From positions 1 to 28,078 of the IMG/VR virus record IMGVR_UViG_3300022074_000289: a DNA stretch of 28,078 nt, one strand, 5' to 3'. A program made the translations under genes and the position numbers. The stretch's first letter is position 1. Each line of letters opens with the position of its first letter. Of this stretch, positions 1 through 28,078 are shown one piece after another. The stretch is from a virus. The notes under the pieces were generated by a model, which searched no databases, was not told where the DNA came from, and saw nothing but the letters and a program-made list of their open reading frames with translations.

Positions 1-1727
1 TGCGCTACAGCGAGGCTAACGTGGCCGAGTTCCGACACACGCTGATCGAGTGGGACGATTGCGCGAAAGGATTGCAGTTAGGCCGACTGATCGCGTCTGG
101 ACTCCCACTGGCTGCTGTCATTGATTCTGGCGGCAAGTCCCTGCATGGAATCGTGAGAGTGGATGCCGACAGCAAGGAGCAATACGACGAGCGAGTTCAG
201 ATGATTCACGCCCTGTTTGAAGGAACTGGGCTGGATTCGTCATGCAAGAACGCCTCGCGACTCTCCCGACTGCCAGATGCAGCTCGCAAGCGCGACATTG
301 ACGTGATGGACAAAGCGTCCTTCACTGACCCCAGCCGAATCACGTTCCAGCGACTCATCAGTGGCCCAGTTGGGCCTGAGTCGTGGAGCAAGTTTGAGGC
401 TGAGACTGGTGCGGGTGCATTTGGTGATGAGTTCACGTTTGATGACCTGATGTCATTTGACTCAGACGATGACCCTGATTCCCTGTTTGAGAATCGCTGG
501 CTCAGTAAGGGTGGCTCACTTATGCTGGCCTCCGGTGCTGGCGTAGGCAAATCCACGTTGCTGACACAGTTGGTAATTGGTTGGGCGAATCCAGACCGCA
601 GAGACATACACCTCGGCATGAAGCCGCTCAAGCCACTGAAAAGCGCGGTGCTGCAAGTCGAAAACGACCTCGGTGACGTTAGTGAGGCTTTCAAGGGCGT
701 AGTCAATGGCTTTCAGCTATCAGAAGACGAGCAGCAATCAGTGAGGGAAAACGTATCGTTCCGACGAATCGTTGCCGTCACCTCGCGAGAGTTCCTAAAC
801 GAATTGGAATCATTCGTGGCTCTAGAGCGTCCCGATGTGGTGGTTCTCGACCCCCTCTCAGCCTTCTTGGAGGGAGACATACTAGACGCTTCAGCCGTTA
901 AGGATTACCTCTATCTGCGTCTAGCCTCGATCCAAGCTCGCACCGGCGTTCTAGTTGTCCTCGTCCACCACACCGGAAAGCCACCGAAAGCTCAGGAGAC
1001 ATCGGTCGAGGTCAGCCCAACTGACCTGATGTATAACGCCTTGGGATCATCTCTGATTCAGAACTACTGCCGCGACGTGCTGATGGCGCGACGAATCGTA
1101 AGGGAGGAGAACGAGACTGCTGTATTTGCGATCTCAGCTTGTAAGCGCCGCCATAAGGCCGGTTTTATGACCCACACTGAGGACAGCCTAATGAACCCGC
1201 AGAAGCCAACGGACACGATTTATATGCAACACGCTACCGATGGACACGCTCGCTGGATTCAGTGCGCCAAGCCGGAGGAGGCTAAGCGCAAAAAGAGCAG
1301 CCGACAGAAGTCGCTGGATGCCGCGCTGAGCGCAGGTGAGTCGAGTGAGGCTGAAAGAGCCAAATTGCTGTCTGCACTGTCGCCCTCTGAGCGCAAATAC
1401 CTGCTTTCAGTCATCGAAGCTGCTGGCGGCCTTTCGTTCAAGCCCAGCAATGAGGAGTTGAACCTGCTATCTCGCGCACTACACAAGTCTCCGTCGAGTG
1501 TTAGGAGATACGTGAGCCTTGTAACTGATGCTATCGGGCGGGACGGGATCGCTGATCTAGCAACATTTTTGGACGATGTGAAAGATTCTCCAGAAATTTC
1601 TCTTGACGATGGCATACCTACCCCTTATGATTGGGGCGTAGAATACAAAAAGAACATCGAAGAGGCCGCAGCGCAAGCCGTGAGATACGTCAATGCAGCA
1701 GACCACTCTGATGAGAATCCATTCTAA
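1..1727 (+). CDS. PrimPol/AAA primase-helicase, 5' end missing
   Basis: This is the C-terminal part of a phage replication protein; the reading frame is open to the left edge (codons run from base 3), so the GTG at 21 is probably not the true start. The first ~110 residues match the end of an archaeo-eukaryotic-type primase domain (motifs SGGKSLHG, RVDA and SRLSRLP). The catalytic acidic residues of that domain would lie off-window. A RecA-like AAA_25 helicase core follows, with Walker A GAGVGKST near residue 172 (counted from the GTG), Walker B VVVLDP near 275 and a VHHTGK sensor-like motif near 316. The last ~130 residues are helical with a possible HTH, ending in ENPF. The likely job is priming and unwinding phage DNA. 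The fold assignment is firm; substrate preference and replication mode are inference. Confidence 0.85.
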   Translation, partial: RYSEANVAEFRHTLIEWDDCAKGLQLGRLIASGLPLAAVIDSGGKSLHGIVRVDADSKEQYDERVQMIHALFEGTGLDSSCKNASRLSRLPDAARKRDIDVMDKASFTDPSRITFQRLISGPVGPESWSKFEAETGAGAFGDEFTFDDLMSFDSDDDPDSLFENRWLSKGGSLMLASGAGVGKSTLLTQLVIGWANPDRRDIHLGMKPLKPLKSAVLQVENDLGDVSEAFKGVVNGFQLSEDEQQSVRENVSFRRIVAVTSREFLNELESFVALERPDVVVLDPLSAFLEGDILDASAVKDYLYLRLASIQARTGVLVVLVHHTGKPPKAQETSVEVSPTDLMYNALGSSLIQNYCRDVLMARRIVREENETAVFAISACKRRHKAGFMTHTEDSLMNPQKPTDTIYMQHATDGHARWIQCAKPEEAKRKKSSRQKSLDAALSAGESSEAERAKLLSALSPSERKYLLSVIEAAGGLSFKPSNEELNLLSRALHKSPSSVRRYVSLVTDAIGRDGIADLATFLDDVKDSPEISLDDGIPTPYDWGVEYKKNIEEAAAQAVRYVNAADHSDENPF

Positions 1728-1740
1728 CCTAAAAATACAA

Positions 1741-2262
1741 ATGAAAAAAACAATACTAACAATCGCTACCCTCATCGCTGCCAACACAGCGGTGAGCGCA
1801 AAGCAACCAGTCGTATACCACAATGTTCCCATGCGAATCATTAGTGGCCCAACACCTAAAGTTAGCTACCACAGTAGCGGAGGGTTTTTCCCTAAGTTCG
1901 GTGGAGCTAGCTCCTCAATAGCAAACATAGCCAAGCGCGACCTCGGGACATACTTTCGTAGAGGTCAGAGCTATCAGTGCGCCAACTACGTGTCTCACGT
2001 TGTTAGGCGAGCCGGTGGCACACCGCCAAGATCGAGCGCAATGGCTAGAGCGTGGCTCAACTGGGGCAATCCAGTGTCAGTCAACTCGATGCGCGCTGGG
2101 GACATTATCGTGACCAGTAGAGGCAGCAATCCTTCGTCTGGTCACATAATGATCTATCAAGGCAACGGCATCGCTATTCACCGCTCTACGCACTGCACGC
2201 CTATACAAAAAGTCTCAGTGTCGGTTTACAAGCACAGAATCCTTGGTGTCAGGCGATTCTGA
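1741..2262 (+). CDS. Secreted NlpC/P60-like (TIGR02594-type) peptidase
   Basis: The 173-residue product starts at the ATG at 1741 rather than at an earlier in-frame start at 1693, because residues 1-20 form a clean Sec signal peptide (KK, hydrophobic stretch, then AVSA). The mature protein has a candidate catalytic Cys80 in QCANYVSH and His135 in SGHIMIY. ARAWLNWG, a GDI motif and the closing RILGVRR also match the TIGR02594 family of NlpC/P60-like cell-wall peptidases. The family cuts peptide bonds in peptidoglycan, so an exported copy would act on the cell wall from the periplasm. It is odd to find it among replication genes on the early strand, far from the amidase lysis cassette. No SD is visible (upstream is CTAAAAATACAA). 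Its role in entry, exclusion or lysis is not established. Confidence 0.75.
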   Translation: MKKTILTIATLIAANTAVSAKQPVVYHNVPMRIISGPTPKVSYHSSGGFFPKFGGASSSIANIAKRDLGTYFRRGQSYQCANYVSHVVRRAGGTPPRSSAMARAWLNWGNPVSVNSMRAGDIIVTSRGSNPSSGHIMIYQGNGIAIHRSTHCTPIQKVSVSVYKHRILGVRRF

Positions 2263-2293
2263 TACTGGTCAAACCCAATGCTTAAAAAAACAT

Positions 2294-2321
2294 TTTACAA
2301 ATAGGCTAGCTTGCCTATACT
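2294..2321 (+). promoter_or_regulatory. Sigma70-like promoter, nearly leaderless
   Basis: TTTACA (2294-2299), a 16-base spacer, and TATACT (2316-2321). The predicted start near 2328 leaves only about 7 bases before the ATG at 2335. It shares spacer length and box sequences with five other promoters in this arm. Confidence 0.6.
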
Positions 2322-2334
2322 ACCAGATAAACTT

Positions 2335-3489
2335 ATGAAGAAGAACGTAAAACATGAACAGGTGATCGCTGCATTTGCTGCATTGCGCAACAAGTCAGAG
2401 GTCGCCCGACAACTGGGAATGGACGCTAGAACCGTCTACAACCATGTGAAACGCGCAGAGGAGGAGGGTAACGCCCCTTGGCTCACGCCAGCAGCCATTT
2501 CACCTACTATGGGTCTGCACAAGACCACGGTGCAGTATGACGCTGACGGCAACCCCATCCAAGAGTGGCGTAGGCTTGTCCCGCAGTCAGCAGACATGGA
2601 GGCTTTCGTCGATAGCCTCTGCGAGCGCATCAAGGGCAAGGCTAAGGTGGCGAAGAAACGCGCCACCAAGACTGACAATGACGATCTGCTGGCAGAGATA
2701 GCCATGTATGACACACACGTCGGTATGTATGCCTCAAAGGAGGAAACCAACGATACGGACTACGATTGCGACATTGCCAGCAAGCGCATGATCGAGACTG
2801 CCGAGGGATTGGCTAGCCGTTTCCGCAAGCCCGGTCGTGCGGTCGTTACATTCGGCGGTGACATCCTTCACGCCGATAATCGCTCCAACCAGACCGAGAA
2901 AAGCGGTAACGTGCTTGACGTGGACTCCCGCTACCATCGCGTAGTGGACTACGCTGTAGCTGCCTGTTATGACGTAGTGCAGATCGCCGCATCTGTAGCT
3001 CATCAGGTGGATGTTGTTGTAGTTAATGGCAACCACGACTGGGCCAGCATGACTTGGATGGCGCAAGTCCTGAGAGCATTCTACGCAAAGTGCGACAACG
3101 TGAATGTCGTGATGCAAGCGTCTGACCGCAAACACATCATCCACGGCGACAACCTGCTCGTATGGAGTCACGGTGACGGCGTTGCAGCTAACCAGTGGCA
3201 GTCGGTCATCGCTACCGAGTTTGCTCCGCAGTGGGGTCAAACTAAGCACCGCCACCTCAAAATGGGTCACGTTCACCACAAGAAAAAGAATACTCCCACC
3301 AGAGTGATCACTCAAACGCAAAATGGTTGGGAAGAACAGCGAGGACTTCTCGTTGAGTATTTGCCAGCACTCTGCTCTAGCGATGCGTGGCACGCTGAGA
3401 AGGGATTCCTTGGCTCGATCCGAGCAGCCACCGGCTACGAATACCACTCTAAGAAGGGATTGGTCAGTCGGTTCTACGAACACGCCTAA
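2335..3489 (+). CDS. HTH-metallophosphoesterase fusion
   Basis: The 384-residue protein begins with a helix-turn-helix (about residues 8-40, including SEVARQLGMDARTVYNH), then a linker, then a calcineurin-like phosphoesterase domain. The metal-binding motifs appear in order: DTH at 126-128, GGD at 174-176, GNHD at 232-235, SHGD near 278 and GHVHH at 311-315. This complete set argues for an active two-metal phosphohydrolase or nuclease (Mre11/SbcD-like fold). The start at 2335 is preferred over the TTG at 2311 because the TATACT -10 box lies at 2316, inside that extension. Its place among recombination genes suggests DNA-end or nucleotide processing, but a protein or RNA phosphatase role is possible. 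The HTH could recruit it to specific DNA. Confidence 0.8.
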   Translation: MKKNVKHEQVIAAFAALRNKSEVARQLGMDARTVYNHVKRAEEEGNAPWLTPAAISPTMGLHKTTVQYDADGNPIQEWRRLVPQSADMEAFVDSLCERIKGKAKVAKKRATKTDNDDLLAEIAMYDTHVGMYASKEETNDTDYDCDIASKRMIETAEGLASRFRKPGRAVVTFGGDILHADNRSNQTEKSGNVLDVDSRYHRVVDYAVAACYDVVQIAASVAHQVDVVVVNGNHDWASMTWMAQVLRAFYAKCDNVNVVMQASDRKHIIHGDNLLVWSHGDGVAANQWQSVIATEFAPQWGQTKHRHLKMGHVHHKKKNTPTRVITQTQNGWEEQRGLLVEYLPALCSSDAWHAEKGFLGSIRAATGYEYHSKKGLVSRFYEHA

Positions 3490-3508
3490 AAAAAATACTA
3501 AAAACCAT

Positions 3509-3536
3509 TTGACTCCCGCAGCATCGCGATTATATT
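3509..3536 (+). promoter_or_regulatory. Sigma70-like promoter
   Basis: TTGACT (3509-3514), a 16-base spacer, and TATATT (3531-3536). The predicted start is near 3543, giving a leader of about 60 bases for the gene at 3603. The promoter sits inside a perfect inverted repeat, listed separately. Confidence 0.65.
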
Positions 3537-3549
3537 GGTGCTGCGGGAG
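3513..3549. repeat. 11-bp perfect inverted repeat across a promoter (candidate operator)
   Basis: Left arm CTCCCGCAGCA (3513-3523) and right arm TGCTGCGGGAG (3539-3549) are exact reverse complements separated by 15 bases. The left arm overlaps the end of the -35 box, the -10 box lies between the arms, and the predicted start is within the right arm. This is the geometry expected of an operator bound by a dimeric repressor. A terminator is less likely because no T-run follows. Only a read-through transcript from upstream would contain both arms. Confidence 0.5.
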
Positions 3550-3602
3550 ATCCGCTAAACAACAAAATAAACTAACAACCAACATCTAATATCAAAAATC
3601 AC
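3543..3602 (+). promoter_or_regulatory. Hairpin plus CA-rich SD-less leader
   Basis: Predicted 5' untranslated leader. It opens with a small stem (GCGG 3543-3546, CCGC 3552-3555) exactly at the predicted RNA start. About 45 bases dominated by A and C (AAC, CAA, ATA units) follow up to the ATG, with no SD. It resembles the leader at 8657-8721. Confidence 0.4.
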
Positions 3603-4241
3603 ATGAAATATCTCAAACGCTACGGCATTCAAGCCGACACATCAGACTACGCTCCAGACGCTCACGATCTCGCATACGAGATGACACCAACCCAAGATCC
3701 CGACCTTGAGCCTAGACTGTCTGAAGACCGCCAACTCGACCACCTTGAAATGGGTGGGCAAAGCTGGATCAACCCAGCGAACTATCACTCCGCTGAAGTG
3801 GGTGCTGATGGCGAGTGGGACGGAAAGACTTGGGAAGATATGCCCGGCACTGACAGCGAGAACAAGAAACTTAACTTCGTTCTCTTTCGTCGCGGCCTCT
3901 ACGAATGGACTGAAGATCCACGTGAAGCAGCTCGCAGCAGCGTAGCTCACCACTTCAGATCCGGCGCATCAGCCTTGGCCGTTGCCATCATCGCGATCAG
4001 CTCGCTGACAGCATCTGCTTTCGCCAGCGCACCGCAGAAGCGAGACTTCAGAGTGTTGCAGCCATCGTCCAAGGTCGCTATGGAGCAGGTAACATTTCGT
4101 CAAATCAGTGCTTATCCTCGCAGTGCAAACGTGGCAATCAGTAAAACATCACAGTTCACCAAGGGTGCAGCAGGTGAGACACTCACACTGCCATCTGGAT
4201 TGGGGTTTATTGAGAACACGCTATTCCCAAAAGGTAAATAA
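3603..4241 (+). CDS. Unknown protein with an internal hydrophobic segment
   Basis: I do not recognise this 212-residue protein. The first ~115 residues are acidic and rich in D, E, Y and W. Residues about 121-142 form a hydrophobic, Ala-rich stretch ending in AFASA, which reads like a membrane segment or an internal export signal. The remaining ~70 residues are basic and polar. The layout could mean one membrane-anchored protein with an acidic domain on one side and a basic one on the other, or processing after AFASA. It has a strong promoter, a ~60-base CA-rich leader and no SD. A 24-residue membrane microprotein starts 2 bases after its stop, so the two may work together. Its dedicated control suggests strong early expression. 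No function can be assigned. Confidence 0.6.
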   Translation: MKYLKRYGIQADTSDYAPDAHDLAYEMTPTQDPDLEPRLSEDRQLDHLEMGGQSWINPANYHSAEVGADGEWDGKTWEDMPGTDSENKKLNFVLFRRGLYEWTEDPREAARSSVAHHFRSGASALAVAIIAISSLTASAFASAPQKRDFRVLQPSSKVAMEQVTFRQISAYPRSANVAISKTSQFTKGAAGETLTLPSGLGFIENTLFPKGK

Positions 4242-4243
4242 GC

Positions 4244-4318
4244 ATGACTGAGATTGAAACTGTAATGGTATCGGCCCTGATTGCAGCAGCCTTCGTGATC
4301 CACTCTGTGCTGCGGTGA
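4244..4318 (+). CDS. 24-residue membrane microprotein
   Basis: A complete short frame starts 2 bases after the preceding stop. It encodes 24 residues: a short acidic start (MTEIETV), then a continuous hydrophobic helix (MVSALIAAAFVIH) ending SVLR. AAGG at 4231-4234 lies 9 bases upstream and is a usable ribosome site, one of the few on this strand. Position and composition fit a translationally coupled single-pass membrane microprotein. Candidate roles include an exclusion factor, a partner of the preceding membrane-like protein, or a holin-type regulator, but none is shown. At this length chance is possible, so confidence is moderate. Confidence 0.45.
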   Translation: MTEIETVMVSALIAAAFVIHSVLR

Positions 4319-4328
4319 AAAAAAAGCC

Positions 4329-4356
4329 TTGACTAAACCTTAATATTATCCATAAT
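4329..4356 (+). promoter_or_regulatory. Leaderless sigma70-like promoter
   Basis: TTGACT (4329-4334), a 16-base spacer, CATAAT (4351-4356), then 6 bases, then the ATG at 4363. A normal 7-base distance from -10 to start places the first RNA base on the A of the ATG. Confidence 0.6.
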
Positions 4357-4362
4357 TATACT

Positions 4363-5052
4363 ATGGACTACAGAACTAGACAAGAGAACTACGACGCTCA
4401 GTATGTCGTTTCATACCACAACTGGGTAGAGTCGCTCTCAGACGATCAGGCCGACGAGCTAAAGTCGCTAGATCCGTCTCTGCTAGAGTGCCACATTGAA
4501 AAGCCTTCATACTCTCCTGACTACTCCTTCATGGATAACATCGAGGAGGATATCAGCCAGAAGTCATTCCTGACGGGCGAGATGTTTGATGAGAGCGATG
4601 ACACAGATGAAGAGCTGCCGAGCGAGCGCATAATGCTTAGGGAGTCTATCGTGGCAATGATTCTAAACCTAGAGTCAGCAGACGATACAGGATTCGCTAT
4701 CGGTGTGGCTTGCGTTGCATTGGGAGTTAGGAATAGTGACGGACAAACCATCGAGAAGACGGTAGCTGAAGAATACGACACTAGCGTCGAGACGGTGCTG
4801 GAGATGGCTGCGCTGTTCCTTGAGGACACTAACCTATCGAGCGTATCTGACGCAGCAGCACTGGGCGGGTTAATCGCACAACTGGCTCAAACCGGTAACC
4901 CCGCACTGAGCCTTGATGTGCTGAAGATCGCTACCAGAATAGCATCTGGCGGTGAGTCGCAATCTGAGGTAGCTCGCAGACACGGCGTATCCCGCCAAGC
5001 TGTCCACAAACGCCGTAAGCGCCTCATTGGTGCGCTGGGGCTGCGGGGATAA
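4363..5052 (+). CDS. Acidic protein with C-terminal HTH (sigma-like regulator)
   Basis: The 229-residue protein has a strongly acidic N-terminal half (DESDDTDEELPSE near 80-92), a helical middle, and a C-terminal helix-turn-helix at about residues 197-222 (SEVARRHGVSRQAVHKRRKR). Basic residues follow, as in sigma region 4 or MerR/Fis-type DNA-binding tails. A second possible helix-turn unit lies near residues 125-145. There is no recognisable sigma region 2. I read it as a DNA-binding regulator of the early region, perhaps of the arm's repeated promoters. A small replication-origin binding protein is an alternative. It is expressed from a leaderless promoter, and the next promoter starts within a few bases of its stop. 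Confidence 0.55.
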   Translation: MDYRTRQENYDAQYVVSYHNWVESLSDDQADELKSLDPSLLECHIEKPSYSPDYSFMDNIEEDISQKSFLTGEMFDESDDTDEELPSERIMLRESIVAMILNLESADDTGFAIGVACVALGVRNSDGQTIEKTVAEEYDTSVETVLEMAALFLEDTNLSSVSDAAALGGLIAQLAQTGNPALSLDVLKIATRIASGGESQSEVARRHGVSRQAVHKRRKRLIGALGLRG

Positions 5053-5057
5053 ACAAT

Positions 5058-5085
5058 TTGACACACACAACAAATCGCACATAAT
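5058..5085 (+). promoter_or_regulatory. Leaderless sigma70-like promoter
   Basis: TTGACA (5058-5063), a 16-base spacer, CATAAT (5080-5085), then the ATG at 5093. With the 17-base alternative (ATAATA 5081-5086), the predicted start falls exactly on the ATG. There is no SD. Confidence 0.7.
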
Positions 5086-5092
5086 AAAATAT

Positions 5093-6112
5093 ATGAGTAT
5101 TAACATCCAAAAAGGGCCAAAGCTAAAGCCGTCACGCATCGCTATGTATGCCGTAGAGGGTATCGGCAAAACCACACTTGCAGCCACATTTCCCAAGCCG
5201 CTATTCCTCGACACTGAGGAAGGCTCCGATTACGTGGACGCTGACAGCTACGCAACCAAGAGCATCGAGGATCTCGACGCAGCAATTAAATACCTGACCA
5301 CTGAGACTCACGAATATGAGACTGTGGTAGTGGACACGCTCGACTACTTTGAGCAAGTCGTTGGCGACAATCTCTGCAAGGCTCGCGGCTGGAGCGATCT
5401 ATCAGCGCCCGGCTACGGCGAGGGGCCAATCGCTCTTGAGGCTGAGATGCTAAAGCTACTCCTCAAGTTTGACACGGTGATCTCCGCTGGCATCCACGTT
5501 GTGTTCATCGTTCACGCCGTGGTCAAGCCGTTCACTGATCCCACCATCGGGTCTTCCTACGACCGCTTCCAGATGCAGCTCGCCAAGCGCAGCGAGCCGC
5601 TTGTTAAGGGCAACGTAGACCACCTACTGTTCGTGAACTATGACACTATGGTGCTTGAGCAGAAGAAGGACTTCGGTGGGACTACCAAGAAAGGCGCTCG
5701 CGGTAAGGAGCGTATCTGCCACACACAGCGCACCGCAGCATTCGACGCTAAGTGCCGTGCAGACGTGCCAGAGTCATTCACGCTGCCTGACAAGGGTGTG
5801 TTCCCTCCAGAGCTTGCTCCTCTATTCGCATATAAGCGCGGACAGGCTCAGGACGTAAAACCACAGGCAGAGCAGCCAAAAGCCGCTCAGGAGCCAGCAC
5901 CGGCCCAAAGCGATCCTATTGCACCTGTAAATCCTGAGACGCTAGACGAGCTTGCGCCAATCATAGAGGCTGCTGGAGGGAAAGAGGCCGTTGATACATG
6001 GCTTGAGTCCAAGGGCAAGACGCTGGACAGCGCACTTGAGGAGCAGATCGTTAATCGACCTGACGCATTCATTCAAGCCGTTAAGAAGTTCACTGCTGAA
6101 CTAAACGGGTAA
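5093..6112 (+). CDS. Sak4-like RecA-fold ATPase (AAA_24)
   Basis: The 339-residue protein is a phage nucleotide-binding protein of the AAA_24/Sak4 type, small RecA-related single-strand annealing or recombination ATPases. Walker A is VEGIGKTT (residues 21-28; the usual first Gly is Ala20), and Walker B is VVVDTLD (78-84). A later VVFIVH strand ends in a sensor-type His. The core ends near residue 250. An Ala/Pro/Gln/Glu-rich linker and a small helical C-terminal domain follow. The start at 5093 fits the leaderless promoter; an in-frame GTG at 5027 overlaps the upstream gene and lacks family similarity. Nearby nuclease and SSB-like genes support a recombination module. The ATPase fold is secure; the recombinase role is from the family. 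Confidence 0.8.
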   Translation: MSINIQKGPKLKPSRIAMYAVEGIGKTTLAATFPKPLFLDTEEGSDYVDADSYATKSIEDLDAAIKYLTTETHEYETVVVDTLDYFEQVVGDNLCKARGWSDLSAPGYGEGPIALEAEMLKLLLKFDTVISAGIHVVFIVHAVVKPFTDPTIGSSYDRFQMQLAKRSEPLVKGNVDHLLFVNYDTMVLEQKKDFGGTTKKGARGKERICHTQRTAAFDAKCRADVPESFTLPDKGVFPPELAPLFAYKRGQAQDVKPQAEQPKAAQEPAPAQSDPIAPVNPETLDELAPIIEAAGGKEAVDTWLESKGKTLDSALEEQIVNRPDAFIQAVKKFTAELNG

Positions 6113-6131
6113 CACAAACATATCCTCCTTG

Positions 6132-6164
6132 GGGGTAGTGCGGCCTTATCACCCGCGCTACCCC
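6132..6164 (+). other. Strong intergenic RNA hairpin
   Basis: A 12-bp stem (6132-6143 with 6153-6164, one G-U pair) closes a 9-base loop. The 3' side is followed by TAAAACATTAAA, not a T-run, so it is not a classical terminator. It lies 20 bases after the Sak4-like gene stop and 16 bases before the next ATG. It could be an mRNA processing or stability element, or an imperfect terminator between the two genes. Confidence 0.5.
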
Positions 6165-6180
6165 TAAAACATTAAATTAC

Positions 6181-6513
6181 ATGACTACAGACGCAAAAGA
6201 GCGCAAAGGAATACCTATTGCTAGCGGATTCTTAGACTACTTTCCTGACGCTATAGCTGAGGTGGCTAGGCTTTCACGGATTGGCAATGATCAGCATAAC
6301 CCCGGTAAACCATTGCAATGGGATCGAAGCAAGAGCGGTGACGAGAGCGATGCTATGATGAGGCACTTCATGGAGCGTGGCACAATAGATAGCGATGGAG
6401 TCCCGCACTCAGTCAAAGTCTTGTGGCGAGCTGCGGCCTTTGCTCAGAAGGAACTAGAGCATCGCAAGGAGGCGGGTAACTTCACAGACCCGATCAACAT
6501 CAGTGATTTGTAG
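6181..6513 (+). CDS. DUF5664 protein (dATP/dGTP diphosphohydrolase-like)
   Basis: The 110-residue product matches the DUF5664 phage family from end to end, with LDYFPDAIAEVA, NDQHNPGKPLQWDRSKS, a DAMMRH helix and GVPHSVKVLWRA in order. The family is named for dATP/dGTP diphosphohydrolase activity and is all-helical like MazG-type pyrophosphatases. The expected role is trimming or reshaping the nucleotide pool during phage DNA synthesis. Some phages pair such enzymes with a PurZ-type synthetase to replace adenine by diaminopurine; no PurZ-like gene is in this window. No SD is present. It follows a strong RNA hairpin, and the next gene has its own promoter. Confidence 0.75.
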   Translation: MTTDAKERKGIPIASGFLDYFPDAIAEVARLSRIGNDQHNPGKPLQWDRSKSGDESDAMMRHFMERGTIDSDGVPHSVKVLWRAAAFAQKELEHRKEAGNFTDPINISDL

Positions 6514-6530
6514 TATATCGCAAAATAATG

Positions 6531-6558
6531 TTGACACCGACGATCAGTGACCTATACT
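6531..6558 (+). promoter_or_regulatory. Leaderless sigma70-like promoter
   Basis: TTGACA (6531-6536), a 16-base spacer, TATACT (6553-6558), then 6 bases, then the ATG at 6565. The -35 is consensus and the -10 is one base from it. The predicted first RNA base is the A of the ATG. Confidence 0.75.
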
Positions 6559-6564
6559 GCCGGT

Positions 6565-7110
6565 ATGAACATATTCTGCCTTAACGATAATCCAGTAACC
6601 GCAGCAGTCGAGATGTGCGACAAGCACATTCTCAAGATGCCAGTTGAGTGCGCACAACTGCTCGCTACCTGCTTCACCCTTGACCGCCTAGCCGAGCCTG
6701 ACTGCCCACGCACTCAGACCGGCAACCCGCGCAAGCACTTCAACCCTAAGCACCCGTCTAGCCTGTGGACACGCGAGACGCTAGCCAATATGTTCTGGCT
6801 CATCGACCACGCTACCGCGCTACTGTCAGAGTTTGAGCATCGCTACGGCAAGCAGCACTTCTGCGGCAGCTTCATACAGTGGGCGGCAGACAACATCGCT
6901 GACAGCGTTGTGCCAGATGGCGACCAGACTGAGTTCTCCATCGCCATTAATGACGAGCAGCAGTGCCGCCAAGATCCGCGCTTTGAGTCCGCATCAGTCG
7001 TAGACAAGTATCGCCTTTACTACGCGCACGACAAGCGCGACTTTGCCAAGTGGGACAAGGGTCGCCCTGCACCATCTTGGTATGACTCGCTGCTGGCTAG
7101 CAACGCATAG
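6565..7110 (+). CDS. Conserved phage protein with CDKH...KM motif
   Basis: The 181-residue protein belongs to a family common in phage genomes: MNIF start, then CDKH at 18-21 and KM at 24-25, SLWTRET near 72, a HRYGKQH segment, and FAKWDKGR.PSW at the end. Databases often label relatives 'pyrimidine dimer DNA glycosylase' (Pyr_excise), but I cannot confirm that activity. The conserved Cys, His and Lys residues near the N-terminus suggest an active site. The ATG at 6565 is chosen over the GTG at 6547, which would lie upstream of the -10 box. It is transcribed from its own leaderless promoter. A nucleic-acid repair or processing role fits the neighbours but is inference. Confidence 0.6.
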   Translation: MNIFCLNDNPVTAAVEMCDKHILKMPVECAQLLATCFTLDRLAEPDCPRTQTGNPRKHFNPKHPSSLWTRETLANMFWLIDHATALLSEFEHRYGKQHFCGSFIQWAADNIADSVVPDGDQTEFSIAINDEQQCRQDPRFESASVVDKYRLYYAHDKRDFAKWDKGRPAPSWYDSLLASNA

Positions 7111-7135
7111 ACACCCCCCCCTTACACCTACAAAC

Positions 7136-8200
7136 ATGGATACCCAAAAGATCACAACACTACGACCGTCTAGCCTACCAAAGTTAGCTCAATGCGCCGG
7201 ATACACCAACTCGCCATTCAAAGCTGGCCCGCCAGCAATGCGTGGCACTATAACTGACGAAGGTTATCGTGACTACTTCGCTATCGGCGAAGACGCAACC
7301 AACTTCGTGGAGATGGACGAGCGCATCGCTTGGCTATCGGCAGAGCAAGGCGTAGAGCTTGAACCCGCCAAGGCCGGTGTCCAGTGGGCTATTGACTACA
7401 CCAAGATGCTTGCTGGCGGCTGCGAGATCATCACTGACGAAGATCGCCTAACGGTAAAGACACCCATGCTGGATAGCAGCAGCGGGACTATGGACTGCCA
7501 CATACCAGAGAAGCGTATCATCATCGACCTCAAGAGCGGTATGGTGCGCAATTACAAGGAGCAGCTAGCAGCCTACGCAATGGAGGTGATGAACGACCGA
7601 TTTGAGGAAGAATACGACACCTACCTGTTATTCCTCGACAGTCAGACCGTTGTTCACTACAAATTTACCTTTGAGGAGGCTCAGGGCATCGTGGCGGCTA
7701 TACGCATGGCTACGCTAGACCCATACAAGCAACTCAAGGTTAATCAGTATTGCGGCTGGTGCGGCAGTAAGGACACTTGTCAGGAGCGCAGAAACATGGC
7801 AGCTCGCAGCATGGCAGCACTCGACACAGCAGAGAGATTCGACGCTATACTAGATGACCCCGATGAGTTGGCTGAGTTCCTAGTGGGCGTAGAGGCTCTG
7901 GATGACCTGTATAAGCGAGCTAAGGCTAAGGGCGTTGATTACATCAGTGAGGGCATTGATGTGCCGGGCTTCAAAATGGTGACGCGCAAAGGCAACGAGA
8001 CACTGCCTAACGACAGTCTATCTGAGTTCATCACCGCTAACAACATCCAACCGCACGACGTGGCGGCTCTGGCTGGCAACCCGTCGAAGAGTAAGTTCCT
8101 GAAGTTCGCTACAGAGGCGACCGGTGAGAACGCCGACTCTATCGAGGCTCAGGTTGAGTTCAAGCGAGGCGGTGGCAGCAAGTATCTTGCTAAGAAGTAG
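7136..8200 (+). CDS. Cas4/RecB-like PD-(D/E)XK nuclease (DUF2800-type)
   Basis: The 354-residue product has the RecB-nuclease signature: GTMD (117-120), the catalytic IIDLKSG (D131, K133) and QLAAY (Q143-Y147). Cys206, Cys209 and Cys215 in YCGWCGSKDTC, plus Cys20 in LAQC, reproduce the four-cysteine iron-sulfur arrangement of Cas4 and AddB-type nucleases. It should degrade or trim DNA ends as part of phage recombination. The C-terminal ~130 residues are helical, with a basic end. The start at 7136 avoids a long overlap with the preceding gene; bases just upstream are C- and A-rich (a run of eight C) without SD. The next gene begins 3 bases after its stop, so the two are cotranscribed. Confidence 0.82.
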   Translation: MDTQKITTLRPSSLPKLAQCAGYTNSPFKAGPPAMRGTITDEGYRDYFAIGEDATNFVEMDERIAWLSAEQGVELEPAKAGVQWAIDYTKMLAGGCEIITDEDRLTVKTPMLDSSSGTMDCHIPEKRIIIDLKSGMVRNYKEQLAAYAMEVMNDRFEEEYDTYLLFLDSQTVVHYKFTFEEAQGIVAAIRMATLDPYKQLKVNQYCGWCGSKDTCQERRNMAARSMAALDTAERFDAILDDPDELAEFLVGVEALDDLYKRAKAKGVDYISEGIDVPGFKMVTRKGNETLPNDSLSEFITANNIQPHDVAALAGNPSKSKFLKFATEATGENADSIEAQVEFKRGGGSKYLAKK

Positions 8201-8203
8201 ATT

Positions 8204-8626
8204 ATGAAAGACATACAATACAAGGAGCTACAGATAGGTTCTTGGGACTGCCGACTCATCTTTGCGATGGGCGGGACTCCCGAGGACGCAGAGCAGTTGA
8301 CTGAGAAGATGTTTGAGTCTGGTAATGACCAGATTACGAACAACACTGAGACAATCGCAGGTGAGATGGGTGCATTCCACTATTTTGAGGGATTCAAGGG
8401 TGGCACACTCTGGATCGAGAATATGCCAGAGACACCACAGACCATAGCGATACTGGCTCACGAAGTCACCCACGCCTCAAACCATATACTTGGGATGTCT
8501 GGAGTAATTATCGACACTGCAATTATGAACGACGAGCCACAGGCTTACCTAGTGCAACATCTGATGAGCGACTTCCTAAACTGGGCGTGGAGAATAAATT
8601 CTGAGAAAAGTGAAGAAAACGCTTGA
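8204..8626 (+). CDS. Small HEVTH zincin-like protein
   Basis: The 140-residue product contains AHEVTHASNH (His86, Glu87, His90) and, 21 residues after the second His, NDEPQAYLVQHL with Glu111. This HExxH plus downstream glutamate spacing is that of gluzincin-type metalloproteases in miniature form. The N-terminal ~80 residues form a small alpha/beta domain, and there is no signal peptide, so it acts in the cytoplasm. It starts 3 bases after the nuclease gene, with only a weak AAGAAG upstream, and should be cotranscribed with it. The substrate is unknown: a host regulator or a phage replication protein are both possible. Its position between a nuclease and an SSB-like protein is the only functional hint. 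Confidence 0.6.
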   Translation: MKDIQYKELQIGSWDCRLIFAMGGTPEDAEQLTEKMFESGNDQITNNTETIAGEMGAFHYFEGFKGGTLWIENMPETPQTIAILAHEVTHASNHILGMSGVIIDTAIMNDEPQAYLVQHLMSDFLNWAWRINSEKSEENA

Positions 8627-8650
8627 TCAATACAAATTCTTACCTAAAAT
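8623..8650 (+). promoter_or_regulatory. Sigma70-like promoter for the SSB-like gene
   Basis: TTGATC (8623-8628), a 16-base spacer, and TAAAAT (8645-8650). The predicted start near 8657 gives a leader of about 65 bases. The -35 overlaps the stop codon of the preceding gene. Confidence 0.5.
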
Positions 8651-8656
8651 GGGTAT

Positions 8657-8721
8657 AGACGAGGGAATGACCCCTCACCAAACCAACAACAAACCAAAAA
8701 ACAACAAAACAACATCACATT
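8657..8721 (+). promoter_or_regulatory. Hairpin plus CA-rich SD-less leader
   Basis: Predicted 5' leader with a stem near its start (GAGGG 8661-8665, CCCTC 8672-8676, 6-base loop), followed by about 40 bases built of CAA, ACC and AAAC units. There is no SD. Its architecture matches the leader at 3543-3602. Confidence 0.4.
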
Positions 8722-9144
8722 ATGGCAACATACATTTCTGGAGAAATTGAGTCCCGAGAGTCTACTGACCTTGAGGACGGAGTTTACGACATGGTCGTAA
8801 TCAACGCTCGCGAAGGTGAGACTGACATCAAGCGCACCCCATACATCGAGCTTGAGTGCGCGGTAGTTTCTGGCGGTTACAGCGTTGACGGCCCCAAGAA
8901 GTATATCCACAAGGAGAGCCTCTACTTCACTGAGAAGTCAGGCTGGCGCATCGACCAGTATCGCGCATCTCGCGGTGACTCAGTCGTAGCTGGTGAGGCT
9001 GTCGAGATGACCGCTAACAGCGTTCTCGGTGACACCTTCAAGGCAAAAATTCACCATAAGCCCGGTAAAGACGGCACAGGTAGCTGGCCCGCAGTTCACT
9101 ACTTCATTGAGAAGGCAGGAGCCGCAACGACCGACCCGTTCTAA
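8722..9144 (+). CDS. SSB-like protein (DUF669-type)
   Basis: The 140-residue protein is mainly beta-strand with an OB-like pattern: GVYDMVVINARE, PYIELECAVVSG, KKYIHKESLYFTEKSG, then a VEMTANSVLGDTFKAKIHHK segment. A short acidic end finishes in TTDPF. Small proteins of this type (DUF669) sit next to Sak4-like ATPases and nucleases and act as single-strand DNA binding proteins. The closing D-P-F resembles the protein-docking tip of bacterial SSB. It is the last gene of the arm, with its own promoter, a structured CA-rich leader and a strong terminator 32 bases after the stop, so high independent expression is likely. The SSB role is inferred from size, pattern and context. Confidence 0.6.
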   Translation: MATYISGEIESRESTDLEDGVYDMVVINAREGETDIKRTPYIELECAVVSGGYSVDGPKKYIHKESLYFTEKSGWRIDQYRASRGDSVVAGEAVEMTANSVLGDTFKAKIHHKPGKDGTGSWPAVHYFIEKAGAATTDPF

Positions 9145-9175
9145 GTCGTAAACCGAAACCGTATAACCACCACAA

Positions 9176-9211
9176 AAAAGCCCCGCTTGACTAGGATCGA
9201 GCGGGGCTTTT
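9176..9211. terminator. Bidirectional intrinsic terminator
   Basis: AAAAGCCCCGCT (9176-9187) and AGCGGGGCTTTT (9200-9211) pair perfectly around a 12-base loop. A T-rich tail follows on the + strand, and the A-run gives a T-run on the - strand. It lies between convergent arms, ending the early transcripts and the late lysis transcript. Confidence 0.9.
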
Positions 9212-9234
9212 CTTTTTAATTATTGGCTATTCTC

Positions 9235-10131
9235 TTATGCGTCCCGATTCTTTAGGATGCGGCTAACATCGGACTCAACTAGTGCGCGGAACTCAGAGAT
9301 TGTGAGCGCCTTGCCGTCTACGACCAAGGATGCGCCCATGTCGGTCTTTCTGCCGGGGCTGACCTCGTCGTGAGACGTGATGTTGTCCAACTTGAATACG
9401 CGAGGGTTGTTGAGGTAGAGCCAGCAGCACAGCTTTCTGGCGGCTAACACCTGCTCGTCCGTCAGCTTGTGGTAGTATCCGCGATCAATGTTTTCCCTAG
9501 TCTCGCTAAACATCACCTCGTCGGCGGGGATCTCGGTCTTGAACCAAGAGTAGAACTTGTCGCCTCGCTTTGTTAGCGTTCCAGCAGCTTGCATCTCTAA
9601 GCCGCAGAAATCGTCTGAGACGTAGCCGCTGCAATTGGGGTGCGATGACTTGCCAGCGTGGTAGCCGTAGTAGGCTAGCGAGTCTGACTGCGCGATATTG
9701 CCGTCCTTGTCGCCCAGCAGGTAAAGCATACCAGTGTCGCGCATGAGTTTGTTGCCAGCCTCGATGCCGTTGCGGTGTCCCGCCGTCCAGTGGAGGACGA
9801 TGCCCTTGGGGTAGCCCTGCGCGTAAGTTCCGCGCTTGTCTCCGCTCTTGCAGTCAACCGCCCAAGGTATCCAGTTCTTGACCTCGCCGAAAGAATAGTG
9901 CTTAGGGTCGTGTATATCGAGATCGTCAGACTGACTGGCGGCAACCTCCGCAGACTTATCTGTGACAGCCTCCTGTGTGCCCTCAGCGGGTTTCTTGTGG
10001 CTCAGTAGGTCGTAGAATACCGACAGGAGATTCTCCCTCTCAAACCCCGTCAGGCCGCAGTAGTGACCGTTATTTAGTCTCCACACCTCAGTCCAAGCCG
10101 CTTTCTCTTGGCTCTCGCTTAAATTAGACAT
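9235..10131 (-). CDS. N-acetylmuramoyl-L-alanine amidase endolysin
   Basis: The 298-residue protein has an Amidase_2/PGRP catalytic domain from about residue 85 to 275. Zinc ligands are His114 in VLHWTAGH, His254 in TSHDEV and Asp264 in SPGRKTDMG. The first ~75 residues form a separate helical and acidic region of unknown role. The enzyme cuts the bond between muramic acid and the stem peptide. There is no signal peptide, so it needs the holin to reach the wall. It is the last gene of the leftward arm and the only one with a consensus SD (AGGAGG, 8 bases before the ATG), embedded in the end of the overlapping lipoprotein gene. The stop is about 23 bases from the shared terminator stem. Confidence 0.93.
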   Translation of the reverse strand: MSNLSESQEKAAWTEVWRLNNGHYCGLTGFERENLLSVFYDLLSHKKPAEGTQEAVTDKSAEVAASQSDDLDIHDPKHYSFGEVKNWIPWAVDCKSGDKRGTYAQGYPKGIVLHWTAGHRNGIEAGNKLMRDTGMLYLLGDKDGNIAQSDSLAYYGYHAGKSSHPNCSGYVSDDFCGLEMQAAGTLTKRGDKFYSWFKTEIPADEVMFSETRENIDRGYYHKLTDEQVLAARKLCCWLYLNNPRVFKLDNITSHDEVSPGRKTDMGASLVVDGKALTISEFRALVESDVSRILKNRDA

Positions 10132-10132
10132 A

Positions 10133-10372
10133 TTACTCGCCTCCTACAATCAAAGCCCTGAGATACGAGTGATGTGAGTGCATCTTCTGCCCTCTGCCAG
10201 TGACTTTGCCCTCTTTGAAGTAATACTCGCGACCCTCAATCAGAGTCACCGTAGATGGATTGTATAACTGCGAGCTGTTGATCTGCGCGTTTTTTGCGCT
10301 TTGCGACGATTTCGATGCGCAATTTGTCAGCAGCAGTGCCACTATAGCCAAGCTCAAAAATCTCATCCTCAT
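10133..10372 (-). CDS. Candidate o-spanin lipoprotein (Rz1-like), embedded
   Basis: The chosen start at 10372 gives 79 residues beginning MRMRFLSLAIVALLLTNC, a short basic head, hydrophobic core and lipobox-like LTNC. The -1 residue is Asn rather than Gly, Ala or Ser, so the lipobox is not perfect. A longer frame back to 10447 would bury the signal. A second ATG at 10366 is equally possible. The gene starts inside the 10236-10481 gene in another frame, overlaps it by 137 bases and ends 1 base before the endolysin start. This nested, out-of-phase layout next to an endolysin is typical of outer-membrane spanins (Rz1), which help disrupt the outer membrane. The assignment rests on layout and the lipoprotein signal. 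Confidence 0.6.
   Translation of the reverse strand: MRMRFLSLAIVALLLTNCASKSSQSAKNAQINSSQLYNPSTVTLIEGREYYFKEGKVTGRGQKMHSHHSYLRALIVGGE
10140..10145 (-). promoter_or_regulatory. Consensus Shine-Dalgarno of the endolysin
   Basis: AGGAGG on the - strand, 8 bases before the endolysin ATG, lying within the last codons of the o-spanin candidate. It is notable because almost every other start in the window lacks an SD. Confidence 0.8.
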
Positions 10373-10481
10373 ATTTCTCGATGTCCTTGCTGATTTCCCG
10401 CAACTGCTTGGCGGGATACACATAACGAAGAAAGGCGGCGAGCGCATCGAGCGCCGCCGCCATAGCCTTAATAAAACCCAT
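10236..10481 (-). CDS. Candidate i-spanin (Rz-like) or lysis accessory protein
   Basis: The 81-residue product has an N-terminal hydrophobic to amphipathic helix (residues 1-23, with Lys5 and Asp12 interrupting it), then a highly charged helical region with EISKDIEKYEDEI and a KRKKR cluster. Position fits an inner-membrane spanin: directly after the holin, before the endolysin, with a lipoprotein gene nested in another frame. However, the N-terminal helix is a weak membrane segment, so it may instead be a peripheral lysis or membrane-remodelling protein. It starts 5 bases after the holin stop without an SD, suggesting coupled translation. The coding frame is supported by the overlap pattern; the function is inferred. 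Confidence 0.5.
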   Translation of the reverse strand: MGFIKAMAAALDALAAFLRYVYPAKQLREISKDIEKYEDEIFELGYSGTAADKLRIEIVAKRKKRADQQLAVIQSIYGDSD

Positions 10482-10486
10482 CGGTT

Positions 10487-10657
10487 TTACTCAGCCTTCT
10501 TCTTCTGGATGATAGACCAAGCAACACCAATGATGGTGATGGCTGCTCCAACAAGCTCAACAGATGAGGCTTCGTCGAGGTAACCCTTGCTTACTGCAAG
10601 ACCACCGCCGAAGGTAAGGATGTGGCGAAGAACGCCAAGAACTGATTCTTTGTTCAT
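10487..10657 (-). CDS. Small holin (Pam3-gp28-like)
   Basis: This 56-residue frame encodes MNKESVLGVLRHILTFGG, a KGYLDEAS turn, a hydrophobic segment (about residues 34-50, LVGAAITIIGVAWSII) and a QKKKAE tail. The pattern of an N-terminal LRH-LTF-GG helix, a KGYLDE turn, one membrane helix and a Lys-rich end is that of the short phage holin family typified by cyanophage Pam3 gp28. It would form inner-membrane lesions that release or activate the amidase. It sits at the expected place, 5 bases before the i-spanin candidate. The upstream bases are CA-rich (ACAACACAACACA) without an SD. Confidence 0.75.
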   Translation of the reverse strand: MNKESVLGVLRHILTFGGGLAVSKGYLDEASSVELVGAAITIIGVAWSIIQKKKAE

Positions 10658-10689
10658 AATACTATGTGTTGTGTTGTGTTGTTCAATAA

Positions 10690-11031
10690 TTACCCAGCGT
10701 CAACGTCCTCACTGCTCTCAGCGGCGTTTTTCGCCAACCAAGCAGGTAGAGCCAATGTGAGCTTGCTTGTGAAGACTAGGAAAGCCTCGCCCACCTCCGG
10801 CACTTCAGACATGAGAGCGTCCATGTCTCCTGTGCGGAGAGTGTAAGCCTTTTTGGTGTAGTCCTTCTCGCCCGTATCGCTGCTCATATAGTGAGCGGTC
10901 ACGGTGCAAGCCTTGCCACCTTCGGCGCTCTGGTCTTGGTAGCGTAGGTGGGATACGAAAACGCCGTCCAAAGCTGGCTTTTCGATGGTTTCTGCTGGCA
11001 GAGTTTCTTCTGCGGGTATGATTGGAGTCAT
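10690..11031 (-). CDS. Unknown small protein between fibre and lysis genes
   Basis: I do not recognise this 113-residue protein. It is soluble, acidic at both ends (AEETLPAE start, SSEDVDAG end), with a predicted beta-rich middle (VFVSHLRYQD, CTVTAHYMSSD, KAYTLRTGDMD) and an amphipathic helix near residues 88-105. It has no signal or membrane segment. It lies after the collagen-like fibre gene and before the holin, a slot often holding fibre assembly or attachment factors. That is only a positional guess. The start codon is preceded by CA-rich sequence (ACGCACAACACT) without SD, and the gap to the holin gene contains ACAACACAACACA. Confidence 0.55.
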   Translation of the reverse strand: MTPIIPAEETLPAETIEKPALDGVFVSHLRYQDQSAEGGKACTVTAHYMSSDTGEKDYTKKAYTLRTGDMDALMSEVPEVGEAFLVFTSKLTLALPAWLAKNAAESSEDVDAG

Positions 11032-11054
11032 AGTGTTGTGCGTTTATTGTTAAA

Positions 11055-12245
11055 TTATCCTGCACTGATTTTGAGCGTTCCGCTATCATTCCATAATCGA
11101 CCAGCAACGGCAGGATCTGATGTGGGAAGGCCGCTGAAGTCAACGTCACCTTTGGCCTCAAGGTCTTGTTCAACAGTTACGTGACCACCGTATTCGATTT
11201 TGAGCGCATCTGTGTTTTGAACCCTCCATCTAAAAGCATATCCGTTGGCAAGGGCAACGACGTTATGGCTAATTCCTGAAAATTGGTAGTTTTTGGAAGC
11301 CTCACCCGATCCAATGTAGGAAACTCTGTCATAAAAATTCCCGTTGCTGTTTTCAACGTCTATGCCGGTGCCGCCGTTGTGCTTGAGAATAATTTTACCA
11401 TCCACATTCAGCGTCCCCGTCCCGCCACCAACGTCAACACTGGCTCCGTTGCTGAGAGAGATGTCTCCTGATAAGTCTAAGTTGTCAGCATAAGCGTCAC
11501 CAAATCGACCCGTCGAAGAGTCACCTATGTCTCTCGCGTTTGAGTCGGACATTAGGTCACCCTTTACAACTAAGCCGGTCGAGTCCATAGTCAGCTTGGC
11601 TACATTGTCGGCAGAAAGTGTCAATTCTTGACCCAGAGCATCAAGTAGCAACTCACCACTGTTGCTTCCGAGCCTAAGAGACTCGGTGGAGACGTTTGAC
11701 CCGTTAGGAGCTATAGCGATAAAAGTTGGTGATGAGATTACTGATCCTGATACTCCGCTACCACTATCAACCTCAAGACCCGCAAAACTGGGCGAGTCCG
11801 TCGTGTCAAGCTCTGCCGCAGCGCGAATCTCTGCTGCTGTGGCCGCATCCAGATTAGATCCATCGCCAAATACAACGCCGTCTATGTCTGTGGGGCTACC
11901 CAAGTTAACCACGGCATCTGATCCGTCAGCACCATCCGCTCCGTCAGAACCGTCAGCGCCATCCGCACCGTCTACACCGTCTGCTCCATCAGCACCATCG
12001 GCTCCCGCTGGCCCCGCTGGCCCCGCAACTCCAGCTGGGCCTTGTATCCCCTGATCACCCTGCGCTCCCGCTGGCCCCGCTGGGCCTTGAGCGCCATCAG
12101 CACCGTCGGCGCCGTTGATTCCGTCAGCACCGTCCGCTCCCGCAGGGCCGACTTGACCCTGCTCACCTTGTGCGCCCTGCGGCCCCGCTGGGCCTTGGGT
12201 GCTGATTTTGACGTGTGATCCTTGATTGTTTATCTTAACTGCCAT
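11055..12245 (-). CDS. Collagen-like tail fibre protein
   Basis: The 396-residue protein has a short N-terminal head (1-17), an unbroken run of 31 G-X-Y triplets (residues 18-110), then a ~285-residue beta-rich fibre domain. The triplets shift from GPA/GPQ types early to almost pure GAD/GSD later. The fibre domain has strand repeats such as LDLSGDISLSNGAS and ends in a short AGRLWNDSGTLKISAG module. Collagen triplets in phage fibres form stiff trimeric rods, so this is probably a trimeric receptor-binding or decoration fibre. The distal domain should carry the ligand-binding or trimerisation function. AAGG lies 7 bases before the ATG. It is the third large adhesion gene in a row and is likely cotranscribed with them. 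Confidence 0.85.
   Translation of the reverse strand: MAVKINNQGSHVKISTQGPAGPQGAQGEQGQVGPAGADGADGINGADGADGAQGPAGPAGAQGDQGIQGPAGVAGPAGPAGADGADGADGVDGADGADGSDGADGADGSDAVVNLGSPTDIDGVVFGDGSNLDAATAAEIRAAAELDTTDSPSFAGLEVDSGSGVSGSVISSPTFIAIAPNGSNVSTESLRLGSNSGELLLDALGQELTLSADNVAKLTMDSTGLVVKGDLMSDSNARDIGDSSTGRFGDAYADNLDLSGDISLSNGASVDVGGGTGTLNVDGKIILKHNGGTGIDVENSNGNFYDRVSYIGSGEASKNYQFSGISHNVVALANGYAFRWRVQNTDALKIEYGGHVTVEQDLEAKGDVDFSGLPTSDPAVAGRLWNDSGTLKISAG
11916..12194 (-). repeat. Collagen G-X-Y coding repeat
   Basis: A 279-base stretch encodes 31 consecutive Gly-X-Y triplets with a 9- and 18-base near-periodicity at DNA level. Such repeats can expand and contract, so fibre length may vary between relatives. 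Confidence 0.85.
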
Positions 12246-12294
12246 GATAATACCTTGTGGTCAACTGGTGAGCCAGACTTAATTCAGATTTCAA

Positions 12295-13884
12295 TTATGA
12301 AGGGACATCACTAACTATGTCTGCTGCCGTCATATTATACATAACGAAGTGAACATTGCCAATGTTGTCTTGAATGTTGGGGTAGGTGTCTCCGTCTCCC
12401 ATCCTCCACCAGTGATTAGGTGAAGATGATAGCACTGAGAGGTCGTGAGGTAATCCAGAGTTGTAAATGTCTGAAGCGGAAGCCGACTGGTCGGATGACC
12501 ACACCGCCAACTCATCTATCTTGCAGCCCCTCATGTAGTTCCCAGCAACGAACCGCCCAACCCTAAAGTTGTCTGGATCTATACCTGATGACCAACCATA
12601 ATTTGAGTGCGACCAGCTCCCGCCAGATGTCACGTTAACACCGTCTACAAATATCTTAAACCTACCATAATAGCTGTTTAGTGAGCCGCTGGAAGCCCCT
12701 GTAGAACCGCCGTCATAAGTAACAAGAACGTGCTTCCATACATCAGCGGGCAATATGCTAGCCCCTCCATCCCAATTTAGGTGGTTGTTGCTTGAGCCGT
12801 ATCTGAACCTGAGAGAGTCATTTCCTCCCCTGTATCTCATGTATAAATTACCGCCGTTTGTAGCATCATTGTCGCCAAAATATATGACCGTCTGACCGTT
12901 ATTGCTGTCTGAAGATCCCTTGATCCAGAAAGATATACTCCAAGCATCGCCGCTGCCAGATCCGTTGCTTGCTCGACCCAATACTGCATCCATTGCATTT
13001 GCGTTCGCACCCATCCAGTCTTGGTTATTAAACTCAATAGACTTCGTATCAGAGAAAGGAGGTGTGGAAACCGTAACGGTGATAGTCTCGGAATCTTCAC
13101 CGAAGTAATTAATTGCTTTGGCCGTGATGTTATATGTGCCGACAGCCAGCGAGGAACCACCCACAATGCGACGGACGTTTCCTTCTGCGGTAGTTACTCC
13201 GCTTGGGAGGTTAGACCACTCGTAGCCAACCCCATCAGTAGCGATTAACTCGTAGTTGATCGTATCACCCTCAGTCAGTGAGATTGAAGTGTTTGATGTT
13301 ATCTGAGGTGCTGATCCGGTGCTGCCGCCAGCTTGACTGAAGACTGCGTTAAGCTCATTGACTGCGTCAGCCAACGTCTGAGTAACAGCAGCGCCGTCAA
13401 TGGTTGCGTTACCCATCCTAAGTCCAGAGTAGATAGCGAAATCACCGATGTGCTTATAAATGTCGATAAAACCGTCATCAGAACCTACCGCACGAATTGA
13501 ATTGACTGCGTATGAGTCACCGTTGTCCAACAGGATAGTTGTATTGGTGTCATCTAGGCTAAAGTCTATAGCATCGGATGCGGCAAGTATAAACTGACCA
13601 GTGTTACCCGCAGCGTTGCATTGAGACGTTATATAATCAGCAGCCTCGGTTGCAGTGTTGAACGAGTTTCCGTCCGCATCCAAAAAATCAGTGAAGCTAA
13701 TCTTGTAGAACTCGTAAACGGTTTCACCGCCTTGCTGTGACCTAATATTGTTAATTACGTTGATCCTGTCTGTATCGGTAGAGTCCACCTCTGCCGAAAG
13801 GCAAGCGTTCCAGTATGCTGGATGCGTTGTCCCGAGGAAGTTAATGCAGTTTCCCGCAGCGTTTCTGACTACTGTTATTGCCAT
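12295..13884 (-). CDS. Ig-like/LamG-like adhesion tail protein
   Basis: The 529-residue protein has an N-terminal ~190 residues of unknown fold that probably attach it to the tail. A putative Ig domain follows (about 193-275, with YEWSNLPSGVTTAEG and GTYNITAKAIN). The C-terminal half (about 285-525) reads as a concanavalin/LamG-type jelly roll: WSISFWIKG, ADVWKHVLVTYDGG, FKIFVDGVNV, FRVGRFVAG and KIDELAVWSSD in the usual order. LamG-like domains bind sugars, so this is a likely receptor-binding protein for host surface glycans. It begins 3 bases after the upstream fibre gene with no SD, consistent with coupled translation. Sugar specificity cannot be read from sequence. Confidence 0.75.
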   Translation of the reverse strand: MAITVVRNAAGNCINFLGTTHPAYWNACLSAEVDSTDTDRINVINNIRSQQGGETVYEFYKISFTDFLDADGNSFNTATEAADYITSQCNAAGNTGQFILAASDAIDFSLDDTNTTILLDNGDSYAVNSIRAVGSDDGFIDIYKHIGDFAIYSGLRMGNATIDGAAVTQTLADAVNELNAVFSQAGGSTGSAPQITSNTSISLTEGDTINYELIATDGVGYEWSNLPSGVTTAEGNVRRIVGGSSLAVGTYNITAKAINYFGEDSETITVTVSTPPFSDTKSIEFNNQDWMGANANAMDAVLGRASNGSGSGDAWSISFWIKGSSDSNNGQTVIYFGDNDATNGGNLYMRYRGGNDSLRFRYGSSNNHLNWDGGASILPADVWKHVLVTYDGGSTGASSGSLNSYYGRFKIFVDGVNVTSGGSWSHSNYGWSSGIDPDNFRVGRFVAGNYMRGCKIDELAVWSSDQSASASDIYNSGLPHDLSVLSSSPNHWWRMGDGDTYPNIQDNIGNVHFVMYNMTAADIVSDVPS

Positions 13885-13886
13885 TG

Positions 13887-15506
13887 TTATCTGATGATTG
13901 AAATTAGGGTTGTGAGGGGCTGGATAAGTATCTCGTTGTTACACCTGATGGCGGGAAGCAGTCTAGCATTCCTGTCTTCATCAGACGCTATGTATGCAGA
14001 CATCTCAACCCTATTCAAATAAGCGACACCTTGAGATCCGGTTCCGAAGAATATGGGCTGAGTTGTCAGCGCAAAGGTGAACGTCGGAGCGTCATATTCA
14101 TCCCTAGTCATAAAGATGAGGCCAACCTCAAGTGTAGAGTTAGCAACTTGCGGGACTGCATTAAAGCTAAACCTCACCTTGACCAAGTCACCCACGTTAC
14201 ACTCTGTCAAGTCGTAAGACCCAGTTGCTGCATTGTATTGTAGCGATCCGCTAGTTACTGCGTCTGAGTAGCTACCTGATTGACCTGAGTCATCGAACGA
14301 GTAGTCAACTAGGTTCTCTATACCCTCTGGCATATGAGCGCCACCAAAAAGTCCCTTAGTTTGATCAAAGCTGTCAAAGCTGGACGTAGGGAAGTATGCC
14401 ACATCATTAGCTGCTTGCCTAGCCGCGCTGAAACCAAACCTATACCAAGCTGAGGACGAAGCCATTGCTGCGGTATACTGAGTATTTGAACCTAAGTCAT
14501 TAGCCCCTGACTGCCCAGTGGTTCTATCCACGAATCCCCCTGTAAACTCGTATCCGCTATCACTGCCACTATCGTAGTCGAGTAGTGTGCGGGTAATAGG
14601 ATTACCCGCAGAGTCATATATCTTCGCCATGATGTCGCCGTCATCACCAGCACCAGTGCCGTCAGATTGCCAGATGGCGCTTTTACCGGCCCCCGCAAGG
14701 GCAGGATCAGCGGACTGCTCGTTTAGACTTACGTAGGCTGCCTCCACTGCACCGTCAGTGCTTATGTCGCCATCGACGGTCACATTGCCTGTAGCGGTCA
14801 CATTGTCGCTGTAAATGTCACCAGAAGCCGTTATATCGCCTTGAGAGACGATTGAGCCACTAGCAGTCAAGGTGAAGCCAGAAACGTCTCCAGAGGCCGT
14901 CACGTCGCCAGTAGCGGTAACTGAGCCATCCGTTGAGATGTCACCGTCAGCACTGATCGTCCCGCTGGTCGTAATGTTGGCCGCATCTACGTCTCCCGAA
15001 GTCGTGATGTCTCCCGAAGAAGTTATTGTTCCTGTGGATGCAATGTTGCCTTGAGCGTCAATTTCGCCATTTACGGTAAGTATTCCGTCATCAGCAGAGA
15101 TGGTGGGGTCATCGTCATTAATTACGCCAGCGACCTTGTTTGGGGATGCCATGACCTCCCCTTCAAAAGTCCCCTGCGGCAGTCTCTTTCCGCTAGAGTC
15201 AATGATCCACACGTCGCATACGAGCAGCGCACCCTCGTTCTTAATGCGGCTGCTGACGTTGGTGAGGTCGAAATCAATATCGGTGATGCCGTTTACACCG
15301 TCAGTGTGAGTTGTTTGGCTGGCTTGAACCACAGCTTCAGCGTTAGACTGAGACGTGTCCTCCTTACAAGTGATGACCACCTCGGAACCCGTAAGGTCAA
15401 TAGGGACATCAGGATCGCTGATTTTGTCCTTTGGCTCGATTACCGTGACTCTCTTTGTGGTAATCTCTCCTGCGTAAAGTTTGAAAATATTATCAGAGCA
15501 GCTCAT
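13887..15506 (-). CDS. BppU-like/beta-repeat tail protein
   Basis: The 539-residue product begins with a ~125-residue domain resembling the N-terminus of baseplate upper proteins (a VPIDLTGSEVVITCKED strand pair and GTFEGEV). Residues 141-260 hold about 17 imperfect short repeats of the TSGDIT or ADGDIS type, which should form an elongated beta-solenoid or triple-beta shaft. A ~280-residue C-terminal domain follows and may be the tip. It probably forms a fibre or spike bound to the baseplate, with the repeats acting as spacer. It overlaps the membrane protein gene upstream by one base, so translation is coupled. The architecture is clear; the named family match is tentative. Confidence 0.65.
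   Translation of the reverse strand: MSCSDNIFKLYAGEITTKRVTVIEPKDKISDPDVPIDLTGSEVVITCKEDTSQSNAEAVVQASQTTHTDGVNGITDIDFDLTNVSSRIKNEGALLVCDVWIIDSSGKRLPQGTFEGEVMASPNKVAGVINDDDPTISADDGILTVNGEIDAQGNIASTGTITSSGDITTSGDVDAANITTSGTISADGDISTDGSVTATGDVTASGDVSGFTLTASGSIVSQGDITASGDIYSDNVTATGNVTVDGDISTDGAVEAAYVSLNEQSADPALAGAGKSAIWQSDGTGAGDDGDIMAKIYDSAGNPITRTLLDYDSGSDSGYEFTGGFVDRTTGQSGANDLGSNTQYTAAMASSSAWYRFGFSAARQAANDVAYFPTSSFDSFDQTKGLFGGAHMPEGIENLVDYSFDDSGQSGSYSDAVTSGSLQYNAATGSYDLTECNVGDLVKVRFSFNAVPQVANSTLEVGLIFMTRDEYDAPTFTFALTTQPIFFGTGSQGVAYLNRVEMSAYIASDEDRNARLLPAIRCNNEILIQPLTTLISIIR
14727..15086 (-). repeat. Short beta-repeat coding region
   Basis: It encodes imperfect 6-7 residue repeats (SGDIT, DGDIS, TGNVT types) in the shaft of the tail protein. 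The DNA repeats are diverged rather than identical. Confidence 0.65.
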
Positions 15507-15820
15507 TACTTATCTTTTTTGTGAACCTGTATGCAATCGGCAGCCCGAATGCTCTCCGTCAGGCTATCCAAAGCTACAGTAAGTCTATCAATATTTCGAT
15601 TGCTATCTTCTCTGATCTGTTGTCGTTCTTCCCTGTTTTCAGTGAGTATTTTGTCAATAAAAGCCCTATCCTCCTTGGACTTGACTTGGTGAAACCTAAT
15701 AAAAAGAATAATTATGCTAAAAAGTGCAAATAGAACTAACCCAGTCAAGCCATGTCTTGCCCAAAGCTGCTCAGATCCAGTGGTCTGTATCTCGCTAATA
15801 ATTAGTAAGTTCTGGATCAT
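15506..15820 (-). CDS. Single-pass membrane protein with coiled coil
   Basis: The 104-residue protein has one clear membrane segment (about residues 25-42, LTGLVLFALFSIIILFIR) and a long charged helix (46-95) with heptad character (EDRAFIDKILTENREERQQ). The topology is that of BhlA-type holin-like proteins or inner-membrane spanins. Its companion upstream is also a membrane protein, 11 bases away, while the main lysis cassette is about 5 kb downstream on the same strand. It could therefore be a second holin or antiholin, a spanin, or a protein unrelated to lysis. There is no SD. Its stop overlaps the next gene start by one base, tying it to the tail fibre operon. Confidence 0.6.
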   Translation of the reverse strand: MIQNLLIISEIQTTGSEQLWARHGLTGLVLFALFSIIILFIRFHQVKSKEDRAFIDKILTENREERQQIREDSNRNIDRLTVALDSLTESIRAADCIQVHKKDK

Positions 15821-15831
15821 GGCTCACATTG

Positions 15832-16146
15832 TTAGGCTTGCTTAATCTTTCTTATAACCATGCAAAGGTGCAGGGTCGTTAGCGATGTGGCGGAAAACAT
15901 AATAAGTCTCAGTAGATTCTGAAACTCTGGACTCCAAGTGTCAAGAAATCCGAAGTGCGCTGCCGCCGCGAATATCAATGTCCCAGCACCGATGACGCTC
16001 TCGCCCCATAGCTGCCAAGAGATTGCTCTCGATAAACTGCCAGCCCTCTCGCTTAACTCGTCTGCTCGACGGAGAAACTCCTTCGCAGCAAACAGAGACA
16101 GCAAGACCGTCAAGGTTCCTAGCAGTATGATTGTAAGTGTCAACAT
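15832..16146 (-). CDS. Three-helix membrane protein, holin-like
   Basis: The start at 16146 is preferred over 16197 because the product then opens directly with a membrane helix. The 104 residues hold three hydrophobic segments (about 2-20, 50-66 and 78-97), with a charged loop between the first two (KEFLRRADELSERAG) and a basic end (RKIKQA). Size and topology resemble class I holins, but no family is recognised. It is the first gene after the sulfotransferase cassette and the longest intergenic gap of this arm (112 bases), so it may start a new transcription unit. A small palindrome lies just upstream. With the following one-pass protein it forms a membrane pair, possibly holin and antiholin. 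Confidence 0.55.
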   Translation of the reverse strand: MLTLTIILLGTLTVLLSLFAAKEFLRRADELSERAGSLSRAISWQLWGESVIGAGTLIFAAAAHFGFLDTWSPEFQNLLRLIMFSATSLTTLHLCMVIRKIKQA

Positions 16147-16160
16147 TGTTTGTCGTAAGT

Positions 16161-16174
16161 TATCATAAATGATA
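16161..16174. repeat. Short palindrome upstream of a holin-like gene
   Basis: TATCATAAATGATA is a perfect 6-bp inverted repeat with a 2-base centre, within the 112-base gap. It might be an operator or chance AT-rich symmetry; it contains a TATGAT-like -10 on the - strand without a good -35. Confidence 0.25.
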
Positions 16175-16258
16175 TTGTGACAACCCGAAGAAGACAATGT
16201 AAACCTACAATTTTACTCTATACCCCGAAGATGGCGGGTTGAAGATGCCCAACCTTGA

Positions 16259-16858
16259 CTAGCCCCTAAACCATTGATTCGGAAAGCCCAGAAGGTCGTA
16301 ATCCTCTTGGAATCGCCCGTGAATAATCTTGGCGCACTCTTCGTCGTATAGACCCGACAAGTCCGGTGGCTTACTGCTAGAGGCATTTAGCCTCTGAAGC
16401 GGCTCGCACTTTGCGCCCACCTTATCGCAGATGTATGCCCATTCGCTGTCAATATCCTCAAGAAGAAAAATATCATCAACCGCTATATTTCCATCTTTAC
16501 CCTTCCAGTAGAATGAGTGAGCGCCAAGCTCCCTGACCTTAAATAGCGGGAGGTCATTTACGTAGCCCTTAACCCAACCCTTGAAATCAGCGTCATAGGG
16601 GAGCTTGTGGGGGTTGCCATCCTCAAGCCCGTCTCGCCAATAGAAGAACAAGCTCGCAGCCACTTCCAGCGGATTCCTTCTGAATGAAAAGGTGTAGTAT
16701 TCGTCGAATTTCGGCACAACCTCAATTAGCTTATGAATGGGCGCATGATCTAGGTTAGGTATAACGGAAACTCCAGAGCCAATAAACGCTTCTTTGCGCG
16801 ACGTGCCGCCCGTCTTAGGGACGTGAATATCTGCAAATCTGTGAGATGCCGAAACCAT
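16259..16858 (-). CDS. Sulfotransferase 1
   Basis: The 199-residue protein has a PAPS-dependent sulfotransferase layout: a 5'-phosphosulfate loop HVPKTGGTS (residues 12-20) after the first strand, and a 3'-phosphate motif YTFSFRRNP (Arg60, Arg61, Asn62, Pro63) followed by a helix. A VDDIFLLEDID segment near 125-137 corresponds to the family's late core strand and its E-x-L-like motif. It would transfer sulfate from PAPS to a hydroxyl, probably on a carbohydrate. No signal or membrane segment is present, so it works in the cytoplasm. AGGGG lies 7 bases upstream as a possible SD. It follows its paralogue by 13 bases in one operon with the glycosyltransferase. The acceptor is unknown. Confidence 0.8.
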   Translation of the reverse strand: MVSASHRFADIHVPKTGGTSRKEAFIGSGVSVIPNLDHAPIHKLIEVVPKFDEYYTFSFRRNPLEVAASLFFYWRDGLEDGNPHKLPYDADFKGWVKGYVNDLPLFKVRELGAHSFYWKGKDGNIAVDDIFLLEDIDSEWAYICDKVGAKCEPLQRLNASSSKPPDLSGLYDEECAKIIHGRFQEDYDLLGFPNQWFRG

Positions 16859-16871
16859 AATTCAACCCCTG

Positions 16872-17483
16872 CTACCAGCCCTCCCAAGAATCTGGAATAC
16901 CAAGAATCTCAGCATCAAGGGCAAATCTATTCCTAACAATCTCGGCGGTTGTATCATTGTAATACCTCATAAAGGGCTTTGACCTTGGGCTTCTAGATTT
17001 GTTCTTAAAGTCGCCCGCAATATCGCCCCCATGCCTCGCTACCACATCTAGGAACTCGCCCTTCATGTCATCGAAGTCAAGAATGTCATCAACGATAATC
17101 TCGCCGCTTTCATCCTGCCAGTATTTGATGTGATTGGAAAGATGGGGAGAGCTATCAGCAATATTGTTAATCCTCCGAATCCAGCCATTAAAGCCTTTCT
17201 GCATCTTTTTTGGGGCAGGTCTATCATTGGCCCTCGCTTTCTTCATGGAGTGTTCATACCAAGAAACCATAAAATCCAGCGGGTTTCTTCTGAATGAGTA
17301 AGTATAGTGGGATCTGAACTCCTCTTCCCCGATCAATTCGGAGATTTCTGCTGCGGTCAGGTGCGATGATGCCTTTGGCTGTAGCCCGAACCCATCCAGC
17401 CCCCCTAAGTAATCCCTCCTAGAGTTAGTGCCTGTCCTCGGGACGCAGACTTCAATTATCTTTTTATCAGAACAAACGATCAT
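16872..17483 (-). CDS. Sulfotransferase 2, paralogue of its neighbour
   Basis: The 203-residue protein aligns along its whole length with the next gene: CVPRTGTNS (13-21) for the phosphosulfate loop, YTYSFRRNP (60-68) for the 3'-phosphate motif, then FNGWIRR, IIVDDILDFDD and a closing YNDTTAEIVRNRF. The loop differs from the canonical PKTGGTS by K to R, and by TN replacing GT, so PAPS binding may be altered or the enzyme may use a different geometry. The ATGA overlap (4 bases) with the glycosyltransferase gene shows translational coupling. Two sulfotransferases side by side suggest two positions on one glycan, or one working enzyme and one regulatory or decaying copy. Confidence 0.75.
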   Translation of the reverse strand: MIVCSDKKIIEVCVPRTGTNSRRDYLGGLDGFGLQPKASSHLTAAEISELIGEEEFRSHYTYSFRRNPLDFMVSWYEHSMKKARANDRPAPKKMQKGFNGWIRRINNIADSSPHLSNHIKYWQDESGEIIVDDILDFDDMKGEFLDVVARHGGDIAGDFKNKSRSPRSKPFMRYYNDTTAEIVRNRFALDAEILGIPDSWEGW

Positions 17484-18766
17484 AATAATGAAATAGCCTC
17501 TCTAGCTTTGCTGAATGACAACCCTGCAACCCTGTGGATCGATTCATTGTCCCTTGTGAATCTTGGTGTTATCTGGTGGATGTGGACTGATTTGATGTTG
17601 CTAGGTGGCTCACTGGCCCTCCAGATTCCGTGGTTATGCAGGGTGCTGAATACCTGTGTCCGATAACGCTGCGGGATCTTCCCCATGCACCACTGCTCAT
17701 AAAAGCCGCCCACACCCTCACGGTAAAGGTCAATCCAGAACTCAACGAGGTCAGGATTGCTGGTCAGGAAGTATCCAGCATTGTAGAACCCGTCTCGCTC
17801 AACGATGCACTTTCGCTTGCCGTCATATACGTCTGTTATCTTCTTGAAGGGATCATCCCAGTAGAATGGCGACAATACAGCATCACAGTCGGTGAATGTC
17901 TCTGATGGGTCATCGCAAAACACAATATCAGAATCAAGCAGTAAGACACCCTTATCACCAACGCGCTCCACCTCTTGCTTCAGAGCCTTGAGCTTCCACA
18001 TGATCACATCAGGCTTCCAGTAGTCGTCCTGATTGGTGAGGTTCTTAAGCTCCGCCTTGGCTTCCGCCAGCGACTCCGGCGTAAGCGTTGCAAATGCTCT
18101 GACTTCAGCCATATCATAGATACCTTTAAGTCTCTCGACTTCAGCCTCTACAACCGCATCGCAATATATTGATATTGGCTTCCCGCCCGTATGGTATGTC
18201 CATGTGACTAGCAGCGGCTCCAAGTCTGGCAGAACTCCGTGATCCATAGCCACAACAGCACCATTAACGGATAAGGAGTCAGTGGAGCATTCCCGCACCA
18301 CACCTACGCCGTAATGTGATTCAGTTGGGCATCCTTTGATAACCTCGCCCCTGAGAAACGCCTCTTGATCCCCTATAAGGGTGCTGACATCAATCGCGGA
18401 CTCATTGGTGTAGTCAGCAATACTGTGACTGGGTTTCTCTTTTATTCTCAGGGCGGGATCAAACTCAATGGGTATACCGCGAGATTCAGCGGCCTCAGAT
18501 ATGAGCCTAAACAATGGTCGATCCTCGTCCACTGACGACATGGAGTTAACCGCCCCATACAGTTTGAGTGCAAACTCAACAGGGATTACGGCGCAAGAGG
18601 GTGAGTGGATGGTGACGGCCTCGTAGCTATCTCTCTGCGAGATAACGTGGTTCCCGCCGCTTAGGATAACACCATCATGCTTATTCTTGTGGCACAGCAC
18701 TAGAGCTTCGCACACAGACTTTCTCGATCCCTTTCTTAGTATAGTTAATTGGAGGGGGTTTTTCAT
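17480..18766 (-). CDS. Glycosyltransferase, GT-A type, possibly two-domain
   Basis: The C-terminal ~250 residues look like a nucleotide-sugar transferase: LLLDSDIVF with the DxD motif at residues 278-280, FYNAGYFLTSNP (327-338), FWIDLYREG, and a late SVHIHQ (394-398) that could supply the metal-binding His. The N-terminal ~115 residues contain GVILSGGNHVI, HSPSCAVIP and a DEDRPLFRLI...GIPIEFDP pattern like the end of a GT2 domain. That region could be a second, partial transferase or an acceptor-binding domain. It should add sugars to a glycan or protein in the cytoplasm. The start has no SD; a weak TTGCTC-N16-CATTAT lies 7 bases upstream. It leads the operon with both sulfotransferases. Confidence 0.65.
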   Translation of the reverse strand: MKNPLQLTILRKGSRKSVCEALVLCHKNKHDGVILSGGNHVISQRDSYEAVTIHSPSCAVIPVEFALKLYGAVNSMSSVDEDRPLFRLISEAAESRGIPIEFDPALRIKEKPSHSIADYTNESAIDVSTLIGDQEAFLRGEVIKGCPTESHYGVGVVRECSTDSLSVNGAVVAMDHGVLPDLEPLLVTWTYHTGGKPISIYCDAVVEAEVERLKGIYDMAEVRAFATLTPESLAEAKAELKNLTNQDDYWKPDVIMWKLKALKQEVERVGDKGVLLLDSDIVFCDDPSETFTDCDAVLSPFYWDDPFKKITDVYDGKRKCIVERDGFYNAGYFLTSNPDLVEFWIDLYREGVGGFYEQWCMGKIPQRYRTQVFSTLHNHGIWRASEPPSNIKSVHIHQITPRFTRDNESIHRVAGLSFSKAREAISLL

Positions 18767-18785
18767 CGGCTATATAATGCTCTAA

Positions 18786-19715
18786 TCAAGAGCCAGAGCA
18801 AGGCTCTCCGCAATCAGGGTCTGGGTCGCAAGGTTTTGCCATAGTTACAGATTCAGAAGCCTGTATTTCGGGTGAGTTCGACCTCCGGCCCGAGGCGCGA
18901 ATGCCCTGAGACGAACCCCACAGCAAACTTCCGGTGCTTGAGATATTTACAGTAACAGTGCTTCCATTAACCATCGTTTCATTCGCATACATAACACCCA
19001 TAAAGAAAACCTTCACAAACCACAGGGAGGAGGGATTTTCTGTGTCGGTGAGCGTTATGTCTATCGAGGTTAGCTCATAAGGGTGGGGGTTGGCTACTGC
19101 CGACTCATCGCATAACCTACCGCAAGCGTCCGCTCCCAGCGGAAGGCAGCTAGGTATATCATCAATTCTATTAGAGAAGGTTAAGTATGCGGAAGACTTA
19201 CCACTCCTCAACCTCTTGCCACCACCAGCACCAGCACCAGCACCAACACCGCCGCCGCCGCCGCCGCTTGACGAGGTTGATGGGACATAAACTGATGGTG
19301 GCTGCTCCGGTAGAGCGCACTCATCTCCGCAGGGGGTAGAGTTAGGTGAGTCGAGGGGTGGCTGAAACTCAGCCGTCACTTCCCTAGAGTAGTAACCCTC
19401 GATGTAAGACTCGGTAATGCCTTCGCAACTCACATCATTCTCAAAGCAAGCAACGCTAAGAGATGTCCAGTCTTCGCCGTAAAAGTCGTCCTCTGTAAAC
19501 TCATCAGCCGCAACAATCCTGATGCCCAGTGAATCCTCGATGAACCAGATCCCGCCGCTGTAGTGAATCCACCTGTCAGCAACCTGCTCATTATTAACTG
19601 TGACCTCCCACGCCACCCTGCGAATGCGCAAGGGGCGGGTGTCCCGTTGTCTATCAAGAGAAACGCAAACATCCTCCATTGTTGGCCAGTTGGCCACTTT
19701 TGGTATAGTCGCCAT
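18786..19715 (-). CDS. Tail-associated protein with poly-Gly hinge
   Basis: The 309-residue product is not recognised. Residues 1-140 form one acidic beta-rich domain with several Cys. A flexible linker of Ser, then Gly and Ala (about 147-168, SSSGGGGGGVGAGAG) follows, then a second beta-rich domain (170-290) and a Cys- and Pro-rich tail ending CDPDPDCGEPCSGS. A two-domain protein with a flexible hinge, placed between tail proteins, fits a virion component such as a minor tail or decoration protein. The glycosyltransferase operon follows directly, so this protein, rich in Ser, Thr and Asn near the hinge, could be a glycan acceptor; that is speculation. It starts 1 base after the preceding gene's stop without SD. 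Confidence 0.55.
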   Translation of the reverse strand: MATIPKVANWPTMEDVCVSLDRQRDTRPLRIRRVAWEVTVNNEQVADRWIHYSGGIWFIEDSLGIRIVAADEFTEDDFYGEDWTSLSVACFENDVSCEGITESYIEGYYSREVTAEFQPPLDSPNSTPCGDECALPEQPPSVYVPSTSSSGGGGGGVGAGAGAGGGKRLRSGKSSAYLTFSNRIDDIPSCLPLGADACGRLCDESAVANPHPYELTSIDITLTDTENPSSLWFVKVFFMGVMYANETMVNGSTVTVNISSTGSLLWGSSQGIRASGRRSNSPEIQASESVTMAKPCDPDPDCGEPCSGS

Positions 19716-19716
19716 A

Positions 19717-20454
19717 TTACAGTTTCCGGCTCAAGTCAATGTGGAATGGGTTGCACGTCCGAACATTGGTGTCGGGGACTGCCCCGCCCGTGTCTTGCCA
19801 ATATTCAAAAGTAGCATCAGCAATTAGCCTGACATTAGTATTAATGTCTTCGGATTCGTCATCAAGAAAGACGGCCAAGGCAGAATCACTAAACGATACT
19901 CCGCAGCGGTATCTAGTATAGCCTGCGCCTCCACCGATCTTCTGTAATGTTCCGGTCTGAACGTCCACACCTTCCTCGCCCTCAAACTGCTTTACCTTCA
20001 TCTTGAAATTGGACACGGGAATATCCTGTGTGACTCCAGCCTTGCTCAGTGAAAAGGAGATAACGAAATCATCAAACTGCTTGAGTCTGAACTTGTTGAA
20101 TCCAGTCTCTTCATCCACCAGCATCCCAAGACCAGTTATGTCTCCAGTATCCAGATCAAAATCCCACTGAGGTGCTGCGGATGCGTCAAAACTAGCGAAC
20201 TTTACACCAATGGTGATGTCTATGGTTCCAGTGTCGCCTGATGCGTCAGCTTGAATTGTGGCCTTGTAGATTGAACCCGCAGAGTCAAGTGATGGTGATC
20301 CATAAAGCAGCCCCGAGGAGCTTAGCGTCATGCCGCTCGGTAGCGACCCGTCAATCACTGACCACGAAGCTCCTGTGGGGTCAGAGATGAATTGGACAGA
20401 ATAAGACTGCGCCTCCGAGAATGATAGGATTGATGTCTCTGTGTTTATTGTCAT
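19717..20454 (-). CDS. Putative Ig-domain tail protein
   Basis: The 245-residue protein opens with a putative Ig domain (residues 1-85) of He_PIG type, with the signature LPSGMTLSSSGLLYGSP. A ~150-residue beta-rich domain follows, with strands such as FDDFVISFSLSKAG and NFKMKVKQFEGEE and a final EYWQDTGGAVPD segment. The same style of domain is seen in baseplate and fibre-anchor proteins. It is probably a structural tail protein displaying an Ig module. The upstream bases (ACACACATCACA) are CA-rich and lack an SD. It is followed within 1 base by the Gly-hinge protein, so the two are coupled and may form a complex. Confidence 0.6.
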   Translation of the reverse strand: MTINTETSILSFSEAQSYSVQFISDPTGASWSVIDGSLPSGMTLSSSGLLYGSPSLDSAGSIYKATIQADASGDTGTIDITIGVKFASFDASAAPQWDFDLDTGDITGLGMLVDEETGFNKFRLKQFDDFVISFSLSKAGVTQDIPVSNFKMKVKQFEGEEGVDVQTGTLQKIGGGAGYTRYRCGVSFSDSALAVFLDDESEDINTNVRLIADATFEYWQDTGGAVPDTNVRTCNPFHIDLSRKL

Positions 20455-20476
20455 TGTGATGTGTGTTCTATGTAAA

Positions 20477-22942
20477 TTAATTGATTATAGCCGTTCCTTC
20501 AGCTCTGAGAGCCGTAGAAGTGTCAGAAGCTGCGTCCTCTGAGCCTTGCAGGTCAAGACCCTTAACAGCAACGAATCCCTTTGGATCAGCCTCGTTGTCA
20601 TCCGAGTCGAAACGGGTCAGACGAGCGCGAACAGCAAAGTTAGGTGTCGCTGGTGCTGTCAGTCCGCTCTGTAGTGCGCCGTAGACGCGAGACTGGGGTG
20701 TTATGGTGTCAACACTGTCTACGAGGCTACGAGCCACTCTAGCGCCAAAGCGGTGGACTGTAGACGTAGGTGTGAGGATGATGCGCTGCTCGATCCAAGG
20801 TGTCGTGTCCCAAGTGATTTGTTTGAGGTTCAGACCTGTAGTGGCAGGGTTGCTCTCCTCTTCGTATACGCCCTTCTCAAGCACCAAGACCCACTGTGCG
20901 TCGGCGTTGGAGTTAAGGATGGCTGCCTCGAAAGCGAAACTAAGCTCAAATGTCTTGCGGAGGCGAAGCTGGTTCTCGTTGATGTGAATCGTGAACAGCT
21001 CGCGCTCAAATGCGCTGGGGTAGAAGCTAGTCTCAGATGTGGCGCCGTATTGCTCAACGGAATACCAGAGGCGACCATCGCTGCCTACGTAGCCACCCGG
21101 CTCAAGGATCGTCGAGCGATGACCAAGCCCTCCTGATACGCGAAAGTCAGAGCCAGTGTCATTAGTGTATACTTGGTGATAATGCCCAGAGGCGCTAGGC
21201 AACTTACCACCAACAAGGATGCTGGACAAGTTAAGAACAGAAGCATCGTGGATCGCAGGAAGTAGACCGCGAGCGCGAGGAAGCTCGGTGGTGTTGATCT
21301 CGTTGATCGTGGTCACGTCCTCGACAGCAGTGCGCGATGGGTAGACCTCAAACAACTTAGGCAGAGTCCACTCAGCGACGACACTCTTGTCATCAGAGTC
21401 GTTAAGGCGAAGTGGGTTGCCACCAGCCTGACCCTCAAGGGCTGTGATGCGAATACCGTAGTCATCAAGGATTGCCTGAAGCCCAGTGATGTCGGAGATT
21501 GCGTGAGTGTGCGGGTCGAAGAAGCTAGTAAGCTCAAGACCAAGAACTGTGACGCGCCAGTCATTGCTGGCAACAGCGCCAACCAGAGACGTTACCGTAA
21601 GGGAGTTGCTGTTCGTCTCGGTCACGGAGAAGTCTGTGCCAAGGACGAGTAGATTGCCTGTGGAGATTTGCTTGACGATCACATCGTGAGCATTCACGTC
21701 GAGGTTGTGATCGACCACGAAAGATGTAGCGGAGCCGTTACCGATGGTGTCAGAGTAGTGTAGCTGTCCGTTGCTGACTTGGCTGTAGTCAAAGCCGCCG
21801 TATACCTCGTCAATCGGTGGGCGAAGCCAGTCGATGTTGGCTGCCTCAGCAAGACCGTCCCAGTTGAGGGTGCGGATAAGCGTCACCGTGTCGGAGTAGA
21901 CTTTGCGGTTATATGTGATCGCGCTGTTGTCAGGGTCTTCGATCTCCATCTCGATCTCGAAAGGAAGCTCGATCTGACCGTCCTCAGCGTCACGCATAAG
22001 TGCCGCCAACTCAGCAGTGTTAAAGTCAAGTGTAAAGGTCAGGTAGCCTGAGTCATCGCCAACCACGACTACTTCGATTAGGTCTTGGTCGATTCCAGCC
22101 ATCTCGCCCTCAAAGGAAATGAGAGCCTGACCGTCTAAGCCCTGCTCGACCTTGAAAGTGCCACCCTCATCGGCTAGGGGCGCGAGAGCCTCCTCGATCT
22201 GAGCGACTCCATCTGCGCGAGTCAGCGTGACGGTGTGGATGTTGTTTCGCTTGAGCTGGTAGCCAGCGCGAAAGTCTCTAGGGACGGTGAGGATCTGCAC
22301 CTCTGGGATAACAGTCCCGCCGACAGATGCTTCAGCACCAGCGATCTCCTCGACCACTGAGGGTGCGTCAGGCAGCTTGGTGGAAAGTGTGCTTGTGCTG
22401 GCTACGGGAGCTTGCACCAAGCGCAGGTCGTGTCTCCACTTATTGTTGAAGCGAGAAGCGCGTGAGCGGAGGAAAGAGACGGGGAAAAGGCTGTTCTCGT
22501 CGTAGATAGTAATCTCGGTAGGCTGCGCGTAGCTGGCGAGAGTCTCGTTGTCGAATGTGACGATGTAGCTTTCGTCTAGTAGCTCCACGGTCGCAGCACC
22601 AAGGGCGGTCATCTGCGAGGAGGAGATGGCGTTGATTGCGTCCTGCACCTCTTGTGCAGTCGCGTTGAATGGCAGGTCAGCGGTGGTGTCTGGAGTGCCT
22701 TCGTTGCCGATCTCAAGGTTAAATGAGCCTGACTCTGGTCGAGTGTCGATACGCCCCACGGAAGCGCGGAATGAGTCGATAGTGCGCGTAGCCTCAACGC
22801 TCTGACCCTCAATCTGCTCTGAGAGCCTAAGCCCAAGCGTTAGCTCTGTGCCAAAAGGGAGGTTAGGGAGTTGGATGTCTGAGCCACCAAGCGTTGTGGT
22901 CAGTTGCCCATTTGATAGATCGAGATAACCTTTTGTGTTCAT
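20477..22942 (-). CDS. Large tail/fibre protein
   Basis: At 821 residues this is the largest complete product in the window. It is mostly beta-rich with several repeated domains. Residues ~70-150 include an LPFNATAQEVQDAI unit found in bacterial surface and phage structural proteins. Around residue 475, DPHTHAISDITGLQAIL is the HTHAISDITGLQ motif common in phage tail fibres, followed by a short coiled coil. The C-terminal 300 residues resemble a receptor or particle-tip domain with many aromatics. It is probably the central fibre or tail tip. A perfect TATAAT lies 5 bases before the ATG, but no -35 is visible. No enzymatic motif is seen. Confidence 0.65.
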   Translation of the reverse strand: MNTKGYLDLSNGQLTTTLGGSDIQLPNLPFGTELTLGLRLSEQIEGQSVEATRTIDSFRASVGRIDTRPESGSFNLEIGNEGTPDTTADLPFNATAQEVQDAINAISSSQMTALGAATVELLDESYIVTFDNETLASYAQPTEITIYDENSLFPVSFLRSRASRFNNKWRHDLRLVQAPVASTSTLSTKLPDAPSVVEEIAGAEASVGGTVIPEVQILTVPRDFRAGYQLKRNNIHTVTLTRADGVAQIEEALAPLADEGGTFKVEQGLDGQALISFEGEMAGIDQDLIEVVVVGDDSGYLTFTLDFNTAELAALMRDAEDGQIELPFEIEMEIEDPDNSAITYNRKVYSDTVTLIRTLNWDGLAEAANIDWLRPPIDEVYGGFDYSQVSNGQLHYSDTIGNGSATSFVVDHNLDVNAHDVIVKQISTGNLLVLGTDFSVTETNSNSLTVTSLVGAVASNDWRVTVLGLELTSFFDPHTHAISDITGLQAILDDYGIRITALEGQAGGNPLRLNDSDDKSVVAEWTLPKLFEVYPSRTAVEDVTTINEINTTELPRARGLLPAIHDASVLNLSSILVGGKLPSASGHYHQVYTNDTGSDFRVSGGLGHRSTILEPGGYVGSDGRLWYSVEQYGATSETSFYPSAFERELFTIHINENQLRLRKTFELSFAFEAAILNSNADAQWVLVLEKGVYEEESNPATTGLNLKQITWDTTPWIEQRIILTPTSTVHRFGARVARSLVDSVDTITPQSRVYGALQSGLTAPATPNFAVRARLTRFDSDDNEADPKGFVAVKGLDLQGSEDAASDTSTALRAEGTAIIN

Positions 22943-22991
22943 GTGATATTATAAATGCAGTAGGCTGGAGCCTATACATTGTCTGTTTCCG

Positions 22992-23252
22992 TCAACCATT
23001 GTCCTCGTCATCATCGGACAGTAGAACTGGCGCTGCGGGTATATTGAAGAATGATGGATCGAACTGCACCACGTCATAAGGGAATCTAGGATTTAGCCTG
23101 AGCGCCTCACTCTCTTCCTTGCGCTGCTCTTGGCGTTCGTCCACAAGTTTTTGAGTCTTGCCTAGTCCGCCTTGGTATAGACCAGCAGAACCACCTGATG
23201 GGCTACCGCCAGATGCTTTTGCTACTTTTATCTGTGGAGGTCGAGTTGCCAT
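22992..23252 (-). CDS. Small unknown tail-region protein
   Basis: The 86-residue product is not recognised. It has a Gly/Ser-rich N-terminal stretch (GGSPSGGSAGLYQGGLG), a charged helix (about 33-52, KLVDERQEQRKEESEAL), then FPYDVVQFDPSFFNIPA and an acidic end SDDDEDNG. The layout suggests a small connector or assembly factor. Its ATG overlaps the stop of the upstream gene by one base (TAATG), indicating coupled translation, and the frame is supported by that overlap. A 49-base gap then separates it from the 821-residue protein gene. Confidence 0.55.
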   Translation of the reverse strand: MATRPPQIKVAKASGGSPSGGSAGLYQGGLGKTQKLVDERQEQRKEESEALRLNPRFPYDVVQFDPSFFNIPAAPVLLSDDDEDNG

Positions 23253-24370
23253 TATGTTGTCCAGAATTTACCAGTCACTTGACCGGCGTTGAGTATGTTG
23301 TTTAAATCAGCGAACCTGCTGTTATTTTCAGCCAAGACGTTATTGATCAAGGCGTTACCTACGCCACCGGCTAGCGGGAAGCTAAAGTTTAGCGAGTCAT
23401 CGAATGTCTGATCCTCAAGCCTGTTGCTGCCGTGGTTTAAGTTCCAGAACAAGTGATGCTCTACATACGGTGTCCAAGAGTCATCTGGATCTTCACCTTC
23501 GCCCTGACCAGCCTGAGACAAGAAGTATATAGTGCATACACGAATATCGTCAAATGGGTCGGTTCCAGCGTTACCTCTAGCTGCCTCAAGCGGATCAAAC
23601 TCACCAGACTGAGGCTCAAACTTCTTGCGCTTACTGATGAACACCCTGTTGTTGTCAGGCCCAAAAGAACCAGTGTAGCCCATAGAGAATGATACGCCGC
23701 CCGTCTCAGGGTCATCACTCCAGACAGCCCTAGATGCTGGCCGTTCCTGTGTCAGCACAATATCCATAGCGCGGAGGTATCGCCGCTCATTCTTGGGGAT
23801 TCCGCCGACTTGGAACTGCTCCTGTATTCCGCCTGAGAACGATGCGTCTCTAGGTGCGGCGGACTCAACGCCCTTTTCAGCGAAATACGCCGGAACAGGC
23901 TCAAATGCAAAAGACCCGCCAGACAAGTCAGCATTGCTGTTGAAGCCTGTTGGGTCAGCGTCAGACCCTATCTTGCGAAGGTTTCTGCTTAGTATCTCGA
24001 TCTTAGGCTTCTCATGCAACTCTGCAACCACCGGCTCAGTCTTATCTGTGGCGGCCTTGATGCCCAGTCTGTCTAGCGTCTCCTGTTTCGCGTCTTTAGC
24101 TGGTATCCTGACCTCCACGTCCTCTGCGTTCACATAACCCGGCTTGATCTCGGCCTTAAACACCTCGTCTCGATTATCCCAACCAACGGATGTATACCAA
24201 GGGTGTCGCCAGCCACCACCCCTAATGGATTTAACCTCAAGTGGCACATTGGTAACCAATCTCTCCGCTAAGTAATTGAAGTCCTCAGCGTCAATCATGT
24301 AACGCTGCCTGAGCTTCTCGTCAATGGTCGAGAGTCGAGTCAGTATGCCTCTGGTGCTGTATCTACTCAT
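23252..24370 (-). CDS. Unknown tail-module protein
   Basis: The start at 24370 (MSRYSTRG, 372 residues) gives an ATGA overlap with the upstream gene and is preferred over a 3-residue extension. The protein has a basic N-terminus, a helical region (LSTIDEKLRQRYMIDAEDF), a middle rich in Glu and Lys and a beta-rich C-terminal half. No family is recognised. There is no membrane segment or signal. Its place downstream of the tape measure and before the large fibre suggests a tail-tip or baseplate component. Its end shows sequence segments (VEHHLFWNLNHG) similar to the end of the upstream protein (CQIVYHNLNHRF), suggesting shared ancestry of the C-terminal module. Confidence 0.6.
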   Translation of the reverse strand: MSRYSTRGILTRLSTIDEKLRQRYMIDAEDFNYLAERLVTNVPLEVKSIRGGGWRHPWYTSVGWDNRDEVFKAEIKPGYVNAEDVEVRIPAKDAKQETLDRLGIKAATDKTEPVVAELHEKPKIEILSRNLRKIGSDADPTGFNSNADLSGGSFAFEPVPAYFAEKGVESAAPRDASFSGGIQEQFQVGGIPKNERRYLRAMDIVLTQERPASRAVWSDDPETGGVSFSMGYTGSFGPDNNRVFISKRKKFEPQSGEFDPLEAARGNAGTDPFDDIRVCTIYFLSQAGQGEGEDPDDSWTPYVEHHLFWNLNHGSNRLEDQTFDDSLNFSFPLAGGVGNALINNVLAENNSRFADLNNILNAGQVTGKFWTT

Positions 24371-25044
24371 GCCGCCCAAAAGTAGTGACGCTCCGCAGCC
24401 TCTCCTTCAGCGTTAGTCCCGCCAGCTACAAATCTGTGGTTGAGATTGTGGTAAACTATCTGGCAGTATCTCAAGAATGATCCGTCCTTAGCCCAGTATA
24501 GCTTGGCTAGCGGGTAGTATGCTATCCTGTCACCTTCATCACTTTGGACTGGGCTGCCGCCCTGAGCAAACCTGTCAGAGAGATCCTCGGTGTGAACTAC
24601 GCTAAATGTATCGGGCGACTCCACTATGACAGCCTCCTCACCTGCGACCATTGTAATCTTTAAGGCGATGTATGTCTTTGATGCGTCCGACTCCTTCTCT
24701 ATCTTGATCTTAGGAACTTCGACCACATTGCCATCCTCATCGTATCCACTAATAGATACACCCTTTCCGTCTTGACCTTTGATAAATGGGGTTGCGCCAT
24801 TAACGCTGCCCTCAGACACTCTAAAGCCATTAATGTCCCCCCTCACCTTAAATGGGTGGGGGAATGCGTTCTTTTTGAATCTAGCACTGACAAGGGTTCC
24901 TTGGCTCTTGCGCGTAACCTTTAAATCCTTGTCATTGCTGGACGTGTAGACCTCTGCGGCCTCGACATACTTCACTAGCGCGCGTAGCGCATCCGAAATA
25001 TCATCACCCTTCCTGACCCTTAGCTCTCGCGGGATATTTGGCAT
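24367..25044 (-). CDS. Unknown tail-module protein
   Basis: The 225-residue protein starts with a basic helix (ELRVRKGDDISDALRAL), followed by repeated beta strands (HPFKVRGDINGFRVSEG, KTYIALKITMV), and a C-terminal segment with YHNLNHRFVAGG and a final HYFWAA. That C-terminal region shares a HNLNH/LNHG-type pattern with the next gene's product. It is unrecognised, but size and position match small tail-tip proteins. GGAAGGGA lies about 9 bases before the ATG, giving a fair SD. It overlaps the next gene by 4 bases (ATGA). No catalytic motif is seen. Confidence 0.6.
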   Translation of the reverse strand: MPNIPRELRVRKGDDISDALRALVKYVEAAEVYTSSNDKDLKVTRKSQGTLVSARFKKNAFPHPFKVRGDINGFRVSEGSVNGATPFIKGQDGKGVSISGYDEDGNVVEVPKIKIEKESDASKTYIALKITMVAGEEAVIVESPDTFSVVHTEDLSDRFAQGGSPVQSDEGDRIAYYPLAKLYWAKDGSFLRYCQIVYHNLNHRFVAGGTNAEGEAAERHYFWAA

Positions 25045-25062
25045 GATTTTATATCCCTTCCG

Positions 25063-25848
25063 TTATCTGGTTCCCTGCTGGAGTCTGCGATACAGGATCT
25101 CATTCCAACCACCGATAGGGGATTGAAGCAACTCATCAGTAATGACGTATGCCCCGCCGCGCCTAGATAGCTTGAACGGCTGCTGCATCCAATTCCTTTT
25201 GCCGCTAGGTAAATCTAGGGATCTGAACTCATCAGGCAGCTTTTCGTAGACAGTTCCAATTGTGTTGATGATGTAGTCAGGGATCTCACTAACTGCGTAG
25301 GTGCGCCTAAACACAGCACCAAGTGAAAGGAATGTTTCCTCGCCAAACATCGGGTTTTTAAGGAACTCCTCCCCAGTTTCCGTGTTTTTGATAGACCGCA
25401 AACCGTATGATCCCGCTATGTCGAAGGTTGAGTTACCTACCGTGAGATTCTTGGGTATGCTCTCTGGGAAAACCACCCTTCCGCCCTCCTCGTCGTAGCT
25501 GGCTTGGAAAACTTTCTTTAGTACAAACCAACTAGGGTGAGCCTCAAGCGGCTCCTCGGTGTATGATGCATCAAACTCAATGCGGGCGTTCTGTATTCCA
25601 GCAAAATTAGCGTCAACAATGCCCTCGTAGGTCACAGTGACGACCATTCCCTCCTTACCGCCATCCGCACCTAGACCCTTTTGGTCGGTTCCTTGGCGGC
25701 TGGTCTCTACCAGACCGTCAACAGGAGCGTCAGCACCTGCCTTGTGGTAGTCATCCTTGGATGCCACGTAGTATCTGCACGTCCAAGTGGTTACACCAAT
25801 ATCATCCGTAGAGAATGTTTGGCCTACTGTTTTTATTATGTCCGACAT
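25063..25848 (-). CDS. Tail protein after the tape measure (distal-tail position)
   Basis: The 261-residue protein follows the tape measure gene, the usual place of a distal tail or tail-tip protein. The N-terminal half is beta-rich (TTWTCRYYVAS, MVVTVTYEGI, ARIEFDASY). The C-terminal half includes FLSLGAVFRRTY, KLSRRGGAYVITDELL and GGWNEILYRRL. It has no enzyme motif or membrane segment and I cannot place it in a named family. The start has only A/C-rich sequence upstream (ACAACATATCACACA) and no SD. The 39-base gap from the tape measure gene is one of the few spaces in this operon. Confidence 0.6.
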   Translation of the reverse strand: MSDIIKTVGQTFSTDDIGVTTWTCRYYVASKDDYHKAGADAPVDGLVETSRQGTDQKGLGADGGKEGMVVTVTYEGIVDANFAGIQNARIEFDASYTEEPLEAHPSWFVLKKVFQASYDEEGGRVVFPESIPKNLTVGNSTFDIAGSYGLRSIKNTETGEEFLKNPMFGEETFLSLGAVFRRTYAVSEIPDYIINTIGTVYEKLPDEFRSLDLPSGKRNWMQQPFKLSRRGGAYVITDELLQSPIGGWNEILYRRLQQGTR

Positions 25849-25887
25849 TGTGTGATATGTTGTTTTGTGATATATGTGTGTTTTAAA

Positions 25888-27705
25888 TTAAGCGAAAGCC
25901 CCAAGAGCAGAACCATTTAAACCTATAGAGCCATCATCGGCTAGTGGTGCTGTGTTGTCAGCTATTTTACCAAGATGACCTATCATCCTCTCCCTTTGAT
26001 CATTGGCCTTCTGCGCCTCTATTGCAATAACGGCGAAAGCGTTGCGACCCATGAGGGCGTTGTTCATCTGATCCACTCTACCGTTAAGGGCGAAGCCGCC
26101 GCCAGTGGCAGCACCAAGTGGGTTTTTAGGATCTTCCTCCGCAGGGTCAAGCTCAACCTGTTCCGGCTTTGGTCTTGGCTGCAACCCGTCAAGTATCTCT
26201 TGAAGCCTCTCTCGCATCGCTCTTGATCCAGCAACATCAAGCCCCGTCTGAGGGTCGTTGAGGTTGCTCATAAAATCCTTTAACTGGTCGCCCCAGTATT
26301 GGTTGAACTCATCGGCCCTAGCGTCAAACTCCCTCTCGTAAGCCTCTCTGTGGCTCAGTGAATCGGCACCCATCTGGTCAGCACTAATACCCATAGCATC
26401 TGATGAGTTTTGTAACTTGTCGCTAAGTCCGAATCTTTTAAGAAACGGTATTATCTCTTCCAGCTTTCTTACAAACGAGGCCGCAATACCCTGCAAGGCG
26501 GAACCCAAATGAACTATCCAGCTAGCAACACCCTTCCACAGAGCATCCCCGAAGTTAGCGTCAGCGAATACTGTGAATAGTAGGTTTGCAAGACTGTGAA
26601 CTAGACCCATCAACTGAACTCCAAGCGCAGAAAAGGCAACAATGACACCCCTTACTAAGCCGTTAGCGAATGATGCCAGTGCGTAATCCACGAAAGCATC
26701 CCACGCTAGTTTGAATCCATTTAAAGATTCTGACATCTTAGCTACGGGGTCTGTAAAGTTCTCTAATTTAGATATAACCGCAGCTATCTTCTTACCGAGA
26801 TCAGGAGCCTCTGCGATCATGCGCTCCAATATAGCAAGCACGTCGTCCATGATGGGCATTAGCGCCTCAATGATTGGCTCTCCAAACCGCTTGAGGAACT
26901 CGCCCCAAGTGGCCTTCATTCTGCCAACCTTACCTTGGAAGGTGGTAGCCATCTTATCAGCACCGCCAGCGAAGTCTTTCAACGGGCCTTTGCCCTTGGC
27001 TACGTCCGTGAACAAGCCAAGCACAACGTCCGCACTAACCTTGCCCTCTTGAATCATCTTGTTCAACTCGGCTCCGGTTACACCCAGTTGCTCCTCAAGA
27101 GCCTTGAAGATTGGGATACCTTTCTCAGCAATCTGCTGTCTCAATTCCTCCATCGAGCCAACGCCCTTGGCGGCCACCTGAGACAACGCAACACCCAACA
27201 GCTTCATGTCAGTGTTGGTCATGCCCACAGCACCACCAACGTCAAGGATACCCTTGTTAAGCTCCATTGCTTTCTCAGGGGAGAATCCGAACGCCATAAA
27301 CTTGCCCACGTTGCCAGCCATAGCCTCAAACGTGATACCAGTCCTCATAGCTGTCTGCCTGAGCTGCGTTAGAACCTGTTTACTCTTTTCCGCATCGCCA
27401 GTCAGGATGTTAAAGCGCATTTCTGCTGCCTCAATCTGCCCAGCCTCTTGCGTAGACCTCTGGATAACCCTAGCGAATACTGCTCCCGCAGCGGCAGCGG
27501 CTACAGCCATCGTCTTTACGATATTTGAAGCTATCTGCGTCATGGCTACAGCAACACCGCCTTTCAGACCCTTGCCCAAGGCTTTGCCGCCAGACCTGCC
27601 GCCTCTTTGCCCCATCGCCTTAGCTCTCCGCTCGGCCCTATTGAGCTGTGCGGTGAACTTTTTAATGTTGAGGTTTAACTCTGCGACAAGTGCCTTATTA
27701 GCCAT
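25888..27705 (-). CDS. Tape measure protein
   Basis: The 605-residue protein carries the tape-measure N-terminal module (about 90-290): AEMRFNILTGD, GFSPEKAMELNKGI, ALSQVAAKGVGSMEELRQQIAEKGIP, then a GVTGAELNKMIQEGKVSADVVLG stretch. An upstream basic region (residues 25-50) and a hydrophobic Ala/Val-rich segment (50-80) precede it. A second hydrophobic region lies near 330-420 and a helical C-terminus follows. The protein sets tail length and scaffolds tail tube assembly. 605 residues at about 0.15 nm each predicts a tail near 90 nm, short for a siphovirus. No SD is visible; a TTGACA near the start is at the wrong distance to serve as its promoter. It reads into the tail proteins listed below it. 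Confidence 0.93.
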   Translation of the reverse strand: MANKALVAELNLNIKKFTAQLNRAERRAKAMGQRGGRSGGKALGKGLKGGVAVAMTQIASNIVKTMAVAAAAAGAVFARVIQRSTQEAGQIEAAEMRFNILTGDAEKSKQVLTQLRQTAMRTGITFEAMAGNVGKFMAFGFSPEKAMELNKGILDVGGAVGMTNTDMKLLGVALSQVAAKGVGSMEELRQQIAEKGIPIFKALEEQLGVTGAELNKMIQEGKVSADVVLGLFTDVAKGKGPLKDFAGGADKMATTFQGKVGRMKATWGEFLKRFGEPIIEALMPIMDDVLAILERMIAEAPDLGKKIAAVISKLENFTDPVAKMSESLNGFKLAWDAFVDYALASFANGLVRGVIVAFSALGVQLMGLVHSLANLLFTVFADANFGDALWKGVASWIVHLGSALQGIAASFVRKLEEIIPFLKRFGLSDKLQNSSDAMGISADQMGADSLSHREAYEREFDARADEFNQYWGDQLKDFMSNLNDPQTGLDVAGSRAMRERLQEILDGLQPRPKPEQVELDPAEEDPKNPLGAATGGGFALNGRVDQMNNALMGRNAFAVIAIEAQKANDQRERMIGHLGKIADNTAPLADDGSIGLNGSALGAFA

Positions 27706-27737
27706 ATATCTGTTATATTGTCAATCTTATCCAGCGA

Positions 27738-28078
27738 TTACATCCATCTTACCACGCTAGACTTGTTGGCGGCATCCCTCAACCCTTTGCTCATGCGCTT
27801 CCTCAGAGAAGCCTCAGCTTGCCTTCCTAGCGCCCAATTGAGCCTACCGCGCATAACTGCCACATTACCAGCATACCTTACGTTGTTGGTGAACCTGATG
27901 TGAATACTGTCTTTTCTGACCTTAAAAGTAGCCGATCCCTTAGCTTTATTCTGATGCCTCCTGATCCAAGCTGGGTAGTTACGGCCTCTAACGCCAAAAT
28001 CTGAAGCAGCTTTACCCCAACCGGCAGCCAACATACCAACCTTGGACTTCCTCATCCTTATATATCGGTTGAGCTGCC
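27738..28078 (-). CDS. Minor tail protein (gp10-like), 5' end missing
   Basis: The frame remains open to the right edge (codons encode QLNRYIR before the Met at 28055), so the visible part is the C-terminal portion. The sequence LAAGWGKAASDFG, a PAWIRRH segment, IHIRFTNNVRYAGNV and a final helix (EASLRKRMSKGL) resemble HK97 gp10-like or head-tail/minor tail proteins found just before the tail tube and tape measure genes. It is rich in Arg and Lys. The gene ends 32 bases before the tape measure start. Usual tail chaperone genes are not seen between them. Confidence 0.55.
   Translation of the reverse strand, partial: QLNRYIRMRKSKVGMLAAGWGKAASDFGVRGRNYPAWIRRHQNKAKGSATFKVRKDSIHIRFTNNVRYAGNVAVMRGRLNWALGRQAEASLRKRMSKGLRDAANKSSVVRWM

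Follow-up and report, generated by a model that had tools for sequence, protein, structure and literature searches.

A putative glycosyltransferase and sulfotransferase-family cassette, exchanged together with tail genes in an uncultured marine-type phage

The locus lies on an IMG/VR virus contig of 28,078 bases (the whole stretch analyzed, hereafter the window), which belongs to an uncultured, marine-type tailed phage. Three real ORFs follow each other on its - strand: a putative GT-A type glycosyltransferase of 428 aa (17480-18766), and the tandem paralogs ST1 (203 aa; 16872-17483) and ST2 (199 aa; 16259-16858), the latter being of the Sulfotransfer_2 type. The tight coupling of the three genes reported in an earlier note on this DNA is borne out, with the glycosyltransferase-ST1 junction formed by an ATGA (a 4-base overlap) and ST1 separated from ST2 by a gap of 13 bases. 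Their coding nature is certain, as their products share 76, 64 and 74% amino acid identity, respectively, with those of a distant phage. The identities at the three codon positions in this comparison (approximately 0.75/0.85/0.42, with saturated synonymous sites) indicate purifying selection on all three genes alike.

In the order of transcription, the cassette is preceded by the tape measure protein (TMP_3, 25888-27705; PF20155, 100 bits), several unmatched proteins, an 821-aa tail-module protein (20477-22942, - strand), a 245-aa protein with the Ig-like He_PIG domain (19717-20454, - strand; PF05345, 33.7 bits, above the cut-off) and a Gly-rich protein of 309 aa (18786-19715, - strand). It is followed by two small ORFs, a FapA/bactofilin-like repeat fiber, a LamG/PKD protein, a collagen-type fiber and an amidase endolysin. 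Hence, the claimed placement between structural tail genes also stands, with the two small ORFs intervening before the LamG and collagen fiber genes. The slot that holds the cassette is bounded upstream by the 821-aa protein, a conserved backbone gene with homologs in the records designated L020, L003/L021, L022 and L023, and downstream by a small conserved gene (15832-16146, - strand; probable ATG start at 16146) that shows 61% identity in L020. Replication and recombination genes fill the + strand half of the window. Among these, the segment 1693-2262 matches tail-lysozyme/baseplate-hub PHROGs (E 2e-11). The fiber at 13887-15506 has repeats that look like the beta solenoids of FapA/bactofilin (PF03961; E 7e-7, slightly short of the cut-off). 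As to the host, the matches of the backbone proteins and ST2 lean to Alphaproteobacteria, but are weak. A genome scan recovered no relatives of the tail backbone; the Rhodobacter phage matches to the 821-aa protein were dropped, as they are sited in replication regions.

ST2 is the sole gene of the three for which an identification as a PAPS sulfotransferase is well supported by motifs, profile matches and predicted structure. It matches PHROG 3347, labeled galactose-3-O-sulfotransferase, with E 6e-10, and spans the whole profile of Sulfotransfer_2 (PF03567), though at 12.3 bits it does not reach the Pfam cut-off of 22. Both PAPS-binding elements are present: the 5'-phosphosulfate loop (5'-PSB), with the pattern PK(T/S)G.(T/S), as HVPKTGGTS at residues 12-20, and the R..S element of the 3'-phosphate site (3'-PB) as R61 and S69, along with the conserved H38. 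Across an alignment of 43 sequences R61 and S69 are invariant, H38 is kept in 42 (ST1 included), and 41 sequences keep H12, K15 and G18 in the 5'-phosphosulfate loop, the exceptions being the two copies of ST1. The AF2 model built from this alignment is very confident (pLDDT 94.7, pTM 0.89) and has the sulfotransferase fold. Structure prediction, proposed in the earlier note as a check, thus bore out the fold of ST2; for the 428-aa protein it gave a pLDDT of 32.5. Structure comparison (VIA) returned heparan sulfate 2-O-sulfotransferase as the best match to the ST2 model (Z 11.1, rmsd 3.8, 182 residues), many PAP-bound sulfotransferases matched it at Z 9-11 over 174-183 residues, and SULT7A1 scored Z 10.3; these values do not tell carbohydrate sulfotransferases from others for this predicted structure. 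Foldseek alone gave marginal matches in the PDB (best E 1.1e-3), and viral sulfotransferases in BFVD matched with E values down to 4e-9, including those of Ralstonia phage RSL1 and Roseobacter phage SIO1 (gp5.1). A genome scan with ST2 yielded 79 loci. The full-length cellular homologs are annotated as sulfotransferase family 2, lie on alphaproteobacterial plasmids and show 22-28% identity to ST2; some of the cellular relatives occur near polysaccharide genes, and one adjoins cysN. In the latter case, on a Neorhizobium petrolearium plasmid (L031:1-2609), the sulfotransferase family 2 gene directly follows cysN, a sulfate-activation gene.

The presence of two PAPS-type sulfotransferases, as originally claimed, thus holds for ST2 and is not established for ST1. 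The two are homologous (27% identity, E 1e-22), and ST1 matches PHROG 3347 with E 1e-4; against Pfam PF00685 it scores 17.7 bits, under the cut-off of 22. Its 3'-phosphate site is kept (RRNPLDFMVS), and the 5'-phosphosulfate loop is degenerate, reading VPRTGTNS in the window and VPHTGSNS in the relative. Here, H12 is replaced by C or S, the conserved lysine K15 by R or H, and G18 by T or S, in the window and the relative respectively. Because of this degenerate loop, the use of PAPS by ST1 appears doubtful; it may not be catalytic, and is possibly a pseudo-enzyme or a partner subunit. ST1 is under purifying selection (dN 0.30, dS saturated). An origin of ST1 by recent duplication can be ruled out, given that the copies are only 27% identical and that both phages have both of them.

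The 428-aa protein had been described as a DxD glycosyltransferase, and the motif is indeed present: DSD at residues 278-280 follows a hydrophobic strand in the segment VLLLDSDIVF, which is invariant in the relative, where the protein is 76% identical. This segment and a second one, GFYNAGY (residues 326-332), are features that we take to be typical of GT-A enzymes. Nevertheless, the protein has no match to a glycosyltransferase family in Pfam, PHROGs or NCBIfam or to a structure in the PDB, and its model, derived from 3 sequences, offers no usable fold. Searches of plasmids, phage isolates and about 680 genomes (385 from the class to which a Ruegeria genome belongs, and 292 from the phylum of a Synechococcus genome) gave no convincing homologs; four weak matches proved chance-like on inspection. 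In L020, L022 and L023, this position is taken by genes for recognized glycosyltransferases; a weak profile comparison (with only three query sequences) revealed no similarity of the 428-aa protein to the GT8 and GT2 enzymes of these phages. Based on its motif and position, we infer that the protein is a glycosyltransferase.

Two further IMG/VR contigs (74,020 and 36,467 bases; 99.99-100% identical in their overlap) hold the same cassette genes in the distant phage mentioned above. Contiguous DNA homology between this phage and the window is confined to a block of 4.2 kb (16292-20454; 69% identity), which opens at the He_PIG start codon, runs to where ST2 ends and in both phages has the order He_PIG, Gly-rich protein, glycosyltransferase, ST1, ST2. 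The five shared proteins are 63-82% identical, with the He_PIG protein at 82% and the Gly-rich protein at 66%. Beyond the block, identity falls to 39-50% in the 821-aa protein and to 25-31% in the next three tail-module proteins, and protein comparison detected no counterpart of the tape measure protein or the endolysin in the distant phage. By these comparisons, the module is a transferred unit, in which the enzymes travel with the two tail-type proteins encoded just upstream of them. The saturation of third codon positions shows that this transfer is old and that selection has maintained the genes since. The genome of the distant phage, of about 74 kb, is probably circular or circularly permuted, because the larger contig both begins and ends within the Gly-rich gene, and the 36-kb contig spans the junction (L010:1-458 and L013:18562-18984, IMGVR_UViG_3300017748_000003). 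The search of related phages for the three-gene unit, a check that the earlier note had proposed, recovered the same unit in a distant phage, while other enzymes occupy the slots of L020, L022 and L023.

We compared the slot across five records, which display four cassette types. L020 is the closest relative in terms of the backbone: its tail-module proteins show 62-80% identity, its endolysin shows 72%, and a nuclease gene reaches 87%. Its slot holds a He_PIG-like protein of 533 aa, another protein of 289 aa, a GT4 glycosyltransferase (PF13692, E 7e-8) and a sulfotransferase-like protein of 198 aa from a different family (Sulfotransfer_3/1, under the cut-off; motifs GRSGSTW and RDPRRVVTS). 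The exchange relative to L020 includes the C-terminal ~320 residues of the 821-aa protein (20477-21442, - strand), identity dropping from 76-96% over residues 1-500 to 41-60% over residues 501-821. Past the stop codon of L020's own sulfotransferase, at L020:16651-16698, lies a short remnant of the ST2 3' terminus: its interrupted translation, F*EDYDLLGVPNRW, is identical to the ST2 sequence FQEDYDLLGFPNQW at 11 of 16 residues, and it scores 65, whereas none of 1000 shuffles scored above 42. This relic is a scar left by cassette replacement. Together, the relic and the exchanged slot indicate that cassettes have been replaced in this phage lineage. In a second pair, L022 and L023, the upstream tail-module proteins are 65-85% and the two small downstream genes 75-85% identical; the slot of one holds a GT8 glycosyltransferase and a 333-aa protein, and that of the other a GT2 glycosyltransferase and a methyltransferase, with no detectable homology between the two enzyme sets. 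Here, the divergence starts inside the preceding, second He_PIG protein; thus, as at residue ~500 of the 821-aa protein, the breakpoint of the exchange is located inside a tail-protein gene. Each of the five records has a He_PIG gene immediately ahead of its cassette region. Neither the He_PIG protein of L023 nor the sulfotransferase of L020 had a match among phage isolates. The Gly-rich protein (residues 28-85, window 19461-19634) has a W..W.Y..G.W..DW segment in common with L020:14354-14515 (hhalign E 0.0014, with a probability of only 18%), the proteins being otherwise different; the L020 segment overlaps a weak Tad2-like match (PF11195, E 0.22).

Considering these observations, we think it reasonably probable that this is a polymorphic cassette whose enzymes add glycans to tail proteins of the virion. 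A phage glycosyltransferase located with virion protein genes, the association expected of virion glycosylation, is found here, the glycosyltransferase itself being recognized by motif only. Moreover, if the enzymes act on tail proteins, one would expect them to be exchanged jointly with the ends of those proteins. We infer that a virion protein is the substrate; because the enzymes travel and are exchanged with the tail-protein genes, the sequence comparisons point to the He_PIG and Gly-rich proteins (18786-20454) as likelier substrates than the collagen fiber. The He_PIG protein, whose L022 homolog matches a tail-protein PHROG, is probably a tail protein and a candidate substrate. Hence, of the options raised in the earlier note, the best supported is a virion that carries a sulfated glycan, given the unit's linkage to and joint exchange with tail genes, but the collagen fiber (11055-12245) as its specific target is weak: among the related records only L023 has a match to it, which is weak and partial.

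Accordingly framed, the pathway might run as follows. Late in infection, the putative glycosyltransferase would take a sugar from a nucleotide-sugar of the host and attach it to the He_PIG protein and/or the Gly-rich protein, which are co-expressed with it, or, alternatively, to a sugar already present on the tail protein. ST2 would next add to this glycan a sulfuryl group taken from host PAPS, with ST1 acting as a partner, a specificity subunit or an altered enzyme. Both donors must come from the host, because none of the records yielded an APS kinase gene and no gene for nucleotide-sugar synthesis or the like was noticed around the cassette. The outcome would be virions with a charged, phage-specific tail coat, which might play a role in adsorption or shielding. 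In related phages, other glycosyltransferase combinations take the place of the whole cassette and the neighboring tail-protein ends. More tentatively, the lineage as a whole could vary its tail-surface chemistry through the exchange of entire glycan cassettes, namely a glycosyltransferase with sulfotransferases, GT4 with an unrelated sulfotransferase, GT8 with a second enzyme or GT2 with a methyltransferase, along with the glycan-carrying Ig-like tail protein. This possibility, to which we give somewhat less than even credence, would amount to a serotype-like polymorphism of the virion, with sulfation among the modifications.

The main rival explanation is that the enzymes modify the lipopolysaccharide or capsule of the host envelope during infection, either to block rival phages or to free the progeny from receptor-bearing debris. 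The nearest cellular relatives of ST2 indeed lie in surface-polysaccharide surroundings: that of Sagittula near rfbC and a glycosyltransferase, that of Rhodobacteraceae S2214 near an LPS biosynthesis gene, a GT4 and a methyltransferase, and that of Rhodovulum near a glycosyltransferase. Further, serotype conversion driven by phage glycosyltransferases is established, as cited in PMC12619734. However, serotype conversion is a feature of temperate phages, and none of the five records has a match to the integrase domain (PF00589); four of them, the window included, are fragments, and the near-complete 74-kb relative also lacks it. The cassette is, moreover, coupled to tail genes, with breakpoints within those genes, and no flippase-type gene was noticed adjoining it. 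Hence, we regard an action on the host envelope as unlikely.

A different objection to virion decoration comes from the slot itself, since the site between the tail genes and the two small ORFs, followed by fiber and lysis genes, is one where phages also gather unrelated extra genes. The end of the tail module might then merely be a tolerant insertion site for morons or auxiliary genes with assorted cargo, in line with the usual classification of phage sulfotransferases as auxiliary metabolic genes whose role is termed unclear (PMC10580990; PMC8290583). Against this, all four slot occupants contain a glycosyltransferase or a glycosyltransferase-like gene, mostly with sugar-decorating partners, and none holds plainly unrelated cargo; two structural genes move with the enzymes, and the exchange breakpoints lie within structural genes. 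These features render such a hotspot quite improbable as the explanation. Least probable is a direct sulfation of tail-protein tyrosines by ST2, with the 428-aa protein not being a glycosyltransferase: the absence of family or PDB matches to that protein and the failure of the fold scores (Z 11.1 for heparan sulfate 2-O-sulfotransferase as against 10.3 for SULT7A1) to separate the classes would accommodate it, but the conservation in the relative of the DSD motif in its hydrophobic strand and the recognized glycosyltransferases that take its place in L020, L022 and L023 speak against it.

Decoration of the virion by phage-encoded glycosyltransferases has a precedent in the mycobacteriophages, where the capsid and tail-tube subunits of Che8 and its relatives bear glycans at their C-termini (Freeman et al. 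2023, as cited in PMC12619734 and PMC11256854). While the products in that system are glycans on virion proteins, the present one is known from genes alone. It also differs in that sulfotransferases, or a methyltransferase, accompany the glycosyltransferase, in that the candidate substrates are He_PIG and Gly-rich tail proteins, and in that cassette and tail-protein ends are exchanged en bloc; relative to mycobacteriophage glycosylation, the novelty thus lies in sulfation, in swapping and in joint inheritance with tail proteins. The gtr-type serotype-conversion genes of temperate phages similarly comprise phage glycosyltransferases that modify a surface glycan; in contrast, we found here no integrase, noticed no gtr-type membrane genes and observed a coupling to tail genes instead. 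The bacterial sulfotransferases of family 2 on Sagittula, Rhodovulum and Neorhizobium plasmids, situated in surface-polysaccharide or sulfate-activation loci, are full-length homologs of ST2 with the same PAPS motifs, but are distant in sequence and have a cellular context rather than that of a virion module.

Sulfotransferase genes are themselves known from phages, with their function stated as unclear (PMC10580990). Those of PHROG 3347, the Sulfotransfer_3 proteins of OM43 phages and cyanophages, and the proteins of RSL1 and SIO1 share the fold of the ST2 model, yet none was seen in a unit of a glycosyltransferase and tandem sulfotransferases that moves with tail proteins. A tblastn search of phage isolate records with the glycosyltransferase, ST1 and ST2 gave no match, and a limited literature search found no description of a glycosyltransferase-sulfotransferase unit that moves with tail genes. 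A sulfotransferase fixed in a unit with tail genes, together with the swapping of that unit in relatives, points to the virion as the substrate of such an enzyme. If this is true, sulfated or methylated glycans of the virion would be a variable trait, like the serotypes of bacteria, and could affect adsorption, particle stability and recognition. In Roseobacter phage SIO1 the gp5.1 gene sits after the tail-fiber genes. Its product (L112:4688-5254) is without an annotated function, has a BFVD predicted structure that matches the ST2 model and displays a degenerate loop, VPKTATIA.
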